A DNA stretch of 64,000 nucleotides, taken from positions 1,729,985 to 1,793,984 of the forward strand of contig NZ_LT671675.1 in the NCBI RefSeq assembly GCF_900143685.1, in the 5' to 3' direction. A program made the translations under genes and the position numbers. Positions 1 through 64,000 of the stretch are shown piece by piece (within the stretch, counting starts at the first letter, position 1; each line of letters starts with the position of its first letter). This stretch comes from Parolsenella massiliensis. Its GTDB lineage: Bacteria > Actinomycetota > Coriobacteriia > Coriobacteriales > Atopobiaceae. The notes beneath the pieces were generated by a model. That model was given only the letters and a program-made list of their open reading frames with translations, was not told the origin of the DNA and did no database searches.

Positions 1-434
1 ATACCCAGCTTCCCCAAATGCACCAAGAATGACCTTTAGGGTCCTGCCCTTATCGTGATGGGCGAGCCCCTTGACGTTCTCGCAGAAAATGACCTTGGGC
101 CTGTGGAAGCGGCAGATGCGAACAACCTCGGCAAAGAGCGTGCCGCGCGATTGACCATAGTAGTCATCCGCAAAACCCAGGTGCTTTCCGGCGATTGAGA
201 ACGCCTGGCATGGGAAACCGGCAAGACAGATATCGAAAGGCGGGATATCTCGCTCGTCGATCTTTGTGATGTCACCCTCCAGGGGGGGGTCTTAAAGTTC
301 GCCGAATATGTCTTCTGAGCCCAAGCATCCCACTCAGAGGCAAAGACCGTCTTCAGCCCAGGGACGGACCTCTCAAAGCCCAGGCGGATGCCGCCAATTC
401 CCGCAAACAAATCAATAGCCCTGACCGACTTCAT
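1..434 (-). CDS. DNA (cytosine-5-)methyltransferase, N-terminal part, frameshifted
   Basis: C5-type cytosine DNA methyltransferase; transfers methyl from S-adenosylmethionine to cytosine, normally within a restriction-modification system. Residues 6-21 carry motif I (AIDLFAGIGGIRLGFE). After residue about 50 the reading frame is lost at a run of eight C (282-289, minus strand). One extra C would rejoin it to a second frame that encodes motif IV with the Pro-Cys nucleophile (GFPCQAF, about 196-219) and motif VI (ENVK, about 70-81). That second frame stays open to the window edge, so the C-terminal half lies outside. A purine-rich ribosome site (GAGGGGG) precedes the ATG at 434. Either a phase-variable gene in the OFF state, a decayed gene, or a homopolymer sequencing error. 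No restriction enzyme gene is visible inside the window. Confidence 0.8.
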
Positions 435-503
435 AACGTCCCCCTCATTCTGATGGCTCTGTCAAGCCTACCGGGGCTATTGGGCATCCGGAGAATCACC
501 GGA

Positions 504-532
504 TTTCGATACGTGCCACGCTCTGATATACT
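504..532 (+). promoter_or_regulatory. possible promoter of tRNA-Glu
   Basis: A TATACT -10 box at 527-532 lies about 11 bases before the first tRNA base, with a weak TTTCGA -35 candidate 17 bases further upstream. Position relative to the tRNA is the main support. Confidence 0.4.
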
Positions 533-543
533 CACTTGCGCAC

Positions 544-620
544 GTCCCCATCGTCTAGCGGCCTAGGACGCCACCCTTTCAAGGTGGATACCGCGGGTTC
601 GAATCCCGCTGGGGGCACCA
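544..620 (+). tRNA. tRNA-Glu (anticodon UUC)
   Basis: Cloverleaf with a 7-bp acceptor stem (GTCCCCA / TGGGGGC), anticodon stem CCACC/GGTGG around the loop CTTTCAA with anticodon TTC, T-arm GCGGG-TTCGAAT-CCCGC, and an encoded CCA end at 618-620. A hairpin with a T-run follows directly. Confidence 0.96.
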
Positions 621-633
621 TTTGATCAGCAAG

Positions 634-657
634 GGCCCCGGCAACGGGGCCTTTTTT
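634..657 (+). terminator. intrinsic terminator of tRNA-Glu
   Basis: Stem GGCCCCG / CGGGGCC around the loop GCAA, followed by six T (652-657), 14 bases after the CCA end. Confidence 0.9.
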
Positions 658-791
658 GTGGGCGGGGACCTGCGGCGGGATTCGAACCCGTCAGGGGCCG
701 AGGCGAGGAAACGCACGAGCGTTTCCCGACGAGGCGCGCGAGGGGCGAACGCCCCGAAGGGCACGCGGGCCCGCGAAGCGGGAACGCGGAC

Positions 792-854
792 ATCCCGCTG
801 GGGGTACCATTTGATCAGCAAAGGCCCCGGCAACGGGGTCCTTTTTTTGTGGGC
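792..854 (+). repeat. partial second copy of tRNA-Glu 3' end plus terminator
   Basis: Positions 792-854 repeat 603-663 almost exactly: the 3' side of the T-stem, the acceptor strand, CCA, the linker TTTGATCAGC and the hairpin with T-run. The 5' half of the tRNA is missing, so no second tRNA is encoded. The 130 bases in between are full of small palindromes (for example AAACGCacgaGCGTTT, GGGGCGaaCGCCCC). A tRNA 3' end repeated downstream resembles the footprint of an integrated element, but no integrase is present. A degenerate tandem tRNA copy is equally possible. Confidence 0.7.
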
Positions 855-860
855 AAGGCA

Positions 861-1175
861 CGAAACGACGTTAAGCGCCATGTTCTGCGCGTCGCATTTG
901 TCGAAAGCCACGATTTACGCGCCTGAGGCGCTCGTAACACGTAAAACGTGGCTCGCGTCGTTCTCGCCACGTAAAACACGGCCGAGAACGGCGCCACACG
1001 AGCAATGCCATGTCGTTGGACAGCGAAACCGCAGGTCGCGGGTACTAGCATTCATGCTGAAAAGCGACTAAACTACCCGCTTGTTGAATCGAATAGCACC
1101 TGGGACACACACCACAATCGAACGCGGAGCCCGCAGCCACCTCCAGGTCACCTGTCGTTTTTGAGAAGGACGGCA
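861..1175. other. intergenic region with repeat cluster, upstream of the PTS IIB gene
   Basis: No gene is seen in these 315 bases. The first half holds the repeat units at 907-982 described separately. The rest presumably carries the promoter of the PTS gene; no convincing -35/-10 pair was found. Short open frames here lack ribosome sites and family resemblance. Confidence 0.5.
907..982. repeat. cluster of CCACGTTTTACG-type intergenic repeats (locus 1)
   Basis: Three variants of the 15-base unit GCCACGTTTTACGCG: 907-921 in direct orientation, 938-952 and 968-982 in inverted orientation. The same unit recurs at 38,632-38,737, about 38 kb away, again with direct copies followed by inverted copies. 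Function unknown; inverted pairs could form hairpins in DNA or RNA. Confidence 0.75.
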
Positions 1176-1496
1176 ATGAAGCACATCCTCATGGCCTGCG
1201 GGACAGGCATCTGCACGTCGTCGGCGGTACGCGAGCGCGTCTGCCAGCTACTTGACGCGCACGGCTACGCCGGCCGCTACGACGTCACCCAGTGCAAGAT
1301 GGCCGATGTCCCCGAGCTCGCAGACGATCACGACTTCCTCGTTGCCGTGACGCTCATCCCCGGTACGCTCGACATTCCCTACGTCAACGGAATACCGTTC
1401 CTCACCGGCGGCGACACGTCGGCCTCGAAGCGCACGCTGCTTGCGCTCATGAACGCGCCGAGCCGCGAGCGCAAGGCGGCGTGCTGCTGCGCGTAG
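1176..1496 (+). CDS. PTS system IIB component, galactitol/lactose type
   Basis: A 106-residue protein, the usual size of a free-standing PTS IIB domain. Residues 6-16 (ACGTGICTSSA) contain the phosphocysteine loop of galactitol-type IIB proteins, in which the Cys receives phosphate from IIA and passes it to a sugar bound in IIC. The ATG at 1176 follows a GAGAAGGA ribosome site with 5-base spacing. No IIA or IIC gene is near, so the sugar and partner cannot be named; it may serve a remote transporter or a regulatory role. The Cys-rich tail (ACCCA) is odd. Transcription probably ends at the long inverted repeat that follows. Confidence 0.85.
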   Translation: MKHILMACGTGICTSSAVRERVCQLLDAHGYAGRYDVTQCKMADVPELADDHDFLVAVTLIPGTLDIPYVNGIPFLTGGDTSASKRTLLALMNAPSRERKAACCCA

Positions 1497-1507
1497 ACGC
1501 TCGGGCC

Positions 1508-1573
1508 GTTCGCTCTCGTTAATTGCGATGCGGCGGCCAGAATCGCCCGTCATCGCGATTAACGAGAGCGAAC
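1508..1573. repeat. 23-bp inverted repeat (stem-loop) after the PTS gene
   Basis: Arms 1508-1530 and 1551-1573 pair over 23 positions with a single mismatch around a 20-base loop. The arms begin GTTCGCTCTCG and end CGAGAGCGAAC. There is no T-run, so this is not a classical terminator; it may block read-through between the convergent PTS gene and tRNA-Leu. Confidence 0.75.
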
Positions 1574-1588
1574 GCATTGCGAGACACG

Positions 1589-1617
1589 AAAAAGACGCGA
1601 GCCCTGGAGGACTCGCG
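1589..1617 (-). terminator. intrinsic terminator downstream of tRNA-Leu
   Basis: On the minus strand, stem CGCGAG / CTCGCG followed by five T (complement of 1589-1593), 14 bases beyond the CCA end of tRNA-Leu. Confidence 0.75.
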
Positions 1618-1630
1618 CCTGCAACGTCAA

Positions 1631-1715
1631 TGGTAGGGGCGGTGGGGTTCGAACCCACAAGCCTTCCGGCAGGGGTTTTTAAGACCCCCGCGTTTGCCAA
1701 TTCCGCCACGCCCCC
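1631..1715 (-). tRNA. tRNA-Leu (anticodon UAA)
   Basis: Class II tRNA of 85 bases including encoded CCA (1631-1633). Acceptor stem GGGGGCG / CGCCCCT, anticodon stem GGGGT/ACCCC around the loop CTTAAAA (anticodon TAA), a long variable arm (GCCGGAAGGC region) and T-arm GTGGG-TTCGAAC-CCCAC. It starts 16 bases after the stop of the ppx-like gene on the same strand and may be co-transcribed with it. Confidence 0.95.
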
Positions 1716-1731
1716 GTGTGTGCTCCGTACT

Positions 1732-2718
1732 TTAGCGCAAAGCGGACAGCCGCGGCTCCCACGCAACCGGGCCGGCCTGTCCCTCCGCGGCGGCAACCAC
1801 AGCAATGGAGAGGCCATAGAGCAGGTCGCTCTCGCTCACGGTGAGGCGATCGGCACCGCACGCGCGCATGAGCTCACTCACGCACAGCGCGCCGGCGACG
1901 ATGACACCCGCACGCTTGGGCTGCAGCCCCGTGACCTCGCGCCTCTCCTCGAGCGGCAGGGCCGCGAGTCTCTCGGTGAGCTCATCGACCTCGTCAAGGC
2001 TCAGGTCGTGCAGGTGCACGAAGCTCGGATCATACGGATCGAGCGCCGCACCGATGGCAACGAGCGTCGTCACTGTCCCGCCAACGCAGACGAGGCGTCC
2101 TCCGGCCACGGCGTCACGGGCCGGCGCCGGCAGCTCGTCGCAGAAGCGCTCGCGACAAAAGGCCCGCGCTTGCTCGACCGAGCGCGCGCTAGGCGGGTCC
2201 TCCCGCGAGAGGAACAGGTCCGTCACGCGGCGGCACCCCACGTTGAGCGAGCGCACGGCCTCCAGCGAGACGCCGCCCTCCCCCAGCGTGCCAACCGCGA
2301 CCTCGGTGGAGCCGCCGCCGTTGTCGGCCACGACGATGCGCTGGCCGAGAAAGTCCTGCGCCACGCCAAGAAACGTGAGCGACCCCTCGACCTCGCCAGG
2401 AATGACCTGCGGGTCCAGCCCCAGGGCCGCAAGGCCCTCGAGCAGTACGCTCGCGTTCGCGGCGTCACGTGCGGCGCTCGTGAGCGTGCAGCACGCAACG
2501 CCGGCGCCCGCCTCGCGCGCGCTGGCCACGTAGCCCGCCACGCACGAGAGCACGCGCTCGCAGGCGGCATCGGACAGAAGGCCGGTCTCGGCCACGCCCT
2601 CGCCCAGGTTGCAGATGGTCGACGTCTTGGAGCAGCACTCGACGTGGCCGCCCGCGACGTCGCTTACGCCCAGGCGCGCCGTGACGGTGCCAATGTCGAT
2701 GACGGCAACGCGCGTCAT
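1732..2718 (-). CDS. ppx: Ppx/GppA family exopolyphosphatase / guanosine pentaphosphatase
   Basis: A 328-residue protein of the ASKHA-fold Ppx/GppA family, which hydrolyses terminal phosphates of polyphosphate or pppGpp. Residues 8-16 (DIGTVTARL) form the first phosphate loop, residues 132-140 (DNGGGSTEV) the second, and the glutamate region around 109-112 supplies the catalytic acid. It is single-domain, lacking the C-terminal HD domain of long Ppx proteins, as is usual in actinobacteria. It directly follows the divIC-like gene with no gap, matching the actinobacterial order septum protein then ppx. Whether polyphosphate or pppGpp is preferred cannot be told from sequence. Confidence 0.9.
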   Translation of the reverse strand: MTRVAVIDIGTVTARLGVSDVAGGHVECCSKTSTICNLGEGVAETGLLSDAACERVLSCVAGYVASAREAGAGVACCTLTSAARDAANASVLLEGLAALGLDPQVIPGEVEGSLTFLGVAQDFLGQRIVVADNGGGSTEVAVGTLGEGGVSLEAVRSLNVGCRRVTDLFLSREDPPSARSVEQARAFCRERFCDELPAPARDAVAGGRLVCVGGTVTTLVAIGAALDPYDPSFVHLHDLSLDEVDELTERLAALPLEERREVTGLQPKRAGVIVAGALCVSELMRACGADRLTVSESDLLYGLSIAVVAAAEGQAGPVAWEPRLSALR

Positions 2719-3393
2719 CTACCCCACCCCCTGCGTAGACGGGTCATAGCCAAAGAAGAAGTCCAGGGCCGAGACGTACCATGGCTCCTGCGCATCGGTC
2801 GTTTGGGAGGAGCCGCCCGTGACGCTCTCGTCGGTGGTGGCGCTGCCGGAGTCGGCGACCCCGTCGACGTCGACGGCCGTCTCGCCCTCGCTCACGTAGC
2901 CGCGGCGGCGTGCCTCGTCCTCGATGCCCTCGCGCGTCATGAGCGAGTCGACCTCTCCCTGGAGCTGGGTGGCGCTCGACGTTGCCGCATCCAGGCGCTC
3001 GGCGAGCACCGCGTTCGTGCGGCTCGCGCCATAGAGGGCCTTTGCGGGGGGATACAGCGCCACGACGAGCGCAACGATGACCACGACGACGATGCAGGCC
3101 ACGCGGTGCGAGCCGGCCCACGACAGGATGCCGGACGCCTTGGCCGCAGCCCGTGAGCCCGTGCCTTCGCTCGCCCCCCGTCCTTGCGGGCGCGCGTTGC
3201 GCCCACGCCCTGCGGCGGCGCCGCGCGCGGGAGCTGCCGTGGCGCGCGCGTGAGTCGTCCCACTCGTTCGCCCGGATCTTTCACGGGCGGCCGGGGCACC
3301 GCCCCGGATAGCGGGGCGAGAGACGGTCCGCGACTCGCGCGCGGAGGTGGCTCGGGGACGAGTGCCCCGCGATGATTCGGAATATGCGCTCAT
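2719..3393 (-). CDS. DivIC/FtsL-like septum formation protein
   Basis: A 224-residue bitopic membrane protein. A long basic Arg/Ala/Gly-rich cytoplasmic tail (1-96) precedes one membrane segment (about 97-117). An extracytoplasmic coiled-coil region (118-152) and the DivIC-type block TREGIEDEARRRGYVSEGE (153-171) follow. These proteins bridge the divisome with FtsQ and FtsL. The acidic, Thr/Ser-rich end is low complexity. The gene abuts ppx with no spacing, and the MazG-fusion gene lies upstream across a stem-loop. The family assignment rests on topology plus the short conserved block, so DivIC and FtsL-like are not distinguished. Confidence 0.8.
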   Translation of the reverse strand: MSAYSESSRGTRPRATSARESRTVSRPAIRGGAPAARERSGRTSGTTHARATAAPARGAAAGRGRNARPQGRGASEGTGSRAAAKASGILSWAGSHRVACIVVVVIVALVVALYPPAKALYGASRTNAVLAERLDAATSSATQLQGEVDSLMTREGIEDEARRRGYVSEGETAVDVDGVADSGSATTDESVTGGSSQTTDAQEPWYVSALDFFFGYDPSTQGVG

Positions 3394-3433
3394 GAGGTTC
3401 CTGGTTCGTTTCTGCTGCGTGTGAACTCATGCC

Positions 3434-3466
3434 GCGCGCCCGTCCGGCAAGGCCGAGCGGGCGCGC
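3434..3466. other. stem-loop between mazG-fusion and divIC-like genes
   Basis: Arms GCGCGCCCG (3434-3442) and CGGGCGCGC (3458-3466) form a 9-bp GC stem without a T-run. It may attenuate or process the transcript between the two genes. Confidence 0.45.
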
Positions 3467-3488
3467 AAGCGTCTTGTGTCTCTATAGT

Positions 3489-5399
3489 TTAGCCCTCGTG
3501 CTTGGCCTGGGCCCAAAGCTCCTCAAGCTCCTCATGCGAGAGGTCCTCGAGCGAGCGCCCCTGCGCCCGGGTCGCGTGCTCCATGGAAGACCATCGGGCG
3601 CGGAACTTCTCGCAGCTGTGGCGCAGCGCGGTCTCGGCGTCGATGCCCTCCTTGCGGGCCACGTTCACCGCCGAGAACAGCACGTCTCCGAACTCGTCGA
3701 GCGCCTGCTCGCTGCCGCGCTCCTCCGCCGAGAACTCGCGGCGCTCCTCGTCCACCTTGTCCCAGACGTCTTGTGTGGTGTCCCAGTCGAAGCCGCAGGC
3801 GGCCGCCTTCTTGGAGATCTTCTGCGCCTGCATGAGCGAGGGCAGCGCGCGGGGCACGGAGTCGAGAAGGCCGGCGGGCGCGTCATCGGCCTCGGTGGAG
3901 TCGCGGCGCTCCTCGAGCTTCACGCGGCTCCAGATGTCGAGCACCTCGTCGGCACCCGAGGCCGAGACGCCCGCGCCGAACACGTGCGGGTGGCGGCGGA
4001 CGAGCTTCTCGTCGAGGTCACGGCAGATGTCGGCGAACGTGAACTCGCCCGCGTCGGCCGCGATCTGGGCGTGGAGCAGCACCTGCATGAGCACGTCGCC
4101 GAGCTCCTCGCGCAGGTGAGCCGCGTCACCGGCCTCGATAGCGTCGACGGCCTCGTAGGCCTCCTCAATCATGTTCTTCTTGATGCTCTCGTGCGTCTGC
4201 ACCTTGTCCCAGGGGCAGCCGTCCGGCTGGCGCAGGCGCCAGATGGTGCGAACCGCCTGCTCAAGCTCGCGCTGGCGGCGGGGCGCGTCGGCGCGCAGCA
4301 GCGTCTGGGCATCTGCCCTGGCACGCGCGTCATCGTGGCGACCACCGAGCAGGTCGGTGATGCCATCCTGCTCGAGGCGGTCGATGACGCCCGCGGCCAG
4401 GTGCGTGGCCCCCACGGCGTCCGGATGCAGGCGACCGTCCGCGTACAGCGCGCGATCCGCGGGAACGAGCCCCGTGCCATCGACGTAGTGAAGGCCGAGG
4501 CGGGCGCACTCGTCGCACAGGATGCTTCCCACCCATGCGAGGCTGCGGCCATGCGCGCGGGGCTCGTCGATGTCGGCGCGCCACACGGGGCTCAGCACGT
4601 AGACGGGCGTGTCGCAGAAGCGATCGGCGAGCTTGGAGAGGTAGCGGCTCATGTTCTCGACGAGGTCCTCGGCACTGCCGGTGTGGGCCCAGTCGTTCGT
4701 TCCGTAGGCGACGACGATGGCGGCGGGCGGGTTCTCGCGCAGGAGCTTCATGCCGCGCAGTGTGTGTGCGTCGAAGTGATGGCCCGCAATCGCCTGGTTC
4801 ACGAGGTCGAGGCCCAGGGCGCGCGAGACCTGCGCCGGCCACGAGCTGCCGGGCGTGCCCACGACGTAGCCCTGCGTGATGGAGTCTCCCAGGGCAAGCA
4901 GGTAGCCGCGCTTGGGCGCCTGCTCGAGGCTGCCGTTCGTAGACAGGTTGCCCACGGCCACGGACATGAGGCAGGGCAGGTAGACCGTGACGTTTGCGGG
5001 GGCGTGGCTGGGGTTCTCGAACGAAAGCGTCACGGGGCCGTCCTCGGCGGGTGCCGTCATGACGTAGGTGCCATCGACGTACAGGTCGATGCCGTCGACG
5101 AGGCCGGCCTCGGGGGCGCGCTCGTCACCGCGGGCCTGGGCGAGCTCGATCGTCTCGGCCACGGCGGAGCTCGCGTAGTGGATGGGGGTCACGACGGACA
5201 GGTCGAACGAGACCTCGTCTCCCGTCGTCACGAGGTTGATGGTGATACCGGCCGTGTAGCTGGCGGCACGCTCGCGCCCCGCCTCGCGCGCGGCGTCCAT
5301 CTGCTTGTTCGACATGCGGGAGGGCCTCACGAGGCCGTCCGGGCGATAGACGAGGTGGTGGGCGCCGCGAATGAACGGCGCGATGTTCGCTGCGGTCAT
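3489..5399 (-). CDS. SGNH/GDSL hydrolase fused to MazG nucleotide pyrophosphohydrolase
   Basis: A 636-residue two-domain protein. Residues about 1-350 form an SGNH hydrolase. Its block I is ALGDSITQG with Ser173, block III is YGTNDW with Asn235, and the C-terminal acid/base pair lies in DGRLHPD (Asp321/His325). Residues about 375-636 are a complete MazG, with IWRLRQPDGCPWD, the metal-binding EExxE at 412-416, ExxD at 432-435, and a second DEFGDVLFSAV helix. MazG hydrolyses NTPs or dNTPs to NMP and PPi; SGNH enzymes cleave esters, often acetyl groups on sugars. The join is in frame with no internal stop, so the fusion looks real. Pairing an esterase with a nucleotide house-cleaning enzyme is unusual. 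The ATG at 5399 has the ribosome site GAGAGGAAGC. No signal peptide is seen. Confidence 0.85.
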   Translation of the reverse strand: MTAANIAPFIRGAHHLVYRPDGLVRPSRMSNKQMDAAREAGRERAASYTAGITINLVTTGDEVSFDLSVVTPIHYASSAVAETIELAQARGDERAPEAGLVDGIDLYVDGTYVMTAPAEDGPVTLSFENPSHAPANVTVYLPCLMSVAVGNLSTNGSLEQAPKRGYLLALGDSITQGYVVGTPGSSWPAQVSRALGLDLVNQAIAGHHFDAHTLRGMKLLRENPPAAIVVAYGTNDWAHTGSAEDLVENMSRYLSKLADRFCDTPVYVLSPVWRADIDEPRAHGRSLAWVGSILCDECARLGLHYVDGTGLVPADRALYADGRLHPDAVGATHLAAGVIDRLEQDGITDLLGGRHDDARARADAQTLLRADAPRRQRELEQAVRTIWRLRQPDGCPWDKVQTHESIKKNMIEEAYEAVDAIEAGDAAHLREELGDVLMQVLLHAQIAADAGEFTFADICRDLDEKLVRRHPHVFGAGVSASGADEVLDIWSRVKLEERRDSTEADDAPAGLLDSVPRALPSLMQAQKISKKAAACGFDWDTTQDVWDKVDEERREFSAEERGSEQALDEFGDVLFSAVNVARKEGIDAETALRHSCEKFRARWSSMEHATRAQGRSLEDLSHEELEELWAQAKHEG

Positions 5400-5547
5400 G
5401 CTTGCTTCCTCTCACTTGGTTTTCTGGGGAAAGTGTACCCCGCCGCGAGCGGGCCCGGCGGCGCCTGACACAACGCTTACGCAAGCCGGGCCAGCGCCCG
5501 ATTGCGCCGGCCCGGCAACGAATGCCCTGGATTGGTGGGGTGGCGCC

Positions 5548-6636
5548 CTACGCCAGGCCCTCCTCCTCGGGGTAGGTCACGCCCCACTGGCGACGCAGCT
5601 GCGTCATGATCTGCATGTTGTCGACCGTGTAGGCGAGCATCGAGTGCTCCACCTCGTCGCCGGCGACGGCGCGCTCGAGGTCCGCGACCTCGTAGCACAG
5701 CGCGTAGGCCTCCTCGCCCAGGTGGATCTCCTCGCGGCGGTTGTCGGCCGTCCAGGTGATGGTGGCGTGGTCTGCGCGCGGGTAGTTCATGATCTCGATG
5801 TAGCAGTCCTCGAAGCTCAGCATGGCGCGCTTGGGCTGCTTGGAGTGCAGCGACATCGTGATGGTGGCCATCTGCATCTCGGCGTTGCGCATGACGATGC
5901 CGCTCGTGACGTCGACGCCCGTCTCGCACGCGTTGCAGATCGAGATGACGTCGACGGGCTGGCTCACCATGAACAGGCGGGCGAGCGTCACGGGATAGAC
6001 GCCGATCTCGAGCATGGCGCCACCGGCGCGGTTGCGGCTGAAGAAGTGGTTATCGGGGTCATAGGGCTTGTAGCTGCCGAAGTTGAGCGTGGCGAGGTTC
6101 AGCTTGCCGAAGTCGCCCGCCATGGCGCGCGCGATGAGGCCGCGGTAGAGCGGCATGTGCAGGATCGTCGTGGCGTCCACGAGCTCGACGTGGTGCTCGT
6201 CGGCGAGTCTGATGGCCTCGTCGAGCTCCTCGGAGTTGAGCGTGATGGACTTCTCGCACAGGACGTGCTTGCCAGCGGCCAGGGCACCGCGCATGAAGGC
6301 GATGTGGGTGTTGTGCGGCGTGGAGATGTAGATGGCGTCGACGTCTGGGTCTGCGTAGAGCTGCTCGGGCGTCTCGTAGACGCGCTCGATGCCCCAGTGC
6401 TCAGCAAACGCCATGGCCTTTGAGTGGGTGCGGTTCTGCACGGCGACGAACTTGCGGCCGGCGAGCGCAAGCGACTGCGCCATCTCGTTGGCGATGCCAC
6501 CGCACCCGATGATGGCCCAGCGCAGCTGCGGGGCCTCGAAGAGGTCGTCGGGGAAGGGCTTGTCCGCAACCGAGGCGAAGGCCGCCTTGGCCGCCGCAGC
6601 GGCATCGATGGGACCGGCGTTGGTATTGTCTGCCAT
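5548..6636 (-). CDS. Gfo/Idh/MocA family NAD(P)-dependent oxidoreductase
   Basis: A 362-residue cytoplasmic dehydrogenase. The N-terminal Rossmann fold has the dinucleotide loop IIGCGGIANEM (about residue 40). CEKSITLN corresponds to the EKP motif that places the substrate-binding Lys, and a C-terminal alpha/beta domain follows. Members oxidise sugars, inositols or trans-dihydrodiols; the substrate cannot be predicted. The start at 6636 is chosen because GAGAGGAGC stands 4-5 bases before it; upstream in-frame ATGs lack such a site. The gene is monocistronic, with a promoter and an inverted-repeat operator just upstream (6685-6717). Confidence 0.85.
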   Translation of the reverse strand: MADNTNAGPIDAAAAAKAAFASVADKPFPDDLFEAPQLRWAIIGCGGIANEMAQSLALAGRKFVAVQNRTHSKAMAFAEHWGIERVYETPEQLYADPDVDAIYISTPHNTHIAFMRGALAAGKHVLCEKSITLNSEELDEAIRLADEHHVELVDATTILHMPLYRGLIARAMAGDFGKLNLATLNFGSYKPYDPDNHFFSRNRAGGAMLEIGVYPVTLARLFMVSQPVDVISICNACETGVDVTSGIVMRNAEMQMATITMSLHSKQPKRAMLSFEDCYIEIMNYPRADHATITWTADNRREEIHLGEEAYALCYEVADLERAVAGDEVEHSMLAYTVDNMQIMTQLRRQWGVTYPEEEGLA

Positions 6637-6684
6637 GTGCGCTCCTCTCAGCCAGCAATGCTGGCATTCTCGCTTGTCCCCGCA

Positions 6685-6717
6685 ATCATAGCGCGAGCGA
6701 TTATGTCTGTACATAAT
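6685..6717 (-). promoter_or_regulatory. promoter with overlapping palindromic operator of the Gfo/Idh/MocA gene
   Basis: On the minus strand TGTACA (6708-6713) and TATGAT (6685-6690) are separated by 17 bases. The -35 box sits inside the inverted repeat ATTATGT-ctgt-ACATAAT (6700-6717), the geometry expected of a repressor site. The start codon is 49 bases downstream of the -10 box. Confidence 0.55.
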
Positions 6718-6747
6718 CTGCATACGGTGGACTCTCGAGGCGCAGGG

Positions 6748-6776
6748 CGTGAACAGGGGTACGTCCCCTGTTCACG
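6748..6776. repeat. 12-bp inverted repeat just after mfd
   Basis: Arms CGTGAACAGGGG and CCCCTGTTCACG around the loop TACGT, 13 bases beyond the mfd stop codon. It shares the TACGTCCCC core with the palindromes at 29,724 and 34,480, which also sit next to stop codons. No T-run is present; it could act as a transcript 3' end. Confidence 0.7.
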
Positions 6777-6788
6777 CGCGCCGCCGCG

Positions 6789-9700
6789 TTATTCCTCCGG
6801 GTCATCGTCGCCGCCGGCGAGCTCGAGGACGGAGAGGGCCTGGAGCACGGCGCCCGTGTCGTCGCGGCGGAGCGGGTAGGCGACCTTCTCGGTCTTGGGG
6901 TAGACGAGCGCGCGCTGCTCCTTGAGCTTGAGCGTAAGCTCGCGGGAGCACTTGAGACCCTGGAAGATGATCCGGCCACTCGAGATCGAGACGCTCGAGA
7001 CGCCCAGGCGCTGCGCGCGGATGCGGATACGCGTGCGGTCGAACAGGTTGCACGCGGCCTGGGGAAGCGCGCCGAAGCTCTCCTCGCACTCGTGCTGCAG
7101 GGCGTCGACCTCGGCAAGCTCGACGGCGCAGGCGAGCTTGCGGTACACGAGCACGCGGCGGTCCACCTCGGGGAGGTACTCCTCGGCAAGGTAGAAGTCC
7201 GCGGGCAGGTTGATGTTGACCTCGCTCTGGGCGAGGTCGTCCGCGGCGTCGCCGCGCGCCTCGGCCACGGCCTGGCCAAGCATCTGCGTGAACAGGTCGA
7301 AGCCCACGCTCGAGAGGTTACCGTGCTGCTCGGCGCCCATGAGCGAGCCGGCGCCGCGGATCTCGAGGTCGCGCATGGCGACGCGCATGCCGCTGCCGAG
7401 CTCCTGGAACTCGTTGATGGCCGTGAGGCGCTCCGTGGCCTCGGGCGTGAGCGGTCGCTCGCCCGGGAACATGAAGTAGGCGTACGCCTGCGTGCGGCCG
7501 CGGCCCACGCGTCCCTTGAGCTGGTAGAGCTGCGCCAGGCCCAGGCGGTGCGAGTCCTCGATGATGAGCGTGTTCGTATGCGGGTTGTCGATGCCGCTCT
7601 CGATGATGGTCGTGGCCACGAGCACGTCGATGTCGCCGCGCTGAAACTTCATCATCATGTCCTCGACCTGCTTGGCGCTCATCTTGCCGTGCGCCACGCC
7701 CACGCGGGCCTCAGGCGCGGCCTCGAGCACGCGGGCCTTGGCCTCGTCGATCGTCTTGACGCGGTTGCTCACGTAGTAGACCTGGCCCTTGCGCGCGAGC
7801 TCGGTCCTGATGGCGGCCGAGACCACGTCTGGGTCGTACTCCCCCACCGTGACCTTCACGGGCAGGCGCCCGGGCGGCGGCGTCATGATGAGGCTCATGT
7901 CGCGCACGCCGCTCATGGCCATCTGCATCGTGCGCGGAATCGGCGTGGCCGAGAGCGTGAGCACGTCGACCTGCTCGCGCATGTTCTTGAGCTGTTCCTT
8001 GTGCTGCACGCCAAAGCGCTGCTCCTCGTCGACGATGACGAGGCCCAGGTCGTGTGGGTTGACGTCGTTGGACAGCAGGCGATGCGTGCCCACGAGCACG
8101 GACACCTTGCCGCTCGCGAATCCCTCGAGGGCCAGGCGCTGCTGCTTGGTCGTGCGGAAGCGGCTGAGCACGTCCACCTCGAAGTCGAACGGGGCGAAGC
8201 GGTTGAAGAACGTCTCGAAGTGCTGCTGGGCGAGGATCGTGGTGGGGCACAGCACCATGACCTGGCGGCCCTCGGCCACGCACTTGAACGCGGCGCGCAG
8301 GGCCACCTCGGTCTTGCCGAAGCCCACGTCGCCGCACAGCAGGCGGTCCATGGGACGGGCCGTCTCCATGTCGGCCTTGATGTCGTTCACGGCCGAGCGC
8401 TGGTCTGCCGTGAGCTCGTAGGGAAACGCCGCCTCCATCTCCTGCTGCTCGGGCGTGTCGGGCTCGAAGGCGTGGCCCTGGACACTCGCGCGGCGGGTGT
8501 AGAGGTCCACGAGGTCAAAGGCCAGGCGCTTGGCGTTCTTGCGGGCCTTGTTCGTGGCACGAGACCAGTCGGCCGTGTTCAGGCGCGTGAGGCGCGGGCT
8601 CGAGCCGTCCGGGCCCACGTAGCGCGTGATGCGGTCCACCTGCTCGAGCGGCACGAAGAGCTTGTCGCCGCCGGCGTACTCGAGAAGGAAGTAGTCGCGC
8701 TCGCGGCCGCCCACCTCCTGGCGGACGATGTCGGCGAACAGGGCGATGCCGTGCGTGGCGTGGACGACGTAGTCGCCCGGCTTGAACGGAAACGTGATGG
8801 ACGTGGGGTCGACGCGGCGGCGCGAGCGGTGCTTGGCCATGTGCCCGGACAGGTCTGCCACGGACAGGACGGCGAACTTGGCCGTTGGCACCACGATGCC
8901 GGCGGGCACGGCGGCGTCGATGAACGTCACCTGACCGCGCGGAAGCGACGGGGCGCAGGCCGGCTCGTTTGCCTTGGGGTCGCTGAGCGGCACGCGGTTC
9001 TCGGCCGCGCTTGCGAGCGACTCGCCGAACATGATGTGCTCATCGCCAAAGCTGAGCTCGAGGTGCTCGCGCGCGGAGCGGTCGGGCACGGCGAACAGCA
9101 CGGAGCAGCCGTCGCCCACGAGCTGGCGCACGCGGCCGAGCAGCCTCGTGTCGCTGCCGGAGATGCCCGGCTGGCGCACGGGAAGCTCGGCGGTCACCTG
9201 TGTGCCCACGCGCAGCATGCTCGCGAACGACAGGCGCTGCTGGCTACCAAAGTCCATGTCGCGCGGGGCCGTGAACAGGCCCTTCGTGGTGGCGCCGGCA
9301 TTGCGGGCGAGCTGCTCGGCCTCGTCGGAGCCGCGCACGCAGTCGTCGAACAGCGCGCGGGGCTCGGCGAAGCACATGAGGGCGTCTGCGCACACGTGCT
9401 CGAGCGGGCTCGCCGTCTTGCCGTAGAGCGCGGGCAGGTAGCGCTCGAGCGAGGGCTCGGGGCTGCGCGCCTCGATGAGCTCGAGGTCTGCGGCGAGCTT
9501 CGTGTCGTTCTGGGCGGCGGTCCATAGGGCCTTGCGGGCATGGGCCACCGTCTCGTCGGTAAGGGCGAGCTCGCGGCAGGGGCGCACGGTGACGCTCTCG
9601 AGGTCGCCGATCGTCTGGCCCGTGGAGGCGACCATGCGCCTCACGCGGTCTATCTCGTCGCCGAAGAACTCGACACGCACGGGCGTGGCCGCCTGCGCGG

Positions 9701-10253
9701 GGAAGATGTCGACGGCGTCTCCGTGGATGTGGAACGTTCCCGGGCCGTCGAGCTCGCCCAGGTCCGCGTAGCCAAGGCCCACGAGCAGGGGCCCCACGTC
9801 CTCGAAGGGAACCTCGTCGCCCACGGCAAACGTGGAGCTCGCCCAGTAGCCCGAGCCCACCGGAGGCACGCGGCGCAGCAGCGAGCGGGCGCTCGCCACG
9901 ACGACGCATGGCTCGCCGGTCGCCAGCCTGCCGATGGCCTCCGTGCGCGCGCCGATAACGGCGTCGTCGGGAGCGTCGCTCTTCCAGGGCAGGTCACGGC
10001 GCTCGGGATAGCGCAGCACCACGTCCTTGCCAAGCCACGCCTCGAGCGCATGGGCCGCACGCTCGGCAGCCTCCTCACCCGAGACGACGAACAGACACGG
10101 ACGGGGGTCGGCCGCCCAGACGCTCGCGAGCACGAGCGCACGGGCGCTCTGCGACACGGCGACCGTGGCGTCGTTTCCGGCACGCAGCTCGGAGAGGGCA
10201 GGGAGCAGCTCGGGCGCGCCAAGCAGCTGGCGCGCAACGCGGTTGATGAGCAC
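6789..10253 (-). CDS. mfd: transcription-repair coupling factor Mfd
   Basis: A 1154-residue SF2 translocase, full family length. It releases RNA polymerase stalled at DNA lesions and recruits UvrA. The order is a UvrB-like N-terminal module, the RNA-polymerase-interaction domain (GDYVVHATHGIALF, about residue 497), Walker A GDVGFGKTEV (about 638), the DEEQRFG box (about 741), helicase motifs GRVGRG and LIIEDSHRLGLAQLYQLKGR, and a C-terminal TRCF domain. It begins one base after the stop of the GH13/GH77 gene, so it is probably translated from the tail of the glycogen operon mRNA. That placement of a repair gene is unusual. Confidence 0.97.
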   Translation of the reverse strand: MLINRVARQLLGAPELLPALSELRAGNDATVAVSQSARALVLASVWAADPRPCLFVVSGEEAAERAAHALEAWLGKDVVLRYPERRDLPWKSDAPDDAVIGARTEAIGRLATGEPCVVVASARSLLRRVPPVGSGYWASSTFAVGDEVPFEDVGPLLVGLGYADLGELDGPGTFHIHGDAVDIFPAQAATPVRVEFFGDEIDRVRRMVASTGQTIGDLESVTVRPCRELALTDETVAHARKALWTAAQNDTKLAADLELIEARSPEPSLERYLPALYGKTASPLEHVCADALMCFAEPRALFDDCVRGSDEAEQLARNAGATTKGLFTAPRDMDFGSQQRLSFASMLRVGTQVTAELPVRQPGISGSDTRLLGRVRQLVGDGCSVLFAVPDRSAREHLELSFGDEHIMFGESLASAAENRVPLSDPKANEPACAPSLPRGQVTFIDAAVPAGIVVPTAKFAVLSVADLSGHMAKHRSRRRVDPTSITFPFKPGDYVVHATHGIALFADIVRQEVGGRERDYFLLEYAGGDKLFVPLEQVDRITRYVGPDGSSPRLTRLNTADWSRATNKARKNAKRLAFDLVDLYTRRASVQGHAFEPDTPEQQEMEAAFPYELTADQRSAVNDIKADMETARPMDRLLCGDVGFGKTEVALRAAFKCVAEGRQVMVLCPTTILAQQHFETFFNRFAPFDFEVDVLSRFRTTKQQRLALEGFASGKVSVLVGTHRLLSNDVNPHDLGLVIVDEEQRFGVQHKEQLKNMREQVDVLTLSATPIPRTMQMAMSGVRDMSLIMTPPPGRLPVKVTVGEYDPDVVSAAIRTELARKGQVYYVSNRVKTIDEAKARVLEAAPEARVGVAHGKMSAKQVEDMMMKFQRGDIDVLVATTIIESGIDNPHTNTLIIEDSHRLGLAQLYQLKGRVGRGRTQAYAYFMFPGERPLTPEATERLTAINEFQELGSGMRVAMRDLEIRGAGSLMGAEQHGNLSSVGFDLFTQMLGQAVAEARGDAADDLAQSEVNINLPADFYLAEEYLPEVDRRVLVYRKLACAVELAEVDALQHECEESFGALPQAACNLFDRTRIRIRAQRLGVSSVSISSGRIIFQGLKCSRELTLKLKEQRALVYPKTEKVAYPLRRDDTGAVLQALSVLELAGGDDDPEE

Positions 10254-10254
10254 G

Positions 10255-13200
10255 CTAGTTCACCTCACGGTTCGAAGAGCGGGTGAGCTCGCCGAGGAAC
10301 GCCTCGCCCGCGGCGAGGTCCTCCGGCGTGGCCTGCCAGGCCCAGTTGCCCTCCGCGACGCCCGGGACGTTCATGCGGGCCTCGTCGCCGAGAAGCGCCG
10401 CGTCCTGCAGCGTGCACATGACGACGTCGGCGCCGCTTGCGAAGGCCGTGCGCATGAGCGTGGCGGCGAGCTCGCGGGCAGGGGCGGCGTCCAGGCCGAA
10501 GTGCTGGGCGCACCAGCCCACGAGCGTCTGGTTGTCGTGCGTGGAGGTGTAGGCCACCTTGTCGGCGCGAGGGGCCCAGCCGCCATGCACATCGTTGTCG
10601 GCGAACTGCATGACGTCCATGCCGCAGCAGCCCACCTGCGCGAGCAGCGCGCGCGTGGCGGGCGTCACCGAGCCCAGATCCTCGGCGATGATGGGCAGCT
10701 GGCCAAGCAGCTCGTGGGCGCGTTCGAACAGCGAGATGCCAGGGCCGGCGTGCCAGGAACCCTCGAGCGCCGTGCAGCCGGCAGGGATGCCGTAGTAGTT
10801 CTGGAAGCCCAGGAAGTGGTCGAGACGCGTGACGTCGTACAGGGCAAACGTGCGCGCAAGGCGGCGCATCCACCACGCGTAGCCGTCTTCGCACATGGCG
10901 TCCCAGCGGTAGCACGGGTTGCCCCACAGCTGGCCGTCCTTGGCAAACGCGTCGGGCGGCGTGCCGGCCTGGAGCGTGGGCCTGCCGTTCTCGTCCACGC
11001 AGAACTGCTCGGGGTTGGCCCAGACGTCTGCCGAGGATGCCGAGACGTACATGGGGATGTCGCCGATGATGCGGATGCCGCGCGCGTTGGCGTAGGCGCG
11101 CAGGTCCATCCACTCCCACTCGAACTCCCACTGGGCAAAGCGGTGCAGGCGGATGCCGTCGGCCAGGCGGGGGTCCTTGAGCAGCGCAGGAGAGAAGCGG
11201 CGCCACTCGGCAGGCCACGTCTGCCACTCGTCCGTGCCCGTGAGCTCGGAGATGGCGGCAAAGCACGCGTAGGGGTCAAGCCAGTCGGCGTTGGCCTGCA
11301 TGAACTCGTCGTAGACGGCATCGGGCTCGAAGCCCTCCATGCGCGCACGCAGTGCCTCGCCGCCGAGCTCGAGCAGGCGCTCGTTGCCCGCGAAGACGGA
11401 CGTTCCCGCGTACGGGGAGCCAAAGCCGTCCGTGGGGTTCACGGGCAGGATCTGCCAGTAGCGCTGGCCGGTGCGCGCGAGCCAGTCCACAAACGCTCGG
11501 GCCGGTGCGCCAAGCGTGCCCGGCTTGCCGCCATTGGGAACGCTCGTGATGTGGCACACCACGCCGCTGCCGCGTTCGAGCGTGCGAGCCAGGCCCTGGC
11601 CGTCGTCGAACAGCACGACCGCGCTGCCGAGAGGCGCCAGCGTAAGCGACACGAGGTCGCCCTCGCAACGAAGCTCGGCCCCGCCGATGACCTCGCTCGC
11701 ATGCGGGCCGTGCGCCTCGATGGAGACGTCGTGCCACTCCGAAAGGCTGCGATTCACGAGCACGCACACACTCGGGCCACGCCCGTCTGCGGGCAGGCGC
11801 CACCAGCCCAGCACGTCGTCGCACGGCGCGATGGGGGCCACGTCCCCGCTTGTGAGTACGGGCAGGGCCTGGCGCAGCTGGATGGTGTTGCGATACATCG
11901 TCTGGCAGTCGGCGTCGCCGGCGAGCACGTGGCCCACGGCCTCGCCGCTCTCGCCGCCATCGCCGCTCGCCCAGGGGAAGGGGCCGCGGTTGTAGGGGTC
12001 GGACAGTCCCTCCATGCCCAGCTCGTCTCCGTAGTAGATGCTCGGAACGCCCAGGTAGGTCATCTGCATGAGGGAGGCGAGCCAGAAGCGGCCCTTGGCA
12101 AGCCCGCGCTCGCCGTCCGTGAGGCGCCCTGGCACGCCGTCGGGCCAGGGCTGCCAGTCGGGGTGGTCGAGCGCCCCGCCCAGCACGCTCATGAGCCTGG
12201 GTCGGTCATGGCTCGAGAGCAGGTTGAGCGCCGCGGCCTGGGCCTCGGGCGGATAGTTCTCGGCAATGGAGGCAAGGCTCTCGGCGGCCTGGCCCGCGCT
12301 CACGCGCCCGAGAAGGAAGTCGAGGACCGCGTCGCGGAACGGGTAGTTCATCGCGCTGTCGAGCTCGCGGCCCAAGAGATAGCGACGCAGCTTCCCGTAG
12401 CTCACCTTGTTGGAGGCGTCCTCCCACACCTCGCCAAGCACGAGCGCGTCGGCCCGCTCGGCCACGGCGGCGGCGCGGATCTTCTCGATGAACTCGTCGG
12501 GCAGCTCGTCTGCCACGTCGAGGCGCCAGCCGCGCGCACCCGCGGCGAGCCAGTGGCGCACGACGCCCTGCTCGCCCGCGATGAGCCCCTGATATCCTGG
12601 GGCGCCCTCGTTCACGGCCGGCAGGTCGTCCACACCCCACCAACACTCGTAGGTGCCGTCATCGTGCCAGGTAAACCAGTCCGCATACGGCGAGGGGGCA
12701 CCATCCGCATGGGCCTGCCAGGCGCCGGGCTGCTCGTAGGTGCCGTAGCGGTTGAAGTAGCGGCTGTCTGCGCCCACGTGGTTGAACACGCCGTCGAGCA
12801 CGATGGAGATGCCGAGCTTGGCCGCCTCGCTGCACAGCGTGCGGAAGCCCTGCTCGTCCCCGAGCATGCTGTCGATGGACAGGAAGTCGGCCGTGTCGTA
12901 GCGGTGGCTGCTGCGTGCCTCGAAGATGGGGTTGAGGTAGAGCGTCGTGATGCCCATGTCGGCCATGCGCGCCAGGTCGTCGCGGATGCCAGAGAGCGTG
13001 CCGCCGTAGAAGTCCCACGTGGTGACGCGGCCCGCCTCGTCCTTCTCGTAGGTGGGCTCGGCGTCCCAGCGCTCCACGACGCGGCGGCGCGCACCGACGA
13101 CGCCGTCTGGCGAGTCGTTGCCGTGAAGGCCCGCGCCGGCGCTCGCAAGCGCGCGCCAGTCCGTGCCGCGGCGGTAGCGGTCGGGGAACACCTGGTAGAC

Positions 13201-13602
13201 GATGCCGGAGGTGAACCACGTGGGCTTCACCTCGCGCGGCTCGTACACCGTGAGCTGGAACGACGCCGGCTGCCACTCGCAGAGCGCGCCCTCGCCGCCC
13301 GTGCGACCCTCGCGGGCACCGTAGTGGATCACGCGGCCGTCCGAGCGCTCGATAAGAAACGAGTACCACACGAGCGCGGCCGCGTCGCAGGCGTAGGAGC
13401 ACGAGAAGCGCACGCGGTCCTCGAGCCGCTCGCGCTCCATGGGCACGAACCCCTCGCCCACGCCGTCGATCCAGGTGCGCAGCGTGGCGGTGGCGCCGGC
13501 GTCTCCCCCGACGTCGAGCCAAAGCACGACGGTGCCGCCCACGGGGGCGGCACCGAACGGGTTCCTATACAGGGTTTCACGGCTGTCGTGATAGGCCCAC
13601 AT
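10255..13602 (-). CDS. bifunctional alpha-amylase (GH13) / 4-alpha-glucanotransferase (GH77)
   Basis: A 1115-residue fusion. Residues 1 to about 675 are a GH13 enzyme with an N-terminal beta domain. Its catalytic regions are DGVFNHVG, GWRLDVADE (nucleophile Asp), LGEVWED (acid Glu) and SSHDRPRL. Residues about 676-1115 are a MalQ-type GH77 transferase with PVNPTDGFGSPYAG, TRLDHFLGF (nucleophile Asp), IIAEDLGSVT (Glu) and TSTHDNQT (Asp). Both sites look intact. Together they would trim and rearrange branched alpha-glucans, replacing a separate debranching enzyme, which is absent from this operon. The gene lies 54 bases after glgA, across a TCGCACGG/CCGTGCGA stem-loop, and one base before mfd. 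No signal peptide, so it acts on intracellular glycogen or maltodextrin. Confidence 0.92.
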   Translation of the reverse strand: MWAYHDSRETLYRNPFGAAPVGGTVVLWLDVGGDAGATATLRTWIDGVGEGFVPMERERLEDRVRFSCSYACDAAALVWYSFLIERSDGRVIHYGAREGRTGGEGALCEWQPASFQLTVYEPREVKPTWFTSGIVYQVFPDRYRRGTDWRALASAGAGLHGNDSPDGVVGARRRVVERWDAEPTYEKDEAGRVTTWDFYGGTLSGIRDDLARMADMGITTLYLNPIFEARSSHRYDTADFLSIDSMLGDEQGFRTLCSEAAKLGISIVLDGVFNHVGADSRYFNRYGTYEQPGAWQAHADGAPSPYADWFTWHDDGTYECWWGVDDLPAVNEGAPGYQGLIAGEQGVVRHWLAAGARGWRLDVADELPDEFIEKIRAAAVAERADALVLGEVWEDASNKVSYGKLRRYLLGRELDSAMNYPFRDAVLDFLLGRVSAGQAAESLASIAENYPPEAQAAALNLLSSHDRPRLMSVLGGALDHPDWQPWPDGVPGRLTDGERGLAKGRFWLASLMQMTYLGVPSIYYGDELGMEGLSDPYNRGPFPWASGDGGESGEAVGHVLAGDADCQTMYRNTIQLRQALPVLTSGDVAPIAPCDDVLGWWRLPADGRGPSVCVLVNRSLSEWHDVSIEAHGPHASEVIGGAELRCEGDLVSLTLAPLGSAVVLFDDGQGLARTLERGSGVVCHITSVPNGGKPGTLGAPARAFVDWLARTGQRYWQILPVNPTDGFGSPYAGTSVFAGNERLLELGGEALRARMEGFEPDAVYDEFMQANADWLDPYACFAAISELTGTDEWQTWPAEWRRFSPALLKDPRLADGIRLHRFAQWEFEWEWMDLRAYANARGIRIIGDIPMYVSASSADVWANPEQFCVDENGRPTLQAGTPPDAFAKDGQLWGNPCYRWDAMCEDGYAWWMRRLARTFALYDVTRLDHFLGFQNYYGIPAGCTALEGSWHAGPGISLFERAHELLGQLPIIAEDLGSVTPATRALLAQVGCCGMDVMQFADNDVHGGWAPRADKVAYTSTHDNQTLVGWCAQHFGLDAAPARELAATLMRTAFASGADVVMCTLQDAALLGDEARMNVPGVAEGNWAWQATPEDLAAGEAFLGELTRSSNREVN

Positions 13603-13656
13603 GTTGTCTCATCCCTGCTCGCACGGCCAAAGGCGCCGACCGTGCGACGGTGGGCG

Positions 13657-15153
13657 CTAGCGGCTCCGTTTCTTGTTGTACGGGATCACCTCGGGGTGGA
13701 GGTCGTGGTAGACATCCAGGTACTGGTTGGCAGCCCTGCGCCAGCCGAAGTCGGCCCTCATGGCGTTGCCAACGAGGCCCTCCCAGGCGCCCTTGTCTGT
13801 CCAGAATACCTCACAGGCGTCTAGCACGGTGTCTGCGAACTCGTCACCGTTGAAGTTGGCGAACGAGAAGCCCGTGCCCTCGCCCGTGAACTTGTTGTAC
13901 GGCTGCACGGAGTCCTTGAGGCCGCCCGTCTCGCGCACGACGGGAAGTGTGCCGTAGCGCATGGCGATCATCTGGGACAGGCCGCACGGCTCGAACTGGC
14001 TCGGCATGAGGAACAGGTCGGCGCCGGCGTACATGCGGTGCGAGAGCGCCGAGTCGAAGTCGATGCGGGCGCACATCTGGCCCTTGTACTTCCAGTCGAA
14101 GTAGCGAAGCGAGTCCTCGTACTGAGCGTCTCCCGTGCCCAGGACGGCCACCTGCACGGAGCGGTCGAGCAGCCTCTTCAGCGCGTACTGCACCAGGTCG
14201 CAGCCCTTCTGCTTCGTGAGGCGGCTCACCATGACGGCAAGCGGGCGCGTGGGGTCGACGTTGAGGCCGAGCTCCTCCTGCAGCGCCGCCTTGCACTCGG
14301 CCTTGCCCGAGAGGTCGTCCACCGAGAAGGTGTGGGCGATGCCCGCATCCATGCGCGGGTCGTACTCCTGCGTGTCGATGCCGTTCAGGATGCCGTGCAG
14401 CTTCCAGGAGCGCTCCTGGAAGATGTTCTCGAGACCCTCACCGTAGAAGGGCATCTGGAGCTCCTCGGCGTACGTGGGGCTCACCGTGGTGATCGTGTCG
14501 GCGTAGAGCAGCGCGCCCTTCATGAAGTTGATGGTCTTGGGGCCCACGTACATCTGGCCGGCGGCCGGCGTGTCGGCAAGGCCGCAGATGTCGCTCAGGA
14601 CGTCGTCTCCGTACTGGCCCTGGAACTTGACGTTGTGGATGGAGAAGACCGTCTTGACGTTGTCGTAGCCGGGAAGCCCGCGGTAGAACTCGCGCAGGAA
14701 CACGCAGGCAAGCGCCGTCTGCCAGTCGTTGCAGTGCAGCACGTCGATACCCGCGAGCTCGGGAATGCGCCCGATGGCCTCGGTGATGGCCTTCGAGAAG
14801 AACGCGAAGCGCTCGCCGTCGTCGAAGTCGCCGTAGATGCTGTCGCGGCCGAAGTAGTCCTCGTTGTCCACGAAGTAGTAGTCGATGTTGTGGTAGCTGA
14901 GGTGGTCGATGCCGCACCAGACGTTGCGCCAGCCCAGGTTCATGTAGAAGTCGCCCACGTGGCGCATGGCGTCGCGGTACTCGGGCTTGATCCTCTTGTA
15001 CTTGGGCAGCATGACGGCCACCTTGCAGCCGCAGCGCTTGAGCTCGTGCGGAAGCGAGCCCGCAACGTCACCCAGGCCGCCCGTCTTCACGAACGGGGCG
15101 GCCTCGGCGGCGCAGTACAGGACGCGGAGCTTCCGGCGGGTCCTTCCGCTCAC
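13657..15153 (-). CDS. glgA: glycogen synthase
   Basis: A 498-residue GT5 glycosyltransferase of usual length; adds glucose from ADP-glucose to the growing glycogen chain. The N-terminal ADP-glucose loop KTGGLGDVAG begins at residue 23. The C-terminal GT-B half has EPCGLSQMIAMRYGTLPVVRETGGL. The ATG overlaps the stop of glgD by four bases (15,150-15,153), which implies translational coupling. Confidence 0.96.
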   Translation of the reverse strand: MSGRTRRKLRVLYCAAEAAPFVKTGGLGDVAGSLPHELKRCGCKVAVMLPKYKRIKPEYRDAMRHVGDFYMNLGWRNVWCGIDHLSYHNIDYYFVDNEDYFGRDSIYGDFDDGERFAFFSKAITEAIGRIPELAGIDVLHCNDWQTALACVFLREFYRGLPGYDNVKTVFSIHNVKFQGQYGDDVLSDICGLADTPAAGQMYVGPKTINFMKGALLYADTITTVSPTYAEELQMPFYGEGLENIFQERSWKLHGILNGIDTQEYDPRMDAGIAHTFSVDDLSGKAECKAALQEELGLNVDPTRPLAVMVSRLTKQKGCDLVQYALKRLLDRSVQVAVLGTGDAQYEDSLRYFDWKYKGQMCARIDFDSALSHRMYAGADLFLMPSQFEPCGLSQMIAMRYGTLPVVRETGGLKDSVQPYNKFTGEGTGFSFANFNGDEFADTVLDACEVFWTDKGAWEGLVGNAMRADFGWRRAANQYLDVYHDLHPEVIPYNKKRSR

Positions 15154-16250
15154 GCGTGCTCGCCCCCCTTCTCCTTCACGAGCACGTTGTCGGGCGTGCC
15201 GCGCAGCTCGGTGCCGGCGGAGATGACGTTGTCGCGGTCGATGATGGCGTTCTCGACGCGCGCGCCGCGGCCGATGACGCAGCCGGTCATGATGACGCAG
15301 CCGCGCACCGTGGCGCCCGGCTCAACGACGACGTTGCGCGACAGGATGGAGTCGGCGACGGTACCCATGATGTGGCAGCCGCCCGAGACGATGGAGTTCG
15401 TGACGCGCGAGCCGGACTCGTACTTGGCGGGCGGGTTGTCGTGGGCCTTCGTCATGATCGTACGGTCCGCGGGGAACAGCTGGTCGATGACGTTGGGGTC
15501 GAGCATCTCGCGGCTGCGCTTGTAGTACATGCGCGCGTCGAACACCGTGCCCGTGTACATGTCCACGCGGTGGGCGCGGATGTCGAGCTGGGAGAGGTCT
15601 GCCTGCAGGGCCTCGAACAGGTCGAGGTAGTCGACGTTGCTGTAGCGGTCGATGAGCTCGAGGAGCTTCTCGCGACGCACGACGAAGCAGTCGAGGAAGC
15701 CCTCGTCGCCAAAGCGCGTGCCGTACGTGAAGCCGCGGACGTGGCCGTCCTCGGTATAGACGCTCGAGACGTCCTCGGCCTCGCAGCTGTAGGTCTTCGT
15801 GAGCAGCGTGATGTCGGCGCCGCTCTCGTTGTGGACCCTGATGAGGTCCTTGTAGTCGTAGTTGTAGATGATGTTGGCCGCCGAGACCACGACGTTGGTG
15901 GCCGTGTCCCTCTCGAGGAACACGCGGTTGGCGATGAGGTCACGCAAAAGGAAGCGCGGGCCCTTGCGGCTCGTGCCGAACGCGGAGCCCGGCATGAGGA
16001 ACAGGCCGCCCTTCTTGCGGTCCAGGCCCCAGTCCTTGCCCGTGTAGAGGTGGTCGACGATGGAGCGGTAGTTGAACGGCATGATGACGCCAACGGTGTT
16101 GATGCCGGCGTTCACCATGTTCGACAGCGCGAAGTCAACGAAGCGGTAGCGGCCCAGGAACGGCACGGATGCCGCCGGGCGGGCCTTCGTGAGCGCGCTG
16201 GGGTGCTTGACGGAATAGTTCGTGGTGATGAGTCCGACCGCGGTCTCCAT
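15150..16250 (-). CDS. glgD: glucose-1-phosphate adenylyltransferase regulatory-type subunit GlgD
   Basis: A 366-residue homologue of GlgC with a nucleotidyltransferase domain (FLGRYRFVDFALSNMVNAGI) and a left-handed beta-helix C-terminus. In Firmicutes GlgD pairs with GlgC and boosts its activity, with little or no catalysis alone. Consistent with that, it lacks the clear pyrophosphorylase N-terminal signature ([10 protein letters not shown]) that GlgC keeps. It begins three bases after glgC and overlaps glgA by four bases. Confidence 0.94.
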   Translation of the reverse strand: METAVGLITTNYSVKHPSALTKARPAASVPFLGRYRFVDFALSNMVNAGINTVGVIMPFNYRSIVDHLYTGKDWGLDRKKGGLFLMPGSAFGTSRKGPRFLLRDLIANRVFLERDTATNVVVSAANIIYNYDYKDLIRVHNESGADITLLTKTYSCEAEDVSSVYTEDGHVRGFTYGTRFGDEGFLDCFVVRREKLLELIDRYSNVDYLDLFEALQADLSQLDIRAHRVDMYTGTVFDARMYYKRSREMLDPNVIDQLFPADRTIMTKAHDNPPAKYESGSRVTNSIVSGGCHIMGTVADSILSRNVVVEPGATVRGCVIMTGCVIGRGARVENAIIDRDNVISAGTELRGTPDNVLVKEKGGEHA

Positions 16251-16253
16251 GGC

Positions 16254-17402
16254 CTACTCCTCCCCCTTTCCAACGACGACCTCGTCGCCGATGACTGCCG
16301 TGTCCTTCGTGACGTCAACGCTGCCGAGCTCCACGCCCGCCTCCACGACGGCATGCTCGCCGAGGATGGCACGGACGACGTGCGCCCCCTCCTTGACGAC
16401 GGCGCCCGGGAACAGCACGGAGTCCTCGACGACGGCGCGGGCGCCCACCACGGCGTCCGTGGAGAGGATGGAGTGGCGCACCGTTCCGTTGACCTTGCAG
16501 CCGTTGGCGATGATGGCGTCCTCGATGACGGCATCGGGGCCCACGTAGTGCGGCGGGCGCACCGGGGCGTTCGTCATGAACGGGAACTCCTTGCCGAACA
16601 GGTCGAACTCGGGGTTGGGGCCGAGCAGGTCCATGGACGTCTCGTGGTAGCTCGAGATCGTGCCGACGTCGCGCCAGAAGCCGTGGAACTCGTAGCAGAA
16701 GATGCGGGCCTTCTCGTCGAGCAGCTTCGGGATGATGTTCTTGCCAAAGTCGTGCTCGGACGTGGTGTCGAGTGCGTCCTCCTTGAGGGCGCGGATGAGC
16801 ACGTCGGTGCTGAAGACGTAGATGCCCATCGACGCGAGGTTGGAGTCGGGCTTGTTGGGCTTCTCGGTGAACTTCTGGACGGAGTTGTCCTCGTTCTTGG
16901 TGATGATGCCAAAGCGCGAGGCCTCGGCCCAGTCGACCGGCATGACCGAGATCGTGAGGTCGGCGTTGTTGGCGACGTGACTCTCGACCATCTTGCTGTA
17001 GTCCATGCGATACAGGTGGTCGCCGGACAGGATGACGACGTACTTGGGGTTGTAGCTCTCGATGTAGCCGATGTTCTGGTAGATGGCGTCGGCCGTGCCG
17101 GCGTACCAGTTGCCGCCCGCCTCGGTGGCGTACGGCGGCAGGATGGAGACGCCGCCGTCACGGGAGTCGAGGTTCCACGCCTCGCCCGTGCCGATGTAGG
17201 AGTGCAGCAGGTACGGACGGTACTGCGTGAGCACGCCCACCGTGTCGATGCCCGAGTTGGCGCAGTTCGACAGCGCGAAGTCGATGATGCGGTACTTGCC
17301 TCCGAATGAGACTGCCGGCTTGGCGATGTTGCGCGTGAGTGCGAGCAGCCTGCTTCCCTGGCCGCCAGCAAGCAGCATCGCGATGCTTTCCTTCTTGCTC
17401 AT
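16254..17402 (-). CDS. glgC: glucose-1-phosphate adenylyltransferase
   Basis: A 382-residue ADP-glucose pyrophosphorylase; makes ADP-glucose from ATP and glucose-1-phosphate, the committed step of glycogen synthesis. It keeps the nucleotide loop [37 protein letters not shown] and the substrate loop around [10 protein letters not shown]. Start 17,402 is chosen over the longer frame because GGGGGAAGGAC stands directly before MSKKES. It probably forms a heterotetramer with GlgD encoded three bases later. Confidence 0.96.
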
Positions 17403-17446
17403 GTCCTTCCCCCTTCTTGCCGAGTTGATGTGCCGTCCTTCGGAAC

Positions 17447-17476
17447 CGGGCGCCGCCATGGGGGAGCGGCGCCCGG
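17447..17476. other. intra-operon stem-loop between glgP and glgC
   Basis: Inverted repeat CCGGGCGCCG...CGGCGCCCGG in the 81-base gap. There is no T-run; it could stabilise the upstream glgB-glgP message or partly terminate it. Confidence 0.45.
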
Positions 17477-17483
17477 GCGAGTG

Positions 17484-19922
17484 CTAGTCGAGCCCCCAGA
17501 TGTCGGAGGCGTATTCCCTGATGGTTCGGTCGCTCGAGAAGTGACCGGAGTTCGCGATGTTGTGGAGCGCGCGGCGCTGCCAGTCGCGCTGGTCGTCGTA
17601 GGAGGCCGTGAGCTCCTCCCACGCCTGGACGTAGCTCGCGAAGTCCGCGATGACGAGGTCGTAGTCGTTGTTGCCCATGAGCTCGTCGTGGATCTGGTCG
17701 AAGTTGCCCGAGAGGCCCGCGAACGTGCCGTCCGTGAGCTGGCGCACGCAGCGGCCCACGCCGTTGGGATCGGCGTTGACGACGTCCCAGGCGAAGTAGT
17801 CGCCGCGGGCGCGCATGGCTTCGATCTCCTCAACCTTGAGGCCGAAGATCTTCTCGTTCTCCATGCCCGCGAGCTCGGCGATCTCCACGTTGGCACCGTC
17901 GAGCGTGCCCAGTGTGAGGGCGCCGTTCATCATGAGCTTCATGTTCGAGGTGCCGCTCGCCTCCTTGCCGGCGGTGCTGATCTGCTCGGAGATGTCGGCC
18001 GCGGGGTAGATGAGCTGGGCGTTCGAGACGGCGAAGTTGGGGATGAAGGCCACCTTGATGTAGCCGTTCACGCGCTCGTCGTTGTTGATGACGTCTGCCA
18101 CCGAGTTGATGAGGCGGATGACCTCCTTGGCGAACGTGTAGGCGCTTGCCGCCTTGCCCGAGATGATGAATGTCGTCTTGCGCGGCTTGTAGCTCGGGTC
18201 GTCGAGCATGCGGTTGTAGATGCTCATGACCTTGAAGATGTTGAGCAGCTGGCGCTTATAGGCGTGGAAGCGCTTCACCTGCACGTCGAAGATGGAGTCG
18301 GGGTCAATCTCCACGCCGGTCTGCTCGAGGACGTACTTGGCGAGGCGCACCTTGTTCTCGCGCTTGGAGGCGCTCATGGCGTCAAGGAAGTCGGCGTCGT
18401 CGTAGTAGGCGGACAGCTTGGAGAGCTCATCGGCGTCCTTGAGCCAGCCGTCGCCGATCTTGGACGTGATGAGGGCCGAGAGGCTCGGGTTGGAGTTGCC
18501 CAGGAAGCGGCGAGGCGAGATGCCGTTCGTCTTGTTGTTGAACTTCTCGGGCGTGAGCTCGTAGAAGTCGTGGAGCGTCTCGCGCTTGAGGATCTCGGTG
18601 TGCAGGGCCGCGACGCCGTTGACGCTGTGGCTGCAGATGACGGAGAGGTTGGCCATGCGAACCTGGCCGTCCCACAGGATGGCGGTGTTGCGCAGCTTCT
18701 CCTGCCAGTTGTCGATGTTGCGCGGGAAGCTCTCGATGTAGCGGCGGTTAATCTCGTCCACGTACATGTACAGGCGCGGCAGCAGGCGACGGAACGTCTC
18801 GATGGGCCACTTCTCGAGCGCCTCGGGAAGCACCGTGTGGTTGGTGTAGGAGAGGGTGCGCGTCGTGATGTCCCACGCGGTGTCCCAGTCCAGGCCCTCC
18901 TTGTCCACGAGCAGGCGCATGAGCTCGGCGCCGCACATGGCGGGGTGGGTGTCGTTGGTGTGGATGCCCACGAAGTCGGGGAAGCGCTCCCAGCCGGCGT
19001 CGGCGTGGTCGTACTTGTAGTTGCGGATGATGGAGGCAAGGCCCGCGGCCACGAACAGGTACTCCTGCTTGAGGCGCAGGATGCGGCCGTGCTCGCCGGC
19101 GTCGTTGGGGTACAGGATCTCCGAGATGGCCTCGGCGTCCGTGCGGAACTTCGCGGCCTTGGCGTAGTCGCCGGCGTTGAAGGCGTCCAGGTCGAAGTCC
19201 TCGTGGGCGGGCTCGGCGCTCCACAGGCGCAGGCGGTTCACGGTCTTTCCGCCGTAGCCCACGATGGGCACGTCATAGGGCACGGCCTTCACGAGCTCGC
19301 CGCCCTCCTGCGTGAACCAATAGCGGCCCGCCTCGTCCTCGTGACGCACGACCTCGCCGCCGAAGCGCACGAGCACGCTGCTCTCGGGGTGCTTCGTCTC
19401 CCACGGGTAGCCCTTGTCGAGCCAGTTGTCCGTGACCTCCACCTGGCGGCCGTCGACGATCTGCTGCTTGAACAGGCCGTAGTGGTAGCGCATGCCGTTG
19501 CCAAATCCCAGGATGCCCTCGGCGGCCATGGAGTCCAGGAAGCACGCGGCCAGACGTCCCAGACCACCGTTGCCCAGGCCCGGGTCGCCCTCCTGGGCGA
19601 TGAGCTCCTCAAGGTCGATGTCCATCTCGGACAGGCCCTGCTTCACGATGTCGCGGACGCCGTAGTTGAGCAGGTAGTTGTCGAGCAGCGGGCCCAGGAG
19701 GAACTCGAGGCAGAAGTAGTAGATCTTCTTCTTGTCGCTCTTCTTGTTCTCGGAGTCCGACGTAGCGAACTCGCGGTTGGCCTTGCGGGCGATGAGCTGG
19801 GCAAGCGCCTGGTACTGGTCCTGCGCCGTGCAGTCCCTGAAGTCCTTGCCGACGAGCGCCTCGAGCATCGCTCGGTACTCGTGGGCAAATGCCTCGGGGT
19901 TCTCGAAGATGTGGTCGATCAT
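17484..19922 (-). CDS. glgP: glycogen phosphorylase
   Basis: An 812-residue GT35 enzyme of usual length; releases glucose-1-phosphate from glycogen ends. GLGNGGLGRLAACFLDS and the PLP-lysine block GTSNMKLMMNGALTLGTLDG (family usually GTGNMK) are present, as is the DWNTR-like KRFHAYKRQ region. Two candidate ATGs lie at 19,928 and 19,922. AAGGAG is only two bases from the first but eight from the second, so MIDHIFENPE (19,922) is preferred. Having synthesis and breakdown genes on one transcript implies that flux is set by enzyme-level control. Confidence 0.95.
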   Translation of the reverse strand: MIDHIFENPEAFAHEYRAMLEALVGKDFRDCTAQDQYQALAQLIARKANREFATSDSENKKSDKKKIYYFCLEFLLGPLLDNYLLNYGVRDIVKQGLSEMDIDLEELIAQEGDPGLGNGGLGRLAACFLDSMAAEGILGFGNGMRYHYGLFKQQIVDGRQVEVTDNWLDKGYPWETKHPESSVLVRFGGEVVRHEDEAGRYWFTQEGGELVKAVPYDVPIVGYGGKTVNRLRLWSAEPAHEDFDLDAFNAGDYAKAAKFRTDAEAISEILYPNDAGEHGRILRLKQEYLFVAAGLASIIRNYKYDHADAGWERFPDFVGIHTNDTHPAMCGAELMRLLVDKEGLDWDTAWDITTRTLSYTNHTVLPEALEKWPIETFRRLLPRLYMYVDEINRRYIESFPRNIDNWQEKLRNTAILWDGQVRMANLSVICSHSVNGVAALHTEILKRETLHDFYELTPEKFNNKTNGISPRRFLGNSNPSLSALITSKIGDGWLKDADELSKLSAYYDDADFLDAMSASKRENKVRLAKYVLEQTGVEIDPDSIFDVQVKRFHAYKRQLLNIFKVMSIYNRMLDDPSYKPRKTTFIISGKAASAYTFAKEVIRLINSVADVINNDERVNGYIKVAFIPNFAVSNAQLIYPAADISEQISTAGKEASGTSNMKLMMNGALTLGTLDGANVEIAELAGMENEKIFGLKVEEIEAMRARGDYFAWDVVNADPNGVGRCVRQLTDGTFAGLSGNFDQIHDELMGNNDYDLVIADFASYVQAWEELTASYDDQRDWQRRALHNIANSGHFSSDRTIREYASDIWGLD

Positions 19923-19995
19923 TCGCATAGCTCCTTGTGGTCGTGCGGCGGCTGAACGCCGCCTATCTCGTGCGCGATTCCAGGCCCGGCGACGG

Positions 19996-22173
19996 CTAGG
20001 CCTTCCCCTTCGCGCGCTTGTGCTTCTTCTTGCTCCCCTTCTTGGGCAGCACGACGCGCTCGCCCGCGGCGACCGACTTGGCCGAGGCGGCCTTTGCCCG
20101 CGTGGCGCGGGGCTTGCGCGAGGTGGTCTGGGCGGCGGGGCGCGGCAGCGCGGCCTTCTCGGCCGGGACCGGCACCACGTAGCTCGAGGGACCGGTGCGG
20201 TGCAGGATGGTGCCGCCAAGCGGGGGAACGCTCATGATCAGCGAGTTCTCGCGGCCGTCGCAGTCCTCCGGGCGGCTCGAAAGCACGCCGGGGTTCAGCT
20301 GGCCGGAGCCGCCAAACGAGGCGTCGTCGGAGTTGAAGATCTCGACGTAGTCACCCTCGCGCGGCACGGGCACGCGCCAGCCAGGACGGAAGTTCACGTC
20401 GAAGTTGATGATGACGACGAGCTCCTCCTCGGGCTCCGTACCACGGCGGACGAACGAGACGATGGAGTGCTCGGAGTCATCCGCGGACAGCCACTCGAAG
20501 CCGGCCCAGTCGTAGGACTCGCGCCACAGGGCGGGCTCGGCGAGGTAGAGGTTGTTCAGCGCCTCGATGTAGTGCTGGTGCTTGGCGTGGGGCTCGAACT
20601 GCTCGGTGAGGAACCACTGGATGGACTCGTAATAGCGCCACTCGATGTACTGTCCGATCTCGTTGCCCATGAAGTTGAGCTTGCCGCCCGGGTGGGTCAT
20701 CTGGTAGAAGGCGAGCGTGCGCAGGCCCGCGAACTGGCGCCACTGGTCCCCAGGCTGACGAGTGATGAGCGAGCACTTGCCGTGGACGACCTCGTCGTGC
20801 GAGAGCGGCAAGATGAAGTTCTCGTTGAAGGCGTACATCATCGAGAACGTGAGCATGCCGTGGTTGCCGGGGCGCCAGGGGAAGTCGGTCTGCAGGTAGT
20901 GGAGCGTGTCGTTCATCCAGCCCATGTCCCACTTGAAGTGGAAGCCCAGGCCGCCGTCCTCGGGCGGGTAGGTGACGAGCGGCCAGGCCGTGGACTCCTC
21001 GGCCATCATCACTGCGCCCTTGCAGTACTCGCCCACCGCCGTGTTCACTTGGCGGATGAAGGCGGAGGCGTCGAGGTCCTCCTCGGTGCCGTTCTTGTTC
21101 AGGCGCTTCTCGGCGGGGTTGTCGATGCCGAAGTTGAGGTAGAGCATGCTCGAGACGCCGTCCATGCGGATGCCGTCGGCGTGGAAGCGGTCGAGCCAGT
21201 ACAGGGCGTTCGAGACGAGGAAGCTGCGCACCTCGCCACGGGCGAAGTCGAACTTGTGCGTGCCCCAGTTGGGGTGAATCTCGTGCTCGTAGAGCATGTG
21301 GCCGTTGAACATGGCCAGGCCCTGGGCGTCTGCGCAAAAGCCGCCGGGCACCCAGTCGAGAATGACGCCGAGGCCGGCCTCGTGGCAGGCGTTGATGAGG
21401 CGCATGAGGCCCTCGGGCTCGCCGAAGCGCGACGTGGGCGCAAAGTAGCCCGTAACCTGGTAGCCCCACGAGCCGTCGAAGGGATGCTCCATGACGGGCA
21501 GCATCTCGATGTGGGTGTAGCCCATCTTCTTGGCGTAGGGCACGAGCTCGGAGGCGAGGTCGTCATAGGAGAAGTAGCGGCCGCGCTGGGCGGGGAACTC
21601 GTCCATGGGGCCGGGCCACGTTCCGTCCTCGCGGGGCTCGCCCTGCGGCTCGTCGCCATGGCGGCGCCAGCTGCCGAGATGGACCTCGTAGATGTTGAGC
21701 GGCTCGTGCATGGGGTCTGCCGCGGCACGGCGAGCAAGCCAGTCGGCGTCATGCCAGGCATAGGTGGGCTCGGCAGCCGTCACCGACGCGGTGCCGGGCG
21801 TGAGCTCGCTCGCGAACGCATAGGGGTCTGCCTTGTACAGCAGCTCGCCGGTGTCGGTCTCGATGACGTACTTGTACAGCTCACCGGGCGCAACGCCGGC
21901 CACGAAGCCGCACCACACCTCGCCGGACGCAAGCGGGGACAGCGGGTTTGCCTGCGCGTCCCAACCGTTGAAGCCTCCCACGACGTGAACGCTGCGGACG
22001 CCCGGCGCCCACACGGCAAAGCGATAGCCGCACGCTCCGTCCTGCTCGCACGGATGCGCGCCCATCTTCTCGTAGCTGCGGTACCACGTGCCTGCGCCCA
22101 TGAGGTACAGGTCATCGCTGGTTATGTCGAGCGCGCCGGCGCTGGCCGCGACGGCGGGCTTGGTCTCGCTCAT
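19996..22173 (-). CDS. glgB: 1,4-alpha-glucan branching enzyme
   Basis: A 725-residue GH13 subfamily enzyme that makes alpha-1,6 branches. It has an N-terminal CBM48 domain (about 45-135), DWVPGGFCADAQGL, the nucleophile region GIRMDGVSSMLY, the acid in MMAEESTAWP, and LPLSHDEVVHGK. The last about 60 residues form an Ala/Lys/Arg-rich tail ending in KKGSKKKHKRAKGKA, not part of the canonical enzyme; it might bind polyanions or the cell pole. First gene of the glycogen operon, start set by GGGGAG before the ATG at 22,173. The 283 bases upstream (22,174-22,456) should hold the operon promoter; I could not pick a convincing one. Confidence 0.95.
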   Translation of the reverse strand: MSETKPAVAASAGALDITSDDLYLMGAGTWYRSYEKMGAHPCEQDGACGYRFAVWAPGVRSVHVVGGFNGWDAQANPLSPLASGEVWCGFVAGVAPGELYKYVIETDTGELLYKADPYAFASELTPGTASVTAAEPTYAWHDADWLARRAAADPMHEPLNIYEVHLGSWRRHGDEPQGEPREDGTWPGPMDEFPAQRGRYFSYDDLASELVPYAKKMGYTHIEMLPVMEHPFDGSWGYQVTGYFAPTSRFGEPEGLMRLINACHEAGLGVILDWVPGGFCADAQGLAMFNGHMLYEHEIHPNWGTHKFDFARGEVRSFLVSNALYWLDRFHADGIRMDGVSSMLYLNFGIDNPAEKRLNKNGTEEDLDASAFIRQVNTAVGEYCKGAVMMAEESTAWPLVTYPPEDGGLGFHFKWDMGWMNDTLHYLQTDFPWRPGNHGMLTFSMMYAFNENFILPLSHDEVVHGKCSLITRQPGDQWRQFAGLRTLAFYQMTHPGGKLNFMGNEIGQYIEWRYYESIQWFLTEQFEPHAKHQHYIEALNNLYLAEPALWRESYDWAGFEWLSADDSEHSIVSFVRRGTEPEEELVVIINFDVNFRPGWRVPVPREGDYVEIFNSDDASFGGSGQLNPGVLSSRPEDCDGRENSLIMSVPPLGGTILHRTGPSSYVVPVPAEKAALPRPAAQTTSRKPRATRAKAASAKSVAAGERVVLPKKGSKKKHKRAKGKA

Positions 22174-22394
22174 GTGACTCCCCTCCCCTGGGTGCCGCAC
22201 CCGCATGCGCAAACGCCGTTCAACTTCTCGCCGTCAGTTAGATGAGCTGCGGCTATATGGCGTCCGTTCATTTCGAACGGGTGTGACTCCACTTTATCCC
22301 CACATCTTGTCCGTTAAAGGCATTGGTTCGAAAAGGTTCGGTAAACGGGAGGGATTTGCTCAGCTGTGGGTCCGCCAAACCAGCCCGCCTCGGC

Positions 22395-22426
22395 ACGAGA
22401 AGGGCCCGCGCAAAGGCACGGGCCCT
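22395..22426 (-). terminator. terminator after rubrerythrin gene
   Basis: Minus-strand stem AGGGCCC...GGGCCCT (22,401-22,407 with 22,420-22,426), then TTCTCGT, 31 bases after the rubrerythrin stop. The T-run is poor. Confidence 0.6.
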
Positions 22427-22456
22427 GGACGAGGCGAGCGGACGGTACGTCCCTCG

Positions 22457-23002
<546 letters not shown>

Positions 23003-23143
23003 GGTTGCTCCCTTGCTCGGAGGGCGGCGCCCCGCGGCGCAGCCCATGCGTTTATGCTGCGGCCAAAGGGCCGCTACCAGGCTTCTACCCGCATGGGCGG
23101 CAAGGGTGACGCCACGTTTGTGAGGCATCGGGAACGTAGCCGC

Positions 23144-24058
23144 CTAGGCCAGCCAGCGGCCGTCCTGCTCGCGGCAGAACCCCTCGCGCGCGAGCTGGCC
23201 GAGAATGTCTTGCGCGTACGCCTCGTCGACGGGAGCGCGGCCCGCGGCTGTCTCGGAGGCCGTGAGGGCCTCGGCGACGTCTGCCGGCAGCAGGCCCTGG
23301 CCCTGCGTGCGGGCGTCGAGCAACAGGCGGACGACGGCGGCACGCTTCTGGCGGTGCGACCCCTCGAAGCGCGACTGCCGCGCGTTCGAGCGAGAGCGAC
23401 GCGAGGGGTTCGGCAGCGTCCGCTTGAGGTGAAACCCATAGTCGAGCAGGGCATAGTACCAGGTACGAGGCGTGCAAGGCGCGTCGGCCCCCGCAATCTC
23501 GATGGGAGACGCGGGGCATGCCTGCGCCACGAGCGGGGCGATGGCCGCGTCTGGCACGTCCTGCGCGTCTGGGAACAGCTCGTGCAGGAACACCGAGCGG
23601 ACGTTCGTCTCGAGGTAGGTGCCCGGAAGGTCGTAGGCGAAGGCGCGGATGCCCGCCGCCGTGGCCGGCCCTATCCCCGGCAGTGCGCGGAGCTCGCGCT
23701 CATCGCGTGGCATCTGGCCGGCGTGCTCCTCTGCGACCTGCACGGCGGCGCGCCACAGGGCGAGCGCCCTGCGGTTGTAGCCAAGCCCCTGCCACTCGTC
23801 GAGGACGTCCGCGGAGCTGGCGACGGCGAGGGCATCCACGCTCGGGAAGCGCTCGAGCCAGCGCTGCCAGCGCCCGTCCACACGCGAGACCTGCGTCTGC
23901 TGGAGCATCGTCTCGGACACCCAGATGGCATAGGGGTCGCGCGTGCGGCGCCAGGGCAGGTCTCGGTAGAGCTCGCGACCGCGCAGGTATATGCGATCCC
24001 TCACCGCAGCGGTCAGGGGGACCGTCGGGATGGGGACCGGGGCCTTAGCGCCTGCCAT
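23144..24058 (-). CDS. MutY-like A/G-specific adenine glycosylase (HhH-GPD family)
   Basis: A 304-residue base-excision repair glycosylase. WVSETMLQQTQV carries the catalytic Glu of MutY, and LPGIGPATAAGIRAF is the helix-hairpin-helix. The expected catalytic Asp region (DGNV in MutY) reads LETNVRSV, so Glu replaces Asp. The four-Cys iron-sulfur cluster motif of classical MutY is missing, as is the C-terminal NUDIX-like domain that recognises 8-oxoG. It therefore belongs to a cluster-less subfamily whose substrate is less certain. It ends three bases before the HAD gene start, so the two are likely co-transcribed. Confidence 0.8.
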   Translation of the reverse strand: MAGAKAPVPIPTVPLTAAVRDRIYLRGRELYRDLPWRRTRDPYAIWVSETMLQQTQVSRVDGRWQRWLERFPSVDALAVASSADVLDEWQGLGYNRRALALWRAAVQVAEEHAGQMPRDERELRALPGIGPATAAGIRAFAYDLPGTYLETNVRSVFLHELFPDAQDVPDAAIAPLVAQACPASPIEIAGADAPCTPRTWYYALLDYGFHLKRTLPNPSRRSRSNARQSRFEGSHRQKRAAVVRLLLDARTQGQGLLPADVAEALTASETAAGRAPVDEAYAQDILGQLAREGFCREQDGRWLA

Positions 24059-24061
24059 GGG

Positions 24062-24781
24062 CTAGTTCCACTCGAGGCTCTGCCAGCCGCGGCGGCGCGC
24101 CACGCGCGCCAGGGTGCTGCCGGGGCTCACGGCAAAGGGCTCGTCGGCCAGCTCAAGGAGCGGCTCGTCGGTGAAGTGATCGCCATAGGCGCAGGCGATG
24201 CTCCAGGCGCCCGGCCCGATGTTCTCGTCGGCCCAGCGACGCACGGCTCGGACCTTGCCCTGGCCTGCAACGACCTCGCCCTCGACGCGGCCGGTGAAGT
24301 GGCCCTGGGCGTCGAGCTCCATGTTCGTGGCCGCGACGCCCTCGATGCCAAGCCGCTCGGCAGCCACGCGCGCCATCTCGAAGAACGTTGCCGAGACAAG
24401 CACGCACATCATGCCCTGCTCGTGGCGACGGGCAATCTCGGCGACGGCGTCCACACGTGTGCGCGGCGCGAGGAACTCCTCGTAGAAGTCGCGCATGAGG
24501 CGCATGACCTCGTCGTGATCGTACTTCCCAAGGTCGCGGAAGATGAGCTCGCGGGACTCGTCTTGCCTGTAGGGCAGATGAAGCTTGTAGCGTGCTCCCC
24601 ACCACGCGAGGCGCAGCGCCGTTCGCTTGGAGATGAGGCCGTGCCTGAGCAGGAAGACCGCGAACAGCTGGCCGGACTGGCCATCCATGATCGTGCCGTC
24701 GTAGTCAAAGACAGCAAGCCGGGCCGCGGGCGTGTCCCCGCAGGGCTCCTCGCCCTGATCTGGCTGCATGAGCTCGGCCAC
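24062..24781 (-). CDS. HAD-IB family phosphatase
   Basis: A 239-residue HAD hydrolase resembling phosphoserine phosphatase. Motif I is FDYDGTIMDG (nucleophile and acid Asp), motif II LVSATFFE, a Lys lies in GKVRAV, and motif III is AYGDHFTDEPLLE. The helical cap inserted after motif I places it in subfamily IB. Substrate unknown; serine phosphate or a lipid-linked phosphate are family options. It sits directly upstream of the mutY-like gene. Confidence 0.8.
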   Translation of the reverse strand: MAELMQPDQGEEPCGDTPAARLAVFDYDGTIMDGQSGQLFAVFLLRHGLISKRTALRLAWWGARYKLHLPYRQDESRELIFRDLGKYDHDEVMRLMRDFYEEFLAPRTRVDAVAEIARRHEQGMMCVLVSATFFEMARVAAERLGIEGVAATNMELDAQGHFTGRVEGEVVAGQGKVRAVRRWADENIGPGAWSIACAYGDHFTDEPLLELADEPFAVSPGSTLARVARRRGWQSLEWN

Positions 24782-24951
24782 TGGCCTGCCTCCGAGAATT
24801 GAGTTGCGTGACGTTCCTTCTGTCCGGAGATTCTAGCAAAAGGGCGTGGAGGCCCCTCACGCGCAGCGGCGGTGCATACGAATTGGCTACACGCCAGATG
24901 GGCGTGCGCGGGGCGAGGCCGCAACGCGACGTCGCAGGCTGCCGAGATAAC

Positions 24952-24979
24952 AAAAAGGGCCCCGGTTTCCCAGGGCCCT
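24952..24979 (-). terminator. intrinsic terminator of tRNA-Asp
   Basis: Minus-strand hairpin GGGCCCtgggaaaccggGGCCC followed by five T (complement of 24,952-24,956), about 12 bases past the tRNA CCA end. Confidence 0.85.
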
Positions 24980-24990
24980 CTGACATCCAA

Positions 24991-25067
<77 letters not shown>

Positions 25068-25168
25068 GTGTCAGGTGCGAGGAATATAATGCCGAAGATT
25101 GCGGCCCTTGTCTAGCCCAAATTCAAACTTTTTTTGGCAAATTTGAAATATCTTATGCGCAGGGCGAC

Positions 25169-25202
25169 AAAAAGCGGCATCTACCTCGATAGACGCCGCT
25201 TT
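25169..25202 (-). terminator. intrinsic terminator after the 25,243-26,223 gene
   Basis: Minus-strand stem AAAGCGGC / GCCGCTTT with an inner TCTA/TAGA pairing, ending in five T. It lies about 40 bases past the stop codon. Confidence 0.85.
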
Positions 25203-25242
25203 GGACAAGAAAGAAAAACTGTTTGGGGCCCAGGTGGCCGCG

Positions 25243-26223
25243 CTATGACAGCGCGATTCTCGTCTGGCCGCCGTCCGCACCGCTCACGACGAGCTCATTT
25301 CCGTCGAGCTCGGCCTGCGAAAGCTCGCCCGACCCCACGACCGGCTGGCCGTCACCGTTGAGCAGCTGCGTGGGCGTCGAGCCGTCTGCCACGACGTAGC
25401 AGATGACGTCCCAGGTTCCGTCCGAGAGGTTCTCGGGGATGAACAGCGTTCCCTCGTGCAGGCACAGGGCCACGGGCGTGCCGGAGAGCTGCGCCACCAT
25501 GGCGGCGTCATCCCCCTCGCCCTTGACGAGCTCCCAACCCGCGTCTCCCTGGCGGGTCGAGTACGAGGAGCCCGCAACGGTGACGCCACTGCCGTCTGCC
25601 ACCACGTCCGCCTGGGCGGCCCCGGTGACGGCGTCGGCGGGCACCGCGGGCTGGGCAAGCGAGCGGACGAGCAGCACGGCGAGGAGAATCACGATGACCA
25701 CGGCCACACCAATCCCGGCGATGGCGCCCCTGGGTGCCTTGCTCGCGTCCGCACGAGCGGCCTTTCGACGGCGGACGCCCGCTCGGACGGTCTCGGAGGA
25801 CCCGATGGCCTCGCGGGCGGCATCGGCGGCGGCCGCGGCGGTCTCGCGCGTCGTGACGACGGCGCCCTGGCCGTCTCTGATCGTGTGGAACGCCCCGGTG
25901 GCGGATGGGTCGACGCCGATGGGGCGAGGGGCGTCGTCCAGCGAGTAGGACGGGCTCACGGGTGCCGGGATCTGGCCGTCGACGATCCTCGTGGAGGTGT
26001 TGCCGAGCTTGGGGAAGCTGTGCGAGGCGGCCGTGGCACGCGATGCCTCGGCAAAGCGCGAGGATTGCGGGCGCGGCGCGTCAACATGCGGAATTGCCTC
26101 GCGAGAGGGACGGGCCTGTGGCCGCGACGCCGGCGCCGCATGACGCGCGTGGGCGGCGGGACGGCGCGCCTGGGCACCGGAGCTTTGCTGCTGCCCGTCG
26201 GCAGGCTGTTTGAATCTCGCCAT
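25243..26223 (-). CDS. conserved membrane-anchored protein of unknown function
   Basis: A 326-residue protein not assigned to a known family. A Gln/Arg/Ala/Pro-rich cytoplasmic region (about 1-170) is followed by one membrane segment (GIGVAVVIVILLAVLLV). An extracytoplasmic domain of about 130 residues comes last, rich in Gly, Asp and Thr and ending in short beta-like repeats. The layout resembles actinobacterial anchored sensor or cell-wall proteins. It is the last gene of the dnaX-ybaB-recR series on the same strand, 72 bases after recR. Start 26,223 follows GGAAGGGG. Confidence 0.6.
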   Translation of the reverse strand: MARFKQPADGQQQSSGAQARRPAAHARHAAPASRPQARPSREAIPHVDAPRPQSSRFAEASRATAASHSFPKLGNTSTRIVDGQIPAPVSPSYSLDDAPRPIGVDPSATGAFHTIRDGQGAVVTTRETAAAAADAAREAIGSSETVRAGVRRRKAARADASKAPRGAIAGIGVAVVIVILLAVLLVRSLAQPAVPADAVTGAAQADVVADGSGVTVAGSSYSTRQGDAGWELVKGEGDDAAMVAQLSGTPVALCLHEGTLFIPENLSDGTWDVICYVVADGSTPTQLLNGDGQPVVGSGELSQAELDGNELVVSGADGGQTRIALS

Positions 26224-26295
26224 TATGGCCCCTTCCATTCGTGCGGGCCTTGGCTCGCATGTGCGCCGGGACCTGTCCCGACACACGCAACGATA

Positions 26296-26949
26296 CTACA
26301 GCTCGCGGCGTGCCTCGATCGCCCTGCCCAACGTGACCTCATCGGCATACTCGAGGTCTCCGCCCACGGGCAGGCCGCTCGCGAGCCTCGTCACGTGCAC
26401 GCCGAGCGGCTTGATCGTGCGCGAGAGGTAGGTTGCGGTCGTCTCGCCCTCGACGTCTGGGTTCGTGGCGAGAATGACCTCCGTGACGGTGCCGTCTGCA
26501 AGGCGCGCGAGTAGCTCGCGAACGTGGAGCTGCTCGGGGCCGATCTTGTCCATGGGCGAGATGACGCCGCCAAGCACGTGGTACAGGCCGTGGAAGGCAC
26601 CCGTGCGCTCGATCGCCGTGACGTCACGCGGCTCGGAGACCACGCAGATGCTCGTCTGGTCGCGGCTGGGGTCCTCGCAGACGTCGCAGCGCTCGCGCGT
26701 GGCGTAGCTGAAGCAGACGGGGCAGAAGTGCACCTGCTGCTTCACGTCGAGAATCGCCTGGGCAAGGCGGCGGGCCTCCTCGGCGTCCGAGCCGAGGATG
26801 TGGTAGGCGATGCGCTGGGCGCTCTTGGGCCCGATGCCCGGCAGGCGCCCCAGCTCGTCGAGCAGGCGCCGCAGGGCGCGGCCGTCGTTGCGAGAAGGCG
26901 CCGGGGCCCCGCCAAGGGGACCGCCGGCGCCAAGCTGGTCGTAGGGCAT
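26296..26949 (-). CDS. recR: recombination mediator RecR
   Basis: A 217-residue protein that with RecF/RecO loads RecA on gapped DNA. The N-terminal helix-hairpin-helix [17 protein letters not shown] is followed by the zinc finger [16 protein letters not shown] and a Toprim domain starting ICVVSEPRD. About 18 extra residues precede the usual start ([11 protein letters not shown] region). It follows ybaB by four bases in the classical dnaX-ybaB-recR order. Confidence 0.96.
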
Positions 26950-26953
26950 GGGA

Positions 26954-27277
26954 CTAGAACAGGCCCGGGATGCTCATGTTGCCAAGGCCGGCGGCCGCGC
27001 TCATCTGCGTGTTGGCAGCCTCCTGGGCGCTCGACAGGGCGTCGTTGACGGCGGCGAGGACCATGTCCTGGAGCATCTCGACGTCCTCGGGGTCGCAGGC
27101 GTCCGGGCTGATCTCGATGGACTTGATCTGCATCTCGCCCGTGGCGACGACCTTGACCATCCCGCCGCCCGTCGACGCAGAGACCTCGACGTCCTTGAGC
27201 TTGTCCTGGGCGGCGGCGAGCTGCTCCTGCATCTTGCGCGCCTGCTTCATCATCTGCTGCATGTTCATCTGGGGCAT
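26954..27277 (-). CDS. ybaB: YbaB/EbfC family nucleoid-associated protein
   Basis: A 107-residue DNA-binding protein with an N-terminal coiled coil ([18 protein letters not shown]) and a central beta-hairpin ([16 protein letters not shown]). Start 27,277 is chosen because GAAGGAG stands seven bases upstream; longer upstream frames run through repeat DNA. Usually linked with recR and dnaX, as here. Confidence 0.93.
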
Positions 27278-27380
27278 GGTGGCTCCTTCTCGGTTGGCGC
27301 CGCAGGCGCCTGGCTTTGCTCTCGATAAGACTCTAGCGGTTTGGCCCGCGATGCGCTCAGGTCGTACGACGCGAGGCGGC

Positions 27381-27535
27381 GCACGTTTGCGCCATTCGTG
27401 CGGATTTGCACGCACATTTGCGCCATTCGTGCAGGTATGTACACCGAGACGCCCCTTCTCGCGTACACACGTGCACGTTTGCATCATTCGAGCGGCCACG
27501 GCTGCTCGTTTGTATCATTCGTGCAGATATGCACG
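27381..27535. repeat. four-unit repeat cluster (CATTCGTGC type) between dnaX and ybaB
   Basis: Four roughly 30-base direct repeats share the core TTTGCGCCATTCGTGC followed by AGGTATGTACAC-like ends: about 27,381-27,413, 27,413-27,444, 27,471-27,494 (shortened) and 27,505-27,535. The third and fourth read CATCATTCG or TATCATTCG. The cluster fills most of the 315-base gene-free gap 27,278-27,592, which otherwise holds only the dnaX terminator and presumably the ybaB promoter. Confidence 0.75.
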
Positions 27536-27554
27536 AGAAGGGAGATGGGCCCGC

Positions 27555-27586
27555 ATAAGAGGATGCCCCGGGTTGGCGGGGCATCC
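27555..27586 (-). terminator. probable terminator of dnaX
   Basis: Minus-strand stem GGATGCCCCG / CGGGGCATCC followed by TCTTATG, seven bases beyond the dnaX stop codon. Confidence 0.65.
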
Positions 27587-27592
27587 CGGCTG

Positions 27593-29607
27593 CTAGATGG
27601 GGTTGTTGTTCTCGTCCACGACGGTCATCTTCGTTGCGCCAAAGACGTCCGAGAACATCGAGGCAAGCTCGTCGTTGTTGGCCGAGACGGGCTCGGAGCT
27701 CGCGACGGGCGTCTCCCCGCCCTCGGATGCCCTTGCGGCGAAGTCCGGGACCTTGAGGTCGGACGCGGCACTTGCGGGCGCGGGGGCCGGGACGTCGACG
27801 GGCGGAACGTCCGCGTCGTCGTAGGGGGGCACGTCGACGTCGTCGTAGGGAGGGATGTCCTCCTCGGTGACGCGGGCTTGGACGCGGCCGGGGCGGGCGC
27901 TGGCTTGGGGGCTGCCGGGGCGGGCGCGACCGGCCTTGCGGGAGCGGCGCCGTCGCTTGCGTACGACAGCGTGCGAGGAGAGCCGAACGCCGAGGCAACG
28001 GCCTTGTCGACGATGGCCTTCACGTCGGCGCGCTCGAGCATGCGACGCGTGAAGGAGCTGCCACCGGGAAGGGTCACGGTGAGCGTGGAGCCATCATCTG
28101 CCGTGGCCGTGGCGGCAAGCAGCAGCGAGCCGCACGAGGCGTTCGTCTTGAGCAGGCCGTCCACGACCGCCTTCCACGTACGCTGGAGCGCGCCGTTCTC
28201 GACCGTGGCTGAGGCCGCGGACGTGGCCGCCGGCACAGGCGCAGGTGCCGGCACCGGAGCCGAGGCGGGCGCGGCGGGCCTGGGCGCGGGCGGAACCGCA
28301 GCGGCAGGCGCGCTCGCCGCGGGCTTGTGGTGCAGGTTCAGCGCGGGAGGCACGAACTTGGGGGCCGCCGGCTTGGGAGCGGCAGGCACGGGCGCCGCAG
28401 CAGGCACGGCAGGACGGGGCGCGGGCGCCGCGGCCGGAGCGGCAACCGGAGCGGCACCGCCCGCAAGCCTCGCCTCAAGCGAAGCAATCCTCTCGGCAAG
28501 CGACTCGAGCGTCAGGTCGCTTTCCGGACGGGCGCAGCGCGTGAGGGCAATCTCGAGCACAAGGCGCTGGTTCACAGCCGTGCGCATCTCGCTTGCCGCA
28601 TCGCCCAGCACCGTGAGCACGCGGGCAAGGCGATCGGGGCTGCCATAGGCGGCAGCCTCCTCAGAGAGCAGGGGCAGCTCGCCCTCGGCCACGTTCACCA
28701 CGCCTGGCTTGGCGCCCGCAACGGCCACGACGTACGCGTCACGCACGCGAGACGCCAGCTCGCGGGTGAACTGGAGCAGGTCTCGGCCGCCGTCGACGAG
28801 CTCGGAGACCTTGCCAAAGAGGACCGGCACGTCTCGGCGGGCCAGCGCGAGAGACACGTCTGACAGCGCCGAGTCGCTCGACTCGCCAAGCAGGTCTCGG
28901 GCCGCCTCGACGCTCACGTTGCCCGCGCCGAACACCGAGAGCTGCTCGAGCGACGACAGCGCGTCTCGCATGCCGCCACGCGCATGACGAACCACGAGGT
29001 CAAGCGCCTCGCCGTCATAGGTAAAGCCCTCCTCGTCGCACACGTGGGCAAGGTGGGTGCGCATCTCGTCGGGCGCGATGGAGTGAAAGTCGAAGCGCTG
29101 CACGCGCGACAGAATCGTGGCGAGGATCTTCTGCGGATCGGTGGTGCACATGATGAACACGACGTGCTCGGGAGGCTCCTCGAGCGTCTTGAGCAGCGCG
29201 TTGAACGCCGCCGGCGTGAGCATGTGGACCTCGTCGATGATGTAGACCTTGTAGCGGCCGCGCACCGGCGCGTAGTCGACGCGGTTGATGATCTCCTCGC
29301 GCACGTTGTCGACGCCCGTGCGGCTCGCGGCATCGAGCTCGTAGACGTCCGGGTGCTCGCCGGCGGCGATGAGGCGGCACTCCTCGCACGTTCCGTCTGG
29401 AAGATGGCCCTCGCCCTGCTCGCACATGAGCGCCTTGGCCAAAATTCGGGCCATGGTGGTCTTGCCGGTTCCGCGCGGGCCGCAGAACAGGTAGGCGTGG
29501 GACAGGCGTCCCTCGCACACGGCGCGCTCGAGCGTCGAGACTACATGCGTCTGGCCAACTACCTGCTCAAACGTCTGCGGGCGATACTTGCGATACAGCG
29601 ATTCCAT
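27593..29607 (-). CDS. dnaX: DNA polymerase III subunits gamma and tau, with a frameshift near the 3' end
   Basis: Clamp-loader ATPase of the replicase. Walker A is GPRGTGKTTMAR (about residue 40), the zinc cysteines lie in the CEQGEG...CEEC region, and DEVHML and the sensor SRVQRF follow. Then come domain III and a long Ala/Pro-rich linker. The frame that starts at 29,607 runs out in an Arg/Pro/Thr-rich tail to 27,625. A different frame from about 27,877 to 27,593 encodes a plausible tau end (VTEEDIPPYDD... to NDELASMFSDVFGATKM). Joining them needs a -1 shift or one extra C at the CCC near 27,875. No standard slippery heptamer is seen there. The coordinates assume the joined product. ATPase core unaffected. 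Confidence 0.88.
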
Positions 29608-29676
29608 GCGGCCTCCGACAAGGTTGGTGGCGCAGGCCGGGTGGGCCGCGCCAGACCAATCCAGTATACAAAGCGA

Positions 29677-29706
29677 GGGGCCGCCCGGATGTCTCCAGGC
29701 GGCCCC
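29677..29706 (-). terminator. stem-loop after the 29,757-31,769 gene
   Basis: GGGGCCGCC...GGCGGCCCC on the minus strand followed by TCGCTTTG; a GC-rich hairpin with a weak T tract, between the reductase stop and dnaX. Confidence 0.5.
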
Positions 29707-29723
29707 GCGGCCCCTCGGGCTCG

Positions 29724-29754
29724 CGTCCCAAAGGGCTACGTCCCCTTTGGGACG
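29724..29754. repeat. CGTCCCAAAGGG palindrome next to a stop codon
   Basis: Arms CGTCCCAAAGGG (29,724-29,735) and CCCTTTGGGACG (29,743-29,754) around CTACGTC, three bases from the stop of the reductase gene. Nearly identical to the element at 34,480-34,507. Confidence 0.75.
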
Positions 29755-29756
29755 TG

Positions 29757-31769
29757 TTAGATCTCGTTGGCGGCGGTGTAGCCGCTGCGGATGGCGGCGG
29801 CTATGTCGGCCGTGCGCTCGCCGGAGCAGTCGCCCACGAAGGAGACGGGGGCGTCAATGCCCGCAGCGTCGAACGCGAGCTTCCTGGAGCCCACCGCCAT
29901 GACGACCCAGTCGGCCGCGATGGAGGACGCACCGTCCGGCCCCTCGACGTCGACGCCCGTCTCGGTGACGGCGACGAGCTTTGTGTTCACGTGCTCGACC
30001 ACGCCGGCCTGGGCAAACTCCGCCTTGATCGTGGGCAGGATGGTCGCGGACTCGCCCGCGGCGATTTTGTCGAGCATCTCGACGATCTGGACCTTGCAGC
30101 CGTGCGCGATGAGGTACTCGGCCGTCTCCACGCCCACAAGTCCGCCGCCGATGACCACGACGCTGCCGTCTACCTGGGGCGCCTTGCCGGCGAGCACGTC
30201 CCAGCTGGACACGACGTTGGCGCCGTCCGCACCAGGCACGGGCACCGTGACGTCCTGCGCGCCCACCGCGACGATGACGGCATCGGCGCCGGCCGCCTCC
30301 GCCGCGCCCGCCTCGTGACCCAGTTCGAGCGCAACGCCCAGGCGCGGGAGCTCCGCCTCGTAGTACTCGATGGCGCGAGCGATCTCTGCCTTGCGCGGGG
30401 GAGCCGCAGCGAGCCAGATCTGGCCGCCGAGACGCTGCTGCTTCTCATAGAGCGTGACGTCATAGCCACGCGTCGCCGCCACGCGCGCGGCCTCGCAGCC
30501 GGCGATTCCGCCGCCGATGACCACGACGCGCTTCTCGCCCTCACCCGGCCTGATGGAGACGGTGACCTCGTCGCCGTTCTCGGCGTTGAGGACGCAGGAG
30601 ATGTAGCGGCGGCCCTGGATGGCGTCGACGCAGCCCTTGTTGCAGTTGAGGCAGAGGCGCACCGGGATGTCCTTGGCGAACTTGTTGGCGAGGTCGGGGT
30701 CGGTGAGCAGCGAACGGCCGTAGCCGATGACGTCCGCCTGGCCGTCCTCGAGGATCTTCTCGCCGGCCTCGGGCGTGACCACGCGGCCCACGGTGGCGAT
30801 GGGGATGCTCACGAGCGCCTTGATGCGCGCGGCCACCGGGAGCGTCCAGTTGTAGGGGACCTCGCCCATGGGCGGGATGGTGTCGCCCATGTTGCCGGTG
30901 TGGTTGGCCTGGGCCACCTGGATCATGTGGACGCCGGCCGCCTCGAGCGCCACGGCGAACGCGCAGGCCTCGTCGGGCGCGAGGCCGCCCTTGCCACGTG
31001 GGCTGCCGTCCGCGTTGGTGGTGATGATGGGCAGCTTGTACTCGAGCATGAGGTTGGGCGCCGCCTCTCGGATGGCCGCCACGACCTCCAGCGCGTAGCG
31101 GGTGCGGTTCTCGAGCGACCCGCCGTACTCGTCGGCGCGGTGGTTGAGCGTCTTGGAGCACAGCGATCCCACGAGACGGTCTCCGTGGACCTCGATGGCG
31201 TCCACGCCGGCCTTCTGGGCGCGCGCGGCGCACGCGGCGATGGCGTCCCTGATCTGGGCGAGCTGCTCGGCCGTGGCCTCGCTCGCGAAGTGCTGCATGT
31301 CGTGGTGGAGCTTTGCGTAGGCGTCCGCGCGGATCTTCTCGGACTCGGCCGTCTTGGCGACGGCCGTCTCCTCGTCGCCGGCGGCGCGGGCGGCAGCGGC
31401 GGCCTTGGCGGCGGCCATGGACCCCACGATCATGCGGCCCACGCCCGGGACGTCGTACTCGGGGTGGAAGATCTGCAGCGCCAGCTTGGCGCCGTGCTTG
31501 TGGACGGCATCGGCGAGTGCCGCAAAGCTCGGGATTTGTTCGTCCGAACAGAGCTTGGGCGTGGGGCTCGCCGTGTTCACGGGCGCCACGTCGCCAATGA
31601 CGATGTAGCCGGTGCCGCCGGCGGCCAGACGCTCGTAGAACGCGAGGCTGCGCGGGCCTATGGAGCCATCGCGCTCCTCGTAGCCCGTCGTGAGCGGCGG
31701 GAACATGACGCGATTCTTAAGCGTGATGGGGCCTACCTCGATTGGCTCGAGCAGCTTCTTCTCCCCCAT
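29757..31769 (-). CDS. old-yellow-enzyme-type NADH:flavin oxidoreductase / 2,4-dienoyl-CoA reductase-like
   Basis: A 670-residue iron-sulfur flavoprotein. Residues 1 to about 370 form an FMN-binding TIM barrel (LKNRVMFPPLTTGY, GGSLENRTRY, GRSLLTDPDLANK). LCLNCNKGCVD and a later Cys bind a [4Fe-4S] cluster. Residues about 385-670 form an FAD/NAD(P) domain (RVVVIGGGIAGCEAARVA, VVVIGGGLVGVETAEYL). Family members reduce C=C bonds of enoates, dienoyl-CoA, bile acids or trimethylamine. The catalytic Tyr/His context (VEVHGDRLVGSLCS) shows Asp-Arg where FadH-type enzymes have a different pattern, so the substrate is open. Divergent from the ROK kinase. Confidence 0.85.
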   Translation of the reverse strand: MGEKKLLEPIEVGPITLKNRVMFPPLTTGYEERDGSIGPRSLAFYERLAAGGTGYIVIGDVAPVNTASPTPKLCSDEQIPSFAALADAVHKHGAKLALQIFHPEYDVPGVGRMIVGSMAAAKAAAAARAAGDEETAVAKTAESEKIRADAYAKLHHDMQHFASEATAEQLAQIRDAIAACAARAQKAGVDAIEVHGDRLVGSLCSKTLNHRADEYGGSLENRTRYALEVVAAIREAAPNLMLEYKLPIITTNADGSPRGKGGLAPDEACAFAVALEAAGVHMIQVAQANHTGNMGDTIPPMGEVPYNWTLPVAARIKALVSIPIATVGRVVTPEAGEKILEDGQADVIGYGRSLLTDPDLANKFAKDIPVRLCLNCNKGCVDAIQGRRYISCVLNAENGDEVTVSIRPGEGEKRVVVIGGGIAGCEAARVAATRGYDVTLYEKQQRLGGQIWLAAAPPRKAEIARAIEYYEAELPRLGVALELGHEAGAAEAAGADAVIVAVGAQDVTVPVPGADGANVVSSWDVLAGKAPQVDGSVVVIGGGLVGVETAEYLIAHGCKVQIVEMLDKIAAGESATILPTIKAEFAQAGVVEHVNTKLVAVTETGVDVEGPDGASSIAADWVVMAVGSRKLAFDAAGIDAPVSFVGDCSGERTADIAAAIRSGYTAANEI

Positions 31770-31964
31770 GGATTGGTCCTCTCTCGTTGGCTGGGCGCCC
31801 CTCCCCGGGAGAGGCTATTCCACTACTGTCCCTTCTATTGGGGCTCCGGGGCCTGGGACGGCCGCAGACGGGAAGCATTGGGCGGTGGGCGGCATGAAGC
31901 CGGGCGCACGCGCCGCCCCGGCCGCAATGGCCTAAAGTTGGGCGATACCGACAAAGGAGGAAGC

Positions 31965-32918
31965 ATGGCAGACAGGGGCGGCAGCGTCGTCGTTGGCATG
32001 GACATCGGCGGCACCAGCATCAAGATGGGCCTTGTGACCAGAGACGGCGAGACGCTCGCCACGTCGAAGGTGCGCACGGGCGTGCTCGACAACGAGGCGG
32101 CGTTTGCCGAGGTACAGGCCGCGGTGGCCGCGCTTGTGGGCGAGGCCGGGCTTGGTGCGAGCGACGTCGCGGCCCTGGGCGTGGACGTGCCGGGCGTGGT
32201 CCTGGAGGACGGCACGCTCGCCATGGCGCCCAACATCACGCTCGACCTCAACGGCCTTCTCGCCTGCCTGGGCAGCGCGTTTCCCACGGCACGCATCGCC
32301 GCGCTGAACGACGCGAACGCCGCGGCGCTGGGCGAGGCGTGGCTAGGCTCGGGCGACGCGTCGGGCAGCACCGTGATGGTGACGCTGGGGACCGGCGTGG
32401 GCGCGGGCGTCGTCATTGGCGGGCGCGTGATCGCGGGTGCGCACGGGGCCGCGGGCGAGATTGGCCACATCAACGTGGAGCCCCGCGAGACCGAGGCGTG
32501 CAACTGCGGCTGCCGCGGCTGCCTTGAGCAGTACGCGAGCGCACGCGGGCTCATTCGCCTGTATCGCGAGGAGTGCGAGAAGGACGGCGCCGAGCCGGTC
32601 GAGATCGCCCACACCACGGACGCGCTCGCCGTCTTTGAGGCAGCACGCGGCGGAAACGCCCAGGCGAGGCGGGCGTGCGAACGCGTTGGCCACTACCTGG
32701 GACGTGCGCTCGCGGCCGTGGCCGTCATCGTTGACCCCGACGCGTTCGTGATCGGCGGCGGCATGAGCGGCGGCTGGGACACGCTTGGCGAGGCGTGCGT
32801 CGAGCGCTACCGCGAGGTTGCCATCGTGAGCTGCAGGGACACGCCCATCCGCCCGGCGAACCTTGGCAACGACGCAGGGTTTCTCGGCGCGGCTCGGCAG
32901 GCGATTCTCGCGCTGTAG
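31965..32918 (+). CDS. ROK family kinase (glucokinase-like)
   Basis: A 317-residue sugar kinase without the N-terminal DNA-binding domain of ROK repressors. It has the ATP loop GMDIGGTSIKMGLV, the catalytic Asp in ALNDANAAALGE, GTGVGAGVVIGG, and the ROK zinc motif CNCGCRGCLEQYAS. It likely phosphorylates glucose or N-acylhexosamine at C6, feeding Pgi and the glycogen pathway. Start 31,965 is set by AAAGGAGG four bases upstream. Divergently oriented to the reductase gene across 195 bases. Confidence 0.88.
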   Translation: MADRGGSVVVGMDIGGTSIKMGLVTRDGETLATSKVRTGVLDNEAAFAEVQAAVAALVGEAGLGASDVAALGVDVPGVVLEDGTLAMAPNITLDLNGLLACLGSAFPTARIAALNDANAAALGEAWLGSGDASGSTVMVTLGTGVGAGVVIGGRVIAGAHGAAGEIGHINVEPRETEACNCGCRGCLEQYASARGLIRLYREECEKDGAEPVEIAHTTDALAVFEAARGGNAQARRACERVGHYLGRALAAVAVIVDPDAFVIGGGMSGGWDTLGEACVERYREVAIVSCRDTPIRPANLGNDAGFLGAARQAILAL

Positions 32919-32949
32919 GGCGCGGGCGCTGCGACTGGCGTAGGGTTGC

Positions 32950-33162
32950 TGCACGTTTTTCGGGGTTATCGGAACCGGCGCGGATCCAGCTGCACGTTTT
33001 TCGGGGTTATCGGACGCTGGCGAACAGCGCGAGTCCGATAACCCCGTTTTCCGTGCAGGTCGCCGCCGTTCTCGCCCCGTTTTATCCGATAGGCGCGAAT
33101 TCCGTGCAGGTCGCGAAACCTCGCCGCCCGCCTCGTCCGATACGGCCCATTTCCGTGCAGGA
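32950..33162. repeat. five-unit repeat cluster with conserved ends and variable core
   Basis: Five 24-base units begin TGCACG and end ATCGGA with a 12-base core that varies. 32,950-32,973 and 32,991-33,014 are direct with core TTTTTCGGGGTT. 33,034-33,057 is inverted with core GAAAACGGGGTT. Two further inverted units lie at about 33,084-33,108 (GAATTCGCGCCT) and 33,138-33,162 (GAAATGGGCCGT). They lie between the convergent ROK gene and the structured RNA. Confidence 0.78.
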
Positions 33163-33185
33163 GACCCCGGCGAGCCCGCCCGCGC

Positions 33186-33221
33186 AAAAAAGAAGCGCCC
33201 CGGCGTTGCGTCGGGGCGCTT
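33186..33221 (-). terminator. intrinsic terminator of the structured RNA
   Basis: AAGCGCCCCG...CGGGGCGCTT stem on the minus strand followed by a six-T run (complement of 33,186-33,191). Confidence 0.9.
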
Positions 33222-33430
33222 AGCCGAGCCCAGGCCGCCTTAGGGCGCCGGTCCTCGCTTAGCGAGGGGCTCGGAATCTTCTCTGTGGCGCGCGTCCTCC
33301 CAGAGAACAGGGGGTTGGAAGAATCTCTGACGAACTATTGGACGTGCCATTGTAAGCGCCCAAACTGACTACCCGACGACCGGAGGGGAGACGAACGTTC
33401 AGGAGGACGCGCGCTTCGCTGTCATTCTTG
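33186..33430 (-). ncRNA. putative structured non-coding RNA with 6S-like long-range stem
   Basis: No coding capacity is evident. On the minus strand a perfect 13-bp stem (GCGCGCGTCCTCC, 33,402-33,414, with 33,288-33,300) closes a region of about 100 bases. Inside are a further GAAC/GTTC pairing, a large pyrimidine-rich internal loop and an apical hairpin TTGGGCG/CGTCCAA. Downstream follow a three-way junction (CCGAGCCC/GGGCTCGG enclosing CTCGC-TAA-GCGAG and CGCC-CTAA-GGCG) and a strong terminator. A closed stem, central bubble and apical arm recall 6S RNA, but I recognise no diagnostic 6S sequence and the apical arm is short. The 5' end is uncertain. Alternatively it is the structured 3' region of the dedA transcript. 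Confidence 0.5.
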
Positions 33431-33548
33431 CCCGCCACGGCAGCCCGCACTCATCCCGCGCCGCGAACGGTAGCGTTTAGCTGGCAAAAGGCCAATCTTC
33501 GTGGTGCGCCCCAGAATGCAACGGGCACAAGCCGAACGGGCGCGGCGC

Positions 33549-34208
33549 CTACTTGCTGTGGGCGCCCTTCTTGTTGCCAAGCTTGGCCTTCACGAGGCCG
33601 GCGACCGTGGGGATGATCGACACGGCGACGATGCCCACGATGAGCAGCTCGAAGTGGTCCTGCACGAACGGGATGCCACCAAAGAAGTAGCCAAGCAGCG
33701 TGAACAGCGTGGACCACGTGACGCCACCCAGCACGTTGAACAGCACGAAGTTGCGCCAGTGCATGCCGCCCATGCCGGCGATGAACGGAACGAACGTGCG
33801 GATGAACGGGAAGAAGCGGCCCAGGAAGATGGCGAGGTGGCCCCACTTCTCGAGGAACTTCTCGCTCTTCTCGATGCGCTCGGGCGTCATGGCCTTGACC
33901 TTGCCCGACGCGATGATCTTCTGGCCAAACAGGTGGCCGATCATGAAGTTGCACTGGTCGCCCAGGATGGCCGCCACCCAGGCGACGCCGAGCAGGGCGA
34001 TGATGTTGAAGCCGCCGTTGTGGGCGAAGAAGCCCGAGGCGAACAGCAGCGAGTCGCCCGGCAGGAACGGGAAGAACACGACGCCCGTCTCGATGAAGAT
34101 GATGAGGAACACGCAGCCGTAGGCCATGAGCGGGCCGGCGGCGATCCAGCCGGCGATGGCGGTTCTCGGGTCGTGAAGCAGCTCGGCTATGAAGTTGATG
34201 AAGCCCAT
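33549..34208 (-). CDS. DedA family membrane protein
   Basis: A 219-residue polytopic protein of the DedA/SNARE-associated family, implicated in undecaprenyl-phosphate or phospholipid flipping and envelope homeostasis. Conserved parts are FPFLPGDSLLFASGFFA, GDQCNFMIGHLFG and LGRFFPFIRTFVPFIAGMGGM, where the Arg in FxRxxP is typical. About five hydrophobic segments and a short basic C-terminus are present. Monocistronic; the structured RNA region lies downstream. Confidence 0.92.
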   Translation of the reverse strand: MGFINFIAELLHDPRTAIAGWIAAGPLMAYGCVFLIIFIETGVVFFPFLPGDSLLFASGFFAHNGGFNIIALLGVAWVAAILGDQCNFMIGHLFGQKIIASGKVKAMTPERIEKSEKFLEKWGHLAIFLGRFFPFIRTFVPFIAGMGGMHWRNFVLFNVLGGVTWSTLFTLLGYFFGGIPFVQDHFELLIVGIVAVSIIPTVAGLVKAKLGNKKGAHSK

Positions 34209-34268
34209 TGGTCCCCTTCCGGGCTCGCCAGCTCACATTGCGCTGACATTGCCCCTAGATACACGTAT

Positions 34269-34290
34269 GCCCCACGGCTGGCCGCGGGGC
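34269..34290 (-). terminator. hairpin downstream of SRP RNA
   Basis: GCCCCGCGG...CCGTGGGGC on the minus strand, eight bases after the SRP RNA closing stem. No clear T-run. Confidence 0.5.
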
Positions 34291-34297
34291 ACGACAA

Positions 34298-34408
34298 GAG
34301 CGCGTTCGATGGGAACGGGTGCCCGCCAGAGGCCCCTTATGGCTGCTGCCTCCCGGCCCTGACCAGGTTCGAGGTGTGGCGTCACCCGAACCCATCGAAC
34401 GCGCTCGG
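34298..34408 (-). ncRNA. ffs: signal recognition particle RNA, small bacterial type (4.5S)
   Basis: Folds into one long hairpin: the terminal stem GAGCGCGTTCGATGGG pairs with CCCATCGAACGCGCTC. The tip contains the conserved SRP54/Ffh-binding part CCTGGTCAGGGCCGGGAGG followed by CAGCAGCC. A -10 box TATACT lies just upstream (34,415-34,420 complement), which puts the 5' end near 34,408. No Alu domain, as in most bacteria with 4.5S RNA. It fills most of the 310-base gap between dedA and ecfT. Confidence 0.95.
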
Positions 34409-34479
34409 GTTTTCAGTATAGACGAGACGGACGCCCGCCAAGAAAGCTCCACGAGTTTTGCGAGGCGTCCCGCGCCGGC

Positions 34480-34507
34480 GTCCCAAAGGGCTACGTCCCC
34501 TTTGGGG
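34480..34507. repeat. GTCCCAAAGGG palindrome next to the ecfT stop codon
   Basis: GTCCCAAAGGG and CCCTTTGGG arms around CTACGTC, 11 bases beyond the ecfT stop. Same family as 29,724-29,754. Confidence 0.72.
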
Positions 34508-34518
34508 TGGGACAGGCG

Positions 34519-35265
34519 CTAGAGCAGGGCGCCGACGGCGATGAGGGCCACGGTGACGGCGAGGGCGGCCACGTCGATGCCCGCGACGGGATAGCGCTTG
34601 TAGCTGCTCTCGCGCGTGCGCAGGTAGAAGCCGCGCTGCTCGGCGGCCAGCGCCGTGACGTCGGTCTTGCCCACCGAGCTCACGAGCAGCGGCACGCACA
34701 GCGGGAGCATGAGGCGGATCTTCTTGAGGGGGTTTCTCGTGTCGTACTCAACGCCGCGGGCCGTCTGCGCCTCCATGATCGCGTTCATCTCCTGCGAGAA
34801 CACCGGGACGAAGCGCAGCGCCGTCGTGAACGTGAACGCGTAGCGGTACGGCACGTGCAGCACCTCGACGCAGGCGTTCGCCAGGTCGTTGAGCTTCGTG
34901 ACCGTGAGCATGAGGATGAGCGGCAGCGCCACGCCCAGAAGGCGCAGGCACGCCTTGCCGCCCGTGACGAGGCCGTCGGTCGTGACCCACGCAAACAGTA
35001 CGTCTCCCCCGCGCACGAAGGCCGTCTGCAGCACGAGCATCACCACGGCAAGCGGCACGAGCAGCTTCAGCAGCGACAGGAGGTTCTTCAGCACGCCGGC
35101 GTAGGCGCCCAGCAGAAGCGTGAGCGCGAGAAGGCCCACGAGCATGGGGAACGTGTCTGCCAGAAACGTCGCCACGATGATGCCGGCGGCGAGCGCGAGC
35201 TTGGCCACGGGATTCAGGCGGTGCAGGACGGTGGTGCCCGGCACGTAGTCGATGACGTTAACCAC
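34519..35265 (-). CDS. ecfT: ECF transporter transmembrane subunit EcfT
   Basis: A 248-residue scaffold protein that links the ATPases to the substrate-binding S component. About five to six hydrophobic segments (LALAAGIIVATFLADTFPMLVGLLALTLLLG and others) are seen. Two coupling-helix motifs of the AxG/ARG type are present (TARGVEYDT, AEQRGFYLR). It overlaps the end of the dual-ATPase gene by eight bases. Last gene of the attenuator-controlled operon. Confidence 0.92.
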   Translation of the reverse strand: MVNVIDYVPGTTVLHRLNPVAKLALAAGIIVATFLADTFPMLVGLLALTLLLGAYAGVLKNLLSLLKLLVPLAVVMLVLQTAFVRGGDVLFAWVTTDGLVTGGKACLRLLGVALPLILMLTVTKLNDLANACVEVLHVPYRYAFTFTTALRFVPVFSQEMNAIMEAQTARGVEYDTRNPLKKIRLMLPLCVPLLVSSVGKTDVTALAAEQRGFYLRTRESSYKRYPVAGIDVAALAVTVALIAVGALL

Positions 35266-37024
35266 GGCGAATCATCCCCTCGACGGCGTCGACGATGTCG
35301 GAGACCTCGCTCATGCCGGCAAACGCGGGCGAGACCTCGCGAGAGAGCTCTCCGGCGAGCTGCACCATCTGGGGCGGCGCCACGTAGGCGCGCTCCATGA
35401 GCGCGGCGTCCGAGAAGATCTCTGCCGCGACGCCGCGCGCGAGAATCTCGCCGTTCGCCATGACGACGAGGCGCTCGGCGAAGTCGCTCACGACCTCCAT
35501 GTCGTGGCAGACCATGATGACGGCGCTGCCGTGCTCGGCCATCTCGCGCACCGTCTCCATGACGGTCATGCACTCGCGGTAGTCCAGGCCGCTCGTGGGC
35601 TCGTCGAGCAGCACCACCTCGGGCTCGCACACCACGACGCTCGCAAGCGCCACCATCTGGCGCTGGCCGCGCGAGAGCGAGAACGGCGCCTCGTCGAGCG
35701 GTAGGCCAAAGCGCTCGGCAACGCGGGCGGCGCGCTCGCGGGCCTCGGCGGCATCCACCCCTTGGAGCTCAAGGCCAAACGCCGCCTCCTCGAGGACCGT
35801 GTCCCTGCAGATCTGGTGGTCGGGGTTCTGGAACAGCGTGGCACAGTGCGCGGCAATGGAGCTCGTGGGCACCTCAGACGTGCTGAGCCCCGCGATGCGC
35901 ACCTCGCCGGACGCCGGCTTGAGCAGGCCGTTCAAAAGCTTGGTGAGCGTGGTCTTGCCGGCACCATTCTGGCCCACGACACCCACGAGCTCGCCGGGAT
36001 AGACGCGCATCTCAAGGTTGCGCACGGAGGCGCCGCCACCGGGATAGGAGAAGTTGACGCCGGAGAGCTCCACGACGGGCTCGGCGCCCTCGGCGTGGGG
36101 GCGCGGCGCGGGGGCGTGGGGCGAGGCCGCCGGGGCGCGGCCGGGCTCGGCGTCACGGGCGCCCGTGCCAACGAGACCGGCCACAAGCGCGCACGCCTCG
36201 GCAACGTTCAGGCACGGAAGTCCCTGCTCGATGACGCCATGGCGCGCGAGGCTGTTGGAGACGCGGGCCACGCGCGGGCTGTCGACGCCCATGGCGCGCA
36301 GCTCCTCGCCGTGCGAGAACACCTCGTGCGGCGTGCCCTCGAACGCCACGCGGCCGTGGTCGAGCACCACGATGCGGCCGCAGTACTCGGACAGCAGCGC
36401 CACCTTCTGCTCGATGACCACGACGGTGACGCCCATGCGCTCGTTCACCTCGCGAAGGGTGTCGAACACGTGGCGCGAGCTGGCGGGATCGAGCGCGGCG
36501 GTGGGCTCGTCGAGCACGAGGACGCGCGGCTCGAGCGCCAGGATCGCGGCGATGGCGGCCTTCTGCTTCTGGCCGCCGGAGAGCGTGGCGATCTCGCGGT
36601 CGCGCAGGTCGGTGATGCCCACGGCATCGAGCGCGCCGGCGAGGCGTTCCTCGATCTTGTCGTGCGGCACGCCGAAGTTCTCGAGGCCAAAGAGCATCTC
36701 GTCCTCGACGACGGAGGCAACCATCTGCGCGTCGATGTCCTGCAGCACGCTGCCGACGATGCGCGAGATGTCCGTGAGCGTGACCTCGCAGGTGTCGCGG
36801 CCGTCAACGAGCGTGGCGCCGTAGAGCTTGCCCGCGTAGTGATGCGGGATGGCGCCGCTCATCATGGCGGCGAGCGTCGACTTGCCTGCGCCCGACGGGC
36901 CGATGACGCCCACGAAGTCGCCCTCGCGAACGGAGAGCGAGACGGAGTCGAGGGCCTTCTCGCGCCCCTCGTCATAGGAGAACGAGACGTCCCTCAGCTC
37001 GATGATTGGTGTGGATGTGCTCAT
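35258..37024 (-). CDS. fused ECF transporter ATPase, two ABC domains (EcfA1-EcfA2)
   Basis: A 588-residue protein with two complete ABC ATPase domains. Domain one (1 to about 275) has GPSGAGKST, the signature LSGGQKQKAA and VLVLDEPTAALD. Domain two (about 315-588) has GQNGAGKTT, a slightly divergent signature LSRGQRQMVA and VVLLDEPTSGLD. An Ala/Pro/His-rich linker (GRAPAASPHAPAPRPH) joins them. Start 37,024 precedes MSTSTPIIEL after AAAGG. It powers uptake through EcfT and the two S components encoded just upstream, a self-contained (group I) ECF unit. Confidence 0.93.
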   Translation of the reverse strand: MSTSTPIIELRDVSFSYDEGREKALDSVSLSVREGDFVGVIGPSGAGKSTLAAMMSGAIPHHYAGKLYGATLVDGRDTCEVTLTDISRIVGSVLQDIDAQMVASVVEDEMLFGLENFGVPHDKIEERLAGALDAVGITDLRDREIATLSGGQKQKAAIAAILALEPRVLVLDEPTAALDPASSRHVFDTLREVNERMGVTVVVIEQKVALLSEYCGRIVVLDHGRVAFEGTPHEVFSHGEELRAMGVDSPRVARVSNSLARHGVIEQGLPCLNVAEACALVAGLVGTGARDAEPGRAPAASPHAPAPRPHAEGAEPVVELSGVNFSYPGGGASVRNLEMRVYPGELVGVVGQNGAGKTTLTKLLNGLLKPASGEVRIAGLSTSEVPTSSIAAHCATLFQNPDHQICRDTVLEEAAFGLELQGVDAAEARERAARVAERFGLPLDEAPFSLSRGQRQMVALASVVVCEPEVVLLDEPTSGLDYRECMTVMETVREMAEHGSAVIMVCHDMEVVSDFAERLVVMANGEILARGVAAEIFSDAALMERAYVAPPQMVQLAGELSREVSPAFAGMSEVSDIVDAVEGMIRRG

Positions 37025-37132
37025 GTGAGCCTTTCTTGCTGGTAATCTGCGGCGCAGCTGGCGCAGGCGCGTGCGCAGCCGCACAAGACGCGCCGGTCCC
37101 TCGCGAGGCCGGCGCGTCCCATGGTATCCAAG

Positions 37133-37681
37133 TTAGTTGCCGAGGACCTTCTTGAGCGGGAAGTACAGGGCCTGGACCACGATGGCGTTGAACACCGCGG
37201 TGCCCAGGACGATGGGAACCTTCACGACGGCCGTGGCGAGCTCGGCGCCCATGAGGGCGGTGCCGAGGACCGCAAACAGCGCGCCGGACACGAGCGTGGT
37301 GAGGAAGGCCGAGACGAGCGGGTTGACCTTGCTGCCGCCCACACCCGCCTTCACGAGCGCGCTCATGAGCAGCGCGGCCACGAGCTCGGTGACGAAGTTA
37401 AGACCGGGGATGGACGTCGTGAGCTGGATGACGGCGGCGGAGACGATGGCGTAGATGGCCGCCTGCGCCAGGTTGGCGCGCGTGAGGATGATCGCGAGCG
37501 CGTAGGCGGCGATGATGAACTGCGGCTTGATGCCCACGATGGCGAGCGCGTTGCCGAGCGTCATGTTGAGGATGAAGCCGGCGGCGAGCAGGATGGCGAG
37601 CAGGACGAGCGACTTGATGTCGACGAGGCCGGTGGACTTGGCGACGGAGGAGACGGCGCGGGCTTCGGCGTTCGTGGCCAT
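37133..37681 (-). CDS. ECF transporter S component, paralogue 1 (probable tryptophan-type)
   Basis: A 182-residue membrane protein with five to six hydrophobic helices. The first helix (LVLLAILLAAGFILNMTLG) contains the AxxxA-type contact that S components use to dock on EcfT. It shares the block LVLLAILLAAGFILN and the overall pattern with the next protein, so the two arose by duplication. The substrate is inferred as tryptophan or a close relative only from the Trp-codon leader upstream. Two S units in one operon might differ in affinity or ligand. Ribosome site AGAAAGGA. Confidence 0.75.
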   Translation of the reverse strand: MATNAEARAVSSVAKSTGLVDIKSLVLLAILLAAGFILNMTLGNALAIVGIKPQFIIAAYALAIILTRANLAQAAIYAIVSAAVIQLTTSIPGLNFVTELVAALLMSALVKAGVGGSKVNPLVSAFLTTLVSGALFAVLGTALMGAELATAVVKVPIVLGTAVFNAIVVQALYFPLKKVLGN

Positions 37682-37736
37682 GGGGGGGATCCTTTCTGGA
37701 GAAGGGCGAGGTTTCGAGAGTGAATCGAAGCTGCAG

Positions 37737-38306
37737 CTAGTCGGCGATGTGGAGGGCCTTCTTGATGGGGACGTAGAGCGCGCCCACGAGGACGGCGTTG
37801 AAGACGGCGGTGAGAGCGACGACGGGCAGCATGGCGGCGGCAAGCTTGCCGACCACGCCGAGCATCGCCATCTTGATGACCATGAAGATGGCACCCGAGA
37901 CGAACGTGGTGACGAAGGTCGCGACGACGGCGGCGGTGGGCTTGACCGCGCCCTTCTTGGAAGCCGCGTTGACGATGGCGGTCATGAGCATGGCGGCGAC
38001 GCCCTCGGCGGCGAAGTCGATGAACGGCGAGGTGGTCGTGATCTGGATGACGGCGGCGGAGATGAGGCCGATCACGAGCGCCTGGCCGATGTTGGGGCGC
38101 ACGACGAGGATCGTGAGGCAGAAGGCCGAGATGATGAACTCGGGGCTGATCATGCCGCCCGAGATGGACGAGATGGCCTTGCTCACCGTGAAGTTGAGGA
38201 TGAAGCCGGCGGCGAGCAGGATGGCGAGCAGGACGAGGGCCTGGAGGTCGAGCTTGCCTCGGTCGTTGGTGATGACGGTGCGGGGCTGCGGGGTGTTCTG
38301 GGACAT
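37737..38306 (-). CDS. ECF transporter S component, paralogue 2 (probable tryptophan-type)
   Basis: A 189-residue polytopic protein, first structural gene after the attenuator. Begins with a polar tail (MSQNTPQPRTVITNDRGKLD) and then ALVLLAILLAAGFILNFTVS, including the AxxxA docking pattern. About six hydrophobic segments. It lies 79 bases past the attenuator terminator stem, and AAAGGATCGTCACC stands before its ATG. Substrate assignment as for paralogue 1: inferred from regulation, not from sequence identity. Confidence 0.75.
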   Translation of the reverse strand: MSQNTPQPRTVITNDRGKLDLQALVLLAILLAAGFILNFTVSKAISSISGGMISPEFIISAFCLTILVVRPNIGQALVIGLISAAVIQITTTSPFIDFAAEGVAAMLMTAIVNAASKKGAVKPTAAVVATFVTTFVSGAIFMVIKMAMLGVVGKLAAAMLPVVALTAVFNAVLVGALYVPIKKALHIAD

Positions 38307-38385
38307 GGTGACGATCCTTTCCGTGATCGTGATTGGTGTCTGCGTTTGCCGATTCCGGCTGCGGTCGTGGTGAGGTTGCGAGACG

Positions 38386-38416
38386 AAAAAAGGGCCCCCG
38401 GTCGAACCGGGAGCCC
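38386..38416 (-). terminator. attenuator terminator of the Trp-leader
   Basis: Minus-strand 10-bp stem GGGCTCCCGG / CCGGGGGCCC with the loop TTCGA, followed by six T (complement of 38,386-38,391). It is placed between the leader peptide stop and the first transporter gene. Its 3' arm can instead pair with leader-peptide codons 16-19. Confidence 0.93.
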
Positions 38417-38465
38417 TTTCATTCGCGAGGTATAAGGCGCGACAAGACTCACCATCGACCGAGAG
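38395..38465 (-). promoter_or_regulatory. antiterminator pairing of the Trp attenuator
   Basis: CTCTCGGTCGA (complement of 38,455-38,465, codons 16-19 of the leader) is complementary over 11 contiguous positions, including two G-U pairs, to TCGACCGGGGG (complement of 38,395-38,405). The latter is the loop and 3' arm of the terminator, so the two structures exclude each other. A ribosome stalled on the Trp codons (38,479-38,487) would leave the first segment free and favour antitermination. A ribosome at the stop codon would cover it and let the terminator form. Confidence 0.85.
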
Positions 38466-38511
38466 AGATCGAGTTGCGCCACCACCAGTTGTTGTTCATG
38501 GACTGGAACAT
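38449..38511 (-). CDS. tryptophan-rich leader peptide (attenuator)
   Basis: A 20-residue reading frame, MFQSMNNNWWWRNSISLGRW. It has a strong ribosome site (GAGGAGG, five bases before ATG) and three consecutive Trp codons at residues 9-11 plus a terminal Trp. It is followed 30-odd bases later by a terminator, all upstream of an ECF transporter operon. Four Trp in 20 residues is far above chance for the rarest amino acid. The peptide itself probably has no function; its translation speed reports charged tRNA-Trp, as in enteric trpL. Too short for routine gene finders. Confidence 0.92.
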   Translation of the reverse strand: MFQSMNNNWWWRNSISLGRW

Positions 38512-38562
38512 GGTGCCTCCTCTCACAGGGTCGATAAGCGCCTCGTGCGCTTGTTGGGTGCG

Positions 38563-38592
38563 ACTATACGCGCCCGCCCCGCCCGCGCGCAA
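38563..38592 (-). promoter_or_regulatory. promoter of the Trp-leader / ECF operon
   Basis: TTGCGC (complement of 38,587-38,592) and TATAGT (complement of 38,563-38,568) are separated by 18 GC-rich bases. The predicted start lies about 45 bases before the leader ATG. A small hairpin AAGCGC-acgag-GCGCTT (38,536-38,552) sits in the 5' untranslated part. Confidence 0.65.
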
Positions 38593-38631
38593 CCCCTTTT
38601 TTGTTAACGCCTCGTGACGGGATGTTTCTCG

Positions 38632-38737
38632 GCCACGTTTTACGCGTTCGTCTCGTTTACAGCCACGTTTTACGCGTTAGCGAGGCTGTGGACGCGTAAA
38701 ACACGGCCCACAACGGATTGCGCGCGTAAAACGTGGC
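38632..38737. repeat. cluster of GCCACGTTTTACGCG repeats (locus 2)
   Basis: Four 15-base units: direct at 38,632-38,646 and 38,662-38,676 (identical), inverted at 38,693-38,707 (variant ending ACACGGC) and 38,723-38,737. The cluster sits between the aminotransferase stop and the ECF operon promoter. Related cluster at 907-982. Confidence 0.82.
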
Positions 38738-38758
38738 TCTTGGCAGATATTCGCGCCG

Positions 38759-39925
38759 CTACCGTGCCATCTTCTCGCGCCAGCCGTCGAGGCGGTCGAG
38801 GGCGGCCTTGAGGACCTCGTCGGACTTGGCGAAGTGGAAGCGCACGAAGCGGTTCTCGGGCGCGTTGAAGAAGCAGCTGCCGGGAACCGTGCCCACGCCC
38901 ACCTTAGCCGCCAGGTCCACGGCGCAGTCGTAGTCGCTCTCGTAGCCCAGGCTCGAGACGTCGGCCATGACGTAGTAGGCGCCCTGCGGCTCCACGAAGT
39001 CGAAGCCCAGGCTGCGCAGGCCATCGCAGAACAGGTCCCGCTTGTGAGTGTAGAGGGCCGTGAGCTCGTCGTAGTAGGACTGCGGCAGCGCAAGGCCCGC
39101 CACGGCGGCCTCCATGAGCGGTGCCGCCGCTCCCACGGTGAGGAAGTCGTGCACCTTGCGCGCACGGTCGATGACGTCTGCCGGCGCGATGACGTAGCCC
39201 AGGCGCCAGCCCGTCATGGAGTAGGTCTTCGACAGCGAGCTGCAGGAAAGCGTGCGCTTGGCCATGCCGGGCAGGCTCGCGAAGTAGACGTGCTGGTAGG
39301 GCGCGTAGACGATGTGCTCGTAAACCTCGTCGGTGATGACCCACAGGTCGTACTTCTCGGCCATGCGGGCGATAACGTCAAGCTCGGCGCGCGTGAAGAC
39401 GTGGCCGCAGGGGTTGGAGGGGTTGCACAGGATGAGGGCCTTCGTGCCCGGCAGCGCACAGGCGGCCTCGAGCTCGGCCTCGTCGAACGTGAACGTGGGC
39501 GCGTGGAGCTCGACGTAGGTGGGCTCGGCGCCGCACAGGATGGTGTCGGCCCCGTAGTTCTCGTAGAACGGCGAGAAGATGACGATGCGGTCGCCGGGGT
39601 TCGTGACGGTCATGACCGAGCACATCATGGCCTCGGTGGAGCCGCACGTCACGACGATCTGGGTCTCGGGGTCGATGTCGAGCCCCATGCGCGGGCTCTG
39701 CTTGGCCGCGAGCGCCGCGCGGAAGTTGGGCGCGCCCCACGTGATGGCGTACTGGTGCGGACCGGTGTGGGCCACCTCGGCGAGGCGGTCGGTGATGGCC
39801 GCGGGCGGGTCGAAGTCGGGGAATCCCTGGGACAGGTTGATGGCGTCGTACTTCATGGACACGCGCGTCATGCGGCGAATCACGGAGTCCGTGAACTGCG
39901 ACGTGCGCTGGCTGAGCTCTTGCAT
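38759..39925 (-). CDS. class I/II pyridoxal-phosphate aminotransferase
   Basis: A 388-residue fold-type I aminotransferase resembling the YbdL / kynurenine-aminotransferase group (INLSQGFPDFDPP, NPSNPCGHVF, ITDEVYEHIVY). The PLP lysine is in SSLSKTYSMTGWRLGY and the carboxylate-binding Arg in NRFVRFHFA. Members favour methionine and aromatic amino acids. It lies upstream of the Trp-attenuated ECF operon on the same strand, separated by repeats and that operon's own promoter. A role in aromatic amino acid turnover (for example Trp to indolepyruvate) is suggested by context only. Confidence 0.85.
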   Translation of the reverse strand: MQELSQRTSQFTDSVIRRMTRVSMKYDAINLSQGFPDFDPPAAITDRLAEVAHTGPHQYAITWGAPNFRAALAAKQSPRMGLDIDPETQIVVTCGSTEAMMCSVMTVTNPGDRIVIFSPFYENYGADTILCGAEPTYVELHAPTFTFDEAELEAACALPGTKALILCNPSNPCGHVFTRAELDVIARMAEKYDLWVITDEVYEHIVYAPYQHVYFASLPGMAKRTLSCSSLSKTYSMTGWRLGYVIAPADVIDRARKVHDFLTVGAAAPLMEAAVAGLALPQSYYDELTALYTHKRDLFCDGLRSLGFDFVEPQGAYYVMADVSSLGYESDYDCAVDLAAKVGVGTVPGSCFFNAPENRFVRFHFAKSDEVLKAALDRLDGWREKMAR

Positions 39926-39991
39926 GGATCCTCCCCCGCGGCGGCTTTTTGCTTCGCAGCTACGCTAGCACGGCCGCGTAACGGGCGCATG

Positions 39992-40090
39992 ACAAACTCC
40001 GCCTTTTGGGATGCTTTGCCGTAAACTCCGCTCCGCAGGATGTTCTCGAGCCGTTTTGGGCGAGAAACCATCCCAAGAAGCGGGGTTTGT
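39992..40090. repeat. three-unit repeat cluster (AAACTCCGC...GGATG type)
   Basis: Units of 22 bases: 39,992-40,013 and 40,021-40,042 direct, 40,069-40,090 inverted. The ends are conserved (ACAAACTCCGC or GTAAACTCCGC, and GATG) with a variable middle (CTTTTGG, TCCGCAG, TTCTTGG). A TTCTCG/CGAGAA hairpin lies between units two and three. Part of the 369-base divergent gap 39,926-40,294. Confidence 0.7.
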
Positions 40091-40116
40091 GCGGGAACGT
40101 CCCGAGAGGCGCATGG

Positions 40117-40193
40117 CAATGGGGACGGGTTCTTCTGTCATGACAAAGGAACCCGTCCCCAACGTCATGACAAAGGAACCCGTCCCCATCGTC
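40117..40193. repeat. GGGGACGGGTT palindrome plus adjacent half copy
   Basis: 40,121-40,160 is an imperfect 20-bp-arm palindrome (GGGGACGGGTT ... AACCCGTCCCC centred on TGTCATGACA). 40,164-40,187 repeats its right half. The stretch after it (CCCATCGTCACCCTTTG) also follows the related element at 50,039-50,090. Confidence 0.78.
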
Positions 40194-40233
40194 ACCCTTT
40201 GTCGGCCATATGCTGGGGGAACATAAGATAAAC

Positions 40234-40244
40234 TGGTGCTACCA
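40234..40244 (+). promoter_or_regulatory. GntR/FadR-type operator upstream of the regulator gene
   Basis: TGGTGCTACCA, matching the palindrome found three times in the 45,691-46,016 region. It lies 51 bases before the regulator start codon and suggests autoregulation. Confidence 0.65.
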
Positions 40245-40294
40245 CACTTAGTATCATAGGCGTCAGCTCGCCTCGAGGCACCACCGGAGTCACC

Positions 40295-40993
40295 ATGGAA
40301 GTTAAGCCTGTCAAGAAAGAAACCCTCACCGAGCAGATCATGAACCAGCTTGCCGAGCAAATCACGTCCGGTGAGCTCAAGGCCGGCGAGCGCCTCCCGG
40401 ACGAGCGCTCCCTGGCCGAGATGTTCGGCGTCACGCGCAGCCGCATCCGCGAGGCCCTGCGCGCGCTGTCGCTCATCGGGCTCATCGACATCCGCCCCGG
40501 CGGCGGCTCGTTCGTCTCCGAGCAGAGCACCCAGATTCCCAAGGAGACGATCCTGTGGAGCTACCACCGGGAGATCTCCGATTACGAGAACCTCTACGAC
40601 GCCCGCAAGCTCATCGAAGGCACCGTCTACCTCTCATGCTTCGACCGCCGCACAGACGAGGTCGTGGACACGCTTCAGGACTACGCTGACCAGCTCTTTG
40701 CCCTCGACACGAACAAGGTCTCGGCGGAGCACTTCAGCTCGCTCATCGACGAGATTGACACTTACGTGGGCGCCCATTGCGGCAACGGCATCTACGACAA
40801 GCTTATGCAGACGATGATCGTGCTGCGCCACGACAGCGCGCTGCAAATCCTTTCCACGCCCGCCTCAAAGGAAAGCGCCGTGCTCTGGCGCGTCAAAGTG
40901 TTGAAGTCCTTCGCCCAGGATGACCGCTCCCGAGTCGTGTCGAACGTCGACGGCTTCTTTGCAAACTCCATCAGCCAACTCACGAACGAGTAG
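40295..40993 (+). CDS. FadR-subfamily GntR transcriptional regulator
   Basis: A 232-residue repressor or activator. The N-terminal winged helix (about 10-75: QLAEQITSGELKAGERLPDERSLAEMFGVTRSRIREALRALS) is the GntR signature. The C-terminal all-helical FCD domain (about 95-225) usually binds an organic acid or sugar acid, often through a metal held by Asp/His. It converges on the catabolic cluster 41,075-45,690. It probably controls that cluster and the divergent CoA-transferase genes through TGGTnnTACCA-type operators, the usual FadR-subfamily pattern. The ligand is unknown. Confidence 0.9.
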   Translation: MEVKPVKKETLTEQIMNQLAEQITSGELKAGERLPDERSLAEMFGVTRSRIREALRALSLIGLIDIRPGGGSFVSEQSTQIPKETILWSYHREISDYENLYDARKLIEGTVYLSCFDRRTDEVVDTLQDYADQLFALDTNKVSAEHFSSLIDEIDTYVGAHCGNGIYDKLMQTMIVLRHDSALQILSTPASKESAVLWRVKVLKSFAQDDRSRVVSNVDGFFANSISQLTNE

Positions 40994-41016
40994 CGCGCTC
41001 GCTCGATAAACAAACA

Positions 41017-41048
41017 GAGGGGCTGGCCCACCCATGGACCAGCCCCTC
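41017..41048. terminator. bidirectional terminator between gntR-type gene and aldolase
   Basis: GAGGGGCTGG / CCAGCCCCTC, 10-bp stem between convergent genes. The minus-strand exit is T-rich (GTTTGTTTAT); the plus-strand exit is not. Confidence 0.75.
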
Positions 41049-41074
41049 CCCTGCATATCTATGGCATAGCCACG

Positions 41075-41947
41075 CTATAGAACCAGATCCTCGGCGACCA
41101 CCGAGTCGACGTGGGCTGCAGCCTCGGGCGGCAGCGGCTGGAACGGTCTGCGCATTTCGCCCACGGCAATACCGCGAGCCGAGAGGATGTGCTTGATTGA
41201 GGGGAACAACCCCTCCCCCATGATGGCCTCCATGATGTTGTTGGCCTTCACCTGCAACTGGCGGGCCTCCTCGACGCGCCCCCGCGTTGAACGCCTCGTA
41301 GATCTTGAGATAGTGCGGGAGCATAAAGTTAAACGTCGAGCCGATGAAACCGTCGCAGCCCATGGCCAAAAAGCCCACCATCTCGTTCTCGAAGCCACCA
41401 AAGCACTTGAGCTTAGGGCTGATGGTGCGGAGCGCTCCATCTCGTACAGGTCAAGGTTCGTGTGCTTCACGCCGGCGATGGAGCCCGAGGCAAACATTGC
41501 GCGGGTATCGGCATCATAGAGATTGAGCGCGCGCTTGGTGTTCATCGGAATGTTGTAGTAGTAGACACCGCGGCCAACGGCACTGGCAATGTCATCGTAG
41601 TAGCCGGCAACGGCGGCAGAGGAGTAACCGAAGTAGATTGGCGGGGTCGCGGCGATTCGCTGACAGCCCATCTCCGCGGCGGCCTTGGCATAGCGCACGC
41701 TCTCATCGGTGCCGCACGAGCCCACGTGCGCAAACAGCGTGCACCTGTCCTTGTACTCGGCAAACAACTCAAAGAGGTGCAGATGCTCCTCTGGCGTGAG
41801 CAGGAAGCACTCTCCCGACGAGCCGGCGACGAAGAAGCCCGCGGCGCCTTCGGCGAGGTTCGCCTCGATCATCTCACGCGCGACGCCATCGTTGATCTTG
41901 CCGTCCTCGTCAAAGGGGACCATTGACGCAACGTACAGGCCTTCCAT
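41075..41947 (-). CDS. DHDPS/NAL family aldolase, with two compensating frameshifts
   Basis: Class I lyase of the dihydrodipicolinate synthase / N-acetylneuraminate lyase family; splits 2-keto-3-deoxy acids into pyruvate and an aldehyde. FVAGSSGECFLLTPEE (substrate loop), YYYNIPMNT (Tyr) and GVKHTNLDL (Schiff-base Lys) are intact. Between about 41,420 and 41,283 the frame is displaced. The parallel frame encodes the expected ISPKLKCFGGFENEM and VGFLAMGCDGFIGSTFNFML. One missing base near 41,430 and one extra G in the GGGGG at 41,280-41,284 would explain it. The net length is unchanged, so an altered 45-residue stretch would be made. Either paired assembly errors or a damaged gene. Last gene of the sugar-acid cluster. 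Confidence 0.82.
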   Translation of the reverse strand: MEGLYVASMVPFDEDGKINDGVAREMIEANLAEGAAGFFVAGSSGECFLLTPEEHLHLFELFAEYKDRCTLFAHVGSCGTDESVRYAKAAAEMGCQRIAATPPIYFGYSSAAVAGYYDDIASAVGRGVYYYNIPMNTKRALNLYDADTRAMFASGSIAGVKHTNLDLYEMERSAPSALSSSALVASRTRWWAFWPWAATVSSARRLTLCSRTISRSTRRSTRGRVEEARQLQVKANNIMEAIMGEGLFPSIKHILSARGIAVGEMRRPFQPLPPEAAAHVDSVVAEDLVL

Positions 41948-42040
41948 TCTTGCCTCCTTGGAAAAACGGGGCGCCCGCGAGGACGCCCCGACCAGACCGG
42001 GCGCCGGGGAGTGGCGCCCGTCGGATTGCGATGGGGTAGG

Positions 42041-42367
42041 CTAGTCGAGGTGGTAGACCTCCTGCATGTCAACCCAAGGGCCGTCATCGGTGAGTGGCTT
42101 CATGCACGGAACGACCGCGGCCCACCACTCCTGCGTCTTGGGGTCGGCAGCCATCTTGGCCATATCGGCCTCGTAGTCGTCACCCACGTACTCGTAGTAC
42201 GAGAACAGCAGGCCGTCGTAGTAGTAGATGGAGTAGTTCTGCAGGTTGCAGGCCCTGATCATCTCGTTGACGCCCTCAAAGGGGTTCGAGTGATAGGCGG
42301 CGTACTTCTTGTAGCCCTCCTCGCCATCGGTGCGGGAGACGGAACCAAAACGCATAACCTTAGCCAT
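42041..42367 (-). CDS. L-rhamnose mutarotase family protein
   Basis: A 108-residue small alpha/beta-barrel protein of the RhaM/YiiL family, which interconverts alpha and beta anomers of a sugar. Characteristic parts are YYYDGLLFSYYEYVGDDY and DPKTQEWWAAVVPCMKPL. Start 42,367 is fixed by AAAAGGAGGAG before MAKVMRFG. Together with the RhaT-type carrier it points to a free aldose (rhamnose-, fucose- or arabinose-like) as cluster substrate, but no rhamnose isomerase or kinase is present. Confidence 0.85.
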   Translation of the reverse strand: MAKVMRFGSVSRTDGEEGYKKYAAYHSNPFEGVNEMIRACNLQNYSIYYYDGLLFSYYEYVGDDYEADMAKMAADPKTQEWWAAVVPCMKPLTDDGPWVDMQEVYHLD

Positions 42368-42421
42368 CGTGAATCTCCTCCTTTTGCCTGCGGATATGGC
42401 CGCAGGGCACTTCAACCTTCT

Positions 42422-43309
42422 TTACCTGAGCCCGTAGACCCGTCGCGCGTTCTCGGCAAACAGAGCTTCGCGGTCGGCCGCGTCAAGGGACTCAGTCATC
42501 TTGAGCATCTGGCAAATCCACTCGTCGAGCGTCATGGCCACGTGCAGCACGGGGAAGTTGCTCGCAAACATAACCTTATCGGCATCAAAGGCGTCGAGCG
42601 CCACACCAACGGCGCGAGACAGGCTCTCCGTGCTCCAGGGTTTCATGGGATTGAGGCCCGACACCTTGCACACGACGTTCGGCAGCTTTCCGATCTCCGC
42701 CATGTTGCGCTTCCAGGCATCCTGATAGGCACGCTCGTCTGCCGTGGGGTTCTCCGCGCCCATGATGTCAGCGTCCACGATGCCCATGTGGTTGAGCACA
42801 ATCGTGGTGTCCGGGCACTCCCTGGCCACGGTGACAAGGTCGCCGAGCTCAGGGCATCGCACGCAGCCCTCGAACACGAGGCCGAGTTCACCAAGGCGCC
42901 TCACATTGTCGAGGAAGCCGGGCTCGAGGCAGGTGCCGGGGGCAGCCGAGGGCACATGGAGCACCTGGCGCAGACCACGGATCTCGGGACGCGCGGCCCA
43001 CTTCGTGATGTACTCGTCAAAGCCCGGCTCGTCGAGGTTGCCGGAGATGCAGGCGGCACCGTAGGCGCACTCGGGGTCAGAGACCATCTTGCAGGCGAGT
43101 TCGTTCTCGCGCTCGCGCTCATCGTGCGCCATGTCAACTTCAATGTAGACGGCTTGCTCAACGCGATAGCCATGGGACTCGTCCAGACAAGCCGCGTAGT
43201 CCGAGACGGACCACGTACGCCTGAGCGTGGGGCCCTCACCGTCAAGCCACGGCAGTCGATAGTTATCCAGATCCCAGACGTGCACGTGGGTGTCGATGAT
43301 GTTGATCAT
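42422..43309 (-). CDS. amidohydrolase-family lactonase-like hydrolase
   Basis: A 295-residue TIM-barrel metal hydrolase of the amidohydrolase-2 (COG3618) group that includes L-fuconolactonase and L-rhamnono-lactonase. It has DTHVHVWD (metal ligands), QAVYIEVDM, GLRQVLHV, LNHMG and the late Asn/Asp region MFASNFPVLH, where many members have SDxP. In context it would open a sugar lactone made by the neighbouring dehydrogenase. Start 43,309 is used because upstream residues do not align with family N-termini. Confidence 0.82.
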   Translation of the reverse strand: MINIIDTHVHVWDLDNYRLPWLDGEGPTLRRTWSVSDYAACLDESHGYRVEQAVYIEVDMAHDERERENELACKMVSDPECAYGAACISGNLDEPGFDEYITKWAARPEIRGLRQVLHVPSAAPGTCLEPGFLDNVRRLGELGLVFEGCVRCPELGDLVTVARECPDTTIVLNHMGIVDADIMGAENPTADERAYQDAWKRNMAEIGKLPNVVCKVSGLNPMKPWSTESLSRAVGVALDAFDADKVMFASNFPVLHVAMTLDEWICQMLKMTESLDAADREALFAENARRVYGLR

Positions 43310-43429
43310 GGAGATGAGGCTCCTTCGCATGCTCGAATCGCGCGGAAATAGCACTCGGGATCCCGTTGGGCGGCGCGACTCCCCAAAAGCCGCACCGCCC
43401 CATCCCGAGGGTGGGATTAACGCTTCTCG

Positions 43430-44527
43430 CTACTCCTCGGAGTAGTCAACGGGGGTGCCGCCCTCGGCGCTGCTCTTGTAGCAGGCCTCGACGACGCACA
43501 TGGTGTGGAAGGCGTCCTCAACCGAGTTCATGTACTCGTAGTTCGGGTCATCGAGCTTCTTCATCAGGCCGCCCATGGTGCCAATGAACGCCTCGTTGAA
43601 CCAGCTGCCGCGGACGGGGAGCTCCTTCCATTCGCCTTCCTTGAAGGTGATGTACTCGACACGATCGGGCTCGCCCTCGGGGTAGTCGTACATGAGGCCG
43701 AGCTTGACGCGGATGGCGCCCTCGAGGCCCTCGATCTTGAGGATGGACTCCTGGTACTTCTTGGCATAGTTGTGGTTGAAGTTGATGTGCAGGTTCACGC
43801 GCAGGTCGTCGCCGTAGTCCATGATGATCGACGTGCGGGTCTGCGCGAGCTCACGCATCTTGGGATGCTGCATCGTCTTGCAGTAGACGGCCTTGGGGTC
43901 GCCAACGAGGCTGCGGATGTTGTCGATGTAGTGGATGGAGTGGTAGTTGATCTCCACGCGATCCTTCGGGAACAGGAAGGGCCACAGGTTCCAGGGCTGC
44001 TCGCCCACGAGGCGGTGGTCAATGTCCACGACCTCGCCGATGACGCCGCGCTTGATGAGATCACGGACGGCGATCATGTACGGAGCCTGGCGCAGCTGAA
44101 AGTTGATGCCGGCCGTGAGGTTCTTCTCGTGGCAGATGCGCAGGATCTCACGAGCCTGCTCAATGCTCTCACCCATGGGCTTCTGGATGAGGACGCCAGC
44201 GTTGTCCGGGAGCTGGACGAGGATCTCGGGGATGGCGTTGGCCGGGACGGCGATGTCAAAGACGGCGTCGTACTGCGCGCCATACGCGACGAGCTCCTCG
44301 ACGGTCTCGGCCACGTGCGAGATGCCCCACTCCTCGGCCACCTTGACGGCCGTATCGTGGTTGAGGTCATAGCATGCCTTCACGGGGAAGCCGGCGAGCT
44401 TGTAGGCCGGGTAGTGAGAGCCCTGGACGATGCCGCCCGTGCCGATGCTCACGATGTTGCGGGGCTTCTCGGGCATCTCCGGGCAATAGGTGAGCTCGTC
44501 AATGGAAGAGACGTTATCGACTGCCAT
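43430..44527 (-). CDS. Gfo/Idh/MocA family dehydrogenase
   Basis: A 365-residue NAD(P)-dependent dehydrogenase. The dinucleotide loop is VSIGTGGIVQGSHYPA, IQKPMGES is the EKP-like motif (Gln for Glu), and the C-terminal substrate domain has INYHSIHYIDNIR with the catalytic-type His. In this cluster it probably oxidises the imported sugar at C1 to a lactone. The ribosome site AAGGAG precedes the ATG at 44,527. The gene follows the RhaT-type carrier gene on the same strand. Confidence 0.83.
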   Translation of the reverse strand: MAVDNVSSIDELTYCPEMPEKPRNIVSIGTGGIVQGSHYPAYKLAGFPVKACYDLNHDTAVKVAEEWGISHVAETVEELVAYGAQYDAVFDIAVPANAIPEILVQLPDNAGVLIQKPMGESIEQAREILRICHEKNLTAGINFQLRQAPYMIAVRDLIKRGVIGEVVDIDHRLVGEQPWNLWPFLFPKDRVEINYHSIHYIDNIRSLVGDPKAVYCKTMQHPKMRELAQTRTSIIMDYGDDLRVNLHINFNHNYAKKYQESILKIEGLEGAIRVKLGLMYDYPEGEPDRVEYITFKEGEWKELPVRGSWFNEAFIGTMGGLMKKLDDPNYEYMNSVEDAFHTMCVVEACYKSSAEGGTPVDYSEE

Positions 44528-44629
44528 GGTGCTTACTCCTTATGGACGTGACGGCGCGTGGCCGTCGCCTTTGATGAGGTGGAAAAACGCAGAGCACGAA
44601 CTTAGGACCAAAACGCTATTTGAATCGGT

Positions 44630-44662
44630 GGCGTGCGGGTCGAGCGGCCCGGCCCGCACGCC
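44630..44662. other. stem-loop between carrier and dehydrogenase genes
   Basis: GGCGTGCGGG / CCCGCACGCC 10-bp stem just after the carrier stop. On the minus strand no T-run follows, so it may partly terminate or stabilise rather than end the transcript. Confidence 0.5.
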
Positions 44663-44670
44663 GGACGGTG

Positions 44671-45690
44671 CTACATCACGTTCGTGACGCCCAGGATGAC
44701 GAGGGCGATGATGATCACGAGGTTGCCGACGAGGGCGACGTTGCGCGGCTTGGTGAAGCCCTTCCACTCGCCATCCTTGAAGCCCCAGGCGTTGGCGACG
44801 ATGAGGGCAAGGCCGTTGAACATGACCCAGCCGACAGCCGGACCGAGGTCGCCGAGCATGGAGGTGGCAAAGCCGTAGACGCCGAGAGCGGCGAACCACA
44901 CGAACGAGGTCAGGAGCACCTTGCCATAGGCCTTGGCGCAGCCGGGCTTCGTGTAGTCAGAGAACGTGTGGTTCTTGATGAGCTTGTAGAGCGCATAGAA
45001 GAAGTTGGCGACAAAGCCGCCGGCAAAGACGACCGTCCACTGGAGAAGCGAGGCATACATCGGATCGACGCCAGCGGCGACGGCGATGTTGACGGGCGTG
45101 CCAGAGGCGGTGGCGCCGATGTTGATGGCAGCGGAGCCGGCGCCGGATGCGAGCGCCATGATGAAGCCCACCATGAACAGCGACTTCTTGCCGCCGCCCT
45201 CGCCAGCCTGCTCCTCATCGCCCTGTTCGGCACGCTTCATGAAGCCGGCCTTGGACAGGATGACGACGCCCACGAGCAGCACGGCCTGTCCAACGAGGAT
45301 GAGGGCCAGAACGCTCGGGGAGGGCCAGGTTCCCAGAATCGCCATGGGGACGAGGCTGCCGAGAAGGTTGGAGAGGCCGAGGTTGATGCCGGTCACAAGG
45401 GAGACGCCGATGTAGTCGATGGCGCGGCTGTACCAAATGGAGCTGATGCCCCAAAAGAAGCCGGCCAGGGCGCCGCCAATGAGCATGGGTGCCGGGGTCT
45501 GGGCGAGATAGGAGAAGTAGTCTCCGCCGATTCCGATGAACGCCCAGATGTGGGGCATGAGAAGAACGCCGATGATCGAGAAGAGTGCCCAGAAGGCCTC
45601 CCAGGAGAACGGCTGGTACTTTTTGAAGCAGATGCCAAAGCTGCCCTGGAACAGGGTCGCGAGCAAGAGCACTCCAAACGCTGCTGCCAT
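44671..45690 (-). CDS. RhaT-family sugar:proton symporter
   Basis: A 339-residue membrane protein with about ten hydrophobic segments, of the drug/metabolite-transporter superfamily branch that contains L-rhamnose permease RhaT. Typical stretches are LLATLFQGSFGICFKKYQPFSWE, ALAGFFWGISSIWYSRAIDYIGVSL and INLGLSNLLGSLVP. A charged cytoplasmic loop (AEQGDEEQAGEGGGKK) splits the halves. Start 45,690 is set by AAGGAGCC. It is the first gene of the minus-strand cluster, with operators in its upstream region. Confidence 0.87.
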   Translation of the reverse strand: MAAAFGVLLLATLFQGSFGICFKKYQPFSWEAFWALFSIIGVLLMPHIWAFIGIGGDYFSYLAQTPAPMLIGGALAGFFWGISSIWYSRAIDYIGVSLVTGINLGLSNLLGSLVPMAILGTWPSPSVLALILVGQAVLLVGVVILSKAGFMKRAEQGDEEQAGEGGGKKSLFMVGFIMALASGAGSAAINIGATASGTPVNIAVAAGVDPMYASLLQWTVVFAGGFVANFFYALYKLIKNHTFSDYTKPGCAKAYGKVLLTSFVWFAALGVYGFATSMLGDLGPAVGWVMFNGLALIVANAWGFKDGEWKGFTKPRNVALVGNLVIIIALVILGVTNVM

Positions 45691-45776
45691 CTCTTGGCTC
45701 CTTGTCTTTGTCTGTTTGCTGGATAGGTCACTGCGGAAAACGAAGCGCGCCGGCCCGCGGATGCCTTGCTCGCTTC

Positions 45777-45787
45777 TGGTAGTACCA
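45777..45787. promoter_or_regulatory. GntR/FadR-type operator copy 1
   Basis: TGGTAGTACCA, the reverse complement of the other copies, 87 bases upstream of the carrier start codon. Confidence 0.72.
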
Positions 45788-45881
45788 ATCATTGCTACCG
45801 TCCCTGGAATTAGCAACCAGAACGTTGAATTTCGCCAACTATAGCCCGACGAACGGTCTACATTTGGAGGTGAGCGTATTT

Positions 45882-45894
45882 TTGGTACTACCAA
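45882..45894. promoter_or_regulatory. GntR/FadR-type operator copy 2
   Basis: TTGGTACTACCAA, a perfect 13-base palindrome around a central C, followed by TTA. Confidence 0.75.
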
Positions 45895-45926
45895 TTAGCC
45901 GTTTTTAATGCCGAACTAGACACGTC

Positions 45927-45937
45927 TGGTACTACCA
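45927..45937. promoter_or_regulatory. GntR/FadR-type operator copy 3
   Basis: TGGTACTACCA followed by ATTA, as in copy 2. Its centre is 44 bases from copy 2, close to four helical turns, which would allow cooperative binding on one face. Confidence 0.73.
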
Positions 45938-46016
45938 ATTACACTTTGAGCCACCGCGTCGGGCGCATTCGTGCACACGCCGCGACGAATCGACCGACTC
46001 GCCATTAGGAGTAGAT

Positions 46017-47162
46017 ATGGCTACCACCTTGAGAGGCATCACCTGGAATCACAGCAGGGGATTCACCTCTATCGTCGGGGTGACTCAAAGGTATGCGGAG
46101 CTTCACCCAGGCACGGACATCGTCTGGGAGAAGCGTTCCCTGTCCGAGTTCGAGAGCAAGCCCATCCAGGAGCTTGCCGAGACATACGACTTCCTCATCA
46201 TCGACCACCCCTGGGCCGGCTTTGCGGCCAAGCACAATGTGCTGCTGCCGCTCAACGAGTATCTGCCAGCCAAGTTCCTCGCGGATCAGCGTGAGAACTC
46301 CGTTGGCAGGTCGTTCGAGAGCTATAACTTCGACGGCTTCCAAAGCGCGCTGCCCATCGACGCCGCCTCCCCCGTCGCCATTTCTCGCCCGGACAAGATC
46401 GGGGCGGATGAGCTCCCCAAGGCGTTTGACGAGGTCCTCGAGCTGGCAAAGGGTGGCAAGGTAATCTATGCCGCAACGCCGACCTACCTGCTCATGGACT
46501 TCTATGGGATGTGCGCCACGGCCGGCGGGTCCCTGTTCGACCCGTCCGACGCCGAGCACGTCGTGGACCGCGACCACGGCCTCGCCGTGCTAGAGGACAT
46601 GCGCGCCCTCGCGAGCCTCTGTCCGAACGAGGTATTCTCGCTCAACACGATTGACGTGCACGAGGCACTTGCGGCAAGTGACGCCGCCGTCTACTGCCCG
46701 TGGGTCTATGGCTACGTGAACTACTCGCGCCGCGGCTATGCGGCGCACCCCGTGAAGGCCACGAACGTGCCCCTCTACCATGGCAGCATCCTGCAGGGTG
46801 TCCTCGGTGGCACGGGGCTTGCCGTCTCGGCTAAGACGCAGCACGTCGAGGAGGCCGCCAACTTCGTAAGCTACGCCCTCTCCCCCGAAATCCAAAGCAC
46901 GCTCTACGCGGACAACGGGGGCCAGCCGGGACACCGCGCCGCGTGGCTTGACGAGGAGTGCAACCGCACAACGCTCAGCTTCTTCAAGGACACGCTCGCC
47001 TCGCTTGACGCCGCCTACCTACGTCCGCGCTACAGCGGCTACCTCCACTTCCAGGACAACGCCGGCCCCGTGCTCCACAAGTTCGTCCAGGGCGAGCTCA
47101 CAGCCGCCCAGGCACTCGACAAGCTCGACGAGATCTACGCGGTCTCGCGCACGAAGGCTTAG
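46017..47162 (+). CDS. solute-binding-protein-like protein without signal peptide
   Basis: A 381-residue protein with the fold of family 1 extracellular solute-binding proteins: an N-terminal lobe (YAELHPGTDIVWEKRSLSEF), hinge-type segments (KVIYAATPTYLLMDFYGMCATAGG) and a C-terminal lobe with EEAANFVSYALSPEIQSTLYADNGGQPGH. It begins MATTLRGITWNHSRGF, with no signal peptide or lipobox, and no ABC permease or ATPase gene is near. It therefore probably stays in the cytoplasm and may bind, sense or deliver the pathway substrate to the CoA-transferases encoded directly after it. The ribosome site AGGAG precedes the ATG. Confidence 0.75.
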   Translation: MATTLRGITWNHSRGFTSIVGVTQRYAELHPGTDIVWEKRSLSEFESKPIQELAETYDFLIIDHPWAGFAAKHNVLLPLNEYLPAKFLADQRENSVGRSFESYNFDGFQSALPIDAASPVAISRPDKIGADELPKAFDEVLELAKGGKVIYAATPTYLLMDFYGMCATAGGSLFDPSDAEHVVDRDHGLAVLEDMRALASLCPNEVFSLNTIDVHEALAASDAAVYCPWVYGYVNYSRRGYAAHPVKATNVPLYHGSILQGVLGGTGLAVSAKTQHVEEAANFVSYALSPEIQSTLYADNGGQPGHRAAWLDEECNRTTLSFFKDTLASLDAAYLRPRYSGYLHFQDNAGPVLHKFVQGELTAAQALDKLDEIYAVSRTKA

Positions 47163-47171
47163 GTGATTGAG

Positions 47172-48332
47172 ATGAAACCGCTTGAGGGAATTCTCGTCCT
47201 CGACTTCTGCCAGTACCTCGCAGGCCCTTCCGCCGCACTGCGCCTTGCCGATTTGGGCGCTCGCGTCATCAAGATCGAGCGACCCGGCACGGGAGACGGC
47301 TCGCGTCACCTCGTCCTCGAGGGGTGCGTCTCCGACGGAGACGGCCTGAACTTCCATACGATCAACCGCAACAAGGAGAGCATCGAGCTCAACACAAAGA
47401 GCCCCGAGGGCCTCGCCATGGCCAAGCGCCTCATCGCGCAGGCAGACGTGCTCATCGAGAGTTTCCGCCCCGGCGTCATGGCCAAGATGGGGCTGAGCTA
47501 CGAGGAGGCCCATAGGCTCAACCCGCGCCTCGTCTACGCAAGCATCTCGGGATATGGCGCCACGAGCCCGTGGGCCAAGAAGCCCGGGCAGGACCTGCTC
47601 GTTCAGTCTCTCTCGGGCCTGGCGTGGCTCAACGGTAACGCCGACCAGCCTCCCATGCCGTTCGCACTTTCTCTCGCGGACTCCTACACCGGCGTGCATG
47701 CCGCGGAGGGCATTCTCTCGTGCCTCATCCGCCGCGAGACCACTGGCGAGGGCGGCCACGTCGAAGTAAGCCTACTGGCCTCCGTTCTCGACCTGCAGTT
47801 CGAGGTCATCACCACCTATCTCAACGACGGCAACAAGGCGCCGCAGCGCAGCGAGTTCAACAACGCGCATGCCTATCTCGCCGCCCCCTACGGCATCTAT
47901 GAGACGTCCGACGGCTACATCGCGCTGGCAATGGGATCGGTCGTCGAGCTTGGCAAAATCATTGGCTCCGAGAAGGTGGCCTCCTACACGGACCAGGAGG
48001 AGTGGTTCACGCGCCGCGACGAGATCAAGCGCGCCATCCAGGACGTGCTGCAGACCGAGACGACCCAGCTCTGGCTCGACGCCCTCCAGGCACACGACTA
48101 CTGGTGCTCCGACGTGTACACCTGGGAGAAGCTCATGACCTCCGACGCATTCAAGGCGCTTGACTTCATCCAGGACGTTAGCCGCGTTGAGGGCGAGCAC
48201 GTCTTCACCACGCGCTGCCCCATCACGTTCGCCGGCGAGGACTTTGGCCCCTCCAAGAGCGCCCCGCGGCTCGGCGTGGACACACAGCGGATCATCGAGG
48301 AGTTCCACCTTGACCAGAAGGAGGGTGAGTAG
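47172..48332 (+). CDS. class III CoA-transferase (CaiB/BaiF family), paralogue 1
   Basis: A 386-residue CoA-transferase that moves CoA between carboxylic acids through an aspartyl-CoA intermediate. The family opening is MKPLEGILVLDFCQYLAGPSA. YASISGYGATSPW is typical, and Asp170 (SLADSYTGVHA) is at the expected nucleophile position. A GTG at 47,163 touches the previous stop codon, but the ATG at 47,172 aligns with the start of the paralogue and is preferred. Adjacent paralogues of this family often form heteromers, as in malate/succinyl-CoA transferases. The acid it activates is unknown. Confidence 0.87.
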   Translation: MKPLEGILVLDFCQYLAGPSAALRLADLGARVIKIERPGTGDGSRHLVLEGCVSDGDGLNFHTINRNKESIELNTKSPEGLAMAKRLIAQADVLIESFRPGVMAKMGLSYEEAHRLNPRLVYASISGYGATSPWAKKPGQDLLVQSLSGLAWLNGNADQPPMPFALSLADSYTGVHAAEGILSCLIRRETTGEGGHVEVSLLASVLDLQFEVITTYLNDGNKAPQRSEFNNAHAYLAAPYGIYETSDGYIALAMGSVVELGKIIGSEKVASYTDQEEWFTRRDEIKRAIQDVLQTETTQLWLDALQAHDYWCSDVYTWEKLMTSDAFKALDFIQDVSRVEGEHVFTTRCPITFAGEDFGPSKSAPRLGVDTQRIIEEFHLDQKEGE

Positions 48333-48334
48333 CC

Positions 48335-49465
48335 ATGAGACCACTCGAGGGAATCACCGTGCTCGACCTGAGCCAGTTCCTCTCCGCACCGTCTGCAACC
48401 CTGCGACTCGCAGACCTGGGGGCGCGCGTCACCAAGGTGGAGCGCCCTGGCACGGGTGACATCTGCCGCACGCTCTACATCTCCAACTGCGTCATCGATG
48501 GTGACAGCTCCCTGTTCCACGCAATCAACCGCAACAAGGAGAGCGTCACGCTCGACCTCAAGGACCCCGCGAGCCGTCCCGCGCTCGAGAAGCTCATTCG
48601 CGAGGCAGACGTTATGGTCACAAACTACCGCCCGGGCGTCGCAGAGCGCTTGGGGGTGGACTATGCAAGCGCGCGCAAACTTAATCCCGCAATCGTCTAC
48701 GGCCAGATCACTGGCTATGGCACGAAGGGCCCCTGGGTCACCAAGCCTGGTCAGGATCTTCTCGCCCAGGCGCTCTCCGGCATCTGCTATCTCAACGGCA
48801 ACGCCGACCAGCCGCCCACGCCCATGGGACTATCCATCGGCGACCTGTTTGCCGGCCAGCACCTTGCTCAGGGCATCCTGGCGGGCGTCCTTCGCGCCAA
48901 GCGCACTGGCGAGGGCGCCCACATCGAGGTGGACCTCATGCGCTCGCTTCTCGACGCCCAGTTCGAGGTGTTCACGACCTACCTCAACGACGGCCACAAG
49001 GCTCCGGAGCGCAGCCGCGTCAACAACGCCAATGCCTTCATCGACGCACCGTATGGCATCTACAGCACGGCCGACGGCTACCTGGCGCTCGCCATGATTC
49101 CCGTTCCCAAGCTCGGCGAGCTTATCGGCTGCGAAGCGCTGCTCGGCTACACGGACACCGATACGTGGCACACAAAGCGTGATGAGATCAAGGGAATTGT
49201 TGCCAAGCACCTCACCACGCAGACAACCGCCCACTGGCTCTCCATCCTCGAACCGGCGGACGTGTGGTGCGCCGACGTCTACACCTGGGACAAGCTCATG
49301 GGCACAGAGGCGTTCGCAAGTCTGGGCATGACGCAGGAGGTCGGCCGCGAGAACGGCGCGAGGGTCAAGACAACGTGCTGCCCCATCGTCATCGACGGGG
49401 AGCGTCCACATGGCGGTCCCGCCGCTCCCAAGGTGGGACAAGACAACGACAAGGTTCTCGCCTAG
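48335..49465 (+). CDS. class III CoA-transferase (CaiB/BaiF family), paralogue 2
   Basis: A 376-residue homologue of the preceding protein with the same opening ([21 protein letters not shown]), [13 protein letters not shown] and Asp170 ([11 protein letters not shown]). Its ribosome site (GAAGGAGGG) lies within the end of the first gene and only two bases separate the frames, so the two are co-translated. Strong similarity along the whole length marks a tandem duplication. The likely product is the second subunit of one enzyme, or an enzyme for the next acid in the pathway. Confidence 0.87.
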
Positions 49466-49520
49466 GCGAGAAGGGGATACCGGCACATTTCCGATGCGCC
49501 GGAGGAGAAAGGATACGAAC

Positions 49521-49970
49521 ATGGACGAGAAGGTCTGCTACTTCGAGGACTACCAGCTCGGCGACACCCGCACGACGGGCGCCAAGACGATCACCGAGGC
49601 CGACATCGTGATCCACGCCGGCCAGACGGGCGACTTCTTCCCCCACCACATCGACGCCGAGTTCTGCAAGAACACCGAGTTTGGCCAGCGCATCGCCCAC
49701 GGCACGCTCACGTTTAGCGTGGGCGTTGGCCTCACGGCGTCGTTCATCAACCCCGTTGCGTTCAGCTACGGCTATGACCACCTGCGCTTCATCAAGCCCG
49801 TCTTCATCGGCGACACGATCCACACCGTCGTGACCATCTCCGACAAGAAGGACCACAAGAAGCGCGCCAACATGGGCATCGTGACCGAGCACCTCGAGGT
49901 GCTCAACCAGAACGGAGAGACCGTCATGGTCGCCGACCACCTGCTCATGTGCCAGAAGCGAGACGCCTAA
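49521..49970 (+). CDS. MaoC-like (R)-enoyl-CoA hydratase/dehydratase
   Basis: A 149-residue hot-dog-fold hydratase. The catalytic segment is [27 protein letters not shown] with the Asp and His of the hydratase-2 motif; [14 protein letters not shown] follows. Such enzymes add or remove water on CoA thioesters (for example mesaconyl-CoA or enoyl-CoA). In context it would act on the CoA ester made by the two preceding transferases. Start 49,521 follows GGAGAAAGGA. Last gene of the plus-strand unit, with a terminator after it. Confidence 0.88.
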
Positions 49971-49997
49971 GCGCATCCGTCAGCATCGCGCCCCCGG

Positions 49998-50029
49998 ACG
50001 CCCGTCTCGTCCAAGCGAGGCGGGCGTTT
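49998..50029 (+). terminator. terminator after the maoC-like gene
   Basis: ACGCCCG...CGGGCGT stem with inner TCTCG/CGAGG pairing, then TTTCG, about 28 bases after the stop. Confidence 0.7.
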
Positions 50030-50038
50030 CGCGTCCAT

Positions 50039-50090
50039 GACGATGGGGGCGGGTCCTTCTGTCATGGCAAAGGAACCCGTCCCCATCGTC
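50039..50090. repeat. GACGATGGGG palindrome
   Basis: Imperfect palindrome with GACGATGGGGGCGGGT at one end and ACCCGTCCCCATCGTC at the other, centre TGTCATGGCA. Same family as 40,121-40,160, between convergent genes. Confidence 0.75.
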
Positions 50091-50106
50091 ACCCTTTGCC
50101 GGCGGA

Positions 50107-50178
50107 CTAGGCGTCGATGGTCACGGCGTCGCCGATGACCTCGCGGGTCTTCTCGAGCGGCCAGGTCGTGGGGTCCGA
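50107..50178 (-). pseudogene. orphan duplicate of the capA 3' end
   Basis: About 70 bases match the last 22 codons of the neighbouring capA-like gene with several substitutions, again ending TIDA plus stop (TAG here, TGA in the intact gene). It has no start and is not a gene. It lies just beyond the 31-base element 50,181-50,211, as though that element had been inserted at the capA stop and the old end left behind. Confidence 0.7.
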
Positions 50179-50180
50179 CG

Positions 50181-50211
50181 GTGACAGATTGACCCCGTCC
50201 CCAGGTGTCAC
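50181..50211. repeat. 31-base element overlapping the capA stop codon
   Basis: Bounded by GTGACA and TGTCAC inverted ends and containing CCCCGTCCCC, a fragment of the GGGGACGGG repeat family. The capA stop codon (TGA) is formed inside its TGTCAC end. Confidence 0.6.
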
Positions 50212-51992
50212 GCGTCGATGGTGATGGCGTCGCCGATGACCTTGCGGGTCTTCTCGAGCGGCCAGGTCGTGGGATCGCCCACGGTGGCAAGCAGCTCGTT
50301 TGCCTCGGCATCCGCGGCCGAGTAGTCCTTCACGAAGCGCACGACGTCGGTGTCTCCCACCATGTGCTCAACGAGCGGGTGCCAGACCACGTTCTCCACG
50401 GCGATGCCGCCGGGGCCCACGTTGTCCGCATTGCCCGTGTCACCATCGCTCACGCGGACGAAGTCGCAGCTCAGCATGCCACTCAGGATGCAGTTGGGAC
50501 TGTTGCGGTAGCCCGAGACGAAGTCTCCCAGGCCATAGGCCACGAGCATCTTGCCGCCGCCCTCGCGCTCCACCCACTCCACGGGCTGGATCACGTGCGC
50601 GTGGCTGCCGATGACCATGTCCACGCCGATGTCGGCACATACCTTGGCGATGGCCTTCTGCTCATCGTTCGCCTCGTTCGTGTACTCGTCTCCCCAGTGC
50701 ATGTAGACGAGAACCACGTCGGCCACCTCGCGGGCGCGCACCACGTCGTCGCGCATCTTGGCCTCGTCATAGGGCACAGCGAAGTAGTCGTTGGGGAGGT
50801 CGGACTGCTCATAGCCGTTCTGGCCGTAGCAGTACGACAGCGCCGCGAGCCTGATGCCGTTGCACTCGACGAGGCGCACGGTCTGGCGGTCGGCGTCGGA
50901 GTCGTAGCTGCCAATGGTGATGAGCCCGGTCTTCGCGGCCCACACGCCCTGCGAGTGCTCGATGGACTTCGTCCACGTGTCGTAGGTGTGGTTCGTGTTC
51001 GTGTTCACGATGCGCCAGCCGGCGTTCGCCACGGCGTCTGCCAGCGAGTCGGGCGTGTTGTAGCTGGGGTATCCGATGTAGTCAAACTCGTCGTTTCCAC
51101 CGAGCGTCGTCTCCTGGTTGATGAACGAGACGTCATACGAGCCCTGCACCACGGGCGCCACCTCGGTATAGAAGGGCGAGAAGTCATAGGAGCCGTCTCC
51201 CACCGAGCCGCTCCAGGCGTCGGCAAGGGAGAGCAGGTTGTCGTTCATGAGGTTGTCGCCCACGGCCGAGAAGCTCATGCGGCCGTCGCCGCTCGCGGTG
51301 CGGCGCCCCTCGTCGAGCACCGTGTGCGCGGGCAGGTTGGCGTCGTCGGTGGTGGCGGCCCGCGTCGTGGCGGCCGCGTCATCGGTGGCGGCCGCCTCGC
51401 TCGTCGCAGGTTCCTCGACGGGAGCGGCCGCATGGGAGGCCACGCAGCCAGACACGCCGCGCACCACGAAGACGAGCAACACGATGGCGATTACGCCCGC
51501 AATGCCGAGAAACACCACCGGCGGGATGTTGCGCCCGTGCACGGGGTTCAGCGAGCGGAACTTCCAGCCGCCGTTGCTTGCCGAGGTCTCGCGCAGCTGG
51601 GGCACGTTCTGGCTGGACCAGCCAAGCGGGCGCTGCTGCCTGGGGCGGCGGCGCGGCGGGCGGTCGTCGGGGATCATGGTGCCGTGGCTTGCGCGCTCGG
51701 AGCTGCTGTAGCCGTAGCGCTGCGCCGGGCCTCCCCTGTGGCCGGGCGCCGAGGGGCCGGCGTGCCCGCCCCTGGAGCGGCGACGCGCGTTGGGAAGCTC
51801 GGCGGCCTCGCTGCGGCCCGTCTCGGGGCGCACGGCGCGGCCGTCTCGCGGGGGACGGTGCCGGCTCTCGGCGCCGTAGTACGGGTCCTGCTCGAGCCGA
51901 CGGCGTTCGGCGGCGCGGCGCTCGCGGGTCTGGCGCTCGTTTACGGCGGGCTCGTCGTGTCGCCACCACTCGTCGTTTGTCGGCTCCCCCAT
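50208..51992 (-). CDS. CapA family (poly-gamma-glutamate capsule-type) protein, membrane-anchored
   Basis: A 594-residue protein. A long Arg/Pro/Gly-rich cytoplasmic tail (1 to about 150) precedes a membrane helix (PPVVFLGIAGVIAIVLLVFVV). A Thr/Ala-rich spacer and an extracytoplasmic metallophosphatase-fold CapA domain (about 240-594) follow, with SAVGDNLMNDNLL, INQETTLGG, NTNTNHTYD, VYMHWGDEY and GSHAHVIQP. CapA proteins take part in poly-gamma-glutamate export or cell-wall processing. No pgsB/C genes are near, so a wall-related hydrolase role is as likely. The stop codon lies within a repeat element. Confidence 0.87.
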   Translation of the reverse strand: MGEPTNDEWWRHDEPAVNERQTRERRAAERRRLEQDPYYGAESRHRPPRDGRAVRPETGRSEAAELPNARRRSRGGHAGPSAPGHRGGPAQRYGYSSSERASHGTMIPDDRPPRRRPRQQRPLGWSSQNVPQLRETSASNGGWKFRSLNPVHGRNIPPVVFLGIAGVIAIVLLVFVVRGVSGCVASHAAAPVEEPATSEAAATDDAAATTRAATTDDANLPAHTVLDEGRRTASGDGRMSFSAVGDNLMNDNLLSLADAWSGSVGDGSYDFSPFYTEVAPVVQGSYDVSFINQETTLGGNDEFDYIGYPSYNTPDSLADAVANAGWRIVNTNTNHTYDTWTKSIEHSQGVWAAKTGLITIGSYDSDADRQTVRLVECNGIRLAALSYCYGQNGYEQSDLPNDYFAVPYDEAKMRDDVVRAREVADVVLVYMHWGDEYTNEANDEQKAIAKVCADIGVDMVIGSHAHVIQPVEWVEREGGGKMLVAYGLGDFVSGYRNSPNCILSGMLSCDFVRVSDGDTGNADNVGPGGIAVENVVWHPLVEHMVGDTDVVRFVKDYSAADAEANELLATVGDPTTWPLEKTRKVIGDAITIDA

Positions 51993-52181
51993 CGCGCGCT
52001 CCTCACAGCAAAGTCGTCCCAGCTATCACCCACAGTTTGCACACAGCGTACCGCGTCAGGGCCGCGGCTTAAGCACACTTCGGCTACAGTGGTAGCAACG
52101 AATCGACCATCGGTAGGTCTGCAGCCGTGAGCGCAGGCCCGCCGCAGCACGGGCACAAGCCCAAAGATAGGAACACCTTAC

Positions 52182-53852
52182 ATGACCCAGAGCACCAACC
52201 CCGGCGACGGCACGCCCGTCGCCTTCTCCGACCTCGGCCTTTCCGAGGCCGTCCTCAAGGCCGTCGAGACGCTCGGCTACGAGCAGCCCACGCCCGTCCA
52301 GGCGCAGGCCATCCCCTACGTCCTTGAGGGCCGCGACCTGCTCGCCGCCGCACAGACCGGCACGGGCAAGACGGCCGCCTTCCTGCTGCCCACGATGAGC
52401 CGCCTCGGCCACTCCGAGCGCCACCGCGGCCCCAAGATGCTCATCGTGACGCCCACGCGCGAGCTTGCCCAGCAGATCGCAGACGTGTGCGCCACCATCG
52501 AGGGACGCACGCATCACCGCAGCTACACCGTGGTGGGCGGCGTGGGCTACGAGCCCCAGAAGGCGGCACTTCGCCGTGGCCTCGACATTCTCGTGGCCAC
52601 GCCAGGCCGTCTCGTTGACCTCATCGAGCAGGGCGAGGCGCACCTGGGCGACGTGGAGGTGCTCGTCCTGGACGAGGCCGACCGCATGCTCGACATGGGC
52701 TTTCTGCCCGCCATGCGCAAGATCGTGGGCCAGACGCCCTCCTCGCGCCAGACGCTGCTGTTCTCGGCCACGCTCGACGAGGACGCCATCGGCGGCATCC
52801 GCGACCTCGTGACCGACCCGGCCATCGTGGAGATCGCCCACAAGGGCTCGGTTGCCGAGACCATCGACCAGTTCGCCCTCCCCGTCTCGCTCGAGGCCAA
52901 GAACGCCCTGCTCCCCGAGGTGCTCAAGCACGAGGGCCCCAAGCGCGTCATCGTCTTCTGCCGCACGAAGCACCGCGCCGACGCCGCGTGCCGTCGCCTT
53001 CGCCGCGCCAACATCTCCTGCGCGCCCATCCACGGCGACCGCAGCCAAAACCAGCGCGAGCGCGCCCTTCGCGCCTTCCGTGACGGCAGCTGCGACGTGC
53101 TCGTGGCCACCGACGTGCTGGCCCGCGGCATCGACGTCTCCGACGTGCGCTACGTGGTGAACTTCGACGTGCCCGTGGACGCCGAGGACTACATCCACCG
53201 CATCGGCCGCACGGGCCGCGCCGGCGAGGCCGGCTGGGCGCTCACGCTCGTGACCGAGAACGACTGCGACGAGCTCTACGCCGCCGAGAAGCTCATGGGC
53301 AAGATCGTGCCGCCGTTCGAGCCGAGCTACGAGCTCGAGCTGGGCGACAAGCCCGTTGAGCTTGACCCCAACCGCGACCCCGAGGGCTGGCGCCCGCTGG
53401 GCAAGAAGGCCCGCAAGAAGCGCGAGGAGGCTCGCAAGGCCGCGACCGCCGCTGCCCGCAAGCGCGCCCTGGCAAAGCCGCGCGCCGAGAAGAGCGAGAA
53501 GCTCGCCGAGCACGAGAAGCCCGCGAAGGGCGAGGCCAAGAAGGCCGGCAAGGCCGCCTCTAAGAAGCCGCAGCGCCCCGGCAGCGCCAAGCTCACGCGC
53601 CGCGAGGTCGCCGAGCTCGAGCTCGAGACCGAGGGCGAGCGCAGGCAGCGCAACCGCGGCGGCAGGCGCTCCGGCCAGGGCAGGCGCAACAACGGCGGCC
53701 AGGGCCGAGACGCCCGCCAGCAGCAGGGCGGCCGCAGCGCCCAGCAGGACCGTCGCGAGCAGCCGGCCAACCGCAGGCAGCGCCCGAGCGGCAAGGGCGG
53801 CCAGCACCGCCGCGTGGGAGACCGCGCCGGACGCCAGCGCGGCATCTACTAG
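52182..53852 (+). CDS. DEAD-box ATP-dependent RNA helicase
   Basis: A 556-residue RNA helicase for RNA unwinding in ribosome assembly or mRNA turnover. The Q motif (FSDLGLSEAVLKAVETLGYEQPTPVQ region), AAQTGTGKT, PTRELAQQ, DEAD at about 168-171, SAT and HRIGRTGRAG are all present. After about residue 370 comes a long basic, low-complexity tail: first Lys/Ala/Glu-rich, then Arg/Gly/Gln-rich. It resembles the RNA-binding ends of CsdA/RhlE-type helicases. Start 52,182 follows AGATAGGAAC. Confidence 0.95.
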   Translation: MTQSTNPGDGTPVAFSDLGLSEAVLKAVETLGYEQPTPVQAQAIPYVLEGRDLLAAAQTGTGKTAAFLLPTMSRLGHSERHRGPKMLIVTPTRELAQQIADVCATIEGRTHHRSYTVVGGVGYEPQKAALRRGLDILVATPGRLVDLIEQGEAHLGDVEVLVLDEADRMLDMGFLPAMRKIVGQTPSSRQTLLFSATLDEDAIGGIRDLVTDPAIVEIAHKGSVAETIDQFALPVSLEAKNALLPEVLKHEGPKRVIVFCRTKHRADAACRRLRRANISCAPIHGDRSQNQRERALRAFRDGSCDVLVATDVLARGIDVSDVRYVVNFDVPVDAEDYIHRIGRTGRAGEAGWALTLVTENDCDELYAAEKLMGKIVPPFEPSYELELGDKPVELDPNRDPEGWRPLGKKARKKREEARKAATAAARKRALAKPRAEKSEKLAEHEKPAKGEAKKAGKAASKKPQRPGSAKLTRREVAELELETEGERRQRNRGGRRSGQGRRNNGGQGRDARQQQGGRSAQQDRREQPANRRQRPSGKGGQHRRVGDRAGRQRGIY

Positions 53853-53907
53853 CGCCAGGCGCGACCGGGCACGAGCCCGCACGTACACATCATACGAGCA
53901 GCCACGT

Positions 53908-53944
53908 GCCGCCCGCCCGAGAGCCACGCGCCCGGGCGGGCGGC
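53908..53944. other. strong GC stem-loop after the helicase gene
   Basis: GCCGCCCGCCCG / CGGGCGGGCGGC, 12-bp stem, then GCGCTACAATTTGC. No T-run at the stem. TACAAT (53,949-53,954) could be the -10 box of the next gene. Confidence 0.55.
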
Positions 53945-53990
53945 GCGCTACAATTTGCTCTTGCATGCAAAGGCACCAGATGGGAGCACC

Positions 53991-54548
53991 ATGGCAAAAG
54001 CCACCAACAAGGCCGAGGCCGGCCTCGACAAGCCGCTGTTCAGCCTCAGCTACGACCTTTCCGCCCAACTCGTCGATGAGGCGGCCCGCCTGCTCGCCGG
54101 CGACAAGAGGCGCAACCCCGCAAGCGTCACGAGCTACGCCGTTCTCGTGCTCATCGTGATCGCGGCGCTCGCGCCCGCCACGAAGGACAACGTGCCCCTG
54201 CTCGTGGCCATGGTGGTCGCCGAGGTCATCCTCTGGGCCGTCGCGGACCGCTGGCCGCAGATGCAGCTGCGGAAGCTCCGCCGCGCGGGCCTCGACACGG
54301 CGCTCATCCCCGCCGACAAGCGTCGTCGCTCGATCGCCGTCTACGAGGACACCCTCACCGTCACCTCGCCCGATGACACCCAGACGCTGCGCATCGCAGA
54401 CCTTCGCGGCGCCGCCCTGGGCAACGAGTCCGCTGTCCTCGCGTTCGCGAACGGCAGCTACGTCATCATTCCGTCTCGCGCGATGAGCGCCCAGCGTTAC
54501 CACGACCTGCTCAAGCACGTGGGAGCCGTCAAGGAGACGGGCAAGTAG
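53991..54548 (+). CDS. small membrane protein of unknown function
   Basis: A 185-residue protein. A polar N-terminus (about 1-45) precedes two hydrophobic segments (VTSYAVLVLIVIAALAP and NVPLLVAMVVAEVILWAVA). A cytoplasmic beta-rich domain of about 100 residues follows (RRSIAVYEDTLTVTSPDDTQTLRIADLRG...FANGSYVIIPSRAMS). This two-helix plus beta-domain layout is like YcxB-type proteins, whose function is unknown. Start 53,991 follows GGGAGC. Monocistronic, bounded by a terminator. Confidence 0.7.
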   Translation: MAKATNKAEAGLDKPLFSLSYDLSAQLVDEAARLLAGDKRRNPASVTSYAVLVLIVIAALAPATKDNVPLLVAMVVAEVILWAVADRWPQMQLRKLRRAGLDTALIPADKRRRSIAVYEDTLTVTSPDDTQTLRIADLRGAALGNESAVLAFANGSYVIIPSRAMSAQRYHDLLKHVGAVKETGK

Positions 54549-54585
54549 CGACGCCATCCCGGCAACACAGACGCATATGCTCACG

Positions 54586-54630
54586 AAAAAGCAGTTGTCA
54601 TCGCCTCAACGCGATGGCAACTGCTTTATT
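54586..54630. terminator. bidirectional terminator between convergent genes
   Basis: AAGCAGTTGTCATCGC pairs with GCGATGGCAACTGCTT (one mismatch), with T-rich exits in both directions (TTTATTT on plus, TTTTTCG on minus). Confidence 0.88.
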
Positions 54631-54696
54631 TAGAGCAAACGTGAGGCGCGGGGGGGCATGGCAGACGCGAACGCCACGCACTACCGCCCGCAGCCC

Positions 54697-55374
54697 CTAC
54701 CCCAGCACGACGTCGAGCACGCCGGGAATCTCGTCCACGATGACGTCGGCGGCGTCTTGCGAGAAGCCAAAGCGCTCCTCGCGCTTGGCGATCACGAACA
54801 TGCCGGCCGCCTTGCCTGCCGCGATGCCAAACGCGGAGTCCTCCACGCAGCAGCACCTGTCCGCACCAAGCCCCAGGCACTCCATGGAGTGCAGGTAGAT
54901 CTCCGGGTTGGGCTTGCTCTCGCGAAACTGCTCGCCCGAGACGAACTGCTCGAAGCGATCGTCGATGCCGCACTGGCCCAGCGCCTCGTGGATGAAGCGC
55001 GGCGGGGCCGAGGAGGCCAGCGCCACGCGCACGCCGGCGGCACGCAGGGCATCGAGCGTCTCGGGCACGCCGGGGTTCATGATCTGCCCGTAGTTGCGCT
55101 CGAAGTTCTCGGCCGCCCAGGTCTCGTAGACCCTCTCGGCCTCCTCGGGAGACGGCGTCTCGATGCCGCCGCGGGCAAGCACGTCCTGCACCGTTCGCTG
55201 GAACGTCTGGTGCGAGGCGCCCACCTGCGCGAGCAGCTCCTCCTCGGTGACGTCGAGCCCATAGGCGCGCGAGAACGCCTGGAACTCGCGGATGTAGAGG
55301 GTCTCGGAGTCCACGAGCACGCCGTCCATGTCGAAGATGACGGCATCGAACCTGGGGGCTGTGGCCTGGTCCAC
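54697..55374 (-). CDS. HAD-superfamily phosphatase/phosphomutase (beta-phosphoglucomutase-like)
   Basis: A 225-residue HAD subfamily IA protein. It has IFDMDGVLVDSE (nucleophile and acid Asp), a helical cap (about 20-95), LASSAPPRFI, Lys in ESKPNPEIYL and CVEDSAFGIAAGKAAG. It resembles sugar-phosphate phosphatases and beta-phosphoglucomutase. The best start is GTG at 55,374 behind GAAGGGAGC; no ATG fits the domain start. It lies 73 bases after pgi across a terminator-like hairpin, hinting at a sugar-phosphate substrate. Confidence 0.83.
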   Translation of the reverse strand: MDQATAPRFDAVIFDMDGVLVDSETLYIREFQAFSRAYGLDVTEEELLAQVGASHQTFQRTVQDVLARGGIETPSPEEAERVYETWAAENFERNYGQIMNPGVPETLDALRAAGVRVALASSAPPRFIHEALGQCGIDDRFEQFVSGEQFRESKPNPEIYLHSMECLGLGADRCCCVEDSAFGIAAGKAAGMFVIAKREERFGFSQDAADVIVDEIPGVLDVVLG

Positions 55375-55390
55375 GTTCGCTCCCTTCTGA

Positions 55391-55423
55391 GAAGAAGGGG
55401 CCGTGCGCAACGGCACGGCCCCT
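55391..55423 (-). terminator. terminator of pgi
   Basis: Minus-strand GGGGCCGTG...CACGGCCCC stem followed by TTCTTCTC, about 25 bases past the pgi stop and just upstream of the HAD gene ribosome site. Confidence 0.65.
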
Positions 55424-55447
55424 CGGGCTGAAGAATCTGGCTGGCGA

Positions 55448-57142
55448 CTACTTCCTGTGGGCGCGGTAGTAGGCGATGAGCGCCTGCGTGCTCGCGTCCT
55501 GCTTGGCGAGCGCCTCGTCGTCGTGGAAGGCGGGCGTGATCTGCTTGGCGAGCTGCTTGCCAAGCTCGACGCCCCACTGGTCATAGGAGTCGAGGCCCCA
55601 GACCGTGCCCTCGACGAACGTGATGTGCTCGTACAGCGCGATGAGCTCGCCGAGCGCGTGCGGCGTGAGCGCCTCGCCGAAGATGGACGTCGTGGGACGG
55701 TTGCCGTCGAAGACGCGCGCCGGGACCATCCACTCGGCCGTGCCCTCGGCACGGACCTCGTCGGCCGTCTTGCCAAAGGCGAGGGCCTTCGTCTGCGCAA
55801 GGAAGTTTCCCAGGAACAGCTCATGGACGTCCTGGTCGCCGTCCTTGGTGGGGTTGGGCGTGTTCACAAACGCGATAAAGTCCGCGGGGATGGGCCTGGT
55901 GCCCTGGTGAATGAGCTGGTAGAAGGCGTGCTGGCCGTTCGTGCCGGCCTCGCCCCAGAACACCTCGCCCGTGGAGGAGGTCACGGGCGTGCCGTCCCAG
56001 CGCGTGGACTTGCCGTTGGACTCCATCGTGAGCTGCTGGAGGTAGGCCGGGAAGCGGTGCAGGTACTGGTTGTACGGAAGCACGGCGTGGCTGCCCATGC
56101 CGCAGAAGTTGACGTACCAGACGTTCATGAGGCCCATGAGCGCCACGACGTTCTCCTCGAGCGGCGTGTTCTTGAAGTAGTTGTCCACGTCATGGAAGCC
56201 GGCGAGGAACTCGGCGAAGCGCTCGGGGCCAAAGGCGATGATGAGCGACAGGCCCACGGCGGAGTCGACGGAGTAGCGGCCGCCAACCCAGTTCCAGAAG
56301 CCGAAGGCGTTGTCCGGGTCGATGCCGAACTGCTCGACGAGCTCGAGGTTCGTGGACACGGCGACGAAGTGCTTCTTGATGGCGTCGGCGTTCTGGGCGT
56401 CGGAGCCGTCGATGGCGCCCTGGGCCTTCAGAGTGTCGAGCAGCCAGGTGCGGACCTCGCGCGCGTTCGTGATCGTCTCGAGCGTGGTGAACGTCTTGGA
56501 GACGATGATGCAGAGCGTGGTCTCGGGGTCGAGGCCGCGGGTCTTCTCGGCCATGTCATTCGGGTCGATGTTGGAGACGAAGCGGCAGTCGATGCCGGCG
56601 TCAGCGTAGGGCTTGAGCGCCTCGTAGGCCATGACCGGGCCCAGGTCGGAGCCACCGATGCCAATGCTCATGACGTGCTCGATGCGCTTGCCCGTGACGC
56701 CCTTCCACTCGCCGGAGCGCACGCGGCTGGCGAAGGCGTACATGCGGTCGAGAACCTCGTGGACGTCTGCCACGGTGTCCTGGCCGTCAACGACGAACTT
56801 GCCGATCTGGTCCTTGGGACGGCGAAGCGCGGTGTGCAGCACGGCGCGGTCCTCGGTGGTGTTGATGTGCTCGCCGCTGAACATGGCGTCACGGCGCTGC
56901 TCGAGGCCCACGGCGCGGCCGAGGTCGCACAGAAGCTTGACGGTGTCGTCGGTGATGAGGTCCTTCGAGAGGTCGAAGTGCAGGTCGCTCATGTCGAACG
57001 AGAGCTTCTCGACGCGCTTGTCATCGACGGCGAAGGCGTCCTTGAGGTTGAAGTGGTCTGCGACGAGCTGATCGTGGTGGGCCTTGAGGGCCGCCCACTC
57101 GGGGGTCGCGGTGGCGTCAACGGGTGCGGGGATGTTCGACAT
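55448..57142 (-). CDS. pgi: glucose-6-phosphate isomerase
   Basis: A 564-residue Pgi of the long bacterial type; interconverts glucose-6-phosphate and fructose-6-phosphate. It has [18 protein letters not shown], the phosphate-binding [42 protein letters not shown] with the catalytic Glu and His region, and a C-terminal Lys within [10 protein letters not shown]. Start 57,142 follows AAGGAGG. Connects the glycogen operon and the ROK kinase to glycolysis. Confidence 0.96.
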
Positions 57143-57274
57143 GTGTCCTCCTTGGACGATGACGGCGGCCACGCGGACAGGCCGCCTTCGCATACCAGGC
57201 TTAAGCGTACCGCAAACGAGTGGCTCCGTGAGCGCTTGGGGCCACAGGTGCCCGAACGGCGAGGGGGGGCGGCG

Positions 57275-57820
57275 CTAGTAGGGCTCGCCCTGGGGCGGAA
57301 GCTGCTTGAGTCGCGCCCACATGAGCTGCTTTGCCTTGGGGTCAGACAGGCTCTTCTCGAACCCTCCAAGCGCCAGGACGCGCACGCCCAGGACGCGCAC
57401 GACGAGGCCGGGGCTGAGCGTGGCGGCATCGAGGCTCTCGAGCTCCACGAGCTCGTCCGCGAACACCTCGCGGATGGCGGCGGCAGCGGCATCGTCGAGC
57501 GCGACGAGCGTGTCAGGGTCAAGCGTGGCGATGGCGAGGCGCAGCGTCCCGGGTACGAGCGGGTAGCCCTCGGCATCGCTCGCGGACAGGCCACCCCAAT
57601 CCTCGGGCGCGTAGCCCAAGGCGCCCAGCGCCGAGCGCAGGGCCTTGCCGTCCGGTCCTTCGAGCAGCCGGGGCACGGAGCCGTCCGCAGCAGGCACCTC
57701 GGGCTCGCCCTTCACGAGCAGCACGTGGGAGAACGCGTTGCCGGTCATGATGACGCCGGCCTGCGCGAGGTCTCCCAGCTCGGCCCTTGCCTTGTCGAGG
57801 TATTCCTGACGCACGTCCAT
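57275..57820 (-). CDS. hypothetical protein, conserved-looking
   Basis: A 181-residue soluble protein I do not recognise with certainty. It starts MDVRQEYLDKARAEL (57,820, behind GGGAG) and contains GNAFSHVLLVKGEPEV, EGPDGKALRSALGALGYAPEDW and a hydrophobic C-terminal LVVRVLGVRVLALGGFEKSL. The order of a GEP-like loop, a Gly-rich helix start and a late strand is faintly like uracil-DNA-glycosylase-fold proteins, but the catalytic motifs cannot be confirmed. Divergent from trxA. Confidence 0.55.
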   Translation of the reverse strand: MDVRQEYLDKARAELGDLAQAGVIMTGNAFSHVLLVKGEPEVPAADGSVPRLLEGPDGKALRSALGALGYAPEDWGGLSASDAEGYPLVPGTLRLAIATLDPDTLVALDDAAAAAIREVFADELVELESLDAATLSPGLVVRVLGVRVLALGGFEKSLSDPKAKQLMWARLKQLPPQGEPY

Positions 57821-57907
57821 CCGGGCTCCCAACCGCATCGCTGCCGACGCGCCCCATGCGCGCGGGCCCCGACGCCACTTCTCTAGCGCGATTCTACCGC
57901 CTGTGTG

Positions 57908-57937
57908 CTGACTACCCGGCAGGAGGCTGGGTATAAC
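57908..57937 (+). promoter_or_regulatory. promoter of trxA
   Basis: CTGACT (57,908-57,913) and TATAAC (57,932-57,937) with an 18-base spacer, about 50 bases before the trxA start codon. Confidence 0.6.
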
Positions 57938-57987
57938 CCCAAGCAAAGCCACATGGCCGCAGCCGGCGGCCCACCAAGGGAGGCACC

Positions 57988-58308
57988 ATGGCAACACGCA
58001 AGCTCACAGAGGAGACGTTCGACGCCACGATTCGCTCCTCCGAGAAGCCCGTCCTCGTTGACTTCTGGGCCAGCTGGTGCGGGCCATGCCGAGCCCTCGC
58101 GCCCGTCGTCGAGGAGATCTCGGACGAGATGTCAGACGAGCTCACCGTCTGCAAGGTGAACGTCGAGAACGACCAGGACCTCGCCATGCGATTCCAGGTC
58201 ATGTCCATCCCGACGCTCATCCTGTTCAAGGGTGGCAAGCCCGTGCACACCATGGTCGGCAGCGCCCCCAAGGCCCGCCTCGTCAAGGAGCTCCGCGAGT
58301 TCCTGTAG
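57988..58308 (+). CDS. trxA: thioredoxin
   Basis: A 106-residue thioredoxin of standard length; reduces protein disulfides using thioredoxin reductase. Active site WCGPC with Cys31 and Cys34, the cis-proline in MSIPTLILF, buried Asp in LVDFWA. Ribosome site GGGAGG. Monocistronic, followed by a perfect 62-bp palindrome. Confidence 0.96.
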   Translation: MATRKLTEETFDATIRSSEKPVLVDFWASWCGPCRALAPVVEEISDEMSDELTVCKVNVENDQDLAMRFQVMSIPTLILFKGGKPVHTMVGSAPKARLVKELREFL

Positions 58309-58329
58309 CGGCGCGGGCGCCTGCCAAAG

Positions 58330-58391
58330 CACCTGCCAAAGGGGACGGGTTCATCTGGCATGCCAGATGAACCCGTCCCCTTTGGCAGGTG
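58330..58391. repeat. perfect 62-bp palindrome
   Basis: 31-bp arms without spacer, centred between 58,360 and 58,361. The outer half holds the GGGGACGGGTTC repeat of the family seen at 40,121 and 50,039, but the central part (ATCTGGCATGCCAGAT) differs. It lies between the convergent trxA and phosphoesterase genes and could serve as a transcript end for both. There is no T-run. Confidence 0.92.
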
Positions 58392-58414
58392 TCCAATGTC
58401 ATGCGCTGTCCCAC

Positions 58415-58921
58415 CTACCAGCCGGCGAAGAAGCTGCGGCCCCAGCCGCGGTCCTCGCCATCGCCCAGCTTGATGATCTCTGACGACACTACGCGGCCGT
58501 CCTCGACGTAGATGCGGCCCATGGTGGGGCCGCTCGAGCTACGAGGGAACGTGGGGCTGCCCGGATTCATGACGAGCGCGCCGCTGCCAAGCGTGTCCCT
58601 CTCGGGCACGTGCGTGTGGCCGAACACGCCCACGTCGAAGCGCTCGCCCGTGAGGTCCTGGCGATAGTGGCAGACGCAGAACCGCAGGCCCTCGTACTCA
58701 AAGCGCACCTTGCGCGTCACCTCGGGGCCGTACTCGCCCGCCCAGTCGTTGTTGCCCAGGCACAGGCGCAGCGGCGCCAGGGCACCGAGCGTCACGAAGT
58801 CCTCGTCGGACGTAATGTCGCCGGCGTGGACGATGAGGTCGCAGCCGTCCAGCGCGTCGAGCACCTCGTTCGAGAGCCTGCCGTGCGTGTCACTCAGAAC
58901 GTCGATGCGCTTGCCCGCCAT
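58415..58921 (-). CDS. YfcE/MJ0936-type metallophosphoesterase
   Basis: A 168-residue calcineurin-fold phosphodiesterase. All metal motifs are present: DTHG, HAGDIT, GNNDWAG, CHYR (replacing the usual GH-x-H block) and FGHTHVPE. Family members cleave phosphodiesters such as bis-pNPP or cyclic nucleotides in vitro; the physiological substrate is unknown. Cytoplasmic, monocistronic. Confidence 0.88.
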   Translation of the reverse strand: MAGKRIDVLSDTHGRLSNEVLDALDGCDLIVHAGDITSDEDFVTLGALAPLRLCLGNNDWAGEYGPEVTRKVRFEYEGLRFCVCHYRQDLTGERFDVGVFGHTHVPERDTLGSGALVMNPGSPTFPRSSSGPTMGRIYVEDGRVVSSEIIKLGDGEDRGWGRSFFAGW

Positions 58922-58991
58922 GGCTGACCCCTATCGCCGGATTAATGCGCTCGATTATACCTGCCACGCACATCCGCCCAGACCGCGCAAC

Positions 58992-59021
58992 AAAAACGGG
59001 GCTGACAAGCGCCGGCCCCGT
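58992..59021 (-). terminator. intrinsic terminator of the LytTR regulator operon
   Basis: Minus-strand ACGGGGC / GCCCCGT stem followed by a five-T run, 25 bases after the regulator stop. Confidence 0.88.
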
Positions 59022-59045
59022 AGATGCAATGTGTCTGCGCGTTCG

Positions 59046-59765
59046 TTACAGCCCCAGCGCGCGCTTGAGCTGCACGACGCGGCGACGCGAGACAGAGATC
59101 TTCTTGCCCTCGACGCCCTGGATGCCTAGCTGCATCACGCCGCTCGAGACGACCTCGACGTCCTCGACGTACTGCAGGTTCACGATGTAGCCACGGTGCA
59201 CGCGGAAGAAGCCGTGCGGCGAGAGCTTGGCCTCGAGCTGGGCGAGCGAGATGACGGACAGGTAGCGGTCCGTATCCGTGTAGATGCAGGAGTAGTCGTC
59301 CTTGGCCTCGATGTAGCGGATCTGGTCGATGGGGACGAGGACCTTGCGGCCGCCCTTCTCGACGGGAATGCGCTCGGCGGGGGCGGCGGGGGCGGAGCTG
59401 CCCTTGCCGCGAGCGGCCACCTTGTCGAGCGCGCGCTCAAGGCGCTCGGTCTCGACCGGCTTCATCAGGTAGTCGACGGCGTCGACGTCGAACGCCTCGA
59501 GGGCGTACTCGCTGTACGCCGTCACGAAGACGACCGCGGGCGGGTTCTTGAGCTTGTGGAGCGCCTCCGCAAGCTGCATGCCGTTCGTCTTAGGCATGGA
59601 GATGTCGAGGAAGAGCACGTCAGGACGGCCGTCCATCAGCTTCTCGACGGCGTCGCGGGCGCTGGAGGCCTCTACGATCGCGTCGACGCGACCGGTCTCC
59701 TCGAGCAGGTACCGCAGCTCGGAGCGAGCGGGGGCCTCGTCGTCAACAATCATGGCACGCAGCAT
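59046..59765 (-). CDS. LytTR-type response regulator
   Basis: A 239-residue two-component regulator. The receiver domain (1 to about 120) has the acidic pair in VDDE (8-9), phospho-acceptor Asp54 (LFLDISMP) and Lys102 (YLMKPVE). An Ala/Pro/Gly-rich linker joins it to a LytTR DNA-binding domain (about 138-239: GRKVLVPIDQIRYIEA, FFRVHRGYIVNL). It is encoded 15 bases after the sensor kinase. LytTR regulators usually control envelope, virulence or pyruvate/carbon-starvation uptake genes. Confidence 0.93.
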   Translation of the reverse strand: MLRAMIVDDEAPARSELRYLLEETGRVDAIVEASSARDAVEKLMDGRPDVLFLDISMPKTNGMQLAEALHKLKNPPAVVFVTAYSEYALEAFDVDAVDYLMKPVETERLERALDKVAARGKGSSAPAAPAERIPVEKGGRKVLVPIDQIRYIEAKDDYSCIYTDTDRYLSVISLAQLEAKLSPHGFFRVHRGYIVNLQYVEDVEVVSSGVMQLGIQGVEGKKISVSRRRVVQLKRALGL

Positions 59766-59780
59766 ACAAGCACATCCTCG

Positions 59781-60968
59781 TTATTCGTTGTGGGCAGCAG
59801 TGTGGGCAAGTCTCAGCGTCACACACGTGCCCTCACCGGGCTTTGACATAATATCGATGCCCGAGCCAAAACCATAGAACCTCTCGAGACGCTCTGCAAC
59901 ATTTCTCAAAGCAACTCCGGTTCCCTTTTCATCGCCGGAGCAGCCGGAAGCCCGATTTCCCTCGATCCCCTCACGCAGGGCGGCCACGGCGCGCTCGTCC
60001 ATGCCCAGGCCGTCGTCGGTCACGGCAATGAGCACGTCGTCCTCGTCGACGTCCGCGCGAATGTCGATGTGGAGCGGCCCCTCGTCACGCATGGCGTGGC
60101 GCACGGCGTTCTCCACGATGGGCTGGACGATGAAGGCGGGCACGAGCACCTCGCCGCAGCCGGCGCCCACGTGCTCGCGCTCCAGGATGCGGTCCTTGCC
60201 AAAGCGCGCGTGCTCGAAGCGCAGGTAGCGACGCGTCTGCTCGAGCTCGCGCGCAAGCGGAATGAGCTGGTCGGAGCTCTCGAGCGTCTGGCGGTAGAAC
60301 ACGGCGAACTCACGCAGCAGCGTGCGGGCCTGGGCGGGGTCGGTGCGCGTGAGCGCGGCGATGGTGTTGATGGTGTTGAACAGAAAGTGCGGGTTGATCT
60401 GCGCCTGCAGGGCCTTGACCTCGGCCTTTGCGGTGAGCTCGGCCTGGCGGTCGAGCTCGTGGGTCGAGAGCTGCGTCGAGAGCAGCTGGCCAAAGCCGCG
60501 TGCGATGGCGAGCTGGCTGCGGTCGATGTCTGCCGGCGAGCGGTAGTAGAACTTGATGGTGCCGTGCGGGCGGTCCTGCACGTTCAGCGGCACCACGATG
60601 CCGCCGCGGACGGTGCGCGGCAGCTCGGAGGAGGCGGCGTCGCTCTCGCCGCGGGCCTGGAACAGCCCGAGCTTGCCGCTCTGGAGCACCTCGAGCGTGG
60701 CGGCCGTGTGGATGGGGCTTCCCGGCGGGAAGTCGGCCGCGAGCGCGCCCTCGTAGGCGAGCACGCGCTCGGTGTCGGTCATGGCCACGGCGATGGCCGT
60801 GGTCTCGGGAAGCAGCAGGCGGCAGACGTCCTGGCAGCCTTGCTTCGTGAGGCCGGAGCGCATGAGGTCGAGCGTCTTGGACGCAAGCCCAAGGATGCGC
60901 TCGGTTGCCTGCGAGCTGCGTACGTCATCGAGTCGCGAGAGGCGACCGTTCAGGCGGTTGGGACTCAA
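59781..60968 (-). CDS. LytS/YehU-type sensor histidine kinase, soluble
   Basis: A 395-residue His_kinase-type protein. A GAF-like sensor domain (about 25-165) precedes a coiled linker, the phospho-acceptor block QINPHFLFNTINTIAAL with His194, and a HATPase domain (PIVENAVRHAM, DDGLGMDE, GTGVALRNVAERL). Typical LytS proteins begin with five or more membrane helices. These are absent, so the kinase is predicted to sense a cytoplasmic signal. Its ATG overlaps the stop of the glycosyltransferase gene by four bases. Confidence 0.9.
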   Translation of the reverse strand: MSPNRLNGRLSRLDDVRSSQATERILGLASKTLDLMRSGLTKQGCQDVCRLLLPETTAIAVAMTDTERVLAYEGALAADFPPGSPIHTAATLEVLQSGKLGLFQARGESDAASSELPRTVRGGIVVPLNVQDRPHGTIKFYYRSPADIDRSQLAIARGFGQLLSTQLSTHELDRQAELTAKAEVKALQAQINPHFLFNTINTIAALTRTDPAQARTLLREFAVFYRQTLESSDQLIPLARELEQTRRYLRFEHARFGKDRILEREHVGAGCGEVLVPAFIVQPIVENAVRHAMRDEGPLHIDIRADVDEDDVLIAVTDDGLGMDERAVAALREGIEGNRASGCSGDEKGTGVALRNVAERLERFYGFGSGIDIMSKPGEGTCVTLRLAHTAAHNE

Positions 60969-62197
60969 GCGTCCACTCCTTTCACTGCAGGTTCATGTGG
61001 CGAGGGGACCGTCCCCTTGCCCGACATCTCGAGGACGGCGGCGGCAAGGGCCTCGTCGTCCCAAATCTCGTCCATGACGCTCGGCCAGAAGCTCAGCAGC
61101 CGCGCGTAGTTCTCGTCGTTTGCCTGGGCGTACGCATAGGCATCTGCGCGCCCGCTCCTCCAGACTCTCAGGTAGGCCCCGCGGCTTGGCCCCGCTATGG
61201 CACGAGCGAGCGCCGTGCGCCAGATTCGCGCGTCCAGCTCGGGCGTCAGCCACTTGCCCGGGTAGGGTAGAAGCGACTCGGCCGTCACGGGACGCAGGCT
61301 CGGCCGGCGCGCGCAGAAGGCGAGCTTCGCCCGCTCGTAGATCCAGCGGTAGACGTCCTGCAAGAAGCGGTTGGGCGCGTCTGGCGTGACCGGCGGCAGG
61401 TGCCTCACGTACCACTGGCGGTCAAACCACATCTCCAGGCCACTCATGCGCAGGTTCAGCAGGTAGTCGAGGTCCTCGCCGCGCGTAATCCACGGGTCGA
61501 ACGGCACGCGCGAGAAGGCCGCCGCGTGCACGGCCATGCAGCCGCCGCACGCGTAGTTCGAGCGCTTGATGCGCGGCCCCTCGAGGGCGCCGGCCATCCA
61601 CTCGTTGAACTCGCGGCGCTTGGACCACCAGCGCTCCCAGAACCGGGGCTTCGAGACGTCCGCCAGGTGGGAGTCGTTCGCGTCCACGAAGTGGCCCGTC
61701 TTGGCCAGGATCTTGAGGTCCTGGCGCGTGAGCCGGCCCAGCCCGTAGGCGGCGTCAACAAGAAAGTCCGGGGAGAGCGCCACCTCGTCATCATCCATGA
61801 ACACGGCGACGTCGTGGCCGAGCATGGCGCAGGCCGCAAGCCCCATGTTGCGAATGGCGCCGTAGCCGCGAAGCGACACGACCTCGCCCGAGAAGCTGGG
61901 GCACACCGTCTCGATGCGGCCAGCGATGAGGCGCGCTTCTCGCGAGCCAATGACCAGCGGGTTGAGGTCTGGGTGGTCGCGAACGATGGCGCGGACGCGG
62001 GCGCGCGCTGAGGCCTCCGCCTCGGGCGGCGCCACGAGCAGCACGATGACGCGGATGACCCCGCGCACGTCATCGAGCGAGTCCAGGCAGCGCGCAAGCT
62101 CGGGCAGGGGCTCGTCGATGGCCGTTGCGTGATCGTACACGCCCGGCTGCGATGGGTCATTTGCCCAATAGGTAGGTATGACTATGGCGGGGTTCAT
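60965..62197 (-). CDS. GT2-like glycosyltransferase
   Basis: A 410-residue GT-A fold protein. The N-terminal NTP-binding domain opens AIVIPTYWANDPSQPG. The metal-binding acidic cluster FMDDDEV lies at about residues 133-139, and GEDLDYLLNLRMSG is the acceptor-side ED motif. A helical C-terminal part of about 130 residues is less conserved. No membrane segment is obvious. The sugar donor and acceptor are unknown; surface polysaccharide or mannosyl-type transfer is a family option. It heads an operon with the kinase and the response regulator (four-base overlap), so the signalling pair may control or respond to glycan synthesis. Confidence 0.78.
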   Translation of the reverse strand: MNPAIVIPTYWANDPSQPGVYDHATAIDEPLPELARCLDSLDDVRGVIRVIVLLVAPPEAEASARARVRAIVRDHPDLNPLVIGSREARLIAGRIETVCPSFSGEVVSLRGYGAIRNMGLAACAMLGHDVAVFMDDDEVALSPDFLVDAAYGLGRLTRQDLKILAKTGHFVDANDSHLADVSKPRFWERWWSKRREFNEWMAGALEGPRIKRSNYACGGCMAVHAAAFSRVPFDPWITRGEDLDYLLNLRMSGLEMWFDRQWYVRHLPPVTPDAPNRFLQDVYRWIYERAKLAFCARRPSLRPVTAESLLPYPGKWLTPELDARIWRTALARAIAGPSRGAYLRVWRSGRADAYAYAQANDENYARLLSFWPSVMDEIWDDEALAAAVLEMSGKGTVPSPHEPAVKGVDA

Positions 62198-62198
62198 G

Positions 62199-62246
62199 CT
62201 ATGCGCCGCCCAAAGGCTCGTGGAGAGGACCGCCTGCCCAAGGCAT
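62199..62246 (-). CDS. possible upstream peptide MPWAGGPLHEPLGGA coupled to the glycosyltransferase gene
   Basis: A 15-codon frame whose TAG stop is one base before the transferase ATG. AGGAGGGG lies about 20 bases upstream, with a GCCGCCacgcGGCGG hairpin between, which could bring them closer. The transferase itself lacks a good ribosome site, so translation might be coupled through this frame. Small size and lack of comparison make this tentative. Confidence 0.25.
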   Translation of the reverse strand: MPWAGGPLHEPLGGA

Positions 62247-62450
62247 GACCCTGCCGGATCCGCCGCGTGGCGGCCCCTCCTCCAATACGTAATGACATTC
62301 TACCCCACCGGGGAAATTCCACCGCTCGCCGAAGCAACTGAGCCGGCATTCATGGCCGGCGATATTTTTCGAAGTTTTGAGAATTTCGTTCACCCCATCG
62401 CCTCGCCACGCATCGGCAAATGCTTGCAAACCCACGGCCGCCTCGAACGC

Positions 62451-62485
62451 AAAAGGGCCCGCCCCGATGATCGGGACGGGCCCTT
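62451..62485 (-). terminator. intrinsic terminator of nifJ
   Basis: Minus-strand AAGGGCCCG...CGGGCCCTT stem followed by TTTTGCG, about 38 bases after the stop. Confidence 0.85.
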
Positions 62486-62522
62486 GCTAGCTCACGGAAC
62501 TAGCGGCGCAGTCACTTGGGAC

Positions 62523-64000
62523 TTAGGCCTCGTTGTAGACGGCCTTGAGCTTGAGCAGGTGCGCGTAGCGCTGCATGGCAGCTTCCTCGTTCTCGGCGAA
62601 GAGCTCCTTGGCGCGCTCGGGGAACGCGCGGGTGAGCGAGGCGTAACGAGCCTCGTTCATCAGGAACTCCTGGTAGCCACCAGCCGGCTCCTTGGAGTCG
62701 AGCGAGAACTTCTTGCCCTCCGGCGCGGCCGGGTTGAAGCGGAAGAGGTTCCAGTAGCCGCAATCGACGGCCTTCTTCATCTCCTCCTGGCAGTGCATCA
62801 TGCCGCCCTTCTTGATGGAGTGCATCTCGCAGGGGCTGTAGCCGATGACCAGGGACGGGCCGTCGTAGGCCTCGGCCTCGGTGATGGCCTTGAGCGTCTG
62901 CGCGGGGTTGGCGCCCATGGCGACCTGAGCGACGTAGACGTAGCCGTAGGACATCTCGATCTCGGCGAGGGACTTCTTCTTGGTCATCTTGCCGGCGGCA
63001 GCGAACTGCGCGACCTGGCCAAGGTTAGAGGCCTTGGAAGCCTGGCCACCCGTGTTGGAGTAGACCTCGGTGTCGAAGACGAAGACGTTGACGTTGTGGT
63101 TCGAGGCGAGGACGTGATCCAAGCCGCCGAAGCCGATGTCGTACGCCCAGCCGTCGCCGCCGAAGATCCAGAAGGACTTCTTGGTGAGGTAGGCCTTGTC
63201 GGCGAGGATGGCCTTGGAGGCGTCACAGCCGCACTTCTCGAGCTCGGCGACGTAGGCGGCAGCGGCCGTCTTGGAGCCCTCGGTGTCGTTGCGGTTCTCG
63301 AGCCAGGCGGTGGCGGCGGTCTTCAGCGCGTCAGAGGCATCGCCCTCGAGCAGGGCCTCCGTCTGAGCGACAAGCTTGTCCTGGACGGCAGCATAGCCCA
63401 CGGCGAAGCCCAGGCCGTGCTCGGCGTTGTCCTCGAACAGGGAGTTGTTCCAGGCCGGACCGTGACCCTCGGCGTTGACCGTGTAGGGCGAGGTGGCAGC
63501 CGGGTTGCCCCAAATGGAGGAGCAGCCGGTGGCGTTGGAGATGAACATGCGGTCGCCACAGACCTGGGTGATCAGGCGAGCGTAGGACGTCTCGGCGCAG
63601 CCGGCGCAGGAGCCGGAGAACTCAAGGTAGGGCTTGGCGAACTGGCTACCCTTGACGTTGGCCGCAACGAGCTCCTTCTTCTCGGAGACCTTGTTGACGG
63701 CGTAGTCCCAGACGGGAGCCTGATCGAGCTCCTCTTCCTGCGGGACCATGGTGAGAGCGTCCTTCGGGCAGGTCGTCACGCAGTTGTAGCAGCCCATGCA
63801 GTCGAGCGGGGACACGGCGATGGTGAACCTGAGGCCCTCGGCACCCTTGCCCTTGGCATCGATCATGCGCATGTTCTCGGGCGCAGCGGCAGCCTCCTCG
63901 GCAGTCATCGCGATCGGACGGATCGTGGCGTGCGGGCAGACGTAGGAGCACTGGTTGCACTGGATGCACTTGGTCTCGTCCCAGTGCGGAACCATGACGG
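62523..64000 (-). CDS. nifJ: pyruvate:ferredoxin (flavodoxin) oxidoreductase, C-terminal part
   Basis: The last about 490 residues of a roughly 1,180-residue single-chain enzyme that converts pyruvate and CoA to acetyl-CoA, CO2 and reduced ferredoxin, central to anaerobic energy metabolism. Visible are the two-cluster ferredoxin domain (CIQCNQCSYVCPHA and CMGCYNCVTTCPKDA) and the third cluster cysteines (SGSCAGCAETSY). The thiamine-diphosphate domain has FGGDGWAYDIGFGGLDH and DTEVYSNTGGQ. The frame is open to the window edge at 64,000, so the start lies outside. It is not a short gene starting at 63,995. Own terminator at 62,451-62,485. Confidence 0.96.
   Translation of the reverse strand, partial: VMVPHWDETKCIQCNQCSYVCPHATIRPIAMTAEEAAAAPENMRMIDAKGKGAEGLRFTIAVSPLDCMGCYNCVTTCPKDALTMVPQEEELDQAPVWDYAVNKVSEKKELVAANVKGSQFAKPYLEFSGSCAGCAETSYARLITQVCGDRMFISNATGCSSIWGNPAATSPYTVNAEGHGPAWNNSLFEDNAEHGLGFAVGYAAVQDKLVAQTEALLEGDASDALKTAATAWLENRNDTEGSKTAAAAYVAELEKCGCDASKAILADKAYLTKKSFWIFGGDGWAYDIGFGGLDHVLASNHNVNVFVFDTEVYSNTGGQASKASNLGQVAQFAAAGKMTKKKSLAEIEMSYGYVYVAQVAMGANPAQTLKAITEAEAYDGPSLVIGYSPCEMHSIKKGGMMHCQEEMKKAVDCGYWNLFRFNPAAPEGKKFSLDSKEPAGGYQEFLMNEARYASLTRAFPERAKELFAENEEAAMQRYAHLLKLKAVYNEA

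Follow-up and report, generated by a model that had tools for sequence, protein, structure and literature searches.

Evidence for a ribosome-mediated tryptophan attenuator before an ECF transporter operon of Parolsenella massiliensis, with related leaders in other Coriobacteriia

The stretch of the Parolsenella massiliensis genome that was analysed (64,000 nucleotides of contig NZ_LT671675.1, positions 1,729,985 to 1,793,984; hereafter the window, to which all coordinates refer unless stated otherwise) carries on its minus strand a four-gene operon for an ECF transporter. Two of the genes encode TrpP-like S components, S1 (37737-38306; 189 aa) and S2 (37133-37681; 182 aa, its start inferred), neither of which contains a tryptophan residue. 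They are followed by a fused EcfA-EcfA' ATPase (35258-37024, its start inferred inside an ORF that begins at 37084; TIGR04520, 443.1 bits; TIGR04521, 409.9 bits) and by the EcfT transmembrane component (34519-35265; PF02361, 92.4 bits). Both S proteins fall just under the Pfam cut-off for TrpP (PF17099, 27.2 bits), S1 with 25.0 bits and S2 with 24.6 bits in the longer ORF that was scanned, and relatives reach 52 bits. The ten best PDB rows for the AF2 model of S1 (mean pLDDT 81.8) are ThiT, RibU and S chains of ECF transporters (4huq_S being titled only 'a transporter'), with TM scores of 0.52-0.64 by query length and E values of 0.019 or worse, none at 0.001; the model thereby suggests an S-component fold for a gene that lies beside those for EcfA and EcfT. 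The complete ECF module that had been recognized from the sequence alone (two S units, fused ATPases and EcfT) is present in the window. Among 49 related loci, EcfA follows S1 in 48 and EcfT in 47, but a second S gene could be detected in no more than 15. A bacterial small SRP RNA lies just downstream of the operon (34303-34398).

Upstream of the operon and on the same strand, a leader ORF of 20 codons (38511-38449) encodes the peptide MFQSMNNNWWWRNSISLGRW and is preceded by the Shine-Dalgarno sequence GAGAGGAGG (38524-38516). It contains three tandem Trp codons (TGGTGGTGG, 38487-38479) that would act as the sensor, and a fourth TGG stands directly before TGA. For comparison, homologous leaders containing at least TGGTGG were collected from relatives; two chance leaders (L017 and L050; L and G numbers are our labels for loci and genomes) were dropped from the 92 collected, leaving 90, which were reduced at 92% identity to 59 non-redundant leaders. 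The Trp triplet (WWW) is present in 89 of the 90 distinct leaders, and together with the Shine-Dalgarno sequence it points to the translated leader that a ribosome-mediated attenuator needs. The ribosome site and the leader peptide with its three consecutive Trp codons thus stand as the sequence-only reading had given them; the fourth Trp, also part of that reading, exists in the window but is not conserved, as only 16 of the 90 leaders end in Trp.

The promoter that had been proposed for the leader is a more qualified case. A -35-like box, TTGCGC (38592-38587), and a -10 box, TATAGT (38568-38563), are separated by an 18-nt spacer, but a consensus scan called no sigma-70 site at threshold at the leader, because TTGCGC agrees with TTGACA at only three of six positions. 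The TATA-type box is kept in relatives: 59 of 90 leaders have TATANT or TATHGT 25-78 nt before the leader start, whereas 20 letter shuffles gave 2.55 on average, the best -10-like hexamer is TATAGT in 53 of 90, and by eye TTGCG precedes the TATA box in many of them. Just upstream of the promoter (38632-38737) are four copies of GCCACGTTTTACGCG, one with an altered base, two direct and two inverted, spaced by 30, 31 and 30 bp. No exact copy beyond these three occurs in the 2.0 Mb genome, and none of the compared loci of other genomes contains the core; the copies may form an operator array or simply be a local repeat.

Between the leader and the first gene, which starts 80 nt past the T-run, lies a predicted intrinsic terminator with its stem at 38420-38388, comprising the 5' arm GAAAGGGCTCCCGGT (38420-38406; identified by folding and by the partner-permutation test described below) and a 3' arm that runs into the T-run (38402-38388; six T at 38391-38386). 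A consensus scan found one terminator-like site where 0.7 were expected, and the leader transcript folds better than its shuffles (z -5.27; 0 of 200 as good). Codons 16-19 of the leader (CTCTCGGTCGA, 38465-38455), which contain the nearly fixed codons GGT CGA, are complementary over 11 bp (nine Watson-Crick and two G-U, counted by eye) to the terminator loop and 3' arm (TCGACCGGGGG, 38405-38395). This pairing, noted earlier from the letters alone together with the T-run terminator, is confirmed, and folding predicts it to be the outer part of a longer antiterminator that also engages the terminator 5' arm: the inner 5' strand GAGTCTTGTCGCG (38450-38438) starts within the stop codon and is predicted to pair with the terminator 5' arm through an inner 3' strand (38427-38411) that overlaps this arm. 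A third helix, which by analogy resembles the 1:2 stem of classical attenuators, would join segment 1, made of Trp-Trp-Arg codons (TGGTGGCGC, 38484-38476), to the post-stop GCGCC of segment 2b (GTCGCGCC, 38443-38436). In the predicted fold of the window transcript without a ribosome, it is codons 17-20 that pair, with UAUCGACC upstream of the leader, and not segment 1 with GCGCC; a partner of this type was not found, by eye, in relatives.

The genomes of relatives were examined for the conservation of this arrangement. A homolog of S1 was found in 69 of the 140 genomes of the window's family, and in 64 of these 69 a WWW leader (WW once, L121) precedes the S gene. The five family genomes with an S gene but no leader are G008, G039 and G040, which have trpB, and G067 and G073, which have distant homologs only; in G008, an RNase P RNA lies directly upstream of the S gene. 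Counted by locus, TGGTGGTGG occurs within 480 nt upstream of the S gene in 77 of 79 (the two misses being L078 and L073, where the contig begins), and of 20 additional S loci 14 have a WWW or WW leader; L126, among the six without one, is only 421 nt long. Across the class, a strict leader pattern matched 96 of 396 genomes (of which G298 looks like a chance match) and a reversed control pattern 2 of 396, while a covariance model of these leaders matched 136 of 396 genomes and 31 of 153 genera; model matches on the opposite strand in G294 and G392 are the palindromic terminator read backwards. Named relatives include Collinsella, Olsenella, Slackia, Parafannyhessea, Tractidigestivibacter and Atopobium. 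The first Trp codon lies 36 nt from the stop in 87 of 90 leaders, and the residues outside WWW vary. Within the competing arm, the Gly codon is GGT in 87 of 90 leaders, as compared with 16 of 175 Gly codons in eight genes of the window, and the Arg codon is CGA in 69 of 70, as compared with 6 of 138. Since GGT CGA is nearly fixed although both codons are rare in the window genes, it is the RNA rather than the peptide that appears to be under selection there. The element GAGTC begins within the stop codon and extends past it, as TGAGTC in 40 of 59 leaders. An ordinary terminator behind a small ORF, causing partial constitutive termination with no sensing of tryptophan, would account for the strong hairpin with its T-run; it would not account for WWW, the spacing, the rare codons and the alternative pairings being kept in relatives, nor for a leader model that matches so many genera of the class, and we consider it very improbable.

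The alternative pairings were tested leader by leader, because the MAFFT alignment mixes registers within segment 3 and RNAalifold, run on an alignment of the sequences, returned the terminator and one stray helix only. For each of the 59 non-redundant leaders, the energy of the duplex with its own partner was compared with those of permuted partners. Segment 1 with the post-stop segment (-15.18 kcal/mol for own partners, -13.98 for permuted ones), the codon 16-19 arm with the loop and 3' arm of the terminator (-11.56 and -11.10 kcal/mol in the same order) and the two terminator arms all gave 0 of 2000 permutations as good. Three control pairs gave 626, 49 and 429 of 2000, and the value of 49 implies that kinship inflates the permutation figures somewhat. 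The inner part of the antiterminator (the 2:3 helix) was not partner-specific, either from the stop to position +10 with the 5' arm (1738 of 2000 permutations as good) or from the post-stop segment with the stretch before the terminator (175 of 2000). This helix is weakly above spacer shuffles (mean z -0.91; z below 0 in 51 of 59), and swapping of spacers gave a mean difference of -0.21 with the own spacer better in 27 of 59. Because its swap tests were negative, the 2:3 helix was ranked below the codon 16-19 arm and was rejected as the antiterminator by itself.

After removal of L114 and L116, which have no GGTC anchor, the six core pairs between the codon 16-19 arm and the terminator loop and 3' arm can form in 57, 57, 56, 57, 45 and 38 of 57 leaders. 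Within the leaders of ECF operons this arm varies too little for strong covariation (the fifth pair was observed in 45 leaders and expected in 43). The Trp/Arg helix changes on both sides, as in TGGCGC-GCGCCA, GGCGTGA-TCACGCC, GGCACGAC (L121) and TGGTGGCACATGGA (L124). Fold energies were also compared for the part of the transcript that lies beyond a ribosome halted at WWW. With half of the terminator 3' arm transcribed, 53 of 57 leaders are predicted to favour the combined antiterminator. Once the whole arm is out, 54 of 57 favour the terminator, whose mean advantage is 6.7 kcal/mol; antitermination would therefore have to be a kinetic choice, as in classical attenuators.

The elements, their conservation, the fixed codons, the complementarity, the covariation and the predicted fold energies support the sequence-only reading of a Trp attenuator on the ECF operon, and point to stalling, to read-through and to tryptophan as both signal and substrate. 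Very probably, the leader region is a ribosome-mediated transcription attenuator through which the level of charged tRNA-Trp controls the four genes of an ECF tryptophan importer. When charged tRNA-Trp is scarce, the leading ribosome behind RNA polymerase would stall on the three Trp codons and cover segment 1, leaving codons 16-19 (CUCUCGGUCGA) and the post-stop GAGUC free to fold with the terminator 5' arm, the loop and the 3' arm, as it emerges, into a single long antiterminator hairpin, and transcription would continue into the operon. When tryptophan is present, a ribosome at the stop codon would cover the antiterminator arm and the terminator would form; with no translation, segment 1 would pair with the post-stop GCGCC and the terminator would form too. 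In the models the antiterminator and the terminator exclude each other, and a ribosome footprint of generally accepted size would leave the antiterminator strand free at the Trp codons and cover it at the stop. The trp attenuator of E. coli consists of three mutually exclusive helices (1:2, antiterminator and terminator), with the Trp codons in segment 1, and both features are also predicted for the leader described here. Unlike in E. coli, three Trp codons stand in a row, and the best conserved antiterminator strand resembles the terminator 5' arm and would pair with the loop and 3' arm, whereas the 2:3 part is weaker.

Weaker matches to the covariance model led to leaders of other sequence. 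Among 20 such loci examined, a gene with a TrpB-like N-terminal motif lies downstream in 15, a sodium-dependent transporter in one, and ECF genes in the rest. One TrpB-like gene that was scanned scored 627.6 bits with NF009057 (cut-off 366) and 530.9 bits with TIGR01415 (cut-off 518.85), and the sodium-dependent transporter (445 aa) scored 92.7 bits with NF037979 (cut-off 50). The latter is preceded by a second WWW leader of locus L303 (G203:C1:1552653-1552749, minus strand), on the same strand as the leader of the ECF operon and about 1.6 kb from it. Members of this second family, with WWW or WW leaders before TrpB-like genes, are L305, L308, L309, L311-L328 and L330-L337; fewer than three tandem Trp codons are found in L306 (WAW), L307 and L321 (both WW). 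In 20 chosen TrpB-like loci of the window's family, a clear leader with a terminator was found in 14 (WW in L328) and a weaker one in L341, and no leader precedes the TrpB-like gene in L329, L338, L339, L340 and L342. The competing arms of the second family (GGACTGA, GGATTA, GGGTTAT and GGGTCTC) are matched by its terminators (TCAG-TTCC with a bulge, TAATCC and GAGATCC). Arms pair better with terminators of their own family (-12.67 and -13.13) than with those of the other (-9.45 and -9.85), and over 92 leaders this covariation amounts to -12.82 kcal/mol for own partners as compared with -10.98 kcal/mol for permuted ones (0 of 5000), the L303 sodium-transporter leader being counted in the TrpB-like set and arms past the stop lying partly outside the stretch used. 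Conservation within Coriobacteriia with covarying stems, which had been put forward as a check of the attenuator, was accordingly found for the Trp codons, for the fixed arm and for the arm-terminator pairing.

Across leader families the first Trp codon and the stop are 18-36 nt apart, as compared with a median start of the competing arm of 22.5 nt after that codon in ECF leaders (n=62, quartiles 20-25) and 24 nt in TrpB-like leaders (n=28, quartiles 21-26; L328 dropped); in L304, L308, L316, L317, L318 and L320 the best duplex is further off, at 36-41 nt. The roughly 100 related leaders are a natural mutant series for this ruler from ribosome to antiterminator, and may likewise inform on an antiterminator that grips the terminator 3' arm. 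The spacing bears on the alternative of a TnaC-like arrest peptide, in which the nascent peptide would sense free tryptophan and stall the ribosome, high tryptophan switching expression. Such a peptide would suit the near-invariant Gly (88 of 89) that accompanies WWW and, near the C terminus, precedes Arg in 69 leaders and Gln in 17; against it, the Gly-Arg codons are held as nucleotides (GGT and CGA, the latter partly changed to CAA), the residues outside WWW are quite different in TrpB-like leaders, and the arm keeps its distance from the Trp codons more closely than the stop does. The arrest peptide is judged very unlikely, and attenuation by a ribosome stalled for want of charged tRNA-Trp is preferred.

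In some relatives the same transporter family is apparently controlled by a different RNA. In a sample of 396 genomes of the phylum, the TrpP family (PF17099) was found only in Coriobacteriales, in 17 genomes and over the cut-off in 8. Family labels f1, f2 and f3 are used here for what we take to be Atopobiaceae, Eggerthellaceae and Coriobacteriaceae. In five f2 loci (L166, L167 and L170-L172), a TrpP-family gene has a T-box and no detectable WWW leader; the T-boxes precede the matched gene region by 250-290 nt, score 56-69 bits (below Rfam's 93) and have a specifier codon read as UGG. Other f2 loci (L168 and L310) have the peptide leader. Among the trpB regions that were scanned, T-boxes with UGG were also found in those of G043 (L161) and G052 (L160), two genomes in which the WWW leader precedes the importer. 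In these Coriobacteriales T-boxes the signal and the transporter family are the same as for the WWW leader, which unlike them would work through a peptide rather than through a tRNA-binding leader. That relatives in another family use a T-box makes control of the window operon by a T-box, TRAP or a riboswitch conceivable, but no regulatory family of Rfam reached its gathering score in the window, and the 11 weak matches at 38340-38640 (E up to 10) belong to unrelated families and include no T-box (RF00230); such control is extremely unlikely.

The leader, the T-boxes and the absence of trpB suggest that tryptophan is the transported substrate. No match to trpB was found in the host genome (one contig), and in the window's family S genes and trpB are anticorrelated, trpB being over the cut-off in 12 of 69 genomes with an S gene as compared with 32 of 71 (Fisher p 5e-4, uncorrected for kinship). 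If true, this would supply the substrate for an ECF transporter that is weakly annotated and widespread among common actinobacteria of the gut (Collinsella, Olsenella and relatives), in a setting where tryptophan and indole are contested metabolites. No Trp was found in 9148 residues of S1 from 49 loci or in 2664 residues of S2 from 15 loci, as compared with 47 Trp in 2918 aa of other S components (19 counted of 20); by eye, the one exception is a single Trp in the f2 S protein of L310. Avoidance of Trp is retained for the S components and was rejected for the transporter as a whole: EcfA has 1 Trp in 786 aa (three proteins from attenuated operons), but 13 of 26 other EcfA are also without Trp, and EcfT has 5 in 824 aa as compared with 48 in 5307. 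A literature search found no paper on such a bias against the cognate amino acid. A broader reading, to which we give about even weight, is that Coriobacteriales have a tryptophan-starvation regulon, composed of the ECF TrpP importer genes, the TrpB-like genes for an enzyme that makes tryptophan from indole and, in one genome, a sodium-dependent transporter, each with its own leader; that the leaders share the ruler (an arm that for the most part begins 20-26 nt past the first Trp codon, regardless of the position of the stop) and an arm that mimics the terminator and grips its loop and 3' arm; that they replaced, or were replaced by, Trp T-boxes on the importer; and that the S components shed almost every Trp.

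Attenuators before the trp operons of Corynebacterium and Streptomyces have a leader in which two or three UGG codons stand in tandem, and can fold into either an antiterminator or a GC-rich terminator with poly-U, as described in the accessible portions of PMC1262725. The leader of P. massiliensis is like these trpL leaders in its tandem Trp codons, alternative hairpins and GC-rich terminator with a T-run, and differs in its target, which is an ECF importer (or a TrpB-like gene in relatives) instead of the trp operons and trpS named in those portions (PMC1262725), the cases being set side by side by description. The mechanism is already known, and what appears to be new is the target and the lineage. 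The novelty claimed by the sequence-only reading is accordingly narrower, as Trp attenuators in actinobacteria were known (PMC1262725, as excerpted) but none was found on an ECF transporter: among the matches listed in a search of the open-access literature (titles and starts of abstracts), none concerned a peptide attenuator before ECF transporter or TrpB-like genes, or one from Coriobacteriia. Leader-peptide attenuation would be extended to an importer and, apparently, to a small regulon in Coriobacteriia. The C. glutamicum 'TrpP' was set aside as a precedent, being of the SdpI/YhfL family with transport excluded by its authors (PMC11995493, in part).

The exchange of regulators has precedents in the excerpts of two further sources, which report that hisS has changed between T-box and leader-peptide control (PMC2965389) and that an attenuator or T-box is predicted for the his operon and/or the histidine transporter hisZ*YX (PMC9413887). 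As here, orthologous genes exchange the two kinds of leader; unlike the tryptophan importer, those cases concern histidine in Firmicutes (PMC2965389, PMC9413887, as excerpted). The importer of Coriobacteriales would be a clean case of a T-box and a peptide attenuator exchanging on orthologous genes. A T-box-like element was also observed in the host genome itself (L110; G000:C1:1049524-1049746, minus strand), with a score below the Rfam cut-off and a specifier codon read as ATC (Ile).
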